This document shows, piece by piece, positions 1 through 64,000 of a DNA stretch of 64,000 bases (the stretch's first letter is position 1; the number at the start of each line of letters is the position of its first letter). The position numbers and the translations under genes are program-made. A model generated the notes under the pieces. That model did no database searches and was not told where the DNA came from. It saw only the letters and a program-made list of their open reading frames with translations. Source of the stretch: Planctomycetota bacterium (GTDB lineage Bacteria > Planctomycetota > UBA8108 > JACQVS01); NCBI GenBank assembly GCA_016209605.1, contig JACQVS010000197.1, positions 1 to 64,000 of the forward strand, given 5' to 3'.

Positions 1-53
1 CTTCTTCGCAGGCTGCGGAGATGTCTTGGCGTCCCAGGACCGCTCTCCAATTC

Positions 54-94
54 GCTTTGCGTCTTAACTTTGCGTCCTTTGCGTCTTTGCGGTT
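54..94. repeat. Short periodic repeat, GACGCAAAG type
   Basis: Read on the minus strand, this stretch is a loose tandem of CGCAAAG/ACGCAAAG words following an AACCGC start. The same kind of word (CACGAAG, CACAAAG) recurs at 16173-16207 and 17195-17235. It lies outside genes, upstream of pilC, and looks like a dispersed non-coding repeat. The next 100 bases hold only a GC-rich imperfect palindrome (about 110-145) and the pilC leader. Confidence 0.5.
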
Positions 95-201
95 ATTATT
101 GGGTTGCGGGCGGAGCGCGAAGCGCGCAGCCCGCCTTAGAAATCGTACCTGAAGGAGAATTCAACAGGAGTTGGGATTTTAAGGAATCATGAGGGCCGAC
201 C

Positions 202-1488
202 ATGCCACAATTTCAATACCGTGCCAAAAACGCTCAAGGTAAAATCATCACCGGAAACCTCAACGCCCAGAACGAAACCGATGCGATCAGCGAGCTGCGG
301 CGGCAGGGGTTGACCATCCTCGGCCTGGCGGCCAGAAAGGGAGGGCTGTCAACCAATGGAGAGGGCGGCAAGACGGGGGAGAAAGCCGCTGGTTTCTTCA
401 GCCTGTCCCTCGGCAAGCGCGCCCCCCTCCGGCTGTCGACGGTGAAGGTCAAGACCAATGACATGGTCGTCTTCACCCGCCAGCTCTCCACCATGATTTC
501 CTCGGGCATCCCGCTGGTGGAAGCTCTGGAAATCCTGGCGGACCAGACCAGCAACATGGGTTTCCGCGGCGTCCTCGAAAACGTCGTCTCGGAAGTCCGC
601 ACCGGCAAGGATCTCTCCACCGCCATGAGCAAGTTCTCCCGGGTCTTCCCCAAGATCTACGTCAACATGATCAAGGCCGGCGAGGCGAGCGGCCAGCTCG
701 ATGTCGTCCTGCTGCGATTGGCGGAGTACCAGGAATCCGCCGCCCAGCTGAAGGCGGAGATCAAGTCCGCCATGACCTATCCGGTCATCTCCCTGGTGAT
801 GGTGTTAGGCATCACCATCTTCCTGCTGGTGTTCATCATTCCCAAGTTCGAGGAAATGTTCAACAGCATGAACGTCGACCTCCCGAAAGTCACCAAGGCG
901 CTCCTGGCGACGTCGCTCTTCCTCAAGAAGAACTTCCTGATGTGTTCGCTCGCCAGCGTGGCCGCCGGGGTGGCGCTCACGTTCTATAGCAGGACCGATA
1001 AAGGTGGAAGCCTGAAGGACTGGGCGCTCCTGCGGATGCCCATCTTCGGGCCGCTCTTCCTGAAGGTGGCGCTCAGCCGCTTCTCGCGCACCTTTGGAAC
1101 CCTCATCCAGAGCGGCGTGCCCATCCTTGGGGCCTTGGAAATCGTCGCTGAAACTTCCGGCAATCGGATCATCGCCAATGCCATCACCAAGGCCAGCGAA
1201 AGCGTCCGGCAAGGAGAAACGCTCGGCGAGCCGCTGGCGCGCAGCAAGATTTTCCCGCTCATGGTCACCCGTATGATCTCGATCGGCGAGAAGTCCGGCG
1301 CCCTGGAGTCGCTCCTGGGGAAAATCGCCGACTTTTACGACCAGCAAGTCAAAAGCACCGTCGAGGGTTTGACTTCCCTCATCGAGCCGCTCCTCATCGG
1401 CATCATGGGATTCCTGGTGGGCGGCATGGTCATGGCCATCTTCCTGCCGATCTTCAAGATGGTCGGCTCCCTCAGCGGCAAGGGGTAA
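202..1488 (+). CDS. pilC: Type IV pilus inner-membrane platform protein PilC
   Basis: A 428-residue GspF/PilC-family protein that forms the inner-membrane platform on which the pilus ATPases act during pilin assembly and retraction. The N-terminal leader (MPQFQYRAKNAQGK) is typical of the family. It is followed by two T2SSF repeats at roughly residues 85-210 and 290-410. Hydrophobic segments lie near 197-217, 248-265 and 392-417, the last within the conserved LIEPLLIGIMGFLVGGMV. Length is normal. GAGG eight bases before the ATG can serve as ribosome binding site. It starts a coupled run: pilS begins 5 bases after its stop. A 17-codon leader ORF (ATG at 189) overlaps the start. The assembly ATPases are not in the window and may lie upstream. 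Confidence 0.95.
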   Translation: MPQFQYRAKNAQGKIITGNLNAQNETDAISELRRQGLTILGLAARKGGLSTNGEGGKTGEKAAGFFSLSLGKRAPLRLSTVKVKTNDMVVFTRQLSTMISSGIPLVEALEILADQTSNMGFRGVLENVVSEVRTGKDLSTAMSKFSRVFPKIYVNMIKAGEASGQLDVVLLRLAEYQESAAQLKAEIKSAMTYPVISLVMVLGITIFLLVFIIPKFEEMFNSMNVDLPKVTKALLATSLFLKKNFLMCSLASVAAGVALTFYSRTDKGGSLKDWALLRMPIFGPLFLKVALSRFSRTFGTLIQSGVPILGALEIVAETSGNRIIANAITKASESVRQGETLGEPLARSKIFPLMVTRMISIGEKSGALESLLGKIADFYDQQVKSTVEGLTSLIEPLLIGIMGFLVGGMVMAIFLPIFKMVGSLSGKG

Positions 1489-1493
1489 TCGCC

Positions 1494-3257
1494 ATGATCG
1501 AGGCGCAGGAGCAGGACGGCCGCAAGACCCGGCGGATCGAAAGATACCTCATCTTCCGGCTGGCCATCATCCTCATGGCCTTCAGCCTGGTGGCTTTTCA
1601 TCAGCTGGAAGTCGAGCCGGGGCAAAAGGAGCCTGCCTTCCGGTTTCTCTACTCCCTTCTGGTCACTTACACCGCGGTCGCCCTGGTCTCTCTGGCTCTG
1701 GCTCCGCGGGGAGGGAGTCGGCGCTGGTTCGTGTCGGCGCAGGTCGGCATCGATTTTGGAGCCGGCATACTGCTCACCGGCGCGACCGGCGGCGTGGTCA
1801 GCGTCTTCGTTCCGGTGCTCTTCGTCACCCTGGTCAGCGCCTGCACCATCCTGCCCCTCAAGGGGGCGATCGCCTTCGCGACGCTGGCGACGGTGTTCCT
1901 CGCCATGACCGAGCTGTGCTACAATCTGTCCTACCTGCCGGCGCCGGCCATCCGAGCGCGCTGGTTCTTGAACCCGCCGCAGATGCAGTTTCTCTCCAGC
2001 TACCTGGTGGCCATCGGGTTCACGCTGCACATCGTCGCGGTGCTGGGCTCGCGGCTGTCCACGGGGCTCCTGCGCATTCAGAATCTGCAGGCGGAGATTT
2101 TCGAGAACATGGGCGAAGGGCTGGTCGCCATCGACCACGATGGGAGGATCCTCCGCATCAACAGCGAGGCCCACAAGGTGCTGGGGCTGGCGAAGCGGGC
2201 CCTGCCGGTGGGGGCCAGCCTTGCCGAGGTTCTCGCCTCCCCGGAGTACCAGCCCATTCTGCAGTCGATGGTCCAGGAGGGCCGCCGGCGGATCGAGCTC
2301 GATCTGCCCCTTCCCGGCGGCGAGGTCCGGCACCTGGAAATCAAGGTTTCGACGGTGACCGACGAGCGCGGCACCTTCCGCTTCCGCGTCGGGCTCTTCA
2401 ACGACCTGGCGCTCAAGCGGGATGTGGAAGAGGCCGAGCGCAAGATCCAGCAGCTCAAGGAGCTCTATCAAATGGCGCTTGGGATCGCGCACGAGATTCG
2501 CAATCCCCTGGCCTCCATCCGCGGCTGCATACAGGAAATCGGCCGCCTGGAAAAGCACCATCCCATGGCGCCAAAGCTGGCGGAAATCGTCTGCCGGGAG
2601 TCGGACCGCCTTGACCGGATCATCGAGGAGTTCCTGTGCTACGCCCGCAAGGCTCCGGGCCCCAAGATCCCGCTGGACGTTTGCCGGGTCATCGATGAGG
2701 CGGTCATCCTGCTGCGCAATCATCCCCGCTACCTGAGCCGGGAAGTCCGCTGGCGGCCCTCCGGGGCTTCCCATCTGGTGCTGGGGGACCGTGAAAGACT
2801 GCAGCAGGTCTTCTTGAACCTGGGGCTCAACGCCCTGGATTCCACCGCTCCAGGCGCCGGAATCATCGAATTTTCCATGAAGAAACGCTCCTTTTTCGCT
2901 GCCCAGAAGGATCCGGTCTCGCCGAACCCGGAATTGGGCTCCGGAGGCGTTGAAATCCAGGTCGCCGACAACGGCGTCGGCATCCCTCCCCAAAACCTGG
3001 AGAAGATCTTCACGCCGTTTTTCACCAGCAAAAAGGGGGGGACGGGTCTGGGATTGTCGATCGTGCACCGCATCGTGCAAGATCACAACGGGACCATTCA
3101 AGTGTCGAGCCGGCCAGGGAATGGAACGGCATTTTCCATCTGGCTTCCTGACTGCCCTCGCGCGCGCGCGGTGAGAGAGCCGGCCCGGCTCGAACTCGCC
3201 GCCCTCGAGGAAATGGAACGGCAAGAGGAAGAAGAGCATCACGAAATCCATGTCTAA
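1494..3257 (+). CDS. pilS: PilS-like sensor histidine kinase
   Basis: A 587-residue membrane histidine kinase. Residues about 20-190 hold a multi-span membrane sensor region of the PilS type, followed by a PAS domain (about 200-310), a HisKA dimerisation domain with the phosphorylated His333 in [13 protein letters not shown], and an HATPase_c domain with N box (NLGLNALDS), G1 (DNGVGIPP) and G2 (GGTGLGLSI). It should sense a membrane signal, by homology pilin level, and phosphorylate the response regulator encoded immediately downstream, whose start overlaps its stop by 8 bases. Position between pilC and an NtrC-type regulator supports PilS over a generic NtrB-like kinase. Confidence 0.9.
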
Positions 3258-4686
3258 GCCCATCGAAGAACCACAAGAGGCGCCGAGCTTGCGCGGCCGA
3301 GGCGTTCTGGTCGTCGACGACGAAGACGGCATGAGGGAGCTTCTGGGCATCGTCCTTGAAAACGAAGGATACCGGGTGTTTCCAGCCAGGGACGGCTCCA
3401 GTGCCCTGGACCTTTTCCAGCGTGAAAAAGACCACATCGACCTGGTCATTCAGGACCTGAAAATGCCCGGCATGGATGGCGTCGACCTCCTCCGCAAGAT
3501 CAAGGAGACCAGTTCCGAGCTCCCGGTCATCATCATCACCGCCTTCTCGACCTGGGACAGCGCCGTCGAGGCCATGCGCCTGGGCGCCTATGACTACCTG
3601 CGCAAGCCCTTCGACACCGAGGTCATCCGCTCGGTGGTCAACCGGGCCATCGAGCAGAGGCTCATCTTCAGCAGCTCCCCGGAGAGCTTGCGCGGCGAGC
3701 TCTCCTACAAGAGCGAAATCATCGGCAACAATCCCTTGATGCAAGGGGTATTCGAGATGATCAAGCGCATCGCCCCGACCGACAGCACCGTCCTGATCCA
3801 GGGGGAAAGCGGCACCGGAAAGGAGCTGGCGGCCCGGGCCATCCACTACCGCTCCTACCGGCGCAACAAGGTGTTCCTGTCGGCCAACTGCAGCGCCTTC
3901 ACGGAGTCGCTTCTGGAAAGCGAGCTTTTCGGGCATATCCGCGGCGCCTTCACCGGCGCCATCGAAAACAAGCAAGGGCTTTTCCAGGCGGCCCATCAAG
4001 GAACGCTGTTCCTTGACGAGGTCGCCGACATGAGCTTGACCACGCAGGTCAAGATCCTGAGAGTCCTCGAGGAGCGCAAGGTCAGTCCGGTGGGCAGCAC
4101 CCGCGCCGAGCCCATCGATGTCCGGATCATCGCGGCCACCAACAAGGACATCGAGGCAGAGGTGAAGGAGGGGAGCTTCCGAGAGGACCTTTATTACCGT
4201 TTGAACGTCATCCCTCTCACGCTCCCGCCCCTGCGCGACCGCAAGGATGACATCCCGCTCTTGGCCGGATATTTCCTCGCCAAGTATTCCCGGCAGATGC
4301 GCAAGTGCGTCACCAATCTGTCGGCGCAGGCGCGATCGGCGCTCCTCGAGTACGACTGGCCGGGGAACGTCCGAGAGCTGGAGAATATCATACAGCGCCA
4401 CGTTGCGCTGGCCGGGGGGGCGTGCATCGAGACCATTCAAATTCAGCGCCACGCCGCGCCGGCGGCCATCAAATTGGCGAGCCCGCTGGCCGATGAGCTG
4501 CGCATTCCGGACGCCGGCATCGAGCTTGAAGACCTGCTCGAGAACTTCGAGAAAGCCCACATCCTCGAGGCCTTGAAGAAGACCAACGGCAACCTGACGA
4601 ACGCGGCGAAACTCTTGGGAATGAGCTACCGGTCGATCCGCTATCGAGTGAAAAAACTGGGGATCAAGGAGGCGATTCGCGCGTGA
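3250..4686 (+). CDS. pilR: PilR-like sigma-54 response regulator
   Basis: A 478-residue NtrC-family activator. The receiver domain (about 18-130) has the acidic pair DDED near 23 and the phosphoacceptor Asp69 in QDLKMPGMDG. The AAA+ domain (about 145-385) has the Walker A motif GESGTGKE, the sigma-54 contacting loop GAFTGA and the sensor motifs. A Fis-type helix-turn-helix closes the protein (AAKLLGMSYRSIRYRVKKLGI, about 448-468). It activates sigma-54 promoters, by homology the pilin gene; a pilin-like gene lies at 26212. It overlaps pilS upstream by 8 bases and the radical SAM gene downstream by 4, so regulator and glycan genes are probably co-translated. Confidence 0.92.
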   Translation: MSKPIEEPQEAPSLRGRGVLVVDDEDGMRELLGIVLENEGYRVFPARDGSSALDLFQREKDHIDLVIQDLKMPGMDGVDLLRKIKETSSELPVIIITAFSTWDSAVEAMRLGAYDYLRKPFDTEVIRSVVNRAIEQRLIFSSSPESLRGELSYKSEIIGNNPLMQGVFEMIKRIAPTDSTVLIQGESGTGKELAARAIHYRSYRRNKVFLSANCSAFTESLLESELFGHIRGAFTGAIENKQGLFQAAHQGTLFLDEVADMSLTTQVKILRVLEERKVSPVGSTRAEPIDVRIIAATNKDIEAEVKEGSFREDLYYRLNVIPLTLPPLRDRKDDIPLLAGYFLAKYSRQMRKCVTNLSAQARSALLEYDWPGNVRELENIIQRHVALAGGACIETIQIQRHAAPAAIKLASPLADELRIPDAGIELEDLLENFEKAHILEALKKTNGNLTNAAKLLGMSYRSIRYRVKKLGIKEAIRA

Positions 4687-6125
4687 AAGCCCTTTTTTTC
4701 AACCCTCCCTTCCTGCCCAAGTTCTCCCGCGGCCAGCGCAGCCCGCAGGTCACCAAGAGCGGGACCTTGTACTATCCCATCTGGCTTTCTTACGCCACTG
4801 GCGCCGTTGACATGGACGGCCACGAGGTGCTGCTGATCGACGCGGTGGCGGATGAACTGGCGGTGGAGGAAGCGGTCCGGCGGGCGCGCGCCTTCGAGCC
4901 GGACCTCGTCATCGTCGACACCAGCACGCCGAGCATATTCAGCGATGCCCGGGCCGCCGAAATCCTCAAGAAGGAGCTGCCGCGCAGCCTCATCGGCCTG
5001 GCCGGCCCGCACGTCTCGGCGACGGCCGCCGAGACCTTGGCTTCCTTCCCCTGGGTGGACTTCCTCGCTCTCGAGGAGTACGACCAGACCCTGCGGGAGC
5101 TGTCCGCGGCCATCGACCGGAAGGCCGACTGGACGGCCACACCGGGCATTGCCTGGAGGAAAGAAGGAAAGCCGTTCATCAATCCCGAGCAGCCGCCGGT
5201 GCAGGACCTCGACCAGTACCCCTTCGTCAGCCGGACCTACGCCCGGTTTCTCAACTACACCAAGTACTTTTACGCCATCACCCAGTGGCCGGTGGTGACC
5301 ATCATCAGCGGCCGCGGCTGTCCCTACAAGTGCAACTACTGCATGTTCCCGCAGACGCTGCACGGCCGCCAGTACCGCACCCGCAGCCCGGAAAACGTCG
5401 TCGCCGAGCTGCAGTACATTGAAAAGACCTTCCCCCGGGCACGGGAGGTCTTCATCGAAGACGACACCTTGACGCTCAACCGCAAGCGCATGGTGCGCAT
5501 CTGCGAGGAGATCATCCGCGGGGGGGTGAAGATCAGGTGGACCTGCAACGCCCGCGCCGACGTCGACTACGACACGCTTAAGATCATGAAGGCCGCCAAC
5601 TGCCGCCTGCTCTGCGTCGGCATCGAGAGCGGCGACCAACAAGTCCTCGACAACGTCGAAAAAGGTATCCGCCTGGAGCAGATCGAGCAGTTCTTCAAGG
5701 ATGCCAGGCGGGCGGGCGTGATGGTGCACGGCTGCTTCATGGCGGGAAACCGGGGGGAGACCCGGGAGACGCTCGAGAAGACCCTGGCCTTCGCGAAAAA
5801 GCTCAATCCGGACACCGCCCAGTTCTTCCCGCTCATGGTCTACCCCGGCACCAGGGCTTACGAGTGGGCCCGATCGGAGAACCTGATCAAGGCCAAAACC
5901 TACGCCGACTGGCTGACCCCGGAGGGGCTGCACAACACCGTCGTCGACCGGCCCGACCTGCCCCACCAGGAGATCGTCGATTTCTGCAACCGGGCGCGGC
6001 GCGAGTTCTACCTGCGGCCGCGGTACCTGGCAAACCAGCTCCAGCAAATCCTCCGGCAGCCCGGCGAGCTGGTCCGCGTCATGAAGAGCATGAAGACTTT
6101 CGCCAGGTACCTGATCCGGAAATGA
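4683..6125 (+). CDS. B12-binding-type radical SAM protein
   Basis: A 480-residue protein with an N-terminal Rossmann-like region of the cobalamin-binding type (about 1-150; ends with IGLAGPHVS) and a radical SAM core whose iron-sulfur motif is GRGCPYKCNYC near residues 212-222 (CX3CX2C). Later strands carry EDDTLTLNR and the ESGDQQVL signature of the Elp3/MiaB-like fold. The canonical base-off DxHxxG cobalamin motif is not evident, so cobalamin binding is unproven. Start overlaps pilR by 4 bases (ATGA-type). Being first in an envelope-glycan module, it may modify a lipid or sugar precursor. The substrate cannot be read from the sequence. Confidence 0.85.
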   Translation: MKALFFNPPFLPKFSRGQRSPQVTKSGTLYYPIWLSYATGAVDMDGHEVLLIDAVADELAVEEAVRRARAFEPDLVIVDTSTPSIFSDARAAEILKKELPRSLIGLAGPHVSATAAETLASFPWVDFLALEEYDQTLRELSAAIDRKADWTATPGIAWRKEGKPFINPEQPPVQDLDQYPFVSRTYARFLNYTKYFYAITQWPVVTIISGRGCPYKCNYCMFPQTLHGRQYRTRSPENVVAELQYIEKTFPRAREVFIEDDTLTLNRKRMVRICEEIIRGGVKIRWTCNARADVDYDTLKIMKAANCRLLCVGIESGDQQVLDNVEKGIRLEQIEQFFKDARRAGVMVHGCFMAGNRGETRETLEKTLAFAKKLNPDTAQFFPLMVYPGTRAYEWARSENLIKAKTYADWLTPEGLHNTVVDRPDLPHQEIVDFCNRARREFYLRPRYLANQLQQILRQPGELVRVMKSMKTFARYLIRK

Positions 6126-6159
6126 ACGGCTCGAAGAGAGGGGCATCGGAACGAAAACC

Positions 6160-7251
6160 ATGGACGTGACGGTGATCATTCCAGCGCGCAACGCCGCCAG
6201 CCTCATCGGCCGTTGCATCTCGGCCCTGAAGCGGCAGAGCTACAACCGCGGCCGGATCCAGATCATCGCCGTCGATGACGGCTCGGTGGACGGCACGGCG
6301 GCCGCGGCCCGGCAGGCCGGGGCCGAGGTGCTGCGTCTCCGGCCCAGCGGCCCGGCCGCGGCGCGCAACCGCGGCGCCGAGCTGGCCAGCGGCGAGATCC
6401 TCCTCTTCACCGATGCGGACTGCATCCCCGCGCCGGACTGGATCGAAAAGATGGTCGAGCCGTTCGCCGACCTGGCGGTGACCGGCGCCAAGGGGATTTA
6501 CCGCACCGAGCAAACCTCGCTCACCGCCCGCTTCGTCCAGAGGGAGTACGAGAGCCGCTACCGGAGAATGCGGCGTTATGAATCCATCGACTTCGCCGAT
6601 ACCTACGCGGCCGGCTTCCGCCGCGAGCTGTTTTTCCGGGCGGGCGGCTACGACGAGTCCTTCCCGACCTCGTGCGTCGAGGACCAAGAGTTCTCCTTCC
6701 GCTATTCCAGGCTGCCGGGGCGCATGGTCTTCGTTCCGGAAGCCGTGGTGACGCATCTCCACGCCGACCGGCCGTGGAAATACTTCCGCAAGAAGGTGAA
6801 GATCGGCTTCTGGAAGGCGCGGGTGATGCTGCGGCATCCCGGCAAGGCGCTGGCCGACTCCCACACGCCCCAGTCGGTCAAGCTGGAGATGCTGTCCGTC
6901 CTTTTATTCTGCAGCGGCCTGCCGATGACGATGACCGAGCTGGGATGGTGGGCGTGTGGGGCCGCCCTGGGATGTTTTTCCCTCGTCGCGGCGCCGCTTT
7001 GCCTGCGGATCGGCCACGGCGACTGGAAGCTGGGGCTGGCCTCGCCCGGTTTTTTGTTTCTCCGGGCCCTGGGGCTGGGCATCGGAACGGTGGCGGGAGG
7101 CGCGGCCGCATTTCCGGGCCTCTGGAAGCGCCGCGGCCGGCCGGAAAAGCTCCATTTCCTCAGGCCAGAGCGGCCGGCCGATCCTCCGCCCCCGGCCAAG
7201 ACGGCCCAAATGGCTCCGGAGTTCGCGGAGGAAGTCCATGAGCCGGCTTGA
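6160..7251 (+). CDS. Glycosyltransferase family 2 membrane protein
   Basis: A 363-residue GT-A fold glycosyltransferase. It begins with VTVIIPARNAASLIGRC, has the nucleotide-binding VDDGSVDGT near residue 40 and a DxD-type motif FTDADC near 88. The acceptor-site region holds FPTSCVEDQEFSFR. A hydrophobic C-terminal part (about 245-320) suggests membrane attachment. It probably transfers a sugar from a nucleotide donor to a lipid-linked intermediate in the glycan pathway encoded here. It follows the radical SAM gene by 34 bases and overlaps the next membrane protein by 14 bases. Confidence 0.88.
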   Translation: MDVTVIIPARNAASLIGRCISALKRQSYNRGRIQIIAVDDGSVDGTAAAARQAGAEVLRLRPSGPAAARNRGAELASGEILLFTDADCIPAPDWIEKMVEPFADLAVTGAKGIYRTEQTSLTARFVQREYESRYRRMRRYESIDFADTYAAGFRRELFFRAGGYDESFPTSCVEDQEFSFRYSRLPGRMVFVPEAVVTHLHADRPWKYFRKKVKIGFWKARVMLRHPGKALADSHTPQSVKLEMLSVLLFCSGLPMTMTELGWWACGAALGCFSLVAAPLCLRIGHGDWKLGLASPGFLFLRALGLGIGTVAGGAAAFPGLWKRRGRPEKLHFLRPERPADPPPPAKTAQMAPEFAEEVHEPA

Positions 7252-9274
7252 TCCCGGAATCCAGCCTCCACCCTCGCCGGTTTTCCGGAAAACCGGCGCC
7301 GCCCTGCTGTTCTCCTGGGGCCTCGGCGTCCTGGCGGTCTTCCTCTCGGCCAATCTGTCCCTCATCGCCCCGCTCCAGGGCCTCGCCCGGACCGCCGGGC
7401 TGGCCCTCCTCAGCGCCGCGGCCTTCCAGTCGAGCGGTTGGCGTCTGCTGCGGGGGCTGAAGAAGCATCTCGATCCTCCCCTCGATCCGTTGCTGGAGCT
7501 GGCCATGGAGCTGGGGCTGGGCGCGGGCCTGGCCAGCGCCGGCCTCTTCGCCTTGGGGATCTTCGGCCTTTACCGGCCCGAGGCGGCGGTGTTGATGCTG
7601 ATCCTGCTCCTCGCCGGCGATCCACGCCCGTGGTGGCGGGAGCTCTCCGCGCGCCTCCGCCTTCTCAAGCCGGGGCCGCCGCGGTTCCTTTCCGCCGCTT
7701 TGATCCTCGTCGGCGCCATGACCTGCCTCGAAAGCCTGGCGCCGGCCGCGAGTCAGGATGCGCTGGTCTACCATCTGGCGGTTCCGGCGAGGTACATTCG
7801 CGAAGGGGGCATGGTCTACATTCCCGGAAACTTCTTCGCCTCCTTTCCGCAAAACGTCGAGATGCTCTTCACCCTGGCGCTCCTCCTCCACGACTCCACC
7901 CTGGCCAACTGGTACCACTGGCTGCTGGGGGCGGCGGCGGTCCTGGCGGTGGCGGCACTGGCCCGGCAGCTTTCCGGAGGAAGGGGCGGGCTGCTCGCGG
8001 CCGCTGTCTTCGCCACCATCCCGACCGCCTGCCTGATCGCCGCCTGGGCTTACGTCGACCTCGGCCTGATTCTCTTCCAGGTGCTGGCCATCGCGTGCTT
8101 CCTCCACTGGCACGAGCGGCAGCGGCTGGCCTGGCTGGCCCTGGCGGGAGTCTTCGCGGGCCTGGCCGGCGGCTGCAAGTACACCGGCGGCGCGGCGGCC
8201 ATCCTCATCGCCCTCGCCATCTTCGTGAGCGGGGCGCTGTGGAGGAAAACGCTCGGCCGGTCGCTGCTGGAGGCCCTGGGTTTTGGCTCCATCGCCGGCC
8301 TCCTGGTGTCGCCGTGGCTCATCAAGAACTTCTGCTTCACCGGCAATCCGCTCTACCCGTTCCTGTTCCAGGTCTTCGGCGGCCGGGACTGGGATGCCGA
8401 GCGCGCCGCGGTGTTGACCCTGTTCCTGGGAGAGTGGGGGGGGGGCGGCGGGCCTGCGGACTGGCCGGCTCTCCTCTTCAAGCTGACCTTCTCCTCCCGC
8501 TTCTTCTCGATCGAGAATTTTGATGGCATGATCGGCCCGGTCTTCCTGCTGGCGCTGCCAGGAGCTCTCGCGGGCCTGCGCCGCGCCCCGGCGGCGCGCT
8601 GGGCCTTCTGCTTCGCCGCAGGCTTCAGCCTCTTGTGGATCGCGACCACGCGCCAGATCCGTTTCCTCCTGCCGGCCCTGGCATGCGCCTCCGCCTGGAT
8701 CGGCGCCGGCCTGCCGGCGGCGCTCGACGGCTTGGCCTCCCGGGCGGTCCTGGCCCTCTGCTATGCCGGCGTGGCCTTCAATACCCTGCTCGTCTCGACG
8801 CACTTCGCCTCCCACAACCCGCTGCCGGTGGTTCTGGGATTCGAGGACCCCGAGCGCTACCTGGCGCGGGAAGTCCCGGGCGGGGACTACCCGATCTTCG
8901 CTGCCATCGACAAGAAGCTCCCCGCCGAGGCGCGCCTCCTCTTCGGCCCCTGCGGCAATCCCGGCTTTCTCTGCCGGCGGGACTTCCACGCCGATGCGAT
9001 TTTCGAGACCCGCACCTTGAAGCAGATCCTCGAGAGAGGCCTGGATCCTGACGGGGTGCTGCGGGAGTTCCAGAGCCGCGGCTTCACACACCTCCTCTTC
9101 CGCTGGGAGCTGGTCTTCGATGGCACCGGCAAGAAGTCCGGGCTGTCCCTCGAGCAGCAGCTCCTTCTGGCCGAGTTCCTCAACCGCCACGCCGCCCTGG
9201 AAGCCTCCGCCAGCTCGACCCGGCTTTACCGCCTGGGCCAGCCGGCCGCCGCCGGGAAGGGAGGCGCGCCATGA
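7238..9274 (+). CDS. GT-C type membrane glycosyltransferase (family 39-like)
   Basis: A 678-residue polytopic protein. The ATG at 7238 is chosen because GGAGGAAG lies just before it and the longer reading frame runs through the preceding gene. About a dozen hydrophobic helices cover residues 20-530. The first extracytoplasmic loop has SQDALVYHLAVPARYI, with the acidic residue expected of GT-C/ArnT-like enzymes that use polyprenyl-phosphate sugars. The C-terminal 170 residues form a soluble domain. It likely adds a sugar on the periplasmic face. Coupled to the GT2 gene (14-base overlap) and to the next gene (4-base overlap). Confidence 0.8.
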   Translation: MSRLDPGIQPPPSPVFRKTGAALLFSWGLGVLAVFLSANLSLIAPLQGLARTAGLALLSAAAFQSSGWRLLRGLKKHLDPPLDPLLELAMELGLGAGLASAGLFALGIFGLYRPEAAVLMLILLLAGDPRPWWRELSARLRLLKPGPPRFLSAALILVGAMTCLESLAPAASQDALVYHLAVPARYIREGGMVYIPGNFFASFPQNVEMLFTLALLLHDSTLANWYHWLLGAAAVLAVAALARQLSGGRGGLLAAAVFATIPTACLIAAWAYVDLGLILFQVLAIACFLHWHERQRLAWLALAGVFAGLAGGCKYTGGAAAILIALAIFVSGALWRKTLGRSLLEALGFGSIAGLLVSPWLIKNFCFTGNPLYPFLFQVFGGRDWDAERAAVLTLFLGEWGGGGGPADWPALLFKLTFSSRFFSIENFDGMIGPVFLLALPGALAGLRRAPAARWAFCFAAGFSLLWIATTRQIRFLLPALACASAWIGAGLPAALDGLASRAVLALCYAGVAFNTLLVSTHFASHNPLPVVLGFEDPERYLAREVPGGDYPIFAAIDKKLPAEARLLFGPCGNPGFLCRRDFHADAIFETRTLKQILERGLDPDGVLREFQSRGFTHLLFRWELVFDGTGKKSGLSLEQQLLLAEFLNRHAALEASASSTRLYRLGQPAAAGKGGAP

Positions 9275-10701
9275 AGGAGCGGCGCTTTCCCTGGAGGCTG
9301 GCCCTGGCCGCGCTCGTGGCCGCAGTCGATGCCTTGATCATCTTCGATGCCTTCTCGCTCGCGTACCTCCTGCGCTTCCGGCTGCATTTCCTGGCGGCGA
9401 CCTACCTGGCGCCAGCCCCGGTGGGGGAGTACTTGAAGGCCATGGTGGTGGTGGCATACTTCTGGATCCTGCTTTTTTACATCTTCGGGCTTTACGACTT
9501 CACCCGCCATCGCTCCGGCATCGACACCATCCACCTGATCCTCAAGGCCATCAGCTTCGGCACCGCGATCATCTTGAGCTTGACGTACTTCTACCGGGAG
9601 TTCAGCTTCTCGCGCCTGGTGTGCGCGTATGCCTGGGGGATCTCGGTGATCCTCTTCTCGGCGTTCCGCATCGCCCTCAACTGCTTTGTCGCCGACTGGC
9701 ATCGCAGCGGCCGCGGCTTGCGCAACCTCGCCCTCATCGGCTCGAAGACCCTGGCGCAGTTTCTCATCGAGAAGGTCCAGCGCCAGCCCGAGCTCGGATA
9801 CCGCATCGCCGGCATCGTTGACACGACGCCGCCGCAGGGCCCCCCCATGCCCGGCTGTCCCTACCTGGGAAATCTCGACGAGCTGGAGGACATCCTGCGG
9901 CGCCACCGGCTGAACGGCGTCCTGATCGCCCATCCGACCATCGGCCAGTTCGACCTCCTGCGGACTATCCAGGTCTGTGAGCGGAGGATGGTGGCCATCC
10001 GCATGGTGCCTCCCACCTACGACCTGCTGGTTAACTACCGCGATCTCGAAGAAGTCGATGGCCTCCCGCTGGTCAAGATCAACGAGCAGGAGTACAGGCG
10101 CTTCGCCGACCTGGCGAAGCGGATCTTCGACGCGGCGGCCGCGAGCGTCCTCTTGCTCTTCTCCCTGCCTCTCTGGGGCCTCATCGCCCTTTTTATCAAG
10201 GCGGAGGACGGCGGGCCGGTGTTCTTCCAGCAGGCGCGCATCGGCAAGGACGGCCGGCCCTTCCGGATGTGGAAGTTCCGCACCATGGTCGCGAACGCCG
10301 AAGCGCTGCTCCCCCAGCTGGTCGACCTGGCGGGGCTGGCGGAGCCGGTTTTCAAGCTGGAAAACGACCCGCGCCTCACCCGGGCGGGGCGGCTCCTGAG
10401 GCGATCCAGCCTCGATGAGCTGCCGCAGCTCCTGAACGTTATCCTCGGCGAGATGAGCCTGGTGGGCCCGCGTCCGGAGGAGGAGAGGCTGGTCCGGATG
10501 TACAACGTCTGGGAGCAGCGGCGCCTGAAGGCCATGCCGGGGATCACCGGCCTCCAGCAGGTGACCTGCCGCGGCTCCACCTCCCTCAGCGAGCGGGTCA
10601 AGTGGGACATCCTCTACCTGCGCAAACAGTCCCTTGCCCTCGACCTGTGGATCCTCCTGAAGACCGTCTGGGTGGTGCTGACCGGCAAGGGGGCGCGATG
10701 A
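9271..10701 (+). CDS. Polyprenyl-phosphate sugar-1-phosphate transferase (priming enzyme)
   Basis: A 476-residue WcaJ/WbaP-type initiating transferase that places the first sugar phosphate on undecaprenyl phosphate. Four to five N-terminal membrane helices (about 10-130) are followed by a CoA-binding-like Rossmann region (about 145-265) and the bacterial sugar transferase domain (about 280-476). That domain has the hallmark KRIFDAAAA helix, WKFRTM, the ENDPRLTRAGRLLRRSSLDE acidic motif, the GEMSLVGPRPE loop and MPGITGLQQV. Length and order match the exopolysaccharide polyprenyl glycosylphosphotransferase family. It indicates that the surrounding genes build a lipid-linked polysaccharide or glycoprotein glycan. 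It overlaps both neighbours by 4 bases. Confidence 0.92.
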   Translation: MKERRFPWRLALAALVAAVDALIIFDAFSLAYLLRFRLHFLAATYLAPAPVGEYLKAMVVVAYFWILLFYIFGLYDFTRHRSGIDTIHLILKAISFGTAIILSLTYFYREFSFSRLVCAYAWGISVILFSAFRIALNCFVADWHRSGRGLRNLALIGSKTLAQFLIEKVQRQPELGYRIAGIVDTTPPQGPPMPGCPYLGNLDELEDILRRHRLNGVLIAHPTIGQFDLLRTIQVCERRMVAIRMVPPTYDLLVNYRDLEEVDGLPLVKINEQEYRRFADLAKRIFDAAAASVLLLFSLPLWGLIALFIKAEDGGPVFFQQARIGKDGRPFRMWKFRTMVANAEALLPQLVDLAGLAEPVFKLENDPRLTRAGRLLRRSSLDELPQLLNVILGEMSLVGPRPEEERLVRMYNVWEQRRLKAMPGITGLQQVTCRGSTSLSERVKWDILYLRKQSLALDLWILLKTVWVVLTGKGAR

Positions 10702-12749
10702 AGCTCTTCCCAGTCGATCGAGGTCAGGCCCGGTGGCCCCTCGCCCTGGCGGCGCTGCTCCTCCTCTCGCTCCTCGCTCGCCTGGCATCCCTCGAGAGCG
10801 ATGCCCCCCTCGATGCCGCCCGGGATCTCTCTCTCACCACGGACGGCAGCTGGTACACCGGCGCGGCCCTGGACTGGGCCACCGGCCGGGAGGGCGTCGG
10901 GTCGGGTCGCGGCCGGTTTCGCGGATCCGGCTGCTCGGATTACGATCCGCCGGCCTACGGTTGGCTCGCGCGCGGCACCTTCCTCATCTTCGGGCCGGCC
11001 CGCTGGACCGCCAACCTCACCGGCGTCCTCTCGGCGCTCCTCGCCATCGGGCTCACCGCCGCGGCGGCGCGGCGGGCTCACGGCCCCGAGGCCGGTCTGG
11101 CCGCCGGGGCGCTCCTCAGCTTGAGCTATCCCTTTTTCATTTACAGCCGAGCGCCGGGGATTTACCTCCCGGCGGCAGCCGTCGCGGCGGCGGCGCTCTA
11201 TCTCGAGGCCCGCGCCGAGGCCGGTTCGAAAGGGCGGGATTTGGTCTTCAAGTTCAGCGCCGTGCTCCTGGCGCTTGCCGGCGCCTGGGCGGTGAAGCCC
11301 ATCTTGTTGCTGAACGGCCTGGCGTTTTTACTCTGCGAAGGCGCGCGCTGGTGGCGGCGGGGCCATCCCCGGCGCCGGCTCTTCCTGGGCGCCGGGCTCT
11401 GCATCGCCGGCCTCGGCGCGGCGTTCCTCTGGCAGAGCCGCTTCTTCGCTCCCCAAGCCCACAAGATCGAGGAGTACCTCGAGGCCGGCGGGGGGCTGGC
11501 GCGGCTGCCATACCGGTTGTTGACCCTGGAGATTCGCCTCAGCTTTTCCGCGTTGGCCCCGGCGCTGGCCGGGCTTTTCGTTCTCGGAGCGCTGTTTCAT
11601 CCCAGGCGCCGCCTCGACGAGGCGGCGCTGGCTACGGCGGCGGTTTACCTGGCAGTGCTCGCCCTTCTGGGCTATTCCCCCATTCGCTACCTGCTGCCGG
11701 CATTTCCGGCCATGGCGCTGGTCGCCGGCCGCGCCGTGCAGGCTCTCTTCCTCGAGCGACCCCCGGCGGCCCGGCAGCCGCTCTCGCCCTGGAAGCGCTG
11801 GGGGAGAGGAACGCTCCTCGCTTACGCGGCGCTGCAAGCGCTGCTGGCCGCCGGCGGGGCGATCGATGCGGCCGCGCTCTTGCCGCCAGGGCTCGATCTC
11901 CGGCTCGCGGTTTACGGCGCGGCGGCAGCGGCGTTCGGCGCCGCGGCCGAGATCGCCCTCGGGAAAACGGTGTCCATCCGGACGGCGCGCTGGCAACCGT
12001 TGGCGGGCGGCCTTCTCCTGGCGGTCCTCCTCCTCCCCGAACTCCTTCGGGGCGGCCGGGCCCTGGCACAGCCGGAGAACTCCATCATCCTGGCCGGCGA
12101 GGAGGTGAAGAAGATCTTGAGCCCTTCGGCGCATCTCACCGGCCCCTTCGCCCACGTCCTGACCGATGAGGCCCCCCAGCGTCGCACCTACCTGCCGCTC
12201 CTTCACTTCGGCAAGGGCCGTCTCGAGCGCGAGCTGCGCCGGACCGGCGCCAGCCACCTCGCCGTCGACGCGGGCGAGGACTTCCGCGCCCTGATCGAGA
12301 TTTTCAAGAAGAACGGCGTGCCGCTGCGGCTCGTCCACGAGTTTTTCCTACGACGCCAGAAGGTCCATCTCTACCGCCTCCCCTGGGCCGATGAGATCGC
12401 CCCGGCGAGCGAGTTCGAGCGCGGCGTCGAGGCCCTGCAGGCGGGAAACTTGCGGGCCGCGGAGAGGCATCTCGGCGAGGCCGTACGCCTCTACCCCGAC
12501 TCTTCCGCAGCCTCGAGCGCCCTGGGAGCTGTTCTCCTCCAGGCCGGCAGAAGCGCCGAGGCCGCCCCGCTCCTCGAGCGGGCGCTACTTCTCAACCCGT
12601 ACGAAGCTTCGGCGCTGCGCACCCTGATCCGCATCCTCCTCGAACGCGGCGACCTGCCCAGGGCCCGGTCCCTCCTTGAAAAGCTCACAGCCCTGGACGG
12701 CGCCGACGCGGAGGCGGCGCGGCTGTTAGAAAAAATCAGCCGCCGATAG
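10698..12749 (+). CDS. GT-C type membrane protein with C-terminal TPR region
   Basis: A 683-residue membrane protein of the family 39 glycosyltransferase type. The ATG at 10698 overlaps the stop of the priming transferase and is preferred over upstream in-frame starts inside that gene. Residues 10-480 contain about ten hydrophobic helices, with ARDLSLTTDGSWYTGAALDW in the first periplasmic loop. The last 120 residues read as tetratricopeptide repeats (for example GNLRAAERHLGEAVRLYPDSS), a place for protein interaction. It ends the coupled run that starts at pilC. The TPR tail may tie it to other glycan proteins (inference). Confidence 0.78.
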   Translation: MKLFPVDRGQARWPLALAALLLLSLLARLASLESDAPLDAARDLSLTTDGSWYTGAALDWATGREGVGSGRGRFRGSGCSDYDPPAYGWLARGTFLIFGPARWTANLTGVLSALLAIGLTAAAARRAHGPEAGLAAGALLSLSYPFFIYSRAPGIYLPAAAVAAAALYLEARAEAGSKGRDLVFKFSAVLLALAGAWAVKPILLLNGLAFLLCEGARWWRRGHPRRRLFLGAGLCIAGLGAAFLWQSRFFAPQAHKIEEYLEAGGGLARLPYRLLTLEIRLSFSALAPALAGLFVLGALFHPRRRLDEAALATAAVYLAVLALLGYSPIRYLLPAFPAMALVAGRAVQALFLERPPAARQPLSPWKRWGRGTLLAYAALQALLAAGGAIDAAALLPPGLDLRLAVYGAAAAAFGAAAEIALGKTVSIRTARWQPLAGGLLLAVLLLPELLRGGRALAQPENSIILAGEEVKKILSPSAHLTGPFAHVLTDEAPQRRTYLPLLHFGKGRLERELRRTGASHLAVDAGEDFRALIEIFKKNGVPLRLVHEFFLRRQKVHLYRLPWADEIAPASEFERGVEALQAGNLRAAERHLGEAVRLYPDSSAASSALGAVLLQAGRSAEAAPLLERALLLNPYEASALRTLIRILLERGDLPRARSLLEKLTALDGADAEAARLLEKISRR

Positions 12750-12852
12750 CGCGCCGTAAACCTTCCCCGGACAATTTTAGCGTGACATCGCCTCCCCTTC
12801 CGGCCCTACAGGGATAGGACAGCAACCATTCCTTTACCTGGAGGGCAAAACG

Positions 12853-14196
12853 ATGGCAATCGTTAAGAAAATCTTCATTCCCGTGGCGCTCGGACTCTCA
12901 AATTTCGCGGCCATGAACTCCTCTTCGGCTCAGGCCGCTCTAGACTGGGAAGCCCGTTACGGGACCATCGGGTTCGACACTTCCAATGCCATGGCGGTGG
13001 ACCCGTATGGGAACATTCTGGTGGCGGGCAGTTCGGCCGGCGGCTTCGCGACGCTGAAATATGATCAAGAAGGCGATCTCCTCTGGGTGGCCATCTTCGG
13101 AAACTCCGCAGAAGAGTACGGATATGGATCCGCCGCCGCCCTGGCCATCGATGGAGCTGGCAACGCCTGCGTCACCGGGATGGTCTCGGTGGACTGCTCG
13201 GGGGATGAATGCACCGGTGTCGATTACGCCACCGTCCAATATGATGCCGCCGGGAACGAGCTCTGGTCGGCGATTTACGATGGGCCGGATCATGGCGCCG
13301 ATGCCGCTTCGGCGCTGGCGGTGGATCGGGACGGCAATGTCTACGTCACCGGCTGCTCCTCGCGAGATTACGCCACCTTGAAGTATGATTCGAACGGCCG
13401 GCCGCTCTGGGTGAAAATCTACGGCGGCCCCGGAAATGATTATGCCAGCGCCGTGGCGCTCGACCCGGCCGGAAACATCGCCGTCACGGGCACCTCCGCA
13501 GGGGACTACGCCACCATCAAGTATGACTCCTCGGGCCACCGGCTCTGGGAGAACCGTTACGAGGGGCTGGGCCGGAAGCGCGATATCGCCGCCGCCGTTG
13601 CCGCCGACTCCTTGGGGAATATTTTCGTCACCGGAAGCTCCGAAGGGGAAGGCACCCAGTTCGACGTTGCCACGCTCAAGTACTCCCCCGGCGGCCGGCC
13701 GCTTTGGGAGGCTCGCTACAACGGCGCCGCGAACTGGCAAGATTACGCCACGGCGCTGGCCGTTGACAGCGACGGAAACGTCCATGTCACCGGCAACTCC
13801 TGGGGAGACCGCAGCCTGGTTGACATCGCCATTTTGAAATATCCCGCCTCCCCCATGGCCGGATCCTTTCTCCGCGGCGATTGCGACGGCGATGGCCAGG
13901 TCGGCGGGCAGATCACCGATGCCGTTTTCTTGCTCCTTTACAGCTTTGCCGGCGGCCGCGGGCCGGATTGTCCGGCCGCCTGCGACGTCGATGGGAACGG
14001 CGCTATTGATGGAGAGCTGGCCGATGCGATCCACCTCCTCGCTTTCAATTTCCTGGGCGGTCTCGCGCCGGTGCAGCCCTTTCCTGCTTGCGGGCCCGGA
14101 TGGCTGCCTACCGACATGATTTTGGGCTGCAGCCGCCTACCGGCGACTTGCGGTCCGGAGTGCGCGGCCGAGCGGGAATTGTGGTGTGCAAATTAG
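12853..14196 (+). CDS. Secreted SBBP beta-propeller repeat protein with dockerin-like tail
   Basis: A 447-residue exported protein with a signal peptide (about 1-30, MAIVKKIFIPVALGLS start). Residues 35-330 hold about six repeats of the SBBP/delta-60 type, each with a core like AVDPYGNILVAGSS followed by A(T)LKYD and LWxxxY, predicted to fold as a beta-propeller. The tail carries two EF-hand-like, dockerin-type units, GDCDGDGQV near 340 and CDVDGNGAIDGELADAIHLL near 378, followed by cysteine pairs. Such tails are common on secreted proteins of planctomycete- and acidobacteria-like genomes. GGAGGG precedes the ATG. Role unknown, probably surface or extracellular. Its stop overlaps the convergent DCC gene by 4 bases. 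Confidence 0.82.
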   Translation: MAIVKKIFIPVALGLSNFAAMNSSSAQAALDWEARYGTIGFDTSNAMAVDPYGNILVAGSSAGGFATLKYDQEGDLLWVAIFGNSAEEYGYGSAAALAIDGAGNACVTGMVSVDCSGDECTGVDYATVQYDAAGNELWSAIYDGPDHGADAASALAVDRDGNVYVTGCSSRDYATLKYDSNGRPLWVKIYGGPGNDYASAVALDPAGNIAVTGTSAGDYATIKYDSSGHRLWENRYEGLGRKRDIAAAVAADSLGNIFVTGSSEGEGTQFDVATLKYSPGGRPLWEARYNGAANWQDYATALAVDSDGNVHVTGNSWGDRSLVDIAILKYPASPMAGSFLRGDCDGDGQVGGQITDAVFLLLYSFAGGRGPDCPAACDVDGNGAIDGELADAIHLLAFNFLGGLAPVQPFPACGPGWLPTDMILGCSRLPATCGPECAAERELWCAN

Positions 14197-14657
14197 GCTC
14201 CTCCGCCGTTCCCCTTCTCCCAGCCGATGAACTTCCTCCGGTCCTCCGGGCGGGGGATCGGGCACTGGTCGAAGCGGCCGAAGAGGCGGTAGCGGCGCCG
14301 GGCGAGCCAGTCGTAGCCCCGGCGGAGCAGCCCTTTCGGCAGGAGGCCCAAAATCCCGCCGATTTTCCAGGCTCCTCCCAAGAGCGTCACGAGGGCGACA
14401 TAAGCCTCCCCCTTCGACAAGATTCTCTCGGCGGTGGTTTCCGGGTCTATAATCAAGTATACGGTGTCCAGATCGGCCGCCGGCAGGCCCCGCCGGCGGA
14501 GGAAATCCTGCGCCCAGGGGCTCTGCAGCGCCGCGAAGCGGAAGAGATCCTTCTTGTCCCGCTTGAGCACGAACTGCACGGTCCGGTGGCACAGGCCGCA
14601 GACGCCATCGTAGAGAATGATGTGGCCGGCGGATCGATTTTGGGGTAAATCTGTCAT
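14193..14657 (-). CDS. DCC-family thiol-disulfide oxidoreductase-like protein
   Basis: A 154-residue DUF393/DCC protein. The family motif DGVCGLCHRTVQFV (DxxCxxC, near residues 17-29) is intact and is followed by FRFAALQSPWAQ, also typical. The family is thought to have a thioredoxin-like redox site, but its substrates are not known. Size is normal. It runs convergently to the SBBP gene and divergently from the DAHP synthase gene, with an 81-base gap that contains two TTGACA words. Confidence 0.88.
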   Translation of the reverse strand: MTDLPQNRSAGHIILYDGVCGLCHRTVQFVLKRDKKDLFRFAALQSPWAQDFLRRRGLPAADLDTVYLIIDPETTAERILSKGEAYVALVTLLGGAWKIGGILGLLPKGLLRRGYDWLARRRYRLFGRFDQCPIPRPEDRRKFIGWEKGNGGGA

Positions 14658-14738
14658 TTTGGCTTTTTTTCGCCTCGAGGCATTGACAATATTGACAACC
14701 GCGAAGCGGCGATCGATTTAACCAGAGATTCGACGATC

Positions 14739-16115
14739 ATGACCCGCAAGCATAGCACTCCGCCTTTGGCCAGCGCCAGGGGCGAGTGGTCCCCTTCATC
14801 CTGGCAGAGCCGGCCGGCGGCCCAGCAGCCGGTTTACCCCGATCCGCGAGCCCTCCAGGCGGTGCTGGCGCAGCTCTCGAGGCTGCCGCCCCTGGTCACC
14901 AGCTGGGAAGTGGAGACGCTCAAGCAAGAGCTCGCCGAGGCGGGCGCCGGAAAACGCTTTCTCTTGCAAGGAGGGGACTGCGCCGAGAGCTTCGACGACT
15001 GCGAGTCCAGCGTCATCGCCAACAAGCTGAAGATCCTCCTCCAGATGAGCCTGGTCCTCCTCCACGGCAGCAAGAAGCGCATCATCCGGGTGGGCCGCTT
15101 CGCCGGCCAGTACGCCAAGCCGCGCTCCGCCGACATGGAAACCAAGAATGGCCAGACCCTGCCCAGCTACCGTGGCGACATCATCAACCGCATCGCCTTC
15201 ACCGAATCGGATCGGGTGCCGGACCCGGAGCTGCTCCTGCGCGGCTACGAGCGCTCCGCCCTCACCTTGAACTTCATCCGCTCGCTGGTGGACGGCGGCT
15301 TCGCCGACCTGCATCACCCCGAGTACTGGGACCTCGGCTTCGTCGACCACTCGCCCCAGGCGGACGAGTACCGGCGCATCGTCGACTCGATCAGCGATTC
15401 CCTCAAATTCATGGAGACGGTGGCCGGAATGACCGCCGGGGAGCTGAGCCGCGTCGAGTTTTACACCAGCCACGAGGGCCTCCATCTTCACTACGAGCAG
15501 GCGCAGACGCGCCGGGTGCCGCGCCGCCCCGGCTGGTACAACCTCTCGACCCACTTTCCATGGATCGGCGACCGCACCCGCTCGCTCGAGGGGGCGCACG
15601 TTGAGTACTTCCGCGGCATCGTCAACCCCATCGGCGTCAAGGTCGGCCCCTCCATGAAGGCGGACGAGCTGGTGGCGCTGGCGGGTATCCTCAATCCGCA
15701 AAACGAGCCCGGCCGCCTGACCCTCATCCACCGCTTCGGCGCGAAGAAGATCGACGCCAACCTGCCGCCGCTCATCGAGGCCATTCAAAAGGCCGGCAAG
15801 CTGGTTTTGTGGTGCTGCGACCCCATGCACGGCAACACCGAGACCACGAAGAGCGGCTTGAAGACCCGCAACTTCGAGAGCATCCTCGCCGAGCTGGAGC
15901 AGGCCTTCGACCTCCACCGGCAGCACGGCTCGATCCTCGGAGGCGTTCACTTCGAGCTGGCCGGGGAAAACATCACCGAGTGCATCGGCGGCGCCCGCGG
16001 CCTCAACGAGGCCGACCTCAGCAAAGCCTACAAATCCCAGGTCGATCCCCGCCTCAACTACGAGCAGGCGCTGGAGATGGCCCTGCTGATATCGCGGCGC
16101 ATGGCGCGGCCGTGA
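14739..16115 (+). CDS. Class II 3-deoxy-7-phosphoheptulonate (DAHP) synthase
   Basis: A 458-residue class II (plant-like) DAHP synthase. It condenses phosphoenolpyruvate and erythrose 4-phosphate in the first step of the shikimate pathway. The family's metal-binding cysteine motif LLQGGDCAESF is near residue 76, RVGRFAGQYAKPRS near 110, and VKVGPSMKADEL and WCCDPMHGNTE later. All match the family and cover its full length. It stands alone here, without other aromatic biosynthesis genes. No leader peptide or attenuator was seen; regulation is unclear. Confidence 0.95.
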   Translation: MTRKHSTPPLASARGEWSPSSWQSRPAAQQPVYPDPRALQAVLAQLSRLPPLVTSWEVETLKQELAEAGAGKRFLLQGGDCAESFDDCESSVIANKLKILLQMSLVLLHGSKKRIIRVGRFAGQYAKPRSADMETKNGQTLPSYRGDIINRIAFTESDRVPDPELLLRGYERSALTLNFIRSLVDGGFADLHHPEYWDLGFVDHSPQADEYRRIVDSISDSLKFMETVAGMTAGELSRVEFYTSHEGLHLHYEQAQTRRVPRRPGWYNLSTHFPWIGDRTRSLEGAHVEYFRGIVNPIGVKVGPSMKADELVALAGILNPQNEPGRLTLIHRFGAKKIDANLPPLIEAIQKAGKLVLWCCDPMHGNTETTKSGLKTRNFESILAELEQAFDLHRQHGSILGGVHFELAGENITECIGGARGLNEADLSKAYKSQVDPRLNYEQALEMALLISRRMARP

Positions 16116-16172
16116 CGTGAGCAACGGCCATGCTACCGCCTCCGGCGGGACACGGCCAGATAACCATGTGGG

Positions 16173-16207
16173 GAAAAAGTTTAACCGCGAAGGCACGAAG
16201 ATCGCGA
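16173..16207. repeat. Short periodic repeat copy (AACCGCGAAGGCACGAAG)
   Basis: This begins TTTAACCGCGAAGGCACGAAG and continues with GAAG words. It matches in style the repeats at 54-94 and 17195-17235 and sits in the 219-base gap after the DAHP synthase gene. No other feature was seen in that gap. Confidence 0.45.
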
Positions 16208-16334
16208 AGAGATAGAATCCCCTTGGCTGCACTTGATAAGCCCCTATGGCTGAGGGGACAATTTCTGGCATCAATTTGCCGTTTCCAGAATATCTCCTAG
16301 GTCACCCCAGAGGACGCCTACGGAAACGAGGAAA

Positions 16335-17063
16335 ATGCTTCACGGGCATCTCGACGAAAATTTCGAAAGGTTAGAAACTACGGTGCGGCGGCAGCATCTA
16401 TGGAAGGCGCTCATCATTGTCCCTGCCAGTCTTGCATCCCCGGAGTCTTTTCCCCAAGAGTTGCGAGAAGAGTGGGCGGTGAGATACAACGGTCCGGTCC
16501 AGGGCCATGCTCACGCTAAAGCCATATCCGTCGATCTCTCGGGAGAGGTCGTGGTCGTCGGCGATCTCGACACCTTGGATTCCAACTCCACCTTCGGAGT
16601 CTTTAAATATCGCTCCGATGGCAGCCTCCTTTGGTCCGAATCCTACGGGGAATCAGGCGGAGGAAAGGGAAGGCTAGTAGCCTTGGCCCTGGACGGCACG
16701 GGAAACATCCTCCTCACCGGCGACATCACGAACCTCTCCGCATTCGATCCCCTGTCCACCGATATCATCACGGTCAAACTCGATCCCGGCGGCCGTTCGC
16801 AATGGGCGACTCGCTTCGGCGGACCGGATGGTTTTGACACCGTTTCCGCTCTCGCCGTGGAACTAGAAGGAAACGCGATCATTGCCGGTTCGACCAACGG
16901 TTCTCAGTACATCACGGTAAAGTACGATCCCAGAGGGAATCTAATCTAGTCGGCGGCGCACGCGAAAAGCGATAACTCGAACAAAGTATTAGCGTTGGTG
17001 GTGGTGCTTCCCCACGGCTCCCCTTCCCCGCTTGTGATCGAGACGACACGCCGGATGAATTGA
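16335..17063 (+). pseudogene. Decayed SBBP repeat protein, interrupted by an in-frame stop
   Basis: The first 204 codons encode SBBP-type repeats related to the protein at 12853 (for example VDLSGEVVVVGD, ALDGTGNILLTGD, LWSESYGESG). The frame then meets TAG at 16947-16949, exactly where the repeat pattern expects Trp (KYDPRGNLI then W). Beyond the stop the same frame still reads repeat-like sequence (SAAHAKSDNSN, then LALVV and PHGS) before ending at 17061-17063. The sequence is also much shorter than its intact paralogue, with no signal peptide and no dockerin tail. This is best read as a remnant. A sequencing error at one base would restore the Trp but would not restore the missing 3' part. 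Confidence 0.75.
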
Positions 17064-17194
17064 GTTGCGCAACCTATCAAGGTTGTCAGTGAAAGGTAGG
17101 GTCGCCGCCTAAGAAGGTTAAGAAACTGGACATCGCTTCACCTCCTAAATCCGGTGGGTACTCGGTTCGCCGCAAGGCAAATAATGCCTTCCTT

Positions 17195-17235
17195 TTCTTA
17201 ATCTTCTTCGTGTCCTTTGTGTCTTCGTGGTGCAT
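17195..17235. repeat. Short periodic repeat copy (CACGAAGACACAAAGGACAC on minus strand)
   Basis: Read on the minus strand it runs ACCACGAAGACACAAAGG followed by ACACGAAGAAG. It lies just past the 3' end of the giant heme protein gene and resembles the repeats at 54-94 and 16173-16207. Translations across it give the low-information HEDTKDTKK string that often produces false ORFs. Confidence 0.5.
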
Positions 17236-17242
17236 TTTTTTC

Positions 17243-20200
17243 TTATCGGAGCGGCAGCAGGCCGAACCACCGGTTGCTGCCGCTCTCCGTGCCCACGGCG
17301 TGCAGGGTCGCGGGCTGGCCGGGTTCGAGGAGGCTGGCGGGCAGCTCCAGCTCCATGAGGCCGGTCGAGTCCTCGGCGTTGCGGGCGCGGGCTCGGTACC
17401 GGAGGGCGACCTGCCCATCGGCGCTCTTCCACCGGGCGCTGTCGAGGGTGACCCCGAAGTCGAGGAGCTTGCGGTCGCCGAGATAGAGCGCGAACGAGCC
17501 CTCCGGCTGGCTGATGAAGCCGAGGGCGGCCGGGAAGCGGAAGGTGAGGCGCGAGGCCGGATGGAGCGGCTGCGGCGCGGGCTCCGTCTGCCAGGCGATC
17601 TCGTTCACCCCGGCGCGCTGGCGGGCGTAGTGGAGGGTCTGCAGGCCGGCCCAGCTCGCCTGCGGAGCCTGGCCGGCGGAACGCAGCACCCTGGAGAGGC
17701 CGTTGTGGCCGCTCTTCAGCGCTTCTTCCTTGTTCGCGGCCATCTCCTCGGCGGTGAGGGCCTCGAAAGGCTTGGCGGTCTCCTTCAGGAACTCGAGCAG
17801 GTGGGCCATGTCCTCGGGGGGGATCTCCTTCTCCAGCTCGGCCGGCATGAGCGTGCCTCCGGAGGACTCCAGGCGCCTGAGGTCAACGCGAAGGATGGTT
17901 TCGGTGACACCGTTCGCCCGGAGCAAGGTGATCGCGGTCGCCGACTCGGCAGCGATGATGCCGGTGGCGATCTGGCGGTCGCGCTTCTCCACGACGTACG
18001 GGCTGTACTGGGGCGGGACCATGCGCCCGGGATTGAGGATGGCCTCGATCAGGTAGGCGCTGTCCTTCGATCGGGTCTGGGCGAGGTCCGGGCCGACGGC
18101 GTGGCCTTCCCCCTCGAGGAGATGGCAGGTCGAGCAGATCTTCAGGAAGACCTCCCGGCCGCGGCGGGCATCTCCTTTCAAACCCGACACCGCCTTGAGG
18201 TAGCGCGACACCACCTGCTCGCGGTCCTCTTCCCCCTCCGGCGCGAAAAGACGCTCGGCCCGAGCGCGCAGCTCGGCGCTCTCCGACTCCCGCAGCCGCT
18301 TGCGGCTCTCGAGGTCGATTTGCAGGGGGCGGATGTCTCCACGCTCGATCGCCGCCAGCAGCTCCCGCGCGCTCTCTTCCCGCGCCAGCAGCGCCTGGAG
18401 CATCTCGGAGCGCACCTGCGGGCCGGCGCTCGTCCAGGCGGCGAGGAGGCGCGCCTCGCTCTTTCCTCCCGCCGCCGGCGCCGCCTGGGCGAGCGTTCGA
18501 ACCGCGGCGAGCTGAAGTTCCACCGGCTGCCGGGGCGACAGCAGCTCGATCGCCAGTTTTTCAGCGCTGGCGAGATCGGGGCCGAGGGCTTTGGCGGCTT
18601 CCGCCCTTTCCGCCACATCCCGGGACGGATCGGCGGCCACGGCGCGCGCGCTGGCGCGCACCGTCTGAACGAGATTCTGATCGAGAAGGCCCGCTGCCTC
18701 CGTCCCCTGGCTTTCGAGCCAGGCCCCGAGCAACGAGAAGTGCCAGCGCGCCGGCTTCTCCGCCTGGACCAGCTGGCGGAGCACGGCCTGGATCTCCCCC
18801 CGGTCGCCCCGGCGGACGAGGATCGCGAGCAGGCGGTTCAGGAGCTCGCCGGCGGCGGGGTTTTCCGGCGGCAGGGCAGCCTTCCCAGCGAACAGCTCCT
18901 GGAGCAGCCGGCCGGCGTGGGGGAGGCTCGAGCTGAGCACGGCGGCGCGCAGCCAGGGATCCTCCAGGCCCTTCCGGGCAACGGAGGCCAGGGCCGCGCC
19001 CGCCGCGGCGCCGTCGATCTCTCCGAGGCTGAAGGCGGCCTGCAGGCGGACGTGGAAATCGCCGTCGTTCGCAGCATCCAGGATCTTCCCGCGCCAGGGC
19101 TGGCCGGCGGAGCGTTTTTCAGCGATCCGGAGGGCGTGCTCGCGGAGGGCCGGATGGGGATCGTCCAGGGCGGCGGCAAGCTCCTCTTCACCGAGCGTTC
19201 CCAAGCCCTCGAGGGTCCACAGGGCGTGCAGCCGCGCCGGCGCCGCGCTCCCCTGCCGCAGCAGCCGCGCAAGTTGCGGGATGGCGCTTTTATCCTGCCG
19301 CTCCACCAGCAGGCGCTGCGCCGCGTCGCGCCACCAGCCGTTGGGATGCTCGAGCCGGCTCGCCAGCTTCCCCGCGCTCTCCCGGCTCAGGTCGGGGTGC
19401 AAGGGCCGGCCGCGGGAGCCCCCCTGGCAAACCACCCGGTAAATGCGGCCGCGGTCGCGCCCGGCGGTGAAGTCGAGGATCTGGTGCAGCTTCAGGGGGA
19501 TGTAGTCGGGATGCTCGATCACCCAGCGGTACATGTCGGCGACGTAAAGGGCGCCGTCGGGCCCGGTGGCCAGGTACACCGGCCGGAACCAGTTGTCGGT
19601 GGAGGCGAGGAAGTCGGCCTTCTCCTCGCCGCGCCGGGCGGTGAAGGTGGCGCCGTCGGGGGCGAGAACATCGCGATGCACCAGGTTGGCCACCGGCTCG
19701 CACACGAAGGCGCTGCCGCGGTACTCCTCGGGGAACTGGTCGCCGCGGTAGATCGTCAAGCCGCAGGCCGAGCTGAAGTGGTTGGGCACGTGGATGTCGT
19801 TCAAGCTGATCAGCTCGCGAGAGATGGGGTAGACGCGCGCCATGGCGCCGTGATCGGGGATGTCCAGCACCGGATCGGGCGGCGCGTAGTGCGGGTTGCG
19901 GCCAAGGTAATGCTCCGGCAGGACGGCGTGGAGGAGATGCCGGGCGTTCGAGCAGCCGAAACGGTTGCCGAAGTCGTCCATGGCCAGGCCGTACTGGGTG
20001 CGGCCGCTCACCGCTTCCAGGATTTTGAAGTCGCGCGAGAAGCGGAAGTCGCGCCCGCGGATGGAAACCGGCTCCACCCCGGGCTGGAGCGCCAGAGCGA
20101 TCTCACCGCCCGAGTCGCCGTTGGCGCCGTAAATCCAGTTGTCGATGCCGAAGCGCAGGCCGTTGACGCGGTGCTGGTGGTTCCCCTCGCCGAAGCCGGT

Positions 20201-22420
20201 GAAGATCGCGCGCTTCACGTCGGCCCGCCCATCGCCGTCCGTGTCCTCGAAGTAGAGGATCTCGGGGGCGCAGGTGACGAGAACGCCCTTGCCGAAGCTC
20301 AAGACGCCGCTGGGAAAAGTGAGTCCGGAGGCGAAGAGCGCCGCCTCGTCGGCCCGCCCATCGCCGTCCCGGTCCCGGAGGATCTTCACCCGGCCGCCGC
20401 TGTCGGCCCCTTCGCCGCGGGGGTAGCTCCCCATCTCCACGACCAGGAGCCGGCCGTCGGGGGCGAAATCGAAGGCCACCGGATCCTCCACCAGGGGCTC
20501 CGCCGCCGCCAGCTCCACCTGGAAGCCCGCCGGGACCTTGAACTGCCGCAAGGCCGCCTCCGCCTCGAGGGGCGGCGAGGCCATGTGCTGGAGCAGCTCC
20601 GGGAAGGAGCGGGTCTCGACCAGGTCCGGGAGCTTCGCGGTCTCCTCGCTGGCGGCGTAGAGGACCCCCTCGCGAACCCAGGCGCCGACCTCCTCGCCTC
20701 GGCTCGCAGTCCTGGGCAGGGCGCCGCTCGAGCCCGCCGGGCCGTGCAGCGCCCGGCGCGACCAGCCGGCCCCGCTGCCGGTGTAGAGATAGAGGTAATA
20801 CTCGTCATCGTTCGAGAGGAACGCATCGTCAAAGGCATCCCCGTTGACATCGGCGAAGCGCAAGCCGCGGTCCTTCCCCGCCGCATCGACGATGGATGAG
20901 AGGGAGGGAAGCTTCCAGGGGGTTTGGATGAATCGCCGCGAGGGGAGATGCCAGCGGAAGACGGCGTTCTGGAGCTCGTTATTGACGATGAGGTCCGAAA
21001 AGCCGTCGCCATCGACGTCCCGCAGCCGCGCGCCGCGGTCGCGGCCGCCCGCGGCCGTCGCGACCGGCTTTCCCGAGTCCAAAAGCCCCTCCAGCGGCGA
21101 GTTCCTCTCGCGCGCCCAGCGCCGGCCGTCAAAATGGGCGAGGCCGTTTTCCAGCTCGCTTCCCGCCAGCGCCGAGGCGAAGCCGTTTTCCTGCAGGATG
21201 CCGAAGCGGACGCCGGTGGGGATAACCTCGCCGCCGGCGGCGCGGCTGACGAGGCGGAAGGGAAAATCCCCCTCTTCCCACTTTTTTGCTGGCGGGTTCC
21301 AGAGGCGGAACAGGCATTTTTCATCATTTCCGATCACCACGTCGAGATACCCATCGCGGTTCAGGTCGAGCAGGCGGACGCCGTTGTCGGAGCCGCCGGC
21401 GGAGCGGAGCGGAAAGCCGCCGAGGAGGTTCTTGTTCAAACGCTCGAGGGCCTCGTGGAAGTTGAGGAAGCGCGCCTTGCGGCCGTGCTTTCGGGAGACG
21501 TGGTCGATGAGCTCGACCACCTGGTCGCTGCGGATCCAGCCGTGGGGGTGGAAGCAGAAGGTGTAGAGGCCCTGGGCCGCGACGGCATCGTCGATGCCGG
21601 CCTTCAAGTCCTCGACCGTCTGCGGCTGGTTGGGCCCGCGGCGATGCTGCGCCTGCCAGTCGCTGGGGGCGATGATGGGGAACTCCCAGATCAACCGGTT
21701 GATGATGTACGGATACGGGTAGCCGAGGGCGTTAGCGGCGTAGTTCCTGAAGGGGGCGTAAGCGCGGTCGGCCTCCTTCAAGAACATCACCACCGAGCTG
21801 TCGATCTCGAGGAAACGGCCCTGGGGAGTGCGGCGCGGCAGGATTTCCGAGTAAAAGCGCGGCGAGGCGGAGTTGATGGAGTCGCAGCAGGGCATGCGAA
21901 AGGCCACCGGCGGGGGGCCGGGGACGGCGCTCAGGTTGTCGATGCAGTCGAAAACGTCCGCGGCCGCCTTGGCAAAATCGCCGGCGAGGAGCGGGCAGGG
22001 GTGGGAGCGGGTGTGGACGTCGAGGCGCACTCCCTGCTCGAGCCACTCCTGGAGCTGGGGATGGCCGGGATCGATGCGGTTGGTGAAGATGGAGAGGGGG
22101 CTGTGGCCTTCCACCTCGCGGAGCTTGGCGAGGATGGGCGGCAGCATGGCGCGGTACTTCTCGACGTTCTCGGCGCGCAGATCATCGATGGAGAAGATGA
22201 TGACGGCCTCGACTCCCTCCTCGCCGGCCCACATCGGCGCCGTCAAGCGGGGGAAGCCGGCGCCGGCGTAAAAAGGTGAGGACTCGTCGAGGTAGGCGAG
22301 GCGGTTGCCTGGGGAGGGAGCCGCGGCGAGCCTGGCGGGAAAAAGAACCGCGGTCATGAACAACACGGCCAGGGCAAGCGATCGCGTAGAGAAACCAGAC
22401 CAAAACAAAATCTCAACCAT
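17243..22420 (-). CDS. Giant secreted PVC-type heme-binding dehydrogenase with deacetylase-like N-terminus
   Basis: About 1,725 residues from the ATG at 22420; a GTG at 22438 is an alternative. A signal peptide is followed by a polysaccharide-deacetylase-like region (about 50-310; IIFSIDDLRAENVEKY, HTRSHPCPL, CFHPHGW). Next come FG-GAP/VCBS-like repeats with DxNxDGxxD loops (about 325-560), a PVC 'membrane-bound dehydrogenase' beta-propeller (about 590-920; FDFAPDGRLLVVEMGSY, RDGDGRADEAAL, NHQHRVNGLRFG), and a HEAT-like helical stretch. A heme-binding domain with CSTCH near 1450 precedes a final beta-rich domain. The middle-to-end order is standard for these periplasmic proteins; the deacetylase-like start is not. 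It probably oxidises sugars and passes electrons to a cytochrome chain. It is divergent from the amidohydrolase gene. Confidence 0.85.
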   Translation of the reverse strand: MVEILFWSGFSTRSLALAVLFMTAVLFPARLAAAPSPGNRLAYLDESSPFYAGAGFPRLTAPMWAGEEGVEAVIIFSIDDLRAENVEKYRAMLPPILAKLREVEGHSPLSIFTNRIDPGHPQLQEWLEQGVRLDVHTRSHPCPLLAGDFAKAAADVFDCIDNLSAVPGPPPVAFRMPCCDSINSASPRFYSEILPRRTPQGRFLEIDSSVVMFLKEADRAYAPFRNYAANALGYPYPYIINRLIWEFPIIAPSDWQAQHRRGPNQPQTVEDLKAGIDDAVAAQGLYTFCFHPHGWIRSDQVVELIDHVSRKHGRKARFLNFHEALERLNKNLLGGFPLRSAGGSDNGVRLLDLNRDGYLDVVIGNDEKCLFRLWNPPAKKWEEGDFPFRLVSRAAGGEVIPTGVRFGILQENGFASALAGSELENGLAHFDGRRWARERNSPLEGLLDSGKPVATAAGGRDRGARLRDVDGDGFSDLIVNNELQNAVFRWHLPSRRFIQTPWKLPSLSSIVDAAGKDRGLRFADVNGDAFDDAFLSNDDEYYLYLYTGSGAGWSRRALHGPAGSSGALPRTASRGEEVGAWVREGVLYAASEETAKLPDLVETRSFPELLQHMASPPLEAEAALRQFKVPAGFQVELAAAEPLVEDPVAFDFAPDGRLLVVEMGSYPRGEGADSGGRVKILRDRDGDGRADEAALFASGLTFPSGVLSFGKGVLVTCAPEILYFEDTDGDGRADVKRAIFTGFGEGNHQHRVNGLRFGIDNWIYGANGDSGGEIALALQPGVEPVSIRGRDFRFSRDFKILEAVSGRTQYGLAMDDFGNRFGCSNARHLLHAVLPEHYLGRNPHYAPPDPVLDIPDHGAMARVYPISRELISLNDIHVPNHFSSACGLTIYRGDQFPEEYRGSAFVCEPVANLVHRDVLAPDGATFTARRGEEKADFLASTDNWFRPVYLATGPDGALYVADMYRWVIEHPDYIPLKLHQILDFTAGRDRGRIYRVVCQGGSRGRPLHPDLSRESAGKLASRLEHPNGWWRDAAQRLLVERQDKSAIPQLARLLRQGSAAPARLHALWTLEGLGTLGEEELAAALDDPHPALREHALRIAEKRSAGQPWRGKILDAANDGDFHVRLQAAFSLGEIDGAAAGAALASVARKGLEDPWLRAAVLSSSLPHAGRLLQELFAGKAALPPENPAAGELLNRLLAILVRRGDRGEIQAVLRQLVQAEKPARWHFSLLGAWLESQGTEAAGLLDQNLVQTVRASARAVAADPSRDVAERAEAAKALGPDLASAEKLAIELLSPRQPVELQLAAVRTLAQAAPAAGGKSEARLLAAWTSAGPQVRSEMLQALLAREESARELLAAIERGDIRPLQIDLESRKRLRESESAELRARAERLFAPEGEEDREQVVSRYLKAVSGLKGDARRGREVFLKICSTCHLLEGEGHAVGPDLAQTRSKDSAYLIEAILNPGRMVPPQYSPYVVEKRDRQIATGIIAAESATAITLLRANGVTETILRVDLRRLESSGGTLMPAELEKEIPPEDMAHLLEFLKETAKPFEALTAEEMAANKEEALKSGHNGLSRVLRSAGQAPQASWAGLQTLHYARQRAGVNEIAWQTEPAPQPLHPASRLTFRFPAALGFISQPEGSFALYLGDRKLLDFGVTLDSARWKSADGQVALRYRARARNAEDSTGLMELELPASLLEPGQPATLHAVGTESGSNRWFGLLPLR

Positions 22421-22494
22421 GCCCCTATCCTGCGCCACCGGGCCTTTCTTTGCCAGGGCTTTTTCTGCTACAATTCGCTCAGGAGGAAAATCCG

Positions 22495-23484
22495 ATGCTG
22501 AACCGCAGAGAGTTATTGAAGACCGGCGCCGCCGGGATGGCCGCGGCGCTGGGGCTGGGGGCCTTCACGGCCTCGAGCGCAGCGCCGTCGCCCCAGAGCC
22601 AGCCGAACCGGCCGCCGGAAAAGCTCAAGATCATCGACATCCACAACCATCCTTACTGGCTCGGCCACGATCCCAGGAAGATGATCGAAAACATGGACGC
22701 CCTGGGGATCGACCAGAGCTGCCTGCTCTCCTGGGAGGTGCCCCGGCACGAGATGGACCCCGCCTACTTCAACACCTTGAATCCGACCGGCCTCGGCATC
22801 CCGTTCGCCGATGTGGCGCGCGCCTGCGAGCTGTACCCGGACCGCTTCATCTGCGGCTACGCCCCCGACCCCCGCCGCCCCGAGGCGCAGGCGCAGCTCA
22901 AATCGGCCGTGAGCCTGTACAAGGTGCGGATCTTCGGCGAGTTCAAGATCCGCATCCTCTACGACGACCCCGACGCGCTGGCGATGTTCTGGCTCTGCGG
23001 CGAGCTGGGGCTGCCGGTGCTCTTCCATCTCGACGTCGTCCTGCCGCGCGCTCAGGTGCAGAAGAACCGGCAGTACTGGTACGGCGGGCACATCGACAAC
23101 GTCGAGCGCGCTCTCAAGCAGTGCCCGCACACCCGCTTCCTCGGCCACGCCCCGGGTTTCTGGCGGGAGATCTCGGGCGACGCCGAGTCGGAGCCGCAAG
23201 CCTACCCCAATGGCAAGCCGGTAGCGCCCGGCGGCAAGCTCCTCCAGCTCCTCGACCGCTATCCCAACCTCCACTGCGACCTCTCGGCCGGCTCCGGGCA
23301 CACCGCCTTGACGCGCGATCCGGAGTTCAGCCGCAAGTTTCTCATCGACTACCAGGATCGGGTGCTCTACGGCCGCGACCAGTTCGACAACATCCACCAG
23401 GAGTTCCTGCGGTCGATCAACCTGCCGAGGGAGGTGCTGGCGAAGATTTACGCGGGGAACGCCATCAAACTGTTAAAAAACTAG
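22495..23484 (+). CDS. Tat-exported amidohydrolase (amidohydrolase_2 family)
   Basis: A 329-residue metal-dependent hydrolase. AGGAGG lies 8 bases before the ATG at 22495, so this start is preferred to an upstream in-frame one. The N-terminus MLNRRELLKTGAAGMAAALGLG is a Tat-like signal. The TIM-barrel metal site begins with DIHNHPY near residue 49 and continues with LFHLDVV, LGHAPGFW and YGRDQFDN, the expected order for this family. The substrate is unknown; relatives decarboxylate or hydrolyse aromatic or lactone-like compounds. It is divergent from the giant heme protein and ends 9 bases from the convergent cytochrome/WD40 gene. Confidence 0.85.
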   Translation: MLNRRELLKTGAAGMAAALGLGAFTASSAAPSPQSQPNRPPEKLKIIDIHNHPYWLGHDPRKMIENMDALGIDQSCLLSWEVPRHEMDPAYFNTLNPTGLGIPFADVARACELYPDRFICGYAPDPRRPEAQAQLKSAVSLYKVRIFGEFKIRILYDDPDALAMFWLCGELGLPVLFHLDVVLPRAQVQKNRQYWYGGHIDNVERALKQCPHTRFLGHAPGFWREISGDAESEPQAYPNGKPVAPGGKLLQLLDRYPNLHCDLSAGSGHTALTRDPEFSRKFLIDYQDRVLYGRDQFDNIHQEFLRSINLPREVLAKIYAGNAIKLLKN

Positions 23485-23493
23485 CTAGCTTTT

Positions 23494-24837
23494 TTAGAAT
23501 TTTGCCGTGCGCCGGATCGGCGGCACGTCCCAGAGCTTCACCGTGCCGTCCTGGCTTCCGGAGGCCACGGTCTTGCCGTCCGGCGAGAAGGCCACCGACC
23601 AGACGGCACTGCCGTGGCCTTCGAGCGTCTTCACCTCCTCGCCGCTCGCCAGATTCCAGAGCTTGATCAAGCGGTCGTAGCCGCCCGAGGCCAGGGCGTT
23701 CCCCTTGGGCGAGAAGGCCACGGAGATCACCCAGTTGGTGTGGCCATTGAAGGTGGCGCGCTCCATGCCGGTCGCCAGATCCCACAGCTTGATGGCGCGG
23801 TCGGCGCTTCCCGAGGCCAGGATCTTGCCGTCCGGCGAGAAGGCCACCGAAAAGATGCCGTCGCCGTGCCCCTTCAAGGTGGCGCGCTCCTGGCCGCTGG
23901 CGGCATCCCAGAGCTTGATGGTGCCGTCCTGGCTGCCGGTGGCGAGGAGTTGGTTGTCCGGGCTGAAGGCCAGGGACCGCACCGTGGCGGCGTGGCCCTT
24001 GAGCGTGGCCGTTTCCTTGCCGGTAGTCGCCTCCCAGAGCTTCACGGTGGTGTCCTCGCTGCCCGTGGCCAGGAGCTTGCCGTTGGGGGAGAAGGCCACG
24101 GTGGTGACCCAGTTGGCGTGCCCCTCGAGGCTGGCGCGCTCCTTCGCCTGCTGGAAGTCCCAGAGCTTCACCACCTTGTTGTAGCTCCCCGAGGCGATGG
24201 TGCCGCCGTCGGGGGAGACCGCCACCGCCCATACCGTGCTTTGATGCCCGTCGAGCGAGCACTTCTCCTTGCCGGAGGCGAGGTCCCAGATCTTGACCTC
24301 GCCGGGGCGGTAGAGCAGCGACTTGCCGCCGCCGGAGACCAGCGTGCTGCCGTTGGGGGCGAAGACGATCGAGGTGACCATGTCGCTGTGGCCGGTGAGG
24401 GTGGCGCGCTCCATTTTCGGCACCGCCTTCACCGCGACCGTCTCCGGCCACTTCAGGCCCTGGTCAATCCAGGCCCGCAGCAAGCCGACCTGGGTTTCGT
24501 TGAGGGGGTCGCCGCTGGGGGGCATCTTGACCTCCTCATCCAGGCCGGCGACGTACTTGATGAGCGGGCTCTCGGCGCTCTTGCCGATGATGATGGGCTT
24601 GCCGATGTCCCCGCCTTTCAAGGCCGTCTCGCGGCTGTCGAGGCGGAAGTTGCTCTTTTGCTTGTTGGAGCCGTGGCACTTGTGGCAGTTGTTCTTGAGG
24701 ATCGGCTCGATGTCCTGTGCAAAGTCGATCTCCTTGGCCGCCGCCGGCGGCAGCTTCTTGTCCTCCGCCGCGGCGCTCGGGAAGGTCAGGGCCGTTAAAA
24801 TCAGAATGGGGATGGGGCGAATTGACCACGTGTGCAT
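23494..24837 (-). CDS. Planctomycete-type cytochrome c plus WD40 repeat protein
   Basis: A 447-residue exported protein. The ATG at 24837 follows GGAGG by about five bases. A signal peptide (1-24) precedes a PSCyt1-like heme domain with NNCHKCHGS (heme-binding Cys51, Cys54, His55) and the typical MPPSGDPLNETQVGLLRAWIDQG. Residues about 145-445 make seven WD40 repeats, each with a VAFSPDGK...ASGSxDxTxKLWD core, giving a complete propeller. The pairing occurs often in planctomycete-like genomes and suggests a periplasmic scaffold with a redox centre. Its role is not established. Confidence 0.88.
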   Translation of the reverse strand: MHTWSIRPIPILILTALTFPSAAAEDKKLPPAAAKEIDFAQDIEPILKNNCHKCHGSNKQKSNFRLDSRETALKGGDIGKPIIIGKSAESPLIKYVAGLDEEVKMPPSGDPLNETQVGLLRAWIDQGLKWPETVAVKAVPKMERATLTGHSDMVTSIVFAPNGSTLVSGGGKSLLYRPGEVKIWDLASGKEKCSLDGHQSTVWAVAVSPDGGTIASGSYNKVVKLWDFQQAKERASLEGHANWVTTVAFSPNGKLLATGSEDTTVKLWEATTGKETATLKGHAATVRSLAFSPDNQLLATGSQDGTIKLWDAASGQERATLKGHGDGIFSVAFSPDGKILASGSADRAIKLWDLATGMERATFNGHTNWVISVAFSPKGNALASGGYDRLIKLWNLASGEEVKTLEGHGSAVWSVAFSPDGKTVASGSQDGTVKLWDVPPIRRTAKF

Positions 24838-24916
24838 ACGTTCCTCCAGTTTAACTCTCGAAAAATCTAACTTTTCCCGTGAAAACTTTGATTGTATCCA
24901 ACGCGGCGCCGGATTT

Positions 24917-26029
24917 CTAACGCTTTTCCGCCGGCCGGCCGCGGGCCAGGAGGCGGTCGAGGGCATCGATCTCGATCAGGAAGGCGTCGTGCCCGTGGGG
25001 CGTCGGGATGACTTCGTAGTGCACCGGCCGCCCGGCGGCGGCGAGGAGGCGGTAAACCTCCTCGGTCTGGTATGTCGGGCAGAGGAGGTCGGTGGAGAAG
25101 GAAACCAGGGTGATCGGGCTTTCGAGGCGCCGCACCCCGTCCTCGAAGCTGGCGCAGGGTCCGGTGAGGTCGTAAAGGTCCATGGCGCGCGAAAAGTAAA
25201 GGTACGTGTTGGCGTCAAAGCGCTTGACGAACTTCTCCCCCTGGTACTTGAGATAGCTCTGGACCTGGTACGACCCCTCGGTGAAGTGCGGCCGGGAGTC
25301 GAAGACCTCGCGGTGGAAACGCTCCCAGAACTCGGCGTCGGAGCGGTAGGTGATCATGCCGATCATGCGCGCCAGCGCCAGCCCCTTCACCGGCGGCCGG
25401 CTGTCTTCGTAGTTGCCGTTCTGCCAGTCGGGATCGTTCATGATGGCCGTTCGCTGCACCGACCGGAAGGCGATCATCTGCGGGAACGACCGGCCCGGAG
25501 TGCAGAGGGCGATGCCCCAGCCCACCTCGCTCGGGAAGCGGGCCGCCCACTCGAGGACCAGCATCCCGCCCATCGAGCCGCCGATCAAGGTCAGCGGGCC
25601 GGTGGTTTCGGGGGCCAGATCCAGCCCCCGCAGCAGCAAGCGAACCCCTTGCACCATGTCGCCGATGGTGATGGTCGGAAAGCGCAAGCGGTAGGGCTGC
25701 TTGGTGCGGGGGTCCAGGGAGCGCGGCCCGGTGGTTCCATAGCAGCCGCCCAGCAGGTTGGCGCAGACGATGAAGTGGCGGTCGTAGCCGAGCGATTTTC
25801 CCGGCGCGAAGAGCTGCTCCCACCAGCCCGGCTTTTCATCGTGCGGCCGGGTGGCGGCGTGGCTCGAGCCCGAAAGCGCGTGCAGGACGACAACGGCGTT
25901 GCGGCGCCCGGCGTCAAGCTCGCCCCAGGTCTCGTAGGCCACCTGCGCCTCCGGCAGGAGGCCGCCCAGCTCCAGGGGAAAGGGCTTGTAGAAAGGCTCG
26001 ATTTTCCAGTGCGGTTTAATCGGATCCAT
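24917..26029 (-). CDS. metX: Homoserine O-acetyltransferase
   Basis: A 370-residue alpha/beta hydrolase of the MetX family, which acetylates homoserine from acetyl-CoA for methionine synthesis. Family motifs are all present: HALSGSSHA near 50, NLLGGCYGTTGP near 91, the nucleophile elbow GGSMGG with Ser152, SFSTDLLCP with the acid, and PHGHDAF with the histidine. Length is normal for the short form. The ATG at 26029 sits only a few bases from an AT-rich block, so the leader is short. No SAM riboswitch was recognised upstream. The signature fits homoserine better than serine acetyltransferase, but the two are hard to separate by eye. Confidence 0.92.
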   Translation of the reverse strand: MDPIKPHWKIEPFYKPFPLELGGLLPEAQVAYETWGELDAGRRNAVVVLHALSGSSHAATRPHDEKPGWWEQLFAPGKSLGYDRHFIVCANLLGGCYGTTGPRSLDPRTKQPYRLRFPTITIGDMVQGVRLLLRGLDLAPETTGPLTLIGGSMGGMLVLEWAARFPSEVGWGIALCTPGRSFPQMIAFRSVQRTAIMNDPDWQNGNYEDSRPPVKGLALARMIGMITYRSDAEFWERFHREVFDSRPHFTEGSYQVQSYLKYQGEKFVKRFDANTYLYFSRAMDLYDLTGPCASFEDGVRRLESPITLVSFSTDLLCPTYQTEEVYRLLAAAGRPVHYEVIPTPHGHDAFLIEIDALDRLLARGRPAEKR

Positions 26030-26211
26030 GCGCTATAATATATTATTTTATAATGACTTATGTATTAGCCGTCCGGCCTCCACGCCGTTTTGATTTTCAT
26101 CGTATATTAAGGTGGCACATTGAAGCAGCGGTTAGCGGCCCATTGAAGTTGTCAGGGAAGTATTTATCATAAACCAAACTTTGGGATTTTAAAGGATGTT
26201 GCGGTCGAGTC
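26030..26211. promoter_or_regulatory. Divergent promoter region, metX / pilin-like gene
   Basis: A 182-base spacer whose first 35 bases are very AT-rich in a GC-rich genome. On the plus strand it has TATAAT at 26034-26039 and 26049-26054. TGGCAC at 26113-26118 resembles a sigma-54 -24 box, but the matching -12 element is one base too close. The sequence TTGGGATTTTAAAGGA at 26181-26196 also occurs almost unchanged before pilC (171-185). Confidence 0.4.
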
Positions 26212-26679
26212 ATGAAGAAATACGCTGGCCTTGAAAACAGGGCGGGGCGGCCGTGGCAGGTGGGGAGCGGTGGATTCACGCTGGTCGAGCTGATGGTGGT
26301 GATTGCCGTCCTGGCCATCATCATGGCCATGGCCCTTCCCAGTTTGTTCAACGCGCGCATGGCGGGAAACGAGGCCTCGGCCATTGGCAGCCTGCGCACC
26401 CTGGTGTCGGTGAACAGCACCTACAAGACCCGCTTCCAGAGCTACGCCACGTCGCTGGGGAGCCTGCAAACGACGGGGTACATCGATGATGTGCTGGCCT
26501 CGGGATCCAAGTCCGGCTACACCTTCACTTACACCGGCGCGGTCGACACCTTCTCCATCACGGGAGACCCGATCAGTCCGGGATCCAGCGGCAGCCGCTA
26601 TTTTTTCACCGACGAGTCGGGGGTGATCCGGTTCAGCTCCACCGGCACGGCCACGGCCACGAGCTCGGCGGTCGATTGA
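26212..26679 (+). CDS. Type IV pilin-like protein
   Basis: A 155-residue prepilin. A 22-residue leader ends at the prepilin peptidase site (GG then FTLVELMVVIAVLAIIMAMALPS), giving N-methylPhe at mature position 1, Glu at position 5 and a hydrophobic alpha-helix. The mature protein (about 133 residues) is short and rich in Ser, Thr and Gly, with sequences such as YTFTYTGAVD and GSRYFFTDESGVIRF like major pilins of delta- and acidobacteria-type PilA. It may be the main pilin controlled by PilR, although it is 21 kb from pilCSR; a minor pilin cannot be excluded. Long basic leaders are unusual but known. Confidence 0.85.
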   Translation: MKKYAGLENRAGRPWQVGSGGFTLVELMVVIAVLAIIMAMALPSLFNARMAGNEASAIGSLRTLVSVNSTYKTRFQSYATSLGSLQTTGYIDDVLASGSKSGYTFTYTGAVDTFSITGDPISPGSSGSRYFFTDESGVIRFSSTGTATATSSAVD

Positions 26680-26766
26680 ACCGCACCGGCGGGTAGTCCC
26701 TGGACCTCGAAAAAGGCGGCGGATTTTCCTGTCCAAAAAGGGCCCCGTTCGATATTTAGTTAGGAA

Positions 26767-28218
26767 ATGTTCATCGCCCTTGGATCCTGGCCGTTCCTGG
26801 CCGCCGGCGGCCCCACCTTGCCCCCCGAGTACCGGGTGCCGCCGGTCTGGAGCTTCCTTCCCTTCGTCGCCATCCTCCTGGTGATCGCCGTCTTCCCGCT
26901 GGTTCCGGCCCTGCATCGCTTCTGGGAGAAGAACCGCAACAAGCTTCTGGTGGCCCTGCTCCTCGCCGCCGGCACGACCCTCTACTATGCTCTGCTCCAT
27001 CCCGGCGTACTCAATCACGGAGCGGATGGATCGGCCCGCTTCATCCCGAGGGGCTGGGCGGCCGTCGAGCACGTCCTCCACCACGCCATCCTCTCGGACT
27101 ACGTCCCCTTCATCATCCTCCTCTTCAGCCTCTACACCATCTCCGGTGGTATCTTCCTGCGGGGAGACCTGGCGGCCCCTCCCCGCACCAACGCCGCCTT
27201 CCTGGCAACAGGAGCCCTCCTCGCCAGCTTCATCGGCACGACCGGCGCCAGCATGCTGCTCATCCGGCCGCTCCTGCGCACCAACCGCGAGCGCCGCCAC
27301 GTCGTCCACACGGTCATCTTCTTCATTTTCCTGGTCTCCAACATCGGCGGCAGCTTGACCCCGCTCGGCGACCCGCCGCTCTTCCTCGGCTACCTGCGGG
27401 GCGTGCCGTTCTGGTGGACCTTGAAGCTCTTCTATCCCTGGATCTTCACCGCCGGCATCCTGCTCTGCCTCTACTACCTTCTCGACTCGCTCGCCTACCG
27501 CCGCGAAACCAGGCGCGATATCGCCCGGGACGAGCGCGAGGTCGAGCCCCTGGGCCTCGAGGGAAAAATTAACTTCCTATGGCTTTTGGGAGTGGTCGCC
27601 GCCGTGGCCCTGGTGGACCCCAGCCGCCCCCTGCCGGGCACCGCGTGGAAGCCCTTCCCCTACCTGAGGGAGGTCCTCCTCCTCGCCTTGACGGCCATCT
27701 CGTGGTTCTTCACCCCCCGGAACTCCTCCATCCGGCAGGCCAACGAGTTCAACTTCGGCGCCATTCAAGAAGTCGGGTGCCTCTTCATCGGCATCTTCGT
27801 GTGCATGCAGACGCCGGTGGAGTACTTGCAGGCGCGCGGGCCGGAGCTTGGCATGAAGTCGCCCGTGAGCTTCTTCTGGGCCACGGGATCCCTCTCCAGC
27901 TTCCTCGACAACGCCCCGACCTACGTGGTCTTCTTCGAAACCGCCAAGTCGCTGGCCCAGACCGCCAGCGCGAGCGCGGCGGAGGCTCTCGCGCTCCCCG
28001 GCGGCTCCATCGCGCTGGCGCACCTCCTGGCCATCTCCCTGGGCGCGGTGTTCATGGGGTCGATGACTTACATCGGCAACGGCCCCAACTTCATGGTCAA
28101 GGCGATCGCCGAGTCGCGGGGCGTGAAGATGCCCAGCTTCTTCGGTTACATGCTGTGGAGCACCGGCTTCCTGCTCCCCACCTTCTTCGCCATGACCCTG
28201 GTCTTCCTGCGATCATAA
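26767..28218 (+). CDS. Na+/H+ antiporter-type membrane protein (NhaD/CitM-like)
   Basis: A 483-residue polytopic protein of the ion transporter superfamily, with about 12 predicted helices. Family-like stretches include LLASFIGTTGASMLLIRPLL, FIFLVSNIGGSLTPLGDPPL, the NFGAIQEVGCLFIGIF helix and SLSSFLDNAPTYVVFF, with the repeated Asn/Asp-Pro motifs of NhaD- and arsenite-permease-like carriers. It most likely exchanges sodium for protons across the inner membrane. AGGAA precedes the ATG. It follows the pilin gene by 87 bases and precedes lpxA by 62; no functional link is obvious. Confidence 0.82.
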   Translation: MFIALGSWPFLAAGGPTLPPEYRVPPVWSFLPFVAILLVIAVFPLVPALHRFWEKNRNKLLVALLLAAGTTLYYALLHPGVLNHGADGSARFIPRGWAAVEHVLHHAILSDYVPFIILLFSLYTISGGIFLRGDLAAPPRTNAAFLATGALLASFIGTTGASMLLIRPLLRTNRERRHVVHTVIFFIFLVSNIGGSLTPLGDPPLFLGYLRGVPFWWTLKLFYPWIFTAGILLCLYYLLDSLAYRRETRRDIARDEREVEPLGLEGKINFLWLLGVVAAVALVDPSRPLPGTAWKPFPYLREVLLLALTAISWFFTPRNSSIRQANEFNFGAIQEVGCLFIGIFVCMQTPVEYLQARGPELGMKSPVSFFWATGSLSSFLDNAPTYVVFFETAKSLAQTASASAAEALALPGGSIALAHLLAISLGAVFMGSMTYIGNGPNFMVKAIAESRGVKMPSFFGYMLWSTGFLLPTFFAMTLVFLRS

Positions 28219-28280
28219 TCCAGGGTTATAATCAGGCAAAATTGCATTCTCAACAGCAACACCGCGAGAAGGAAAATCTT

Positions 28281-29138
28281 ATGAGCAAGCCAGCTAACGG
28301 CGGCTATCAGCTCCGCGATGGGGCCTGGATTCACCCCGGAGCCCGGATTGCAGAGGAGGTCACGCTCGAGCCCGGGGCGGTGATCGGCGACCAGGCTGCG
28401 GTCGGCCCGGGCTGCTGGATCGGCGCCGGCGCCGTGGTTTACGGCCCGACCGCCATGGGGAGGGAAAACCGGATCTTTCCGACGGCGGTGCTGGGCGGCC
28501 CCCCTCAGGACGTCGGCTATCAGGGGGAGGAAACCCGCCTCGTGATCGGCGACCGCAACGTCTTCCGGGAAGGCGTCACCATCAGCCGGGGGACCCCGAA
28601 AGGCGGGGGGGTCACCCGGATCGGCAGCGACAACTACTTCATGGCAGGCAGCCACGTCGGGCATGACTGCACGGTGGAGGACCACGTCGTCCTGGCCAAC
28701 GACGTCTTGATCGCCGGCCACTGCCACGTCGCCTCGCACGCCAACCTGGCGGGCGGGGTGGCCATCGTCCAGTTCAGCACCGTCGGCCGCTTCGCGTTCA
28801 TCGGCGGGCTTTCCGGAACGACCATGGACTGCGAGCCCTTCCTGCTCCACGACGGCGCGCCGGCGCGGCCCATGGGCATCAACCTGGTGGGGCTGCGGCG
28901 CGGCCAGTTCCCTCACAAGACCATCCAGTGCTTGAAGGAAGCTTACCGGGTCATCTTCACGGAAGCGTCGGAAAAGGGGGGAGAGGATCTGGAAGGCATC
29001 CGCAAGGAACTGGAGGCCCGCCAGCTCATCTGTCCCGAGGTGGGAGAGCTGCTCGACTTCATGAAGCAGTCCCGCGAAGGCCGTTTCGGCCGCATGCGGC
29101 AGCTCAAGATGCCCCTCCAGGCGCCCCAGGAGAGTTGA
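28281..29138 (+). CDS. lpxA: Acyl-[ACP]-UDP-N-acetylglucosamine O-acyltransferase
   Basis: A 285-residue left-handed beta-helix acyltransferase, first enzyme of lipid A synthesis. The ATG at 28281 follows GAAGGAAAA and is preferred to the long upstream frame inside the antiporter gene. Hexapeptide repeats fill residues 15-185. Characteristic LpxA motifs are FPTAVLGGPPQDVGY, REGVTISRGT, AGSHVGHDCTVED with the catalytic His, and the C-terminal helical part with PMGINLVGLRRGQF. Length is normal. It shows the cell makes lipid A-type lipopolysaccharide. The usual neighbours lpxD, fabZ and lpxB are absent here. Confidence 0.93.
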   Translation: MSKPANGGYQLRDGAWIHPGARIAEEVTLEPGAVIGDQAAVGPGCWIGAGAVVYGPTAMGRENRIFPTAVLGGPPQDVGYQGEETRLVIGDRNVFREGVTISRGTPKGGGVTRIGSDNYFMAGSHVGHDCTVEDHVVLANDVLIAGHCHVASHANLAGGVAIVQFSTVGRFAFIGGLSGTTMDCEPFLLHDGAPARPMGINLVGLRRGQFPHKTIQCLKEAYRVIFTEASEKGGEDLEGIRKELEARQLICPEVGELLDFMKQSREGRFGRMRQLKMPLQAPQES

Positions 29139-29147
29139 AGGACGCCA

Positions 29148-29768
29148 TCAGTTCTGGGGCGCCGCTGGCACCGACGGCTTCCACGGCGTTTCTGCCTCGC
29201 CGGCGAGCTGGGCGGCGAGGCGGGCAGCGACGAAGAAGAAATCGGAGAGGCGGTTGAGATAGGCCAGGACCACCGGATCGAGGGGCTCCTGGCGGTACAA
29301 GGCCAGGACCCGGCGCTCCACCCGCCGGCAGACGGCCCTCGAGAGGTGCAGCCAGGCGCCGGCCTTGCCGCCCCCCGGCAGGATGAAGCCGGCGAGGGGG
29401 GGGAGCCCTTCGCCCCAGCGGTCCATGGTTTTTTCCAGCAGCTCGACCTCGCTCGCGCCGACGCCCGGCGTACCGGGCTTCTGCTTCGCCGGCGGGGTGG
29501 CCAGGTAAGCCCCTAGATCGAAAAGCCGGTGTTGAATCCCGGCGAGGAGGGCCGCCAGCTCCTGGAAGGACGGCACCGGAGCCGCCGCGGCGGCCCGAGG
29601 AGAAGCGCCGATCTCCGCCAGGGCGGCGCCGATAAAGCAATTCAGCTCATCGAGGGACCCGTAAGCCTCGAGGCGCGGCGAGTCCTTGGGCACCCGGGCG
29701 CCGCCGACGAGGCCGGTCTCGCCCCGGTCGCCGGTGCGGGTGTAGATGCGTGGGATGCGGCGGGTCAT
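29148..29768 (-). CDS. Cob(I)alamin adenosyltransferase, PduO type
   Basis: A 206-residue PduO/MMAB-family enzyme that transfers the adenosyl group of ATP to cob(I)alamin, giving coenzyme B12. The N-terminal ATP-binding motif RIYTRTGDRGETGLVGG is exact, and YGSLDELNCFIGAAL and the C-terminal YLNRLSDFFFVAARLA follow as expected. AAGGA lies eight bases before the ATG. It begins 3 bases after the pcnB stop, so the two form an operon. Its product is the cofactor needed by the ribonucleotide reductase encoded 2.2 kb away, which makes the location meaningful. Confidence 0.93.
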   Translation of the reverse strand: MTRRIPRIYTRTGDRGETGLVGGARVPKDSPRLEAYGSLDELNCFIGAALAEIGASPRAAAAAPVPSFQELAALLAGIQHRLFDLGAYLATPPAKQKPGTPGVGASEVELLEKTMDRWGEGLPPLAGFILPGGGKAGAWLHLSRAVCRRVERRVLALYRQEPLDPVVLAYLNRLSDFFFVAARLAAQLAGEAETPWKPSVPAAPQN

Positions 29769-29771
29769 GGC

Positions 29772-31277
29772 TCATTCCTTGCTGGCCGAGGGGTCCAATC
29801 CCTGCGGGTGGCCCAGGGGCGAGCGATGCCGGCGCCCCCGGCGGCGGCGCGACTGCCGGCGCCCGGATTTCCCGGAGTGCGGGTGGGCGGGCGCAGGATG
29901 GGTCTGGGAGCCTGCCGCCGCCCAAGCGCCGCTGCCGGCCGCGCCCCTTCCCCTCCGGCGTCGCCGGCGGCCGCGCCTGGAAGGCCGAGCAGGCGCCCCT
30001 TCCTCGAATCCTTCCGGAGCGGCCCCTTCCAGCGCCGTTTCGGCCGGCTCCGGGGCGTAACGCTCCCGCCATTCATGGATCACCGCGGAATCCTCGCCAC
30101 GGGACTCGAGATCGACCTCCAGGAAGTCGAGAGCGCTTCCGAGGTACGATTTCTTCTGGTAAGCCGGGCTCAGCTCCCGGCGCTTGACGAACTGGCTCAG
30201 TTTCAAGAAGGCGAGCAGGATCTGGACGGCCTTTTCCCGGTCCCGCCGCGAGATGCGCATGTGCCGGCCCGCCTCCTGGAAGCCATGCTGCATCATGTTC
30301 CAGACGCCTTTGGGGTGCGAGGCCCCGTTCTGAGTCAGCTGCCAGGCCGAGGGATCCGAAATCAGCTGGGTGTGGAGGAGGAGGCTGATGAGGACCGGAT
30401 TGGCGAACTCCCGGCCGGCGCAGACCAAGCGGTCCAAGGCCTGGAGCCGGCGCCAGAGGACATGGGCTTCGCCCATCTCCTGGAGCTGGCGGGCCAGGGT
30501 CGGCAGGAAGGTCTCCAGGAGATGGCCATCGAGCATTTTCCGGAAGAACGGCCCGGCGGCGCCGCCGCGCAAGTCCTTGTAAACCTCTTCCATGAGCCGC
30601 GAAGGATTGGCCTTGAGCAGCTCCTGGCGGTTGCGCTGGATCGATTGATAGGTGTTCTCCTCGATATGGAAGCTGGTTCGCGCCGCGTGCCGCAGGGCGC
30701 GGACCATGCGCACCGGATCCTCGCGGAAGCTGGCGTCGGGGTCCTTGATGGTGCGGATCACCCGCTTCTCCAGGTCCTCGACCCCGCCGACGTAATCGAT
30801 GATCGAATAGGTGCCGATGTCGTAAAAGAGGCCGTTGATGGTGAGGTCCCGCCGCTTGGCATCCTCCTCCGGCGTGCCGTACTGGTTGTCGATGAGGACC
30901 ACCCCCGAGGGCTTGTGGATGGTGTGCACCTCGCCGCGGCGGAAGGTGGCCACCTCGACGATCTTGTTCCCCGGGAAATAAACGTGCGCGATGCGGAAAC
31001 GCCGGCCGATGATCCGGCAGTTGCGGAAGATCTTCCTCAGCCGGCCGGGGGGGGCGTCGGTGCCGATGTCGAAGTCCTTGGGGGTCTTGCCGAGGTAGAG
31101 ATCGCGCACGCCCCCCCCGACCAGGTAAGCCTTGTAGCCGAGGCTGTGGAGGCGGTAAAGGACCTTGAGCGTTTCATCGGAAATGTTTTGGCGCGAAATG
31201 GAGTGCTGGGATCGTGGAATGATCCGTGGCCCACTGCCCGGCTCGTTCTGGGTTGGCGGTGCTGAATTCGGCTCCAT
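29772..31277 (-). CDS. pcnB: Poly(A) polymerase / CCA-adding-type nucleotidyltransferase
   Basis: A 501-residue class II nucleotidyltransferase. The catalytic head has GYKAYLVGGGVRDLYLG and the DFDIGTD carboxylates near residues 48-75, followed by CRIIGRRFRIAHVYF, the form typical of PcnB, and RDLTINGLFYD. The helical body extends to about 410. The last 80 residues are an arginine- and glycine-rich tail (RRGRRRRRRGRG and similar), probably for RNA contact. PcnB tails mRNAs for decay; a CCA-adding role is possible in lineages with a single enzyme. The start has no clear Shine-Dalgarno sequence. Confidence 0.88.
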   Translation of the reverse strand: MEPNSAPPTQNEPGSGPRIIPRSQHSISRQNISDETLKVLYRLHSLGYKAYLVGGGVRDLYLGKTPKDFDIGTDAPPGRLRKIFRNCRIIGRRFRIAHVYFPGNKIVEVATFRRGEVHTIHKPSGVVLIDNQYGTPEEDAKRRDLTINGLFYDIGTYSIIDYVGGVEDLEKRVIRTIKDPDASFREDPVRMVRALRHAARTSFHIEENTYQSIQRNRQELLKANPSRLMEEVYKDLRGGAAGPFFRKMLDGHLLETFLPTLARQLQEMGEAHVLWRRLQALDRLVCAGREFANPVLISLLLHTQLISDPSAWQLTQNGASHPKGVWNMMQHGFQEAGRHMRISRRDREKAVQILLAFLKLSQFVKRRELSPAYQKKSYLGSALDFLEVDLESRGEDSAVIHEWRERYAPEPAETALEGAAPEGFEEGAPARPSRRGRRRRRRGRGAAGSGAWAAAGSQTHPAPAHPHSGKSGRRQSRRRRGRRHRSPLGHPQGLDPSASKE

Positions 31278-31958
31278 AAAGGCCGTGTTTGCTCTTACAA
31301 GAGGGAGAGCGGATCCCCAAGCTTCAGATCAAGAACTCCTTAGTTATGCCCGGATAATGCCAGGAAAATACCACACCGCCCGGCCCTTCTCAACCCCAGT
31401 TCCGGGTAATTTGCGCACAAAAAGTCCAAAAAATCATAAAAAAATGCAACCTCCCTCTTGATGCCCCCATATCTTGTAGTATTCTATACCTCACTCCGGA
31501 TATATTGTGGTGGTTAAAATCCTGGCGTGTTCATGTCAAGCTTATCCAAACCACCCGTCCCGGCCAGACCAATGGCCGGCAAGAGCCGGTAATAACGCGA
31601 CAAGAGAAAGCCCTGTCCTGAACGCTTTCAAGGTTGCTCGGATTCGGAAGGACTCTCTACCGGCGTGCCAGGAAGAACGAGTGCCCGGTTTGGTTGGAAA
31701 TCGAAAAGAAGTGACCGCTTTGGTCTCTGTGAATCCCCGCTCCAGAGGAGCTTGAGCCGGGTTCGGGGAAAGCGGTCTTAGAGAAGAGAAAGGTCAAAAG
31801 GGGATTGGGGAAATTCTCACCTCATTTTTCATCAACCTCAACGGTTTGAATTAACGCCGGCGGTATGCTGTCCTGCGCAGCCGGGAGCTTCGCCACTCAC
31901 CGGCCAGCGATGATGAGCCGTCAGAGCCTCGAGAAAAGTTCAGTGAAGGAGAATAGCT
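31278..31958 (+). promoter_or_regulatory. Long structured leader of nrdJ, candidate cis-regulatory RNA
   Basis: The 681-base gap before nrdJ has an AT-rich first third (31280-31510) and a strongly structured second part. Visible pairings are CCGGCC 31560-31565 with GGCCGG 31574-31579; CCGGC 31576-31580 with GCCGG 31585-31589; a 9-bp helix GACCGCTTT 31713-31721 with AAAGCGGTC 31769-31777; an inner CCCCG 31735-31739 with CGGGG 31764-31768; and CTCC-AGA-GGAG at 31740-31750. GACC 31713-31716 could instead pair with GGTC 31722-31725, so two folds compete. No cobalamin-riboswitch B12 box was recognised. GAAGGAG precedes the nrdJ ATG. A conserved RNA called the nrdJ motif is known upstream of such genes; identity with it is untested. 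Confidence 0.5.
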
Positions 31959-34900
31959 ATGGCATTTGATCTGGAAAAAACGGGGGTCGGCGGGCCTGAA
32001 AAAGCGCCGGATCTTCCCTTGAGCAACCGGTCGGGAAATTGCCTGGAGGCGGGCCTGGAGGCAAGACTGGGGCTGGAAGCGGGCGGTCCGGGCCCGGCCG
32101 CGGCTCGCGAGGCGGCTCGAGGGCTGGCGGCCATCTATGTTCAGCCGGTGCCGGCATTGCCCCAGGCGTTTGGCGAGGCTATCCATCCAGCCAAAGAGGG
32201 CCATCCAGCCAAAGAGGGCCGGCCGGCCAAGGAAGTGCCGGCGACAGTGCCGATGACCACGGGGGGGGGGCTGCACATCGAGCGGCTGTTCACGGCGGCC
32301 CCGCTGATTCCCGAAGGAACATCGAAGGGCTCGCCGCGGCCGCTCGATCCCTATCAGACGGTTGAGTGGGAGCTGCGCTCAACCCGGATCACCAACCCGG
32401 ACGGCTCGGTAGTTTTCGAGCTGAACGATGTCGAGGTCCCCGCCGGCTGGTCGCAAGTGGCCGCCGACATCCTGGCCTCCAAGTACTTGCGCAAGGCCGG
32501 CGTGCCGGTCCTCGATGAAAAAGGCGTTCCGGTGGTCGATGAAAAGGGGGAGAAGGTGACGGCCCGCGAGTCGAGCGCGCGACAGGTAGTCTACCGCATG
32601 GCGCATTGCTGGCGTCACTGGGGGGAGGAGTACGGGTACTTTGCCTCCAAGTCCGACGCGCAGGCCTTCGAGGATGAGCTGGCTTACATGCTCCTCCATC
32701 AAATCGCCGCCCCCAACTCGCCGCAGTGGTTCAACACCGGCCTCAACCTGGTCTACGGCCTGACCGGCCCCTCGCAAGGCCATTACTACGTCGATCCCAC
32801 CACCGTGGAGCTCAAGGTCTCGAAGGATGCCTACACCCGCCCGCAGCCCCACGCTTGCTTCATCCAGTCGGTGAAGGATGACCTGGTCAACGAGGGGGGC
32901 ATCATGTCGCTCTGGATCAAGGAAGCGCGCCTCTTCAAGTACGGCTCCGGAACCGGAACCAACTTCTCGGTCATCCGAGGCGAGGGGGAGCCGCTCTCGG
33001 GCGGCGGGGTCAGCTCCGGGTTGATGTCCTTCCTCAAGATCGGCGACCGCGCCGCCGGCGCCATCAAGTCTGGAGGCACCACCCGGCGGGCCGCCAAGAT
33101 GGTGTGCCTGGATCTGGACCATCCGGACATCGAGGCCTTCGTCAACTGGAAGGCGGAGGAGGAGAAGAAGGTCGCGCTGCTCATCGCCGCCGGCTACTCC
33201 CAGGACTTCAACGGCGAGGCCTACCAGACGGTTTCCGGACAGAACTCCAACAACTCGGTGCGCGTCCCCGCCGCTTTCTTCGAAGCGCTATCGAAGAACG
33301 GCCCCTGGCACCTGCGCTGGCGCACCGATGGCCGGATTTCCAAGTCCTTGCCGGCGAAAAGCCTGTGGAAGCAGATCTGCGAGGCGGCCTGGCGGTGCGC
33401 CGATCCGGGAGTGCAGTTCGACACCACCGTGAACGACTGGAACACCTGCGCCCAGGACGGCCGCATCAACGCCTCCAATCCCTGCTCGGAGTACATGTTC
33501 CTCGATGATACGGCGTGCAATTTGGCGTCGATCAACCTGATGAAGTTTTACGATCCCGAGCATGACCGCTTCGAGGTCGCCGCCTTCAAGCACGCCTGCC
33601 GGTTGTGGACCGTGGTCCTCGAGATCAGCGTCCTCATGGCCCAGTACCCCAGCAAGGAGATTGCCCGCCGCAGCTACGAGTACCGCACCCTGGGGTTGGG
33701 CTACGCCAACCTCGGCACCCTGTTGATGGTGTGCGGCATCCCCTACGACAGCGAGGAGGGGAGGGCTCTGTGCGGCGCGCTCACCGCCATCATGACCGGC
33801 GAATCGTACGCCACCTCGGCGGAGATGGCGCGCGAGTTCGGGCCGTTTCCGGCCTACCAGCGCAACCGCGAGCACACATTGCGGGTGATCCGCAACCACC
33901 GCCGCGCCGCCTACCACACCGCTCCCGAGGAGTATGAAAAGCTCACCACGCCGCCCCGCGGCATCGACCCCCGCTTCGTGCCAGAGTACTTACTCAAGGC
34001 GGCGCGCGAGTCGTGGGATCACGCCCTGGAGTGGGGGGAGAAGCACGGCTTCAGGAACGCCCAGGCGACGGTGATCGCTCCCACCGGCACCATCGGCCTT
34101 CTCATGGACTGCGACACCACCGGCATCGAGCCGGACTACGCCCTGGTCAAGTTCAAGAAGCTGGCGGGGGGCGGCTACTTCAAGATCATCAACCGCTCCG
34201 TGACCCTGGCCCTCAAGCGGCTGCGGTACTCCCCCGGCCAGATCCAGGACATCATCGAGTACGCGGCCGGAACGAACCAGTTCGACGCTGACGGCGAGGT
34301 GGGCGCCGTGAATTCCCCTAACTCTCCCCCCCCCATTGGTCCCCCCGAGGGGACGATCACCCGCCGGTCGCTCCTGGCCAAGGGTTTCAGCGACGCCGAC
34401 TTGCGGCAGATCGAAGAGGGCCTGCCGAAGGTTTTCGACTTGCAATCGGCCTTCGCCCCGCTCGCCCTGGGGCTGCAAGTCCTGGCCCGCCTGGGCCTGA
34501 AGCCCGAGGTCTGCAGCGAGCCGGGCTTCAACCTGCTCCCGGCCCTCGGCTTCACTCCCGAGGCCATCGAGCGGGCCAACGACCGCATCTGCGGCCGGCA
34601 CACCCTGGAGGGAGCGCCCCACCTCAAGCCGGAGCACCTTCCCGCCTTCGACTGCGCCAACCGCTGCGGCCGGACCGGCAAGCGGTTCATCCACTACCTG
34701 GGCCACATCCGCATGATGGCCGCGGCGCAGCCTTTCATCAGCGGCGCCATTTCCAAGACCATCAACCTCCCCAACGAGGCCGCCGTCGAGGACATCGAGA
34801 AGGCCTATCTGGAGAGCTGGCGCCTGGGACTGAAGGCGAACGCCCTCTACCGCGACGGCTGCAAGCACTCCCAGCCCTTGTCGACGGAAAACCAGGAAAA

Positions 34901-35678
34901 GGACAAGGGATTCGAGAAGCCGGCCTCCTCTCCCGGCGCCCCGGCAGCGGAAGCTCCGGCCAGGACGGCGGCCAATCCGCCGCCGGCCGATCCCGTGGCG
35001 GCCAGTCCCGCGGCGGGGGCGGGGGGAGCGCGGCCGGCGGCCCGCCGCCGGCCGCTGCCTTTCAAGCGCTTCGGCTTCACGCAGGAAGCCAAGGTGGGGG
35101 GGCACAAGATCTACCTGCGGACCGGCAACTACGAGGACGGCACGCTGGGGGAGATCTTCATCGACATGCACAAGGAAGGGGCCGCCTTCCGCAGCATCAT
35201 GAACTGCTTCGCCATCGCCGTCTCGAAGGGCCTCCAGTACGGCGTGCCGCTCAAGGAGTTCGTCGAGACCTTCACCTTCACGCGCTTCGCCCCGCACGGG
35301 CCGGTGGAGGGCCATCCCAACTTGAAGATGGCCACCTCCGTGCTCGACTACGTCTTCCGCGTCCTGGCCATCGAGTACTTGAAGCGGGTCGATCTCGCCC
35401 ACGTCAAGACCTCGGAGTTCACCGACGGGGATCCGGCCGACACCGCCTTGCAGCGGGAAAAGGCCGGCGGCGGAAACGGCCACGGTCCTATGGGCGGCGA
35501 GGCCGCGGGGGCCGCTTCCCCGGCAGCGCACGTCGAAGCCCCCGACTCCGCCCTCAGCGCTCAGCTCTCGGAAATGATGGGCGATGCGCCGCTTTGCGAC
35601 AACTGCGGCCACATCACCGTCAGAAACGGCGCCTGCTACCGCTGCCTGAACTGCGGCTCCAGCATAGGTTGCTCCTGA
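31959..35678 (+). CDS. nrdJ: Adenosylcobalamin-dependent (class II) ribonucleotide reductase
   Basis: A 1,239-residue class II RNR that reduces ribonucleotides to deoxyribonucleotides with coenzyme B12 and needs no oxygen. Signature stretches include [72 protein letters not shown] and the C-terminal zinc/thiol tail CDNCG...[13 protein letters not shown]. The first 120 residues are a variable extension with an 18-bp tandem repeat (HPAKEG). A Pro/Ala-rich linker (about 990-1030) separates the core from a C-terminal domain. It is the only RNR seen here, and the adenosyltransferase gene lies nearby. Confidence 0.95.
32184..32219 (+). repeat. 18-bp tandem repeat inside nrdJ
   Basis: Two identical copies of an 18-base unit (32184-32201 and 32202-32219), starting CATCCAGCC and encoding HPAKEG twice, are followed by a degraded third (RPAKEV, 32220-32237). 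The repeat stays in frame and lengthens the variable N-terminal extension of the reductase. Confidence 0.85.
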
Positions 35679-35681
35679 AAG

Positions 35682-36458
35682 CTAGCGCCTGTCACTAGTT
35701 TTTTTCACCGACTCTTCCAGCTCCGGCAAGAGATCCAGCAGCCCCGGCCGCTGGTCCGCCAGGGTGGTCGATTTTCTGAACAGGTCGAAGATGTGGTCCG
35801 GCACGAGGCGCCGGGTGACGTCCCGGTAGAGCCCCCGGGCGAACTGGACGAAGAGCGGCGCCGAGGTCTTCCGCAGGGCGGCAAGATAGAACCGCTCGAG
35901 CTGCCGGCAGGCCTCGTCGTAGACGCTGTCGAGATGCACTTCGAGGAGCCCCCGCCGCTCGAGGTCCATGCGCACGGCGAAGGGCGGCGCTTCGAAATAG
36001 CGCTCGAGGGGGAGGGCGTAGTTCTTGAGGCGGGCGCACGCCACCCCTTCGTCGCCGGGCTGGCCGGATTCGGCGGGGAGGCCATCGGTGGCCTGCTGGA
36101 GGGCGTAAATGCCATCAAGGTTGCCGCTGAACTCCCGGCAGGCGGCGAGGAGGCGATGGCTTGCTTTCACGAACTGGACGGGCGCGGCCGCGGCGATCAA
36201 ATCATGGCAGCCAGCGAGGTACTCCTGGCAGCCAAAAAGCAGGGAGCCGCCGATCACCGTGGCGGGCTCGACCAGCACCGGGGCGGCGCGGTGCAGCACC
36301 AGCAAGTCCCGCAGGGCGGCGCGGAAGCCGACGCGCTCGTTGAGGACGAGCGGCACCGGCGCGGCGAGTCCGGGGGCGAGAAGCGCCTGGTTATAAAAAA
36401 AATGGCCGGAGAACGGCGGGAACGTTGGAGGGGCGTCTTCTGGCGGTTCATCGATCAT
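35682..36458 (-). CDS. Hypothetical protein
   Basis: A 258-residue protein not recognised. The ATG at 36458 overlaps the stop of the methyltransferase gene by 4 bases and follows a purine-rich stretch; upstream in-frame codons belong to the shadow of that gene. It looks soluble and mostly helical, with a hydrophobic patch near LVLHRAAPVLVEPATVIGGSLLFGCQEYLAGC and many Leu/Arg in the second half (LPLERYFEAPPFAVRMDLERRGLLEVHLDSVYDE region). No signal peptide or known motif was seen. Operonic overlap suggests a link to the methyltransferase. It is convergent with nrdJ, 3 bases apart. Confidence 0.65.
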   Translation of the reverse strand: MIDEPPEDAPPTFPPFSGHFFYNQALLAPGLAAPVPLVLNERVGFRAALRDLLVLHRAAPVLVEPATVIGGSLLFGCQEYLAGCHDLIAAAAPVQFVKASHRLLAACREFSGNLDGIYALQQATDGLPAESGQPGDEGVACARLKNYALPLERYFEAPPFAVRMDLERRGLLEVHLDSVYDEACRQLERFYLAALRKTSAPLFVQFARGLYRDVTRRLVPDHIFDLFRKSTTLADQRPGLLDLLPELEESVKKTSDRR

Positions 36459-37141
36459 GCTTTCTTCTTTCCAGCCACGAGCAGGTGGCGGTCGCTGATT
36501 TTTTTGACATGAAGCCCGCGGAGGCCGGCAAAGCGCAATTGCTCCTCGACCTCCTCCGGCCGATAGGCGGCGAGAAGGGAGCGGTAAAACAGTTTCCGGA
36601 GGAGCGCCGAGTCCGAGCCGGCGTGCCGGCGGACGATTTTTCGCGCCGCCGCCGCACTGCTTGGGCGGAAAAGGTCCTGGATGGCGATCCAGCCGCCGGG
36701 CCGCGCCAGGCGCCAGGCCTCGGCCCAGAAGCTCCAGGGATCGCTCAGGTGGTGGAGCAGGCTGTTTGAGAAGACCAGGTCGAAGCCGGCGGAGGGGGCC
36801 TCGGTCCGGATCGCATCGGCGAGGAGCAGCTCGATGGCGCCGGCTAGGCCGGCCTGGCGGATCTCGCGGCGGGCTTCCACGAGCATGGCCTTCGACGCAT
36901 CGACCGCCACGACCCGCCAGCCGGGAGCGCGGGCGCACAACTCGAGGGCGATGCCGGCAGGGCCGGTTCCCAGGTCGACGGCCCGCCCGCGCCAACCGGC
37001 CAGGCGGATCAAGAGCTCGGCCAGCGCCCCGTTCACTTCCGAGAAGTCCGCTTCCCGGTAGGCTCGCACCTCCACGAGGTCATCCATGACCTCCGGCTCG
37101 GGGGCCCGCGGCATCCAGGAATTTCGATCGTTTCTTGACAT
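36455..37141 (-). CDS. Class I SAM-dependent methyltransferase
   Basis: A 228-residue methyltransferase. Motif I VDLGTGPAGIAL (about 55-66) binds SAM, followed by VVAVDASKAML (motif II, acidic Asp), LLLADAIRTE and DLVFSNSLLHHLSDPWSF, then WRLARPGGWIAIQDLF, the usual motif order of Methyltransf_11/25 enzymes. The C-terminal part (about 160-228) is likely the substrate cap. The substrate is unknown. It is translationally coupled to the unknown gene downstream (4-base overlap). Confidence 0.85.
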   Translation of the reverse strand: MSRNDRNSWMPRAPEPEVMDDLVEVRAYREADFSEVNGALAELLIRLAGWRGRAVDLGTGPAGIALELCARAPGWRVVAVDASKAMLVEARREIRQAGLAGAIELLLADAIRTEAPSAGFDLVFSNSLLHHLSDPWSFWAEAWRLARPGGWIAIQDLFRPSSAAAARKIVRRHAGSDSALLRKLFYRSLLAAYRPEEVEEQLRFAGLRGLHVKKISDRHLLVAGKKKA

Positions 37142-37224
37142 CGGTTTCCGTTTTCAGTTAGGCTGGATTTTAACACCGGTCGGACATCTTATCGAAACAG
37201 GCTTTTTTTAAAAGGTCAGTGCTC

Positions 37225-37815
37225 ATGAGCCTGGGAACTTTTCTGCTCGCGGCGGCGGTGGGGGGAGTCATCTTGTTCGTCTGGGGCTTTCTAGCCTGGG
37301 TCGTGCTGCCGCTCCATCGGCCTTTCCTGAAACGGTACCACGGTGAGGAGGAAGACCGCCTGCGCGAGGCCATCCGCCGCGCCACCAGATCCGATGGGCT
37401 CTACCTCCTCCCTTGCCCACCTCACCCGCGCCCCAAGGATCCGGCGCAGCAGAAGGCCATCGAGGCGGTCTTCCGGGAGCGGTACGAGGCCGGGCCGGTG
37501 GCGCTCCTGGTGGCGCGGATCCGGGGGGGGAAGCCCATGGATCCGGCGCTGCTCCTGCGCGGGCTCATCATCGAGATCCTCAACGCCGCCTTGATCGCCG
37601 GGTTGCTGGCGCTGGCCGCGCCGGGAATCCCTCATTTTTCCGGGCGTTTCGTGCTGGTGCTCGGAATCGGGGCAGCCGTCTGGCTCGGCGCCCACGTCCT
37701 TTACTGGAACTGGTTTCATTTTCCCCTGGGGTACACCCTGAGCCAGCTCATCGACAATGCCATCGGTTCGGCCTTGCTGGGGCTCTGGCTCGCGTGGATC
37801 CTGGCGCCGGCGTGA
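37225..37815 (+). CDS. Small membrane protein, function unknown
   Basis: A 196-residue protein with an N-terminal hydrophobic helix (SLGTFLLAAAVGGVILFVWGFLAWVVLPL) and three more near residues 115-190 (LLRGLIIEILNAALIAGLLALAAPG; FVLVLGIGAAVWLGAHVL; GYTLSQLIDNAIGSALLGLWLAWI). A charged loop lies between. AAAGGT precedes the ATG at 37225; a GTG six bases earlier is also possible. The NWFHFP-YT-Q-DN pattern suggests a conserved family of putative inner-membrane proteins, but I do not recognise a function. Confidence 0.7.
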   Translation: MSLGTFLLAAAVGGVILFVWGFLAWVVLPLHRPFLKRYHGEEEDRLREAIRRATRSDGLYLLPCPPHPRPKDPAQQKAIEAVFRERYEAGPVALLVARIRGGKPMDPALLLRGLIIEILNAALIAGLLALAAPGIPHFSGRFVLVLGIGAAVWLGAHVLYWNWFHFPLGYTLSQLIDNAIGSALLGLWLAWILAPA

Positions 37816-37840
37816 GGCGGGAAATTCTGGGAGGAGTCCG

Positions 37841-39019
37841 TCAGCGGTTTCGCCCGTCCACCGGGCAGCAGGCGAGCTCCACGGCGCCGCCGCCCCCAAT
37901 GATCGTGAATTCCTCCCAGAGGTTGACGGTGGAGCAGATATGCCGGGGGGCGATGAGGAGATGGTCGCCGATCTCGAGCCGGCGCGATCCCGAGCGGCCG
38001 GGCAGCTCGTGAAGGACGGTGTGCTCCTCGTTGGTGGAAAGGACCTCGAGGCCCGGCTCGCTGAAGCGCTCCACCGGCCCGGCGTCGATGCCCCAACGCT
38101 TGTAGCCGAGGTTGAGGGTGAGGCGGTCCCCGCCGGGGCGGTCCATCACCTGCGCGAGGATCAAGGCGGCGAGGCGAAAGAGGCCCGGCATGCGGCCGTC
38201 GTAGTTGGTGTCCCAGTAAATCCAGGTGCCGGGGGAGATCTCCACCTCGAGGCTCGAGTCGCCGCGAGCCAGGACGATTTTCAGGTCTGCCAGGAATCCC
38301 GGCGTCCCGCCGCAGACCAGGAGAGGGACTTCGTGGCCGCGGGAGCGCAAGGCGTCAATGGCTTGAAAGACGAGCGCCATGGCCTCCTCGGCCACCCGCC
38401 GGCGCTCCTCCGGCGTGGAGCCCTTGTTGTGGCCGTCGTAGGCGTGGAGGCCGGCGAGGCGGAGGCGCTGAGAGCCGGTCACGGCGCGGATCTCCTCGAG
38501 CAGGGAGAGCGCCGCCGCGGGAGCCGTGCCGGTGCGGTGCATGCCGACATCGAGATCGATCAGGTAATCGATGGCCACCCCGAAATGAGCGGCGGCCTGG
38601 GCAAGATAGGCGGCGTGGGCGGGCGAGGCGACTTGCGCGAGGAAGCGCACGTGCGGGTGCTCGGCGATCCGCTCCGCTAGAATGTGAGCCTGGTGGCGGA
38701 GCAGCGGGTAGGCGATGAAGATATCGCGAGCCCCGGCCCGAAGTAGCATCCCCACCTCGTTGGGAGTGGCCTTGAACCGGGTGAGGCCGTGCTCCATCTG
38801 CAGGCGCGCAGTCCACGATGACTTGTGGGTCTTCACGTGGGTGCGCAAGTGCCGGAAGCCGCTCCCCGGGGCGATCTCCTCGAGGTAGCGCCGCATGAGG
38901 GCAAGGTTATCCTCCACACGAGCGCGGAAGACCAGGAGCTGCGGCGTCGGGAGGTCCGCCAGCGAGTCGCTCCAGTAAGCTTTGATCGTGGCAGAGTCAT
39001 AAGCTGGGCAAGGATCCAT
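37841..39019 (-). CDS. PLP-dependent D-threonine aldolase / D-serine dehydratase-type enzyme
   Basis: A 392-residue fold-type III PLP enzyme. The ATG at 39019 is chosen because the longer frame runs into the tRNA remnant. It has LPTPQLLVFRARVEDN near 23, the PLP lysine Lys63 in THVKTHK, DLDVGMHRTG near 155, SPGTWIYWDTNY near 262 and the metal-site stretch PRHICSTVNLW with His360 and Cys362. D-threonine aldolases usually show His-x-Asp there, whereas eukaryotic-type D-serine dehydratases show His-x-Cys, so D-serine or a similar substrate is possible. It acts in D-amino acid breakdown. No partner genes adjoin it. Confidence 0.85.
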   Translation of the reverse strand: MDPCPAYDSATIKAYWSDSLADLPTPQLLVFRARVEDNLALMRRYLEEIAPGSGFRHLRTHVKTHKSSWTARLQMEHGLTRFKATPNEVGMLLRAGARDIFIAYPLLRHQAHILAERIAEHPHVRFLAQVASPAHAAYLAQAAAHFGVAIDYLIDLDVGMHRTGTAPAAALSLLEEIRAVTGSQRLRLAGLHAYDGHNKGSTPEERRRVAEEAMALVFQAIDALRSRGHEVPLLVCGGTPGFLADLKIVLARGDSSLEVEISPGTWIYWDTNYDGRMPGLFRLAALILAQVMDRPGGDRLTLNLGYKRWGIDAGPVERFSEPGLEVLSTNEEHTVLHELPGRSGSRRLEIGDHLLIAPRHICSTVNLWEEFTIIGGGGAVELACCPVDGRNR

Positions 39020-39142
39020 GCCGACCAAAATATGGCGTGCCCGGACGGAGGGCAAGGAGAAAGCGGTCTGTCCGCGCCCGTTTTCACGGCATTGATATTC
39101 AGCCCGATTCCAGTTATGATCTTCCCAGCTTTTCCTGCCAGC

Positions 39143-39261
39143 GTCCCCGTAGCTCAGTTGGCTCTTCCTCCCCTCAGGGGAGGTTGGGAGGGGTGAATAA
39201 CAGAGCGGCGCGCCCCCCTCAGGGGGGCAACAGGGGGTGAATAACCGCAAAACCGCCGCTC
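39143..39261 (+). pseudogene. Scrambled tRNA-like remnant carrying two hairpin repeats
   Basis: Bases 39143-39161 repeat the 5' arm and D-stem of the tRNA-Arg found 240 bases downstream (GTCCCCGTAGCTCAG then TTGG). The tRNA then breaks into a hairpin-bearing segment (CCTCCCCTCAGGGGAGG) that ends GGGTGAATAA (39191-39200). The next piece, AGAGCGGCG, matches the tRNA again and is followed by a second hairpin segment (CCCCCCTCAGGGGGG) with the same ending (39235-39244). GAGCGGCG 39203-39210 recurs inverted as CGCCGCTC 39254-39261. No complete cloverleaf forms, so this is a pseudo-tRNA. Confidence 0.65.
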
Positions 39262-39381
39262 GAAGTATTTCACCCAGCTTTTGCAGCGGGGCGAGACAGT
39301 ACCGCCTCAGGAAAAGTATTTAACTCCAGACATTGATATCATCGGCCAACTCGATTAATATTCCCTTCACCTCTCGTTTGC

Positions 39382-39458
39382 GTCCCCGTAGCTCAGATGG
39401 ATAGAGCGGCGGTTTCCTAAACCGCAGGTCCCGCGTTCGAATCGCGGCGGGGATACCA
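39382..39458 (+). tRNA. tRNA-Arg (anticodon CCT)
   Basis: A full cloverleaf of 77 bases with encoded CCA. The acceptor stem is GTCCCCG with CGGGGAT, with a G-U pair at its end. The D arm starts TAGCTCAGATGG. The anticodon arm is GCGGT-TTCCTAA-ACCGC, with CCT in the loop, and the T arm holds GTTCGAATC. It reads AGG codons. A tyrosine recombinase and toxin-antitoxin genes follow within 3 kb, so this tRNA may be the insertion site of a small element. Confidence 0.95.
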
Positions 39459-39578
39459 TTTTACCCCAAGGAGTTATGGCAATATTGATCTTGGCACTTT
39501 TGGCCAGCGTCACTTTTCGCATCCACGATTGTCGATTTTTATACCCCGGGAAGTTGTGGGGTCGGCAAGGAGGGGGAT

Positions 39579-39617
39579 GGGGGGACCTGCGCCGGGGCCG
39601 CAGGAGCTGGTCCCCCC
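39579..39617. terminator. Two-tier hairpin after tRNA-Arg
   Basis: A 9-bp outer stem (GGGGGGACC 39579-39587 with GGTCCCCCC 39609-39617) encloses a 5-bp inner stem (CTGCG 39587-39591 with CGCAG 39599-39603). There is no T-run on either side, so an intrinsic terminator is only one possibility; it could also be an end structure of the mobile segment. It lies just past the stop of the zinc-finger gene on the minus strand. Confidence 0.45.
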
Positions 39618-39635
39618 GTACTCACTCCATGGCGG

Positions 39636-40112
39636 TCAACGACCGCCCAAACCAACAGGCGCTCGTGTACAGACCGGATGTACTCCGACATGTGCTACCG
39701 GTCTGTATACGGCTCCGCTAACTAGTTCACGATCAGATGCTTCCTCGGCCTGTCGCGCCTTCGTGTATTCTCTCCACTCCTTTTTTGTCATTTTGCTATC
39801 TTCGCGTGGCGTTACTCCAAACCACTCCTGGAGCATGAGCGCAGCCTCACGAAATTCAACGCCCTCGATTGCGGCCACAAGGTCAATCACGTTGCCTGAT
39901 TTCCCACATTGGCCCGAAAAGCACTTCCATGCCCCCTTCTTGAGATCCACCGAAAACTGGCGAGGGTTTGTCCCCTTGTGGACCGGACACTTACCAGTCA
40001 GCCGGTCACCCTGACGCTTGAAACTTTCGATCAAGCCGTAGCGGCCGAGAACCTGGTCGATCGTTACACTCGCCTTCACTGCCTTGTAATCCACCCAGAG
40101 CTCTCCTGCCAT
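39636..40112 (-). CDS. CHC2 zinc-finger protein, primase N-terminal domain only
   Basis: A 158-residue protein with the zinc-ribbon of DnaG-type primases but nothing else of primase. Ligands are C42-x2-H45 in GKCPVHKG and C64-x4-C69 in WKCFSGQCGKSGNVIDLV; the CX4C spacing and following NVIDLVAAIEG are typical of CHC2 fingers on mobile elements. The ATG at 40112 follows AGGAGG by six bases. There is no TOPRIM or helicase part. The tail contains an inverted repeat. It is divergent from the toxin-antitoxin operon. It may bind DNA for the element or be a leftover of a replication gene. Confidence 0.82.
   Translation of the reverse strand: MAGELWVDYKAVKASVTIDQVLGRYGLIESFKRQGDRLTGKCPVHKGTNPRQFSVDLKKGAWKCFSGQCGKSGNVIDLVAAIEGVEFREAALMLQEWFGVTPREDSKMTKKEWREYTKARQAEEASDRELVSGAVYRPVAHVGVHPVCTRAPVGLGGR
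39668..39707. repeat. 10-bp inverted repeat, 20-base spacer
   Basis: TACAGACCGG (39668-39677) and its exact complement CCGGTCTGTA (39698-39707) lie inside the 3' end of the zinc-finger gene, 51 bases after the two-tier hairpin. It may be a recombinase or regulator site, or a hairpin in the mRNA. Confidence 0.5.
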
Positions 40113-40177
40113 AAACACCTCCTGTAAAGTCATAGGTTTTATAAAGAACTGAAGTTACGGTAGCACTGAAGGAAACC

Positions 40178-40231
40178 TACCGTCAAGCTTCTGGAGGTCC
40201 CGGTAATTTTCTATCTCTTCTATTGACGGTA
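40178..40231. promoter_or_regulatory. Inverted repeat, candidate operator before higBA
   Basis: TACCGTCAA (40178-40186) and TTGACGGTA (40223-40231) are perfect 9-bp inverted arms in the 176-base divergent spacer. The right arm also forms the TTGACG of a possible upstream promoter (TACACT at 40247-40252, 18-base spacing). Autoregulation by the XRE antitoxin is usual for such operons, so this is a reasonable operator candidate. Confidence 0.4.
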
Positions 40232-40255
40232 TCTTACGCTCTTGGTACACTGCCC

Positions 40256-40284
40256 TTGACAGTCTATACCCTATAAGATATAAT
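40256..40284 (+). promoter_or_regulatory. Consensus sigma-70 promoter of the toxin-antitoxin operon
   Basis: TTGACA at 40256-40261 and TATAAT at 40279-40284 are separated by exactly 17 bases, both perfect matches. The expected transcription start, about 40291, falls on the annotated ATG of the toxin (40289), so toxin mRNA from this promoter would have no leader. Confidence 0.75.
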
Positions 40285-40288
40285 CCCT

Positions 40289-40660
40289 ATGGTGGTTGAA
40301 GCGATTTTCTATCAGGAGGAAGACGGGACATGTCCGGTTCTGGAGTTCCTGAAGAATGAACCGCAGCGAGTGCGCCAGCAGGCGCGTGAGCGAATCATTC
40401 TCCTCAAAGAGCGTGGCCATACCGCTCGCCGACCGTTGGTGGAGTACCTCGGAGAGGGACTCTACGAACTGCGCTGGCATACCCAACGCGTCCAGTACCG
40501 GATTCTCTACTTCTTCCACGGCCAGAAGGCTGTTGTCCTCTCGCACGCGCTTACCAAAGAGGACAAGATCCCTCTTGCCGACCGCAATCGTGCGTTGCGT
40601 CGAAAATCGTTCTTTGAGGCCAACCCGGCGAAGCACACCTACCAAGGAGAAACTCTATGA
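40289..40660 (+). CDS. HigB-like toxin (phage Gp49/RelE superfamily)
   Basis: A 123-residue RelE-superfamily toxin of the Gp49/HigB class, expected to cleave mRNA, often on the ribosome. Family features are the start VEAIFYQEEDGTCPVLEFL, the helical LKERGHTARRPLVEYLGEGLYELRW and the core strand QYRILYFFHGQKAVVLSHALTKEDKIP. Its length fits. It overlaps its antitoxin by 4 bases, toxin first, the order of HigBA systems. There is no Shine-Dalgarno sequence before the ATG and the best promoter sits directly on it, so translation may be leaderless or start at the GTG next to it. Confidence 0.88.
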   Translation: MVVEAIFYQEEDGTCPVLEFLKNEPQRVRQQARERIILLKERGHTARRPLVEYLGEGLYELRWHTQRVQYRILYFFHGQKAVVLSHALTKEDKIPLADRNRALRRKSFFEANPAKHTYQGETL

Positions 40661-40983
40661 GAACAAAGAAACGTAAAACCACAGACGCCATAGCCATCAT
40701 GGATGCTCTCTGGGGCAAAGAACCTGGCTGGAAAGAAGGTGTTGCGAGAGAACGACAAAAAATCGCTCTCGGTGAAGTTATTCGTCAGGCACGAGAAGCT
40801 CGTGGCTGGACGCAAAAGCAATTGGCCCGCAAGGCCGGCACGTCGCAGAGCTACATCTCGCGAATTGAGGACGCCGATTACGATCGGCTCATGATCGCAA
40901 CTCTCGAAAAGATTGCGGTGACCCTTGAGCTTCCCCTCACAATTACGCTTGGTTCCCAGACGGTCCAGCTCCAGCCGGCCTGA
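40657..40983 (+). CDS. HigA-like XRE antitoxin
   Basis: A 108-residue antitoxin with a Cro/CI helix-turn-helix at about residues 37-95 (GEVIRQAREARGWTQKQLARKAGTSQSYISRIE is the classic form). The basic N-terminal 35 residues probably contact the toxin. AAGGAG lies inside the end of the toxin gene, six bases before the ATG, so translation is coupled. It should neutralise the upstream toxin and repress the operon, possibly through the inverted repeat at 40178-40231. Confidence 0.9.
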   Translation: MRTKKRKTTDAIAIMDALWGKEPGWKEGVARERQKIALGEVIRQAREARGWTQKQLARKAGTSQSYISRIEDADYDRLMIATLEKIAVTLELPLTITLGSQTVQLQPA

Positions 40984-41108
40984 TGGAGTACAAGTAGGGC
41001 AAAGTGTCTCCGGAGGTCGAACCTGCGCACGTTTCCTTTCTTTTATTTAAGCCACTTTCTACGAAAAGAGCGGCTCTGTTTCACAGCGTTCAAACCGGCA
41101 AGAGAATT

Positions 41109-42281
41109 TTACCGCCTTGCCAGCATCGTATCCGCCGCCGGCTTGTGGCTGAGCAAGTGGGGCAGAGAATCGATGACCTTGCGCAGTTCCTCGAATGGCG
41201 GGTGAAAGTAGCGTTCACTCACGCTGCCAGGAGAATGGCCAAGGAGTGCGCGATAGACGACAAAGGTCGCTCTCTGTCCAATCCACGTGGCAAAGCTATG
41301 GCGAAGATCGTGCCAGCGAATGTCGGGCGACAATCCGGCGCGCTTCAAGGCTGACTTGAAGCTCTTTTTTATTTCGGTAAACGATCGTCCAAGGACGTGC
41401 TCATCAGGGTCTATCTTCGTGCGCCCCTTGAGGAGTTGACGCAGGATCTGGCAGAGCTCCGGGTGAATCGACACCTCAAAATCGTTGTGCGCCTTCATTT
41501 CACTTCCCGGAATCGTGATCTTTCGCTTTTCAAGATCAATATTCCACCACTTGAGCCCAACAACGTTTCCGCGGCGAAGACCCGTGTGAAGGGCAATCAG
41601 TACGGCCACAAGGAGGTGGGACGGTGGTTGGAACTCTTGGGTTGCACCGGCCCGATTCGAGTATTTGACGTCCCGAATGATCGGCGTCTGACAGGCCGTC
41701 AAAAGCGCGCGTGCTTCATCAGGCGTGAGCGCAACGCCCTGCTCTTTGGAGATTCCCTTGATCTTAACCCCGTCTGTTTGGTCTAACGCGCCGTACCCGT
41801 GTCGTATGGCCCAGCGAAAGAAGGCGCGAAGCTCGGTCAGGTACTTTTGCTTCGTTCGTGCGGTGATCTCTCCCTTTCTCTTGTGCCAGGTCTTGAGGAA
41901 CCTCTCGACGTCCTTGAGTTCAATCTCATCGAGGAGCTTTTCGCCAAATGCCGGCGTAAACACGGACGCAAACGTCTGACGGTAGTCCCGCATGGTGGAG
42001 GGCCGGACGTGCTTGAGGCTTAAGCTACCTGCATAATAGATCTCGATCTCCAGTGTTCCCTTCTCGTGGCGCCAACAGGCCACCAAGCTATAAGCCAAGT
42101 GGCAGTGGTACTTGTCCATGCCGAGCGAGCTGAAATTCGGCCAATCCTTCAGGATCGGCCCCTTGTCCCTCAGGTCTTGGATTAGGAAGTAAAACTTATC
42201 CCGGACGCGCTGCGGCAGCTTCCCGAGCCGCCGCAGGACCGGCTTCTTGATCCTTACCTCGAAAGGGACCTCGGCCACCAA
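41109..42281 (-). CDS. Tyrosine recombinase with N-terminal RelE-like toxin domain
   Basis: A 390-residue continuous frame. Residues 3-86 look like a RelE/ParE-type toxin: FEVRIKKPVLRRLGKLPQRV, GPILKDWPNFSSLGMDKYHCHL, CWRHEKG and LEIEIYYAGS, stopping just before the usual toxin C-terminus. From about 88 it is a phage-type integrase: a core-binding domain (RPSTMRDYRQTF to ALDQTDGVKI) and a catalytic domain with Arg236 (HTGLRRGNV), Lys263, His324-x-x-Arg327 (HDLRH), His349 (LLGHSPG) and Tyr358 (SERYFHP). All catalytic residues are present. The toxin domain takes the place of an arm-binding domain. The start is TTG 42281 or GTG 42278. It probably mobilises the tRNA-Arg-linked segment. Confidence 0.85.
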   Translation of the reverse strand: MVAEVPFEVRIKKPVLRRLGKLPQRVRDKFYFLIQDLRDKGPILKDWPNFSSLGMDKYHCHLAYSLVACWRHEKGTLEIEIYYAGSLSLKHVRPSTMRDYRQTFASVFTPAFGEKLLDEIELKDVERFLKTWHKRKGEITARTKQKYLTELRAFFRWAIRHGYGALDQTDGVKIKGISKEQGVALTPDEARALLTACQTPIIRDVKYSNRAGATQEFQPPSHLLVAVLIALHTGLRRGNVVGLKWWNIDLEKRKITIPGSEMKAHNDFEVSIHPELCQILRQLLKGRTKIDPDEHVLGRSFTEIKKSFKSALKRAGLSPDIRWHDLRHSFATWIGQRATFVVYRALLGHSPGSVSERYFHPPFEELRKVIDSLPHLLSHKPAADTMLARR

Positions 42282-42677
42282 AGCAATGTACCCTATTAAC
42301 GAGTACTAGTCAACCTTCTTTCCCGCATCGCTTGGCACTTAGGTCTCAGACCTATCGTTCAGGTTGAAAATCCAGCGCTCGCGGCGAGAATCTGGTCTAT
42401 GCCTTGTCCGCAATCCAGGGTAAAATCGCCAGTTGATGGTCCGATGTCACGGTGCCGGGGAGCGGGTAAATATACACATTTTTCCCTCCGTTAAAGAGAA
42501 GGGTTGGGCCAATCGCCCCTACCTGTCAGAGGGCAATCTATATATGATGGTGCAATCCGCCTTCGGGGGAGCGGTTGGTTTGGAATAAAAAAAATCTGGG
42601 GAGAGGACCCGGGGCTTTTTTCCTTCCAGGCGGGTAGGGGGAATCATACCCCCCCGGGGGGGGGGACCGGGGGGAAG
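42282..42677. other. Gene-free stretch beyond the integrase
   Basis: No convincing gene was found in these 396 bases. TCGCGGCGAGAAT at 42379-42391 matches 11 of 13 bases of the tRNA-Arg 3' arm and is a weak candidate for an attachment-site remnant. Near 42650-42675 the sequence becomes runs of C and G, including ten consecutive G, which may be a hairpin or an assembly problem. Confidence 0.4.
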
Positions 42678-42956
42678 TTAGGGGTCGAGGATCCCGGTCG
42701 CCGCGAGGATTTCATCCTCAGAACACCCTCGCCGGCAGAGGAGCCGGAGCTGGAACTGGCTCTTGCCTCTTTGCCCGATCCAGAGCGGCCGGCCGCCGCG
42801 GGTTGCGGGGTGAAGCGGGCATGGGCAGGCGGCAACCCAGCCGTGCTCGGTGGTTTTGACATTCTTCAATCGCTCCAGGAGGCGATCAATCGGGATGATT
42901 ATGCAATCCGGCGGGAGGCCGGCGTCTTTCCTCTTCCACCATGGCGGGAACAACAT
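42678..42956 (-). CDS. Second zinc-finger fragment of mobile-element primase type
   Basis: A 92-residue frame with C46-x2-H49 (ACPCPLHP) and C74-x3-C78 (LLCRRGCSEDEILAATGI). The order matches the N-terminal zinc finger of plasmid and phage primase-helicase proteins, where the finger ends with a GCS-xx-ILAALG-type helix. Nothing of the catalytic domains follows; the frame ends four residues later. It overlaps the lipoprotein gene by 71 bases, and no good ribosome binding site was seen. It is probably a truncated remnant, or a small zinc-finger protein like the one at 39636. Confidence 0.55.
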   Translation of the reverse strand: MLFPPWWKRKDAGLPPDCIIIPIDRLLERLKNVKTTEHGWVAACPCPLHPATRGGRPLWIGQRGKSQFQLRLLCRRGCSEDEILAATGILDP

Positions 42957-43335
42957 GCTGAGAAGCGGATCGGGCGGCAGTCTCGCGTAGAGAATCAGGA
43001 AGCTGATCGTCCGGATCCGTTCTAGGTTCGCTGGGCCCTGCAGCGAAGAGGGAAGCGATAGTCAGGGGCAAGACGACCGTATCCGCCAGCAGGCTGAACG
43101 GCAGGTCGACGACTCCGAAGCTACGCACCAGCCAGGCAGGGATCGGAGCGTCCCCTGCACGGCCCGAGTGGATCAGCCTGATGTCCTCGCGTATTCCCCC
43201 GTAGACCTGAGGTGGCCGGGGCCACTGACGAAGCCGGTCAACCGTAGAACACCCGCTGGAGCCGAGTTCCAAGAGTGCAAGGCAAGTCGACAACCATGTC
43301 AGCCGCAACCATTCCGGGCCGGTCATAAGAATCAT
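42886..43335 (-). CDS. YceK/YidQ-family lipoprotein
   Basis: A 149-residue predicted lipoprotein. The hydrophobic start ends in a lipobox-like GSSGC near residue 29. The family pattern follows: PQVYGGIREDIRLI, then SFGVVDLPFSLLADTVVLPLTI, matching the DUF1375/YceK type in which D-LPFS-x-x-D-T-x-LP is conserved. The last 50 residues are variable and overlap the zinc-finger frame. GAGGT lies seven bases before the ATG. The family's role in the envelope is not known. Confidence 0.8.
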   Translation of the reverse strand: MILMTGPEWLRLTWLSTCLALLELGSSGCSTVDRLRQWPRPPQVYGGIREDIRLIHSGRAGDAPIPAWLVRSFGVVDLPFSLLADTVVLPLTIASLFAAGPSEPRTDPDDQLPDSLRETAARSASQHVVPAMVEEERRRPPAGLHNHPD

Positions 43336-43415
43336 GCAATTACCTCACGTGGAAAGGCGCCAATTAGTGAACAATCAGCGTGTCCGACGCTCTCGGGAAA
43401 CTCGCTCTCCCTTGA

Positions 43416-43694
43416 TCAACGCGAGGACAGGAACCAACTGAGTCCGAAGAAGAGAACGGCGAACCACAAGCCTGCAAATATCGGAAGCAGCAGCCAGAGC
43501 ATCCTCCGCCTGGCGGTAACGGCTATTACCGCAGTGGTAAGGATCGCCAGGATCACCGAACCAATCAGGGCAAACAAGGCGGCCTGGTCGATCCACGGAT
43601 AAAACTCGGAGCCATACGCCGGGCATACCCCAACAACGGTGAGGCCCAGCATCGCGCTAACCTGCACAGGAAGGTTTGCTCTTCGCTGCACCAT
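43416..43694 (-). CDS. Small membrane protein, function unknown
   Basis: A 92-residue protein with a possible N-terminal signal or helix (SAMLGLTVVGVCPAYGS) and two clear membrane helices (AALFALIGSVILAILTTAVIAV; MLWLLLPIFAGLWFAVLFF) separated by a short Arg-rich turn. It is not recognised. The start is uncertain; an internal Met at residue 15 is possible. It lies between the lipoprotein and an XRE gene on the same strand. Confidence 0.5.
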   Translation of the reverse strand: MVQRRANLPVQVSAMLGLTVVGVCPAYGSEFYPWIDQAALFALIGSVILAILTTAVIAVTARRRMLWLLLPIFAGLWFAVLFFGLSWFLSSR

Positions 43695-43784
43695 GATCAG
43701 GCTTGGACTCGCTCCATCATACTGTTCTCTCCGCAGGAGGTATTCCGAGTGAGTCCTCGTTTGAAGAGTTCCCGTCGAACGGGA

Positions 43785-44105
43785 TCATCTCGAAGCACTC
43801 ACCAGTTTGAGGCCAAGGACTTGAGCCAGCCTGTCACCGGTCGCCATGCGGATGTCCCGCTCTCCGGAAAGGAACCGTGAGATGATGATTTGGGACACCA
43901 TCGCTCTCTTGGCGATCTCATAGACTGTCAAGTCGCTCGCCTGTATGGCCCTCTTCAGCGCATCGCTCGCCGAGTCTGGAATCGGCTGCCTTGGCGCCGG
44001 CGGGAATTCCTCACTGACCCTGCGGCGAACCTCTCGGTCCCTCGCCACCTGTTCGGCTGACAGCTTGCCGGAACGCGTCATTCTCGTCAGTTTCTCCGAA
44101 CTCAT
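43785..44105 (-). CDS. XRE-family helix-turn-helix protein
   Basis: A 106-residue DNA-binding protein. A basic N-terminal half is followed by a Cro/CI-type helix-turn-helix (about 55-102): ASDLTVYEIAKRAMVSQIIISRFLSGERDIRM, then ATGDRLAQVLGLKLV. It starts 1 base after the stop of the radical SAM-STAS gene and is probably co-transcribed. No toxin-like gene adjoins it, so it is more likely a regulator than an antitoxin, though the small genes downstream are unassigned. Confidence 0.78.
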   Translation of the reverse strand: MSSEKLTRMTRSGKLSAEQVARDREVRRRVSEEFPPAPRQPIPDSASDALKRAIQASDLTVYEIAKRAMVSQIIISRFLSGERDIRMATGDRLAQVLGLKLVSASR

Positions 44106-44106
44106 G

Positions 44107-46104
44107 CTAGCGGTAGAGCCCGAAGAACGTCGCCAGCGCCGCGATCTCCCCGACCTTGGGCAGGACCACCCGGATGCGGTCGCGGTAGGCGCGCAGCCCC
44201 TCCGAGATCCTTTCGGCCGCGCCTTCTTTGAGCTCTGCCAGGCGAGCCAGGTCCAGCACCACCTGATCCTTCTTCCGCTCCAGCGCCCGGCGCAGATCCG
44301 CCACGAGCTTCCCCGCTCCCGTCCCGGCCAGCGTGCCTTCCACCCGAATCCAAACGGTCGCCGGGGGCCGCCGCTCCACGTCGACCCGGTGCCCGGCCGG
44401 ATGCTCTCCGCGCAGCCGGCGCCAGGCCCGGGCCAGCCCCGAATCCTCCTGCAGCCGGAAGGTGTGCCGGATCAGCCGGGGGTGCTGGAAGAGGTGGAGC
44501 TTCAGGATCAGGGCGGTCCACAGGGCCATGACGAGAGCGGCCACCGACTTGCATCGCTCCAGGAGCGTGGGCGGTCCCAAGGTCGCGTGGACCCGGGCCT
44601 CGAGATCGGCGATCCACCGGCGCACCTCGGCGTTTGGACCGAGGAGCTTGCCCGCCAGGAATACCGGATAGGCTTTCCGGATCTCGGTCGTAAACCGCGC
44701 CGCCTTCCTGCGCAGGTGCGAGAGCGGCGACTCGCGGAGCTTCAGGTGGCCCAAGAGCCAGCTATCGACGGAGCGGTAGATCGACGGGCCAAGCCGCTGG
44801 AAGTCCTCCTCGAAGCAGCGCCGCTGCGCGGCCTCGATCTCGGCCGGCGACATGGTGGGGTGCTTGACCAGGGAGGAGAACCCGTCGCCCCGCCGGTAGA
44901 AGGAGTCCGGATCCGTGACGGCGGTCGGATCGAGGAGGCCCTCCCGCACCACCCGCTCGTGGAACGGCGTCCCCGGGACCGGGCCGTAGATGAGAAACTG
45001 GGTCAGCCCCGGTCGGAGCGCGAGGAGCCCCGAGAGCTCCTCCTCGATGATCTCCGGAGTCTGATACGGGAAGCCGACGATCATCGAGGCGAGGACGTTG
45101 ATCCCGTGCTCCCGGAACTCGGTCAGGACCTCCGCCGCCGGCCGGCCCGACTGCTTCGGGAAGCCCGATCGCGTCCCCTCGTAACCGATCCAGAGGCCAT
45201 CGATGCCCATCTCCAGGATCTCGGTGACCGCGTACTGGCTGATGGCGCGGATGCTGGCGAAGGCGAAGATCGACAGCGCCTTTCCGCCCCGCACCACGCA
45301 GTCCCGGAACTCCAGCGCGCGCCGGCGGTTCAGCAGGAAGTCCTCGTCGATGATGATGATGGCCATCCTCGGGTCGATCTCGAGATAGCGTTCGATGACC
45401 TGATAAATGTCGGCCCCAGTCGGGAGAAGCTGGATGTGCTTGCGCTTGAAGAAGTGCGAGGTGCAGCAGAAATCACACCCGCTGGGGCATCCCAGCCCGG
45501 CAAAGACAACGCCGGTCCGCGACACCGGCAGGCCGAAGACCCGCAAGGGATTGACGACCATGGGGTGGCGGTAGGGCATCTTGATCTCGGGCTCGCCCAG
45601 GAGCCGCCGGAGGAAGGCCACCCCCTCTTCCCGGCAGATGTGGTCGCCGAAAGGGCGCAGGGCCTCGTCGGAGAGCACCGTCCCGTACCCGCCGAGGACA
45701 ATCTGCGATCGCGGCGAGTGCTTTCGGATGAGGGCCACGACTTCCTTCATGCGATGGAGCGTGGCCAGGAGGAACGACACGCCGATCACGTCGTAGCCGC
45801 GCTCGAGCTCGCGGACCAGTTCCTCCTTCGAGGGGTACTGGAGCACCGTGGTCGGCGCCTCCAGGTTCTCGGCGATGTACTCGAGGGAGAAGTGCACGTG
45901 GTGCGAGCGAGGGCTGAAGAGCCCCTGCGCGCGCGTCACCTGGCCAAAGAGCAACTCGTAGCCCACGCTCGGGGCATCCCCTTGCCGCGGCCCCAGCGGA
46001 CGGCAAACACTGGTGAGGAGGACCTTTTTCAAGAGGGCATAAAATATCAGAGTCAGCGTCCAAGTCAAGAGGAATGCGCCTCTCGCCGTTAAAATTTCCC
46101 GCAT
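44107..46104 (-). CDS. B12-binding-type radical SAM protein with STAS-like C-terminus
   Basis: A 665-residue protein. GGGGAG precedes the ATG at 46104. Residues about 40-170 look like a cobalamin-binding Rossmann domain (YDVIGVSFLLATLHRM, IVLGGYGTVLSDE), though no clear DxHxxG is present. The radical SAM core has Cys206-x3-Cys210-x2-Cys213 (GLGCPSGCDFC) and later IIIIDEDFLLNRRR and WIGYEGTRSG. The last 85 residues resemble a STAS domain (TVWIRVEGTLAGTG, QVVLDLARL, RIRVVLPKVGE). That combination suggests control by, or binding to, a partner protein. The substrate is unknown. The XRE gene follows immediately. Confidence 0.8.
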   Translation of the reverse strand: MREILTARGAFLLTWTLTLIFYALLKKVLLTSVCRPLGPRQGDAPSVGYELLFGQVTRAQGLFSPRSHHVHFSLEYIAENLEAPTTVLQYPSKEELVRELERGYDVIGVSFLLATLHRMKEVVALIRKHSPRSQIVLGGYGTVLSDEALRPFGDHICREEGVAFLRRLLGEPEIKMPYRHPMVVNPLRVFGLPVSRTGVVFAGLGCPSGCDFCCTSHFFKRKHIQLLPTGADIYQVIERYLEIDPRMAIIIIDEDFLLNRRRALEFRDCVVRGGKALSIFAFASIRAISQYAVTEILEMGIDGLWIGYEGTRSGFPKQSGRPAAEVLTEFREHGINVLASMIVGFPYQTPEIIEEELSGLLALRPGLTQFLIYGPVPGTPFHERVVREGLLDPTAVTDPDSFYRRGDGFSSLVKHPTMSPAEIEAAQRRCFEEDFQRLGPSIYRSVDSWLLGHLKLRESPLSHLRRKAARFTTEIRKAYPVFLAGKLLGPNAEVRRWIADLEARVHATLGPPTLLERCKSVAALVMALWTALILKLHLFQHPRLIRHTFRLQEDSGLARAWRRLRGEHPAGHRVDVERRPPATVWIRVEGTLAGTGAGKLVADLRRALERKKDQVVLDLARLAELKEGAAERISEGLRAYRDRIRVVLPKVGEIAALATFFGLYR

Positions 46105-46189
46105 CGCTCCCCGATGGTTCGAAGCCCGGGACACGGACAAGGGCGGCGCGCTGATGGACGAGAAACTTCGCGCCGGCATCATCAAGGAC

Positions 46190-46240
46190 CTCTCGCCGAT
46201 CGGACCGAGGAGCTGGCCTGCCGGGAATACAGGGGACCGC
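46190..46240 (-). pseudogene. Fragment duplicating part of the radical SAM-STAS gene
   Basis: Upstream of the radical SAM gene, the bases at 46206-46238 match 44638-44670 inside it at about 27 of 33 positions. Both read, on the minus strand, as a variant of PVF-x-AG-x-LLGP. Only this short piece is recognisable. It lies in the 196-base gap before the Gfo/Idh gene and may be the end of a lost tandem paralogue. Confidence 0.45.
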
Positions 46241-46300
46241 GATCGAGATCGCAACCAGTCGTTCTTTCACCGATCTCCGGCCAATATCCGTCCCAATCAC

Positions 46301-47863
46301 CTACAGCTTCCACCCCCCGCGGTACTCCGGATGGAGGAACTGCTGGGCCGCGGGGAGGTTGGCGGCCTTGAAGGTCTCCCGATCCCAGACCACCTTCTCC
46401 CCCGCTCGCAACGCGACGTTGCCGAGGAGGAGGGCTTCGGTGACGAGCCCCGAGAACTCGAAGCTCGCCCCGGGCTTCACCTTCTCGCCTTTCGAGGCTT
46501 CTAACCACTCCCGCTCGTGACCGATCGAGCGCGGCAGCGTCTTGGGGGGCTCCCGGTACGCCTTCATCTTCGCCTCCGGGATCAGCCGGGGATTGCTCCC
46601 GTGGAATTCGCAGAGGATCGTCCCGCCGTCGCCGCTGAAGAGCAGCCCTTCCTCCGGCAGGCTCTGGCCCGCGTCGAGCTCCTCGGGCCGCGGCGGCTTC
46701 AGCTCGCCGTCGTACCAGATCAGCTTCACCGGCGGCATCTCCCCGCGGGCCGGAAAGTTGAAATGGATGATCGACGCCCGCGGAAAGGTCTCGGCGTAAC
46801 GCTCCGTGGAGCTGGCCTCCACGCTCGCCGGCGCCTCCAGCTTGAGCGCGCGGAAAATGGTGTCGAAGCTGTAGCAGCCCATGTCGCCGAGCGCGCCGGT
46901 GCCAAAGTCGTGCCAGCCGCGCCAGACGAAGGGCAGGTAGGCGCGGTTGAAGGGGCGCTCGAGGGCGGGGCCTAACCAGAGGTCCCAGTCCAGCCCCTCG
47001 GGCGCCGACTGGGCCTCCTGGGGCCGGTCGCGGCCCTGAGGCCAGAAGGGCCGGCTCGACCAGTTGACCACCTGCCGCACCGGCCCGATGGCGCCGCTCC
47101 CGATCCACTCGCAGAGCCGGCGCGTGTCCTCGGAAGCTTGATTTCCGACCGCGACCTGCGTGGCCACGCCGGTCTCCCGCGCCACCTCCGCCATGCGGCG
47201 CGCCTCGTAGACGCTGTGAGCCATCGGCTTCTGGCAAAAGACGTGCTTCCCCTTCTTCATCGCCACCGCGGAAACCAGCGCGTGCCAGTGGTCGGTGGTG
47301 CCGACCACGACCGCATCGACGTCCTTCTCCTTCTCCAGCAGCTCGCGAAAGTCGCCATAGGCCGTGCAGCCGCGGTACTGGCCGGAGCGCTTCTGGCCCG
47401 CGTAATAGGCCTCGACGATCCGCCGGCACGGCTCGCGCCCCGCCGTCCCGGAGGTGACCTTCATGGACCGGGTCAACTGGATCGGCCGGTCCGGGCTGAG
47501 CCAGTCCCAGTCCGAGCCGGCGCCGAGCAGTCGGCGCACCGAATCGCGGAACTCGTTCTCTCCCCATTGCGGATAGTCGGAGCTCTCCTGGTTGGGGTCG
47601 CAGACCGAGACGGCCTGCACCTCGGGGTTCTTCAGGAAGCCCAGCATGACGCGCAGCCCCTGCGAACCGGCGCCGATGAAGGCGAGGTTGATCCTGCCGC
47701 TGGGAGGCACATGGCCGGGTCCGCCGAGGACGCGCCGCGGCACGATGGTGAAGGCCCCGAGCGCCCCGCCCGCCGCCGCCAGGAACCGCCGCCGGGAGAT
47801 CTCCGGACGGCCCGGCGCGATTGTCTTATTGGCTCTTTTGGTCGATCTCTTCCCCCGGCTCAT
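46301..47863 (-). CDS. Tat-exported Gfo/Idh/MocA-family oxidoreductase
   Basis: A 520-residue NAD(P)-dependent oxidoreductase with an export signal containing SRRRFLAAAGGALGAF (Tat type, about 24-40). The Rossmann domain has INLAFIGAGSQGLRVML near 58, DAVVVGTTDHWHALVSA and the catalytic-lysine motif GKHVFCQKPMAHSVYEA. The C-terminal domain shows WRGWHDFGTGALGDMGCY. This large secreted type is abundant in planctomycete-like bacteria and acts on sugars or related polyols. Its ATG overlaps the stop of the DUF1080 gene by 4 bases, so both are made together. Confidence 0.9.
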   Translation of the reverse strand: MSRGKRSTKRANKTIAPGRPEISRRRFLAAAGGALGAFTIVPRRVLGGPGHVPPSGRINLAFIGAGSQGLRVMLGFLKNPEVQAVSVCDPNQESSDYPQWGENEFRDSVRRLLGAGSDWDWLSPDRPIQLTRSMKVTSGTAGREPCRRIVEAYYAGQKRSGQYRGCTAYGDFRELLEKEKDVDAVVVGTTDHWHALVSAVAMKKGKHVFCQKPMAHSVYEARRMAEVARETGVATQVAVGNQASEDTRRLCEWIGSGAIGPVRQVVNWSSRPFWPQGRDRPQEAQSAPEGLDWDLWLGPALERPFNRAYLPFVWRGWHDFGTGALGDMGCYSFDTIFRALKLEAPASVEASSTERYAETFPRASIIHFNFPARGEMPPVKLIWYDGELKPPRPEELDAGQSLPEEGLLFSGDGGTILCEFHGSNPRLIPEAKMKAYREPPKTLPRSIGHEREWLEASKGEKVKPGASFEFSGLVTEALLLGNVALRAGEKVVWDRETFKAANLPAAQQFLHPEYRGGWKL

Positions 47864-48645
47864 TTTTCCAGCTCCCGGATGCAGATGTTCTTGAACTGGA
47901 GCAGGCTCGGCGGGCTGACCCATTCGCCGTCCCGCTTGCCGCCGTGATGCTGGAGGCCGATGGGGCCTTTGGCGGGAACGCCGGGCATCGGAGCGTCGTC
48001 GATGACCTTTTTCCCGTTCAGGACGACGGTGACGCGGTCGCCCCGCACCGTGATCTCGAAACGGTTCCACTCGCCCACGGGCTTGTCGGCCTGCGTCCGC
48101 GGCGTCATGGCGGCCCGGACCTCGGGTGGCTGCTTGGGATCGGTCCGGTAGCCGTACAGCTCCCCGGAGCCGATCGGCCAGCACCAGATATTGATCTGGC
48201 TCTTGGGCGAGCCCCGCAGGAAGATCCCCGAGTCCGAGTCCGGCAGCGCCAGGCGCATCTCCTTGCCGTGGATATCCCGCGCGTGCGTGCCATCCGGCAG
48301 GATGTACGGGATGTTCGGATTGACGTAGGGCGTCTCCTTGATGCGCCAGTCGACGCGCAGGACGAAGTCGCCGAAGGCGCGCTCGGTCCAGAGGCTTTTC
48401 TCCCCCTTGGCCTGGCTCCCGGCGTCGTAGTCGATGGCGCCGGCGATGACCTTCCAGTGCCCTCCGTCCCCCTCGGGCACCTTCCACCCGGAGAAGTCCC
48501 GGCCGTTGAAGAGCGCCGTGAAGCCCGGCGGGGGGTCGTTGTCGGCGCCGCGGAGAGGGAGCGCCAGACCGGCCATCGCCAGGTTGAGCAGAGCGAAAAC
48601 TGAAGCCCACGAGATCAACCGCCGTGCCCGAGAAACGTTTTCCAT
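47860..48645 (-). CDS. Secreted DUF1080 (3-keto-disaccharide hydrolase-like) protein
   Basis: A 261-residue exported protein. AGGAGG lies eight bases before the ATG at 48645. A signal peptide (about 1-34) is followed by the concanavalin-like DUF1080 domain: GFTALFNGRDFSGW, WKVIAGAIDYD, DFVLRVDWRIKE, DSGIFLRG, WNRFEITVRGDRVTVVLNG and GPIGLQHHGG. Some members hydrolyse 3-keto-glycosides. With the coupled Gfo/Idh oxidoreductase it may form a two-step periplasmic route, oxidation at C3 followed by cleavage (inference). Confidence 0.9.
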   Translation of the reverse strand: MENVSRARRLISWASVFALLNLAMAGLALPLRGADNDPPPGFTALFNGRDFSGWKVPEGDGGHWKVIAGAIDYDAGSQAKGEKSLWTERAFGDFVLRVDWRIKETPYVNPNIPYILPDGTHARDIHGKEMRLALPDSDSGIFLRGSPKSQINIWCWPIGSGELYGYRTDPKQPPEVRAAMTPRTQADKPVGEWNRFEITVRGDRVTVVLNGKKVIDDAPMPGVPAKGPIGLQHHGGKRDGEWVSPPSLLQFKNICIRELEK

Positions 48646-49129
48646 GATGACACCTCCTGATTCTTGCCGTTTTAATTTACTTCCACCGGACGAGGGGTGA
48701 GAATTCTCCTCGGATTCCACGCCCTCGAGCCCAACCAGACTACGCCGGAGGCGGGGCAGGATCAAGCGTTTTCAGCGCGCCGCCCTTCAACCCGAATGAG
48801 ACGCGTGAACGGGCCTCCAAACATGACTACATTGAGATTTATACCGTGTAACTTCTCCGAAGGGGGCGGAGAAGTTTGAGTTGTGATAGGCCCATCAATG
48901 ATCCCAGGACGTTGGTTGAGAATTTCTTGCGCGACCTGGCTGAAATGAACGGCGGGACCTTCACGAAGATCCTCCGTTGAATTTTTCGGTCGGGGGATTC
49001 AGGGCTGCCACTTCAATCCCCTCCGGCTTGGGAATTTCCGTAAGAAAGGGACTCTATCCAAGATCAAAAGAATGATGGATCCCGTTCCGTGGAGGTTTCG
49101 ATTGGCCTTTGAAGTGGAGTTCGATCCTC
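48646..49129. other. Gene-free divergent region with a 10-bp stem hairpin
   Basis: No gene was found in these 484 bases between the DUF1080 gene and the molybdenum hydroxylase genes. A perfect hairpin lies at 48850-48876: AACTTCTCCG, a 7-base loop AAGGGGG, and CGGAGAAGTT. It has no T-run, so it is not a standard terminator on the plus strand; it may be a repeat or regulator site. Confidence 0.55.
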
Positions 49130-49605
49130 ATGCCCCGCGCCTTTGAGCTGAAGATCAACGGGGCCTCGCGGCAGGTCGAGACCGATCCGCGGCGGAGCCT
49201 GCTCAGCGTCCTGCGCGACGACCTCGATCTGACCGGCAGCAAATACGGCTGCGGCGAGGGGGAATGCGGCGCCTGCACGGTGCTTCTTGACGGCCGGGCG
49301 GCGCGCTCGTGCCAGGTCGCTGTCGAGGCAGCGGCGGGCCGGGAGATCACCACCATCGAGGGGTTGGCGAAGGATAGCAAGCTGCACCCGGTGCAGCAGG
49401 CCTTCCTCGAGGCCGGAGCCATGCAGTGCGGCTACTGCACGCCGGGGATGGTCCTCGCGGTCGTCGCGCTGCTCGGCCAGAAGCCCAAGCCGGACGAGGC
49501 GGAGGTGGCCCGCGCCCTCCAGGGGAACCTCTGCCGCTGCGGCACCTACCCGAGGATCCTGGCGGCGGTCCGGCTCGCCGCCGGCATCGCGGAGGAGCGC
49601 AAGCG

Positions 49606-49609
<4 letters not shown>
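49130..49609 (+). CDS. Molybdenum hydroxylase, 2Fe-2S subunit
   Basis: A 159-residue small subunit of the xanthine dehydrogenase / isoquinoline oxidoreductase family. The plant-type cluster ligands are Cys41, Cys46, Cys49 and Cys61 (YGCGEGECGACTVLLDG). The second [2Fe-2S] helical domain has MQCGYCTPGM and NLCRCGTYPRI. The ATG at 49130 follows GGAG. It passes electrons from the molybdenum site to an acceptor. No FAD subunit is nearby, matching the two-subunit IorAB type that donates to cytochromes rather than NAD. It overlaps the large subunit by 4 bases. Confidence 0.93.
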
Positions 49610-51777
<2,168 letters not shown>

Positions 51778-51788
51778 CGTTCTTTCGC

Positions 51789-51818
51789 TTGTCCTTCCGC
51801 TCTCGGGCGTGATACTAT
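51789..51818 (+). promoter_or_regulatory. Possible promoter of the ThuA-dehydrogenase gene
   Basis: TTGTCC (51789-51794) and TACTAT (51813-51818) with 18-base spacing lie in the 93-base gap before the gene at 51871. Each box matches the consensus at four of six positions. Confidence 0.3.
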
Positions 51819-51870
51819 CATTCCTTTTAAATATTGCTTTGGTCCTTGAATTAACCTTCGGAGTTTGACC

Positions 51871-54800
51871 ATGTTGCGCGGTTTGGCGCCTGCCTTCGTA
51901 TTCAGCCTCTTGACGGCTGGCTCGACCTGGGGAGCGCCGTCCCAGCGGCTGCAGATCCTCTTCCTCGGCGACCGCGGCCATCACCTGCCGGCGGAGCGCT
52001 TTCAGCAGCTCGCTCCGGTCCTCGCCGCCCGCCGCATCGACCTCATCTACACCGACCAGATGAGCGACCTGAACCCGCGGGCGCTGGAGAAATACGACGG
52101 CCTCATCATCTACGCCAACATCACGGAGATTTCCCCCGAGCAGGAAGCGGCCCTCCTCGACTACGTCGCCGGCGGCAAGGGCTTCATCCCGCTCCACTGC
52201 GCCTCCTACTGCTTCCTCAACTCGCCGAAGTACGCGGAGCTGGTGGGGGCTCAGTTCCAGCGCCACGGCACCGGCGTCTTCCGGACGGCCATCGCCTCCC
52301 CCGGCCATCCGGTGATGGAGGGCTTCGGCGGCTTCGAGAGCTGGGATGAGTCGTACGTCCATCACCGCCACAACGACCAGGATCGCACCATCCTGGAGGT
52401 CCGCGCCGACTCGGAAGGCGCCAACTCGGAAGCCAGGGAGCCCTGGACCTGGGTGCGCGCCCACGGCAAGGGCCGGATCTTCTACACCGCCTGGGGCCAC
52501 GACGAGCGGACCTGGGGCAATCCCGGCTTTCACAACCTCGTCGAGCGCGGCCTCCGCTGGGCGGTGGGGGATGACCCCGCCGCGGTGCCGCCGTTCACGG
52601 ACCAGCCGGAGATGACCCCCCAGCGGACCGACGTGAGGCCCTTCGAGTACGTCGATGCCAACATCCCCTTTTACCCCGCTGGCGAGCGGTGGGGGGTGAC
52701 GGGCGATCCGATCAAGAAGATGCAGGCGCCCCTCCCGCCGGCGGAGTCGATGAAGCATTACGTCACGCCGGCCGGTTTCGAAGTGCGCCTCTTCGCCTCC
52801 GAGCCGGACCTCGGCGGCAAGCCCATCTGCATGGGCTGGGATGAGCGCGGCCGTTTGTGGGTGGTCGAGACCTACGACTACCCGAACGAGCAGCAGCCCG
52901 AGGGCCAGGGCCGCGACCGGATCCGCATCTGCGAGGACGCCGATGGCGACGGCCGCGCCGACAAGTTCACCGTCTTCGCGGAGAAGCTGAGCATTCCGAC
53001 CTCTCTTACTTTTTCGAGAGGGGGCGCCATCGTCCATCAATATCCCCACACGCTCTTTCTCGTGGACACGGACGGCGACGATCGGGCCGATGAGCGCCGC
53101 GTCCTCTTCACCGGCTGGAGCGCCGCCGACACTCACGCCGGTCCGAGCAACCTCAACTATGGCTTCGACAACTGGATTTACGGCATCGTCGGCTACTCCG
53201 GCTTTGAGGGAGAAGCCGGCGGCGAGAAGCACTCCTTCCGCACCGGCTTCTACCGCTTCAAGCCCGATGGCTCCAAGCTCGAGTTCCTGCGCAACACCAA
53301 CAACAACTCCTGGGGGGTGGGGTTCAGCGAGGAGGGCATCCTCTTCGGCTCGACCGCCAACGGCAACCCCAGCGAGTACATGCCCATTCCCAACCGCCAC
53401 TACGAGTCGGTGCGCGGCTGGTCCTCGACGGTGCTGAACGGCATCGCCGGCAACCCGAGGTTCCAACCCATCACCGGCAAGGTGCGCCAGGTCGACTATC
53501 ACGGCCGCTTCACCTCGGCGGCGGGCCACGCCCTCTACACGGCGCGCGCCTACCCGCGCGAGTACTGGAACCGGGCCGCCTTCGTCTGCGAGCCGACCGG
53601 TCACCTGGTAGCCACCTTCCTCATCCAGTCACAGGGGGCCGATTACCGCTCCCGCAACGCCTGGAACCTCCTCGCCAGCGACGACGAGTGGGCGGCCCCC
53701 ATCATGGCCGAGGTCGGCCCCGACGGCCACGTCTGGGTGATCGACTGGTACAACCTCATCGTCCAGCACAACCCGACGCCGGCCGGCTTCAAGACCGGCA
53801 AGGGGAACGCCTACGAGACCGAGCTGCGTGACAAGAAGCACGGCCGCATCTACCGCATCGTCTACACCGCCGCGGAGCCTGACCGGCCCTTCAACCTGGC
53901 CGGCGCTTCGCCCGAGAAGCTGGTGGAGACGCTCCGGCACGAGAACCTCCTCTGGCGGCGGCACGCGCAGAGGCTGCTGGTAGAGCGCGGCCGGAAGGAT
54001 GTGCTGCCGGCGCTAATCGAGCTGGCCTCCGACCCTTCGATGGATGACCTCGGCTTGAATCCCGGCGCCATCCACGCCCTGTGGACGATGCACGGGCTGG
54101 GGGCCCTCGACGGCGCGGCCGGGGCCGTGAAAGCGGCCGCCGCGGCGCTCCGGCACCCTTCCGCGGGTGTGCGCCGGACCGCCGCCCTCGTCCTTCCAAG
54201 GACGGTGGAGGCGGCGCAAACCCTGGTCGCCAGCGGCCTCTTGACCGATATGGACGGTCAGGTCCGCCTCGCCGCCTTCCTCGCCCTTGCGGAGATGCCG
54301 GCCTCGCCGCTGGCAGCGAGCGCCCTCGCGGCCGCCCTGCCGCGAGCCGGCAATCCCGGCGACCGCTGGCTCGTCGATGCCGCGACCAGCGCCGCGGCGG
54401 CCCACGAGCGGCACTTTCTGCCCGCCGCCCTGGCGGGGGCGCCTGGACCGTTCGAGCATCTTCCCGCCACGGCCCAGATCGTGAGGATCGTCTCGGAGCA
54501 CTACGCCCGCCAGGCGCCGGCCGATTCCATCAAGGAATTGATCGACGCGCTGGCGGCCTCCGCCGAGGCCAGGCTGGTGGATGCGGCCATCGGCGGGCTC
54601 GCCCGCGGCTGGCCCAAGGACAAGGCCGTCCCGCTCGATGAGGGGACGGAGAAGGCGCTGCTGGCCCTGCTCGCCAAGGCCTCGCCGGAAAGCCGCGGCC
54701 AGCTCGTCGCCCTGGCGATGCGCTGGGGGAGCGCGTCGATGAAAAAGCACGCCGCCGAGATCGCCGCCTCCTTCCTCGAGACGGCGCGCGACGAGAAGGC

Positions 54801-56229
54801 CGGCGACCCGTTCCGCGCCTCCGCCGCGGCGCAGCTCATCGAGTTCCGCAAGAATGACGCGGCGGCGGTCCGCGAGGTCATTGAGCTGATCACTCCGCGC
54901 GCCTCGCCGGAGCTGGGCGCCGGCTTGATCGAGGCGACAAGCCGCAGCGAGGCCAGGGAAGCGGGCGAGGCGCTGCTCGAGGCGTTTCCAATCATGACGC
55001 CGTCCATGCGCCAGGCCGCCATCCGCGTCCTCATCGGCCGAGCCGACTGGACGGAGGTCCTGCTCGCAGGCCTCGAGGATGGCCAGGTGCAGCTCAGCGA
55101 GCTGGCGCTGGACCAGAAGCAAGGCCTGGCGGCCCATCCCGCGAAGGAGATCGCCGAGCGCGCCCGCGCGCTCCTCGCGCGCGGCGGCGGCCTGCCGAAC
55201 GCCGACCGGCAGAAGGTTCTCGACGAGCTGATGCCGCTCGCCCAAAAGACCGGCGATCCAGCCGCCGGCAAGGAGGCGTTCAAGAATTTCTGCGCCAAGT
55301 GCCACACCCACAGCGGCGAGGGGACGAAGATTGGCCCCGACCTGACCGGCATGGCGGTCCATCCCAAGTCGGAGCTCTTGCTCAACGTCATCGACCCCAA
55401 CCGCAGCGTCGAGGGGAATTTCCGCATCTATACGGTGGTGACCCGCAATCAGCGCGTTCTCAACGGCTTGCTGGCCTCCGAGAACAAGTCGGCCATCGAG
55501 CTGTTCGACACCGAGGGGAAAAAATCGGTCATCCTGAGGGAGGACATCAAGCAGCTGGTGGCCTCGACCCTGTCGCTCATGCCGGAGGGCTTCGAGAACC
55601 AGATGTCCCCGGAGAACATCGCCAACCTGCTCGAGTTCTTGACGCAGCGCGGCAAGTACCTGCCGATCCCCCTCAACCGCGTGGCCACCATCTCGAGCAG
55701 CCGGGGAATGTTTTACGATGAAAACTCCCCGGTCGAGCGGCTCATCTTCTCCGACTGGTCGCCCAAGACCGTCGAGGGCGTGCCGTTTTATCTGATCGAC
55801 CCTCAGGACGGCCGCTCCCCCAACGCCATCCTGCTCTACGGCCCCGAGGGGAAGATCCCGCCGCGCATGCCCAGGTCGGTGACCCTGCCCTGCCGCTCGC
55901 CCGCCAAGGCGATCCACATGCTCAGCGGCGTCAGCGGGTGGGGGTACCCGCTGGGCGAGAAGGGCTCGGTGTCGGTCATCGTCCGCCTCCACTACGAGAG
56001 CGGAGGGACCGAGGACCACGAGCTCAAGAACGGCGAGCAGTTCGCCGACTACATCCGCCGCGTCGACGTGCCGCGATCGAAGTTCGCCTTCGCCCTGCGC
56101 GGCCGGCAGATCCGCTACCTGGCGGTCCAGCCCGCTCGCCCTGAGGCCATCGAGAAGATCGAGCTCATCAAGGGCCCCGACCGCACCGCGCCGGTGGTGA
56201 TGGCGGTGACGGTGGAAACGCCGGATTGA
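51871..56229 (+). CDS. ThuA / PVC-type dehydrogenase / HEAT / cytochrome c protein
   Basis: A 1,452-residue secreted protein. GGAG precedes the ATG; a TTG two codons earlier is not needed. After a signal peptide comes a ThuA-like domain (about 25-235: QILFLGDRGHH, KYDGLIIYANIT, FIPLHCASYCFLNS, FYTAWGHDERTWGNPGF). It is followed by the PVC 'membrane-bound dehydrogenase' propeller (about 285-660), HEAT-like repeats (about 690-1110) and a heme domain with CAKCHTHSGEGTKIGPDLTG near 1145. A C-terminal beta-rich domain closes it. Such proteins are linked to sugar or polymer oxidation with electron transfer to a membrane chain. It shares its middle-to-end layout with the giant protein at 17243. Confidence 0.88.
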   Translation: MLRGLAPAFVFSLLTAGSTWGAPSQRLQILFLGDRGHHLPAERFQQLAPVLAARRIDLIYTDQMSDLNPRALEKYDGLIIYANITEISPEQEAALLDYVAGGKGFIPLHCASYCFLNSPKYAELVGAQFQRHGTGVFRTAIASPGHPVMEGFGGFESWDESYVHHRHNDQDRTILEVRADSEGANSEAREPWTWVRAHGKGRIFYTAWGHDERTWGNPGFHNLVERGLRWAVGDDPAAVPPFTDQPEMTPQRTDVRPFEYVDANIPFYPAGERWGVTGDPIKKMQAPLPPAESMKHYVTPAGFEVRLFASEPDLGGKPICMGWDERGRLWVVETYDYPNEQQPEGQGRDRIRICEDADGDGRADKFTVFAEKLSIPTSLTFSRGGAIVHQYPHTLFLVDTDGDDRADERRVLFTGWSAADTHAGPSNLNYGFDNWIYGIVGYSGFEGEAGGEKHSFRTGFYRFKPDGSKLEFLRNTNNNSWGVGFSEEGILFGSTANGNPSEYMPIPNRHYESVRGWSSTVLNGIAGNPRFQPITGKVRQVDYHGRFTSAAGHALYTARAYPREYWNRAAFVCEPTGHLVATFLIQSQGADYRSRNAWNLLASDDEWAAPIMAEVGPDGHVWVIDWYNLIVQHNPTPAGFKTGKGNAYETELRDKKHGRIYRIVYTAAEPDRPFNLAGASPEKLVETLRHENLLWRRHAQRLLVERGRKDVLPALIELASDPSMDDLGLNPGAIHALWTMHGLGALDGAAGAVKAAAAALRHPSAGVRRTAALVLPRTVEAAQTLVASGLLTDMDGQVRLAAFLALAEMPASPLAASALAAALPRAGNPGDRWLVDAATSAAAAHERHFLPAALAGAPGPFEHLPATAQIVRIVSEHYARQAPADSIKELIDALAASAEARLVDAAIGGLARGWPKDKAVPLDEGTEKALLALLAKASPESRGQLVALAMRWGSASMKKHAAEIAASFLETARDEKAGDPFRASAAAQLIEFRKNDAAAVREVIELITPRASPELGAGLIEATSRSEAREAGEALLEAFPIMTPSMRQAAIRVLIGRADWTEVLLAGLEDGQVQLSELALDQKQGLAAHPAKEIAERARALLARGGGLPNADRQKVLDELMPLAQKTGDPAAGKEAFKNFCAKCHTHSGEGTKIGPDLTGMAVHPKSELLLNVIDPNRSVEGNFRIYTVVTRNQRVLNGLLASENKSAIELFDTEGKKSVILREDIKQLVASTLSLMPEGFENQMSPENIANLLEFLTQRGKYLPIPLNRVATISSSRGMFYDENSPVERLIFSDWSPKTVEGVPFYLIDPQDGRSPNAILLYGPEGKIPPRMPRSVTLPCRSPAKAIHMLSGVSGWGYPLGEKGSVSVIVRLHYESGGTEDHELKNGEQFADYIRRVDVPRSKFAFALRGRQIRYLAVQPARPEAIEKIELIKGPDRTAPVVMAVTVETPD

Positions 56230-56232
56230 GGA

Positions 56233-56260
56233 TTGGCCGCCCCGCTCCAGGCGGTATAAT
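56233..56260 (+). promoter_or_regulatory. Sigma-70-type promoter of the phosphatase gene
   Basis: TTGGCC (56233-56238) and a perfect TATAAT (56255-56260) are 16 bases apart. The expected start of transcription, about 56267, rules out the TTG at 56260 as a start codon and supports translation from the TTG at 56281. Confidence 0.55.
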
Positions 56261-56280
56261 TGCAGGCCATTGGGAGTCGT

Positions 56281-57531
56281 TTGCCCGCGTCGTCAAGGGT
56301 TCAGGTTAAAGACAACGTGAGGACAGGTCTTGTCGTTTTTTTCGCGCTGCTCTTGGCAGCTCTGGCCGCCTCGTGCAAGGGCTCCAGCCGGAGCGCCCCG
56401 GTTCCGCCGCCGCCGCCGCCCGCCGGCCCGGCGCAAGTCCGCCGCGGCCCGCAAATCGCCCAGCCGGCGGAAAGCTCGGTGATCATCGCCTGGCTGAGCA
56501 ACCAGCCGGCGGTGGGTTCGGTGGAGTACGTGGAGAGCTTGGGGAACAGCGCGGAGGTGTTCGAAGGCGCGCCGGCGAGCGAGCACGTCATCCGGCTCGC
56601 CGGCTTGAAGGAAAACACCCTCTACCACTACCGCCTGCTGCACGATGGAGTCGTCGCCAGCGAGGGGCACTTCTTCAAGACCGCGCCGGCGGATCCGGCG
56701 GCCCCGCTCCGTTGCGCTGTTTTCGGCGACAGCGGCTCCGGCACGGCGGCGCAGCTCGCCGTCGCCGCTCAGGTCAAGATCTCCGATCCCGACCTGGTGC
56801 TGATCACGGGCGATGTCATCTACAATGTCGGCGCCCCCCACGAGCTGGACCCCGCCTACTTCATACCCTACCGCGAGCTCATCGACCGCATCCCGTTTTA
56901 CCCCTCTCTCGGGAACCACGACGTCGCCACCGCCGGCGGGCAGCCCCTCCTCGACGCGCTTTACCTGCCGCGCAACAATTATACGGAAACCGAGCACTAT
57001 TACTCCTTCGACCGCGGCAGCGTAGCGCACTTCATCGCCCTCGACTCCAATGAAGACACCACCATGGGCCAGCCACAGTGGCTCTGGCTGGACGAAGACC
57101 TGGCCAAGGCGAAGAGCGCGGGGGCCCGGTGGATCTTCGCCTACTTTCACCATCCCCCGTACAGCTCCTCGAGCCATGGGAGCAGCTTGGACAGACGGCG
57201 CAACCTCGGCCCGCTTTTCGACCAGTTCCACGTCGACTTCGTCTTCAACGGCCACGACCACGACTACGAGCGCACCTATCCCCTCGCCGCCGAAGAGGTG
57301 GTGAATGCCGATCAGGAGCCCGATTACACCGATCCGCAGGGCACCGTGTACATCGTCACCGGTGGAGGAGGGCGGGACCTTTATTTCAGCGGCCTGAGCG
57401 ACTTCACCGCCGTTTCGGAATCAGTCCATCATCACCTGCAGGTCGATGTCCGCGCCGACAAGGTGGAAATCACCGCCGTCCGCTCGGATGGCTCGGTGCT
57501 GGACCGGATGTCGGTCGCCAAGACCCATTAA
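56281..57531 (+). CDS. Purple-acid-phosphatase-like lipoprotein
   Basis: A 416-residue calcineurin-type metallophosphoesterase. GGGAG lies four bases before TTG 56281; GTG 56317 is another possible start. The N-terminus has a lipobox-like LAALAASCKGSS, then a fibronectin/PAP-like domain (about 45-135; RGPQIAQPAESSVIIAWLS). The catalytic domain has the five blocks in order: FGDSGSG, GDVIYNVG, GNHDVAT, YFHHPPYSSSSHG and FNGHDHDYER. It releases phosphate from esters in the periplasm or on the cell surface. It stands behind its own promoter and is convergent with the radical SAM gene. Confidence 0.9.
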   Translation: MPASSRVQVKDNVRTGLVVFFALLLAALAASCKGSSRSAPVPPPPPPAGPAQVRRGPQIAQPAESSVIIAWLSNQPAVGSVEYVESLGNSAEVFEGAPASEHVIRLAGLKENTLYHYRLLHDGVVASEGHFFKTAPADPAAPLRCAVFGDSGSGTAAQLAVAAQVKISDPDLVLITGDVIYNVGAPHELDPAYFIPYRELIDRIPFYPSLGNHDVATAGGQPLLDALYLPRNNYTETEHYYSFDRGSVAHFIALDSNEDTTMGQPQWLWLDEDLAKAKSAGARWIFAYFHHPPYSSSSHGSSLDRRRNLGPLFDQFHVDFVFNGHDHDYERTYPLAAEEVVNADQEPDYTDPQGTVYIVTGGGGRDLYFSGLSDFTAVSESVHHHLQVDVRADKVEITAVRSDGSVLDRMSVAKTH

Positions 57532-57553
57532 GTCGACTGAACGACCCCCACGA

Positions 57554-59080
57554 TCAGTAATACACGAAGTTCTTGACGTGATACCGCGTCACCTGGGGTC
57601 CGCTCGCCCCTTCGTCTCCGCGCTGACGCGCTCGGGCACCGAGCCCCGAAGGGGCTTGGTCGCGGGGCGGCCCTCGGAGCGACCCTCCGGGTGCCCGCTC
57701 CTCCGGGCGTCGGAGCTGCGCCGGGCACCGCCCCGCGGCAGCGGGGTGGTCGCGCCCCTCCCTTTCGGGCGGGCGCAGCCGCCGGAGCAGCTCCGCTTCC
57801 TGGGCCTTGAGGTCTTGAGGGCGGAGATGGAGGATGCCTTCTTCTCGGGCGCGCGACTCGTATTCGCTCCCCGGCGTGATCACGAGCGGGCTCAGGAAGA
57901 TGAGGTCCCCCTCGCCCAGCGGCAGTCGGTTCGCCAGCTCGACGGTCTTTTCGACGTGACTCTCCCCGTAGCGATATCCTCCCGCCCCGACCAGGATGAT
58001 GACACCGGCGAAGAGCCCCGCCCGCTTGAGGTCCTCCACGAACCGCTGGACGTTTTCATTGCTCGCCGGCTTCCTCAGGAAGCGGAGCAAATCTTCATCG
58101 CCGCTCTCCACCCCCAGGTAGACCCTGCGCAGCCCCAGCCGCGCCAGCTCCTCGAACTCGCCAGCCTCCTTGTCTCGGACGGTGAAGGCATCCATGAAGG
58201 CGGCGACGCCGCAGAGCTTTTTACTGAACTGGGAGACGGCGGCCGGCCGGCCGCCGGGGGGCGGGGGGAGGCCGAGGAACTCGGGCACCTCTTCGCGCAG
58301 CACCGCGAAGATCTTGAGCAGCGCCGGTTGGGGAACGGCCAGCGCGTTGGCCTCCCCCAGGAAGATCCCTTGACGGAGCGGGAGGGCCTGGCCGAGGAAG
58401 GCCTTGACGCGGCGCACGTGCTCGCGGAACTCCTCCGGCGCCTTCACCCGGTAGCGGCTGCCGCGATAAAGGTTGCAGAAAGTGCAGCTGTTGTAGGCGC
58501 ATCCCTCGGTGGCCTGGAGGATGAGAGCGTGGTACTGGTCCGGGGGCAGGATGCCGAGGGGCCGGTAAGCCTCGAGAAAGCGCCGCGCTTCCCGCTCCAG
58601 GCGGTCGGGATCGTAGGCCGCGGCCCGCTCGAGCAGCTCCCGGGCTCGGGCGGCTTCCCTTTCGCCCGCGCCCCCCTCCCCGGCCCCCTGGGGGGCCGGT
58701 CCGGCCCCTGGAAAGCTCTGGAGGGCCCCCTGGACGGTCCGATGCGCTTCTTGAAAAAGGGCCCGCCGCTGTTCCGGACCTAGAGGGCTCGAGTCGGACA
58801 ACCTTTCGCCGGCCTCCTCCTCGTCCGCCAGCTTTTTCCGGAGCAGGTGGCCATCAAGGCCCCGCAAATAGTGAGTTCCCCGCTCGCCCGCTTCCGGAAC
58901 GAAAGCCCGGCGCAGGCGCCCTTCGAGATCGAAGTGAAAGGCGGCGCCGGCCCCGGTGTAGAGGGCGAAGGTGTAGGGGCGAAGGCCCAGGAGGTAGGAT
59001 CCGGCGGAGCCCTGCCACTCCAGGGTGGCGGCGAAGCCCTTCCCCCCCCGGAGTTCCGAGAAAGCAGCGGGGGTTTCCAT
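57554..59080 (-). CDS. Radical SAM protein with a repeat-disrupted C-terminus
   Basis: About 508 residues from the ATG at 59080 (a GTG at 59101 is possible). The SAM-iron-sulfur motif is EGCAYNSCTFCNLYRGSRYRV near 195-215, with the CX4CX2C spacing found in one radical SAM subgroup, followed by FLGEANALAVP, RRVYLGVESGDEDLL and LVGAGGYRYGESH. The order is as expected. Near the end, after LLRRLRPPE, about 55 residues of Arg/Gly/Pro-rich sequence intervene before the conserved-looking end RYHVKNFVYY. This stretch is encoded by the palindromic repeat at 57633-57754. A poorly conserved N-terminal domain (1-170) precedes the core. Substrate unknown. Confidence 0.82.
   Translation of the reverse strand: METPAAFSELRGGKGFAATLEWQGSAGSYLLGLRPYTFALYTGAGAAFHFDLEGRLRRAFVPEAGERGTHYLRGLDGHLLRKKLADEEEAGERLSDSSPLGPEQRRALFQEAHRTVQGALQSFPGAGPAPQGAGEGGAGEREAARARELLERAAAYDPDRLEREARRFLEAYRPLGILPPDQYHALILQATEGCAYNSCTFCNLYRGSRYRVKAPEEFREHVRRVKAFLGQALPLRQGIFLGEANALAVPQPALLKIFAVLREEVPEFLGLPPPPGGRPAAVSQFSKKLCGVAAFMDAFTVRDKEAGEFEELARLGLRRVYLGVESGDEDLLRFLRKPASNENVQRFVEDLKRAGLFAGVIILVGAGGYRYGESHVEKTVELANRLPLGEGDLIFLSPLVITPGSEYESRAREEGILHLRPQDLKAQEAELLRRLRPPEREGRDHPAAAGRCPAQLRRPEERAPGGSLRGPPRDQAPSGLGARARQRGDEGASGPQVTRYHVKNFVYY
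57633..57754. repeat. Duplicated GC-rich palindromic unit inside a gene
   Basis: Two copies of one design lie 89-90 bases apart: CGGGCACCG, then a CCCC-loop-GGGG hairpin, then TGGTCGCG (57633-57664 and 57722-57754). Hairpin loops differ (GAA versus GCGGCAGC) but the paired bases are kept. Further pairings are CGGGCACC 57633-57640 with GGTGCCCG 57690-57697, and GGTCGC with GCGACC inside it. It is in frame in the radical SAM gene. Confidence 0.7.
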
Positions 59081-59197
59081 GTCCGGAGAGCAGTTTACCA
59101 CCCTTTTCCCAGTGTCTTGTGACCTCAGTCACAGAAGCCCTCCAAGCCTTCCAGTAAAAACCTGCGACAACGTTTTGGTGGGGTCCCACTAGAGGTT

Positions 59198-61126
59198 ATG
59201 GCCCTGGAAAAAGTACAGGTCAATATCCCCGACGATGATTACTGGCGGCGCCAGATCAAGTGCCAGCACGCCTGCCCGGTGGGCACCGACGCGCGCGGTT
59301 ATGTCCGGGCGATCGCCGCCGGCGATTTCGAAAAAGCGTACTGGATCGCCCGCGGCCCCAATCCCCTGGCCAGCATCTGCGGCCGGGTGTGCGGCGCGCC
59401 GTGCGAGGCGGCATGCCGGCGGGGAGCCATTGACCAGGCCATATCGATCCGGGCGCTGAAACGCTTCGTCACCGAAAAGTACGGGCCGGAGTCGTTCAGC
59501 CAGGAAACCTTGAAGCCCATCGAGCTCTTGAAGCGGGTGTTTGGAGCGGGGAGGGGCCGGGAGCGCGACAGCGAGGAGACGGAGAGGCTGGCCTCGCTGT
59601 CCGGTTTTTCAGGCGATTTCAAACTCCCCAATGCCAAAGGAGAGCAGGTGGCGATCATCGGCTCGGGCCCGGCCGGGCTGGCCGCCGCCCACGACCTCGC
59701 GCTCCTGGGCTTTCGGCCCACGGTGTACGAGATGGAGCCGATCCCCGCCGGCATGCTGGCGGTGGGGATCCCGGAGTACCGCCTGCCGCGCGAGCTGATC
59801 CGGGCGGAGGTGGAGGTCATCCGGTCGCTGGGAGTGGAATTCATCTGCAATACCCAAGTCGGCAAGGACATCTCCCTGGCGGAGATCCGCCGCCGGCACC
59901 GCGCGACCATCATTGCCATTGGCGCCAAGCGATCACGAACCCTGCCGCTTCCGGGGGGGGATGGCCCCGGCGTCCTGGGCGGGGTCGAGTTTCTCCGCGA
60001 CGTCGCGCTCCGGAACCGCTCGGCGGCCTCGACCTTGAATCAGCTCGGCAGGCGGATCGTGGTCATCGGCGGCGGCAACGTGGCTTTCGATGTCTCTCGC
60101 ACGGTGATCCGGCAGACGGGATTCGACATCTCCCGCAGCGCCTTGAGGCAGGTGAAAGGCGCGGAGGTGCACATGTGCTGTCTCGAGAGCCTGGAGGAGA
60201 TGCCGGCCGATGACGTCGAGATCCTCGAAGGCCATGAGGAAGGGGTGCGGCTGCACACTTCCCTGGGGCCGGTGGAGGTCGTGCGTGGAACTTCCGGGGC
60301 GATCACCGGCATGAAGTTCAAGCGCTGCCTGAGCGTCTTCGATGAGGAGGGGCGATTCGCCCCCCGGTTCAACGAGCAGGAGATGACCACCATTCCGGCG
60401 GACACGGTCCTCTGGGCCATTGGCCAGCGGGCCGACCTGTCGCTCATCGAGAAGGACTCCGGCATCCGCCTGCTCGAGCGCGGCGGCATCGAGGTCAATC
60501 CGCAGACGCTCCAGACCTCGGCTCCCGACATCTTCCTGGCGGGCGACCTCGCCCATGGCCCGCGCCTCCTCATCGACGCCGTGGCCAGCGGCAAGCGCTG
60601 CGCGCTCAGCGTCTACGGCTACCTTACCGGGAGGAAGCTCGAGCCCCGTTTCAACTCGCTCCATCTCGACTTGAAAGGCTACAAACGCGAGGCCGACTAC
60701 GAAAAACTGGCGCGCACCGCCATTCCGGCGGCCAGCGTCGAAGAGCGCGCCGCCAGCCAGACGGCGCTGGTCGAGCGCGGCTACGACGGGGCGCTGGCCG
60801 TCCGGGAGGCCTGCCGGTGCCTGGACTGCGGCGTCAACACCATTTTCGACTCGGAAAAGTGCATCCTTTGCGGCGGCTGCGCCGATGTGTGCCCGGAGCT
60901 CTGCCTGCGCCTCGTCTCGTGCGACCGCCTGGCGGGCGATCCCGCCCTCGCCGAGCTGCTCCAGGCAAGATCCGGCGGCGCCGACCTCTCCGGGATGTCG
61001 GCGATCGTGAAGGATGAGAACAAGTGCATCCGCTGCGCCCTGTGCGCGGAGCGGTGTCCAGTGGGGGCCATCACCATGGAGCGCTTCTGCTTCAGCAGCG
61101 AGTGGGCGGTCGCCAACCCAACCTGA
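59198..61126 (+). CDS. GltD-like FAD/NAD(P) oxidoreductase with iron-sulfur clusters
   Basis: A 642-residue flavoprotein related to the glutamate synthase small subunit. The N-terminal cluster region has IKCQHACPVGTD and SICGRVCGAPCEAAC. The FAD site is AIIGSGPAGLAAAHD near 150, and the NAD(P) site VVIGGGNVAFDVSR near 288. FLAGDLAHGPRLLIDAVASG closes the flavin fold. The C-terminus adds two ferredoxin-type clusters (KCILCGGCADVCPELC and KCIRCALCAERCPVGAI). With no GltB subunit and with Rieske and cytochrome b genes following at once, it more likely feeds electrons between NAD(P)H and quinone than makes glutamate (inference). Confidence 0.88.
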   Translation: MALEKVQVNIPDDDYWRRQIKCQHACPVGTDARGYVRAIAAGDFEKAYWIARGPNPLASICGRVCGAPCEAACRRGAIDQAISIRALKRFVTEKYGPESFSQETLKPIELLKRVFGAGRGRERDSEETERLASLSGFSGDFKLPNAKGEQVAIIGSGPAGLAAAHDLALLGFRPTVYEMEPIPAGMLAVGIPEYRLPRELIRAEVEVIRSLGVEFICNTQVGKDISLAEIRRRHRATIIAIGAKRSRTLPLPGGDGPGVLGGVEFLRDVALRNRSAASTLNQLGRRIVVIGGGNVAFDVSRTVIRQTGFDISRSALRQVKGAEVHMCCLESLEEMPADDVEILEGHEEGVRLHTSLGPVEVVRGTSGAITGMKFKRCLSVFDEEGRFAPRFNEQEMTTIPADTVLWAIGQRADLSLIEKDSGIRLLERGGIEVNPQTLQTSAPDIFLAGDLAHGPRLLIDAVASGKRCALSVYGYLTGRKLEPRFNSLHLDLKGYKREADYEKLARTAIPAASVEERAASQTALVERGYDGALAVREACRCLDCGVNTIFDSEKCILCGGCADVCPELCLRLVSCDRLAGDPALAELLQARSGGADLSGMSAIVKDENKCIRCALCAERCPVGAITMERFCFSSEWAVANPT

Positions 61127-61141
61127 GGAAAGTGAGAATCC

Positions 61142-61633
61142 ATGGACGAATCCGATGAACTCTTTGCCAGTGAACGATTCCAGCCGCCGCGGACGCGCCG
61201 GGATTTTCTCGGCCTGGCCGCGGCCTGGTCGGCGATCTGCTCTTTCGTCATGGCCCTGATCGGCTCCATGCGCCTGCCCATGCCGTCCGTGTTCCCCGAG
61301 TCCAATTCGAAAGTGAAGCTCGGCCTGCCGAAGAGATTCGACGTGGGATCGAGCACTTTCTTTCCGCAGCATCACCTCTGGCTGTTCCGTTCGGAGCTGG
61401 GATTTTACGCCCTTTCCTCGGTGTGCACGCACCTGGGTTGCATCGCCGAGCGGACGGCCGATGGGAAGTTCAGCTGCCCATGCCACGGCTCGAAGTTCGA
61501 CGAGCGGGGGCGCGTCCAGGGGGGCCCGGCGCCGAGGGGGCTGGTCTGGATCGAGCTGGGGATCTCCCCCGAGGGCCAGCTGGTGGCCGACAAGCTGAAG
61601 GAAGTCCCCGCGGAAACAATTTTCAAAGTTTAA
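61142..61633 (+). CDS. Rieske [2Fe-2S] protein of a cytochrome bc-type complex
   Basis: A 163-residue Rieske protein. A Tat-type anchor ([19 protein letters not shown], about 18-38) is followed by the soluble domain. Cluster ligands are Cys95 and His97 in CTHLGC and Cys112 and His115 in CPCHGS; Cys100 and Cys114 would form the usual disulfide. Length is normal. It moves electrons from quinol at the cytochrome b to the downstream multiheme cytochrome c. It is 15 bases after the flavoprotein and 10 before the cytochrome b gene. Confidence 0.95.
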
Positions 61634-61643
61634 GGAGCAGCCC

Positions 61644-63227
61644 ATGGCCGAAACCAGGCCCTCATCTCCGCCCCGGAAACCCAGCCGCCGGATCGGCGAC
61701 CCGGGGGCCATGAAGGATTTCTTCGCCAATCTCCGGTCGGCGCCCCAGGCGTTCCAGGACTCTCTCCTCCGCCATGGCAAGCCGACTTCCGACCGCGCCA
61801 AGTCGCAGGCCATCTTCACCAACTTCTTCCTGCACCTCCTGCCGGTGCGCACGCATCTCCACTCGATCAAGGCGGCGACGACGCTGGGGCTCGGCGTCGC
61901 CACGCTGGTTCTGTTCCTGCTCCTGTGCATCACCGGCATCCTCCTCATGATCTACTACAAGCCCTCCATCGACCAGGCCTACGATTCGATGCTCGACATC
62001 GCCAACGTCGTGCCCACCGGCCGGCTGATCCGCAACGTCCACCGCTGGGCCGCCCACGGCATGGTGGTCTGCGTCATCCTGCACATGGCGCGGGCTTTTT
62101 ACACCGCGGCTTACAAGCGGCCGCGGCAGTTCAACTGGGTGGTGGGGATGGTCCTTTTCGTGCTCACCCTGGGGCTCAGCTTCACGGGATATCTCCTCCC
62201 CTGGGACCAGCTGGCCTTCTGGGCCGTCACCATCGGCGCCAATATCGCCCAGTCGCCGCGCGAGGTGACCGATGCCCTCGGCATCACCTCTTACTTCGAC
62301 CTCGGCGGCCTGCAGAAGGAGCTGCTCCTGGGGGCACACGAGGTCGGTCAGGAGGCGCTGATACGGTTCTACGTGCTCCACGTCATGGTGCTGCCGATCC
62401 TGGCCGCCGTTTTCCTCGGCATCCATTTCTGGAGGATCCGCAAGGACGGCGGCCTGGCGCGGCCGAGCTCCGCCGATGCGCTGCCGCCGCTCCTCCCCGC
62501 TCCCTCCTCCCCAGCGCCCTTGAAGACCTGGGGTTTGATGGGGGTCATGAAAGGGAGGACGGCCGCCGTCAACCTCGAGCTGGCCAACACCATCACCACC
62601 TGGCCCAACGTCATGTACGTGATCGGCGCGGCCACCATGGTGACCACGCTGCTGATGATCGTCCTGGGAACGATTTACGATGCCCCGCTCAAGGAGAGCG
62701 CCAACCCGGCCGTGCCGGAGAATCCAGCCAAGGCGCCGTGGTACTTCCTGGGCCTCCAGGAGCTGGTCTCCTACTCGGCGTTCATGGGCGGCGTCGGCAT
62801 TCCGACCATCGTCATCCTCGGGCTGGCGCTGGTGCCGTACCTCGACCGCGAGAAGGAGGACATCGGCATCTGGTTCAGCGGTAGGAAGGGCCGCCTCGTC
62901 GCCCTCGCCAGCGCCGTCCTCGCCGCCGTCGTGGTGACCGGCCTCTTGTGGTTCACCGTCACCTACGGCTGGCTGAGAAACTGGCCGGCCACCAGCCAGT
63001 TGCCGCAAATCGTCATCACCCTGGTCAATCCCGGAACGGCGCTGGTCCTGTGCTTCGCCCTGTGGTCGATCGCCGTGGTGAAGACCACCAACTCGACCCG
63101 CATGGGCGCCATCGCCCTCTTCACTTGCTTTCTGATCGGCTTCGTGATCCTGACCTACTTCGCGACCGTGCACCGCGGACCCAACTGGCAATTTTACTGG
63201 TCGATGAGCGATTGGCCTGAACACTGA
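61644..63227 (+). CDS. Cytochrome b subunit of a Rieske/cytochrome b complex
   Basis: A 527-residue di-heme cytochrome b with eight or more membrane helices. Heme ligands occur in pairs 13-14 residues apart: VHRWAAHGMVVCVILH in helix B and AHEVGQEALIRFYVLH in helix D. FSFTGYLLPWDQ is the conserved loop after helix C. The C-terminal half carries APWYFLGLQEL in the place of the PEWY quinol-site motif, a variant form also known from other bacterial complexes. A Pro/Ala-rich insert separates the two halves. The N-terminal 60 residues are a hydrophilic extension. AAGGAG precedes the ATG. Confidence 0.93.
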   Translation: MAETRPSSPPRKPSRRIGDPGAMKDFFANLRSAPQAFQDSLLRHGKPTSDRAKSQAIFTNFFLHLLPVRTHLHSIKAATTLGLGVATLVLFLLLCITGILLMIYYKPSIDQAYDSMLDIANVVPTGRLIRNVHRWAAHGMVVCVILHMARAFYTAAYKRPRQFNWVVGMVLFVLTLGLSFTGYLLPWDQLAFWAVTIGANIAQSPREVTDALGITSYFDLGGLQKELLLGAHEVGQEALIRFYVLHVMVLPILAAVFLGIHFWRIRKDGGLARPSSADALPPLLPAPSSPAPLKTWGLMGVMKGRTAAVNLELANTITTWPNVMYVIGAATMVTTLLMIVLGTIYDAPLKESANPAVPENPAKAPWYFLGLQELVSYSAFMGGVGIPTIVILGLALVPYLDREKEDIGIWFSGRKGRLVALASAVLAAVVVTGLLWFTVTYGWLRNWPATSQLPQIVITLVNPGTALVLCFALWSIAVVKTTNSTRMGAIALFTCFLIGFVILTYFATVHRGPNWQFYWSMSDWPEH

Positions 63228-63248
63228 CGACTGCCGAGGTCGAAAATT

Positions 63249-64000
63249 ATGGATTATCAACAAGTCCGCTTGATGAAAATCATCCTGCTCGTGAGCTCGC
63301 TGTCCTCGCTGGCCTTGCTCGCGAGCGTGGCCTACCGCGAGAACTTCCACGGGGAGTGGCGCGGCGCCCAGGAAAGGTACCGGGAGCGCCTGCTCAAGAC
63401 CGCCTCCGATGACCACGCCCGCCGGGCCGCCGCCTCCTTCGAGGTCGAGCCCAAGCAGCTCTTTCTCCCGGACCTCGCCAGCATCGACCGCTGCACCACC
63501 TGCCATCTCGGGGTCGAGAATCCCGGCATGGAGAAGGAAGAGCAGCCGCTCAGGACCCATCCCGGGAGCCTGCTGGCCTACCATCCCCTCGAGAAGTTCG
63601 GCTGCACCGTATGCCACCAGGGGCAAGGCCGGGCCGTGGCCAAGGAGCAGGCCCACGGCTGGCGCGAGGACAAGACCGCCACGCCTCACGTCGAGAAGCC
63701 GCTCCTTCGCCGCGAGGCCATTTACACCAGCTGCGGCAAGTGCCACTATGAAACCGACCTCTTCGGCGGCGCCGAGGACTTCTACGCCGCCGGCGAGCAG
63801 AAGGCCGGCGGCTCGCGCGGCAAGTTCCCCATCGAGAAGTCGACGCTCGAGCTGGCGCTGCCGGGAGCCGAGTCCCTGGAGGCGGGAAAGCGCCTGGCGG
63901 CCGGCTCCGGCTGCCTGGGCTGCCACAAGTACCGCGGCCGCGGCGGCGTCCTGGGTCCGGACATCACCTACGTCGGCGACAAGACCATCCACGACTTCGA
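63249..64000 (+). CDS. Multiheme cytochrome c, partial
   Basis: This begins with GAGG then ATG at 63249 and runs off the window end. A single N-terminal membrane helix (KIILLVSSLSSLALLASVAY) anchors it. Four heme sites are visible in the 250 residues present: CTTCH near 82, CTVCH, CGKCH and CLGCH near 222. The last is followed by GRGGVLGPDIT, a mono-heme cytochrome c-like domain. It follows the Rieske and cytochrome b genes in the same operon and should receive electrons from the Rieske centre. The number of hemes in the full protein cannot be known from here. Confidence 0.9.
   Translation, partial: MDYQQVRLMKIILLVSSLSSLALLASVAYRENFHGEWRGAQERYRERLLKTASDDHARRAAASFEVEPKQLFLPDLASIDRCTTCHLGVENPGMEKEEQPLRTHPGSLLAYHPLEKFGCTVCHQGQGRAVAKEQAHGWREDKTATPHVEKPLLRREAIYTSCGKCHYETDLFGGAEDFYAAGEQKAGGSRGKFPIEKSTLELALPGAESLEAGKRLAAGSGCLGCHKYRGRGGVLGPDITYVGDKTIHDF

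Follow-up and report, generated by a model that had tools for sequence, protein, structure and literature searches.

Apparent in-frame fusion of a RelE/YafQ-like toxin core, without its predicted catalytic end, to a tyrosine recombinase in a Planctomycetota genome

The described systems closest to the gene analyzed here are the RelE/YafQ type II toxins, whose homologues are encoded by small genes that precede an HTH antitoxin gene, and tyrosine recombinases such as lambda Int, Tn1549 Int, and Xer. The gene lies in a 64,000-nt stretch of DNA from a Planctomycetota bacterium, analyzed as a whole and referred to below as the window. Residues 1–86 of its product are like RelE/YafQ toxins in fold, but differ from them in being fused to another protein, in the deletion of the terminal R and Y, in having no antitoxin downstream, and in matching no Pfam or NCBIfam model above cut-off. 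The remainder shares with lambda Int, Tn1549 Int, and Xer recombinases the core-binding and catalytic domains and the R-K-HxxR-H-Y set, whereas the lambda-type N-terminal arm-binding region is absent and a RelE-fold domain stands in place of the usual N-terminal region. A RelE-family domain joined to a second domain is known from Cami1 (CARF–RelE), among type III CRISPR effectors (PMC11229360); however, Cami1 pairs a CARF sensor with a RelE domain that is active as a ribosome-dependent nuclease, and has no recombinase. A literature search found no report of a RelE–integrase fusion.

The fusion gene runs on the minus strand from 42281 to 41109 and encodes 390 amino acids in a single uninterrupted frame, with a TTG start codon at 42281, followed by a GTG at 42278, and a stop codon at 41111–41109. 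A RelE/YafQ-fold domain (residues 1–86), a core-binding domain, and the catalytic domain of a tyrosine recombinase succeed each other in the protein (Table 1), in agreement with the in-frame toxin–integrase fusion proposed in the initial annotation; the fusion appears genuine and its anatomy clear. Toxin homology stops at residue 86 and integrase homology starts from about residue 90, the fusion reading YYAGS-LSLKHV where its relatives read YYxGSRExAPY. The toxin end had first been placed at YYAG, which recognized the toxin core; however, GS (residues 85–86) is also toxin-derived and the next six residues (RExAPY) are absent. Near the joint, Met98 is the sole internal start, and initiation there would, according to the structure model, cut into the core-binding domain's first helix.

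Table 1. Positions of the fusion gene's parts, its promoter signals, and neighboring features in the window.
Feature	Position	Strand	Basis
Residues 1–86, RelE/YafQ-fold toxin core without terminal RExAPY	42024..42281	-	Homology, AlphaFold2 model, Foldseek
Junction residues 87–90 (LSLK), between toxin-derived and integrase-derived parts	42012..42023	-	Homology limits on both sides
Core-binding (SAM-like) domain, about residues 91–168	41778..42011	-	PF02899 E=1.3e-6, structure model
Catalytic domain, residues 185–362 (R236 K263 H324xxR327 H349 Y358)	41196..41729	-	PF00589 E=1.1e-20, alignment, Foldseek
Sigma-70-like promoter TTGACT-17-TACATT, from toxin operon	42285..42313	-	Also conserved in C98 copy
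Palindrome GTACTC-N7-GGGTAC over -10 region, putative antitoxin operator	42288..42306	-	Same in C98
Neighboring unrelated Gp49/HigB-like toxin gene	40289..40660	+	PF05973 E=9.9e-16
HTH antitoxin gene of Gp49/HigB-like pair	40657..40983	+	PF01381 E=2.1e-14
Truncated DnaG-type primase zinc-ribbon ORF, same island	39636..40133	-	PF01807 E=2.2e-14, phage primase PHROGs
tRNA-Arg(CCT), possible integration target, edge of lower-GC island	39382..39458	+	tRNA gene

The recombinase part is matched above the Pfam cut-offs by PF00589 (74.5 bits, complete, residues 185–362) and PF02899 (29 bits, residues 89–162). Alignment with eleven relatives shows no variation at R236, K263, or R327 (the last within H324-D-L-R) and almost none at H349 and Y358; thus, the R-K-HxxR-H-Y set is complete and the integrase catalytic residues initially described as intact are indeed so. 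Foldseek matches include XerA, lambda Int, and Tn1549 Int, the matched fragments of the latter two (75–356 and 82–397, respectively) being cores solved without the N-terminal domain. Since the core-binding domain was misaligned when toxins and integrases were aligned together, the full-length structure model was built from an integrase-only alignment, and the toxin half of this model is of low confidence. The closest integrase relatives in the phylum are 34–41% identical; about 95–115 unrelated residues stand ahead of the shared core in the ones whose 5′ end is complete (L007, L008, and the fragment L032), which supports replacement of the integrase's N-terminal region in the fusion, as had been claimed.

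Residues 1–86 are up to 62% identical to free-standing toxins and match phrog_32175, a family of unknown function (E=3e-24). Relatives of the domain match curated families only weakly (TIGR02385, E=0.0014; PF05016, E=0.12), and a PDB sequence search with the domain or its profile returned nothing significant, the best match of the profile being 1wmi (RelE, E=0.017); therefore, a fold search was needed. The AlphaFold2 model of residues 1–86 (pLDDT 82) has RelE topology, and Foldseek aligned it with YafQ, RelE, YoeB, and HigB structures with a probability of 1.00 and a TM of about 0.6–0.7, the best solved matches being DinJ–YafQ, archaeal RelE, RelBE2, and YoeB, so that the RelE-like fold first suspected from the residues alone is upheld by structure prediction. 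The 20-plus free-standing homologues, about 88–105 amino acids long when intact, come from the same order and phylum (G003, 60% identical; G059, G087, and G176), from other phyla, and from viral contigs. The sequence YYxGSRExAPY (HEGADY/HEKAPY for one side branch) forms the end of the intact homologues or lies no more than about four residues from it, and none of these proteins runs on into another domain, as the window copy alone does. In the loci read in detail, the toxin is followed by an HTH antitoxin gene, and fold, size, and gene order together indicate that the free-standing homologues are probably toxins.

The fusion departs from this family exactly after GS, and the arginine and terminal tyrosine are lost with the last six toxin residues, although nearly all conserved core residues other than this tail are kept. 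Profile comparison with E. coli RelE by hhalign, at E=0.0028 and a low probability of 11%, sets R81 opposite the GSRE arginine that is deleted in the fusion, and the terminal Tyr of the family would correspond to RelE Y87. RelE cleavage is reduced by R81A and Y87A, and most by R81A/Y87F (PMC2807027). Because the counterparts of R81 and Y87 are gone, the toxin part would not be expected to act as a ribonuclease, and active toxicity of the fusion seems unlikely. Moreover, nothing adjoining the fusion gene (window 38000–47000) matches three antitoxins of the family. The initial annotation had considered that an active toxin might link excision to growth arrest; the absence of the predicted R81/Y87 equivalents, revealed on inspection for RelE catalytic residues, and of a cognate antitoxin after the gene speaks against such a link.

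Upstream of the start codon, the fusion retains signals of a toxin–antitoxin operon. Many free-standing relatives have a palindrome at a comparable position, and the upstream regions of 25 members of the toxin family, the window copy among them, scored higher than shuffled sequences both for the best promoter (mean of 8.88 of 12 versus 7.31 ± 0.16) and for the best palindrome (mean of 5.32 of 6 versus 4.56 ± 0.13). Thus, judging from the shared promoter and palindrome, the integrase appears to be driven by a toxin–antitoxin promoter. In the clear promoters of the family, the -10 box usually ends 2–8 nt ahead of the start codon, and the fusion mRNA is perhaps leaderless.

The same genome contains further copies of the toxin. 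One lies at the end of contig C98 and is 94% identical to the window gene region over 241 nt, from a point 46 nt ahead of the window gene's start codon; a single base is deleted in this copy, which is cut off within the toxin gene at CTGATCATTACCC. Contig C249 starts with a matching end (GGGTAATGATCAG) and a repeated target, GGCTTATAGCT, followed by the remainder of a toxin that ends YYAGGREGAPY-stop and by an intact antitoxin. The natural reading, in which the contigs are linked through their matching ends, is that C98 and C249 are one toxin–antitoxin operon split by an insertion sequence. This insertion sequence, with ends CTGATCATTACCC, is present in the second toxin copy (L026, L027) and shows an apparent target duplication, GGCTTATAGCT. 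Positions 6049–10986 of C249 (L087) also hold an 869-codon frame that by eye looks like a replication protein, together with a complete integrase on the same strand (9874–10986). A third relative, on contig C59, has lost the N-terminal half of the toxin and kept the antitoxin.

We consider it probable, if well short of certain, that the gene is a deletion-type chimera, in which an integrase gene captured the promoter, start codon, and inactive core of a toxin gene. The event would be an in-frame fusion, for which a deletion is the simplest cause, of a RelE/YafQ-like toxin gene with a tyrosine-recombinase gene located downstream in the same orientation. From the toxin side would have come the promoter, the operator, the start codon, and 86 codons, whereas the integrase side would have contributed its core-binding and catalytic domains but not the roughly 100 residues of its own N-terminal region; a single deletion reaching from codon 86 of the toxin to where an integrase core starts would yield the window gene. 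Toxin, antitoxin, and integrase remnant follow each other in this order on one strand of C59, in decayed form, and in G003 and L063 the toxin is directly preceded by an integrase on the same strand. A deletion is simpler than an element jumping in, because the 5′ end of a toxin heads the integrase gene and because C59 has the toxin–antitoxin–integrase order. Thus, of the frozen toxin-gene remnant that had been suggested, the remnant is close to the best reading, but the jump of an element into the toxin gene is improbable. A progenitor locus carrying this particular integrase was not found, and no integrase N-terminus is left near the window gene.

A draft genome of 275 contigs with sister toxin copies could also have yielded such a gene by misassembly, a third toxin copy being joined to an unrelated integrase. 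However, the frame is preserved across the joint, the integrase occurs only once in the genome, the toxin stretch differs by about 6% from the known copy, and the longest exact shared runs near the joint (24 and 14 nt) are short for a typical assembler misjoin, all of which makes an artifact very improbable.

Under the deletion origin, the toxin part would serve mainly as a donor of start and promoter and as an inert N-terminal cap, and the protein, if working at all, would probably be a minimal recombinase, able to bind core sites but free of arm-site control. The fusion's toxin–antitoxin promoter could still be under repression by an antitoxin from another locus of the genome. The toxin part and the second copy differ by six amino-acid and ten silent changes, which show, at the level of sequence, constraint during the greater part of the history they share, before and after the fusion not being separable by them; they could mean that the toxin domain has been under selection since the fusion, against an inert cap. 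Such selection would be expected of a regulator–recombinase whose RelE-fold domain, as a binder of antitoxin, RNA, or DNA, makes recombination depend on the antitoxin level, and the nearly kept toxin core, the low number of replacements relative to silent changes, the retained promoter and palindrome, and the persistence of intact antitoxin genes on C249 and C59 are in its favor. Nevertheless, the fusion does not recur, the divergence from the second copy could predate it, and that copy is itself a broken gene; this selected function is, on balance, improbable. We give equally little credence to a working chimeric recombinase in which a dead RelE domain and the toxin promoter put excision under antitoxin control, where an antitoxin from another locus would repress the gene and may bind the RelE domain, and its degradation would raise recombination.

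The check for recurrence suggested at the outset was negative. Searches of 392 genomes from the phylum gave toxins that stand alone, or ordinary integrases, and no second fusion, and neither the whole protein nor the toxin domain as a query found one in genome_contigs, viral contigs, or phage or plasmid collections, the genome_contigs and first viral scans relying on short exact peptide words, so that divergent fusions could be missed. Since the fusion is seen in this genome alone, a one-off accident is more likely than a new system. Its solitary occurrence would also suit a gene that is, as a whole, a non-functional remnant, deprived of its arm-binding domain and of integration and excision, with a frame that has not yet decayed. 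The truncated primase ORF of the island, the decay of the genome's other toxin copies, and a tRNA 3′ end without the direct repeat that would mark an intact element (no second copy in the 64-kb window) point the same way; 1170 nt without stop or frameshift and the retention of all catalytic residues do not, and we regard such a remnant as unlikely, while granting it some weight. On the preferred deletion origin, a mobile-element recombinase can gain a new N-terminal domain and toxin–antitoxin regulation in a single step. If the product is functional, recombination would be tied to the antitoxin level; if it is not, the gene offers a well-resolved snapshot of toxin-gene decay through gene fusion.

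The fusion gene lies in a region of about 52–58% GC beside the tRNA-Arg(CCT) gene, with DNA of 60–70% GC beyond on the other side. No empty site could be compared: the D-serine-dehydratase-like gene on one flank has relatives, but the radical-SAM gene on the opposite flank turned up, among 13 genomes searched, in this one alone. An orphan tRNA-Arg-like 5′ fragment (window 39141–39161) lies 239 nt upstream of the intact tRNA-Arg and is identical to it at 20/21 nt. A small minus-strand ORF (window 42678–42956) with CPCPLHP...CRRGC spacing looks by eye like a primase-type zinc ribbon; neither Pfam nor PHROG matches support this. The separate toxin–antitoxin pair noted beside the fusion is confirmed by Pfam matches as a Gp49/HigB-like toxin with an HTH antitoxin (Table 1). 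This pair has a perfect TTGACA-17-TATAAT (window 40256–40289) with an ATG 4 nt past the -10 box. A -10 box that nearly touches the start codon is found both here and in the RelE-like toxin family (L033–L042, L063–L078), which suggests that the toxin mRNAs of both may be leaderless, with a palindromic operator over the promoter.
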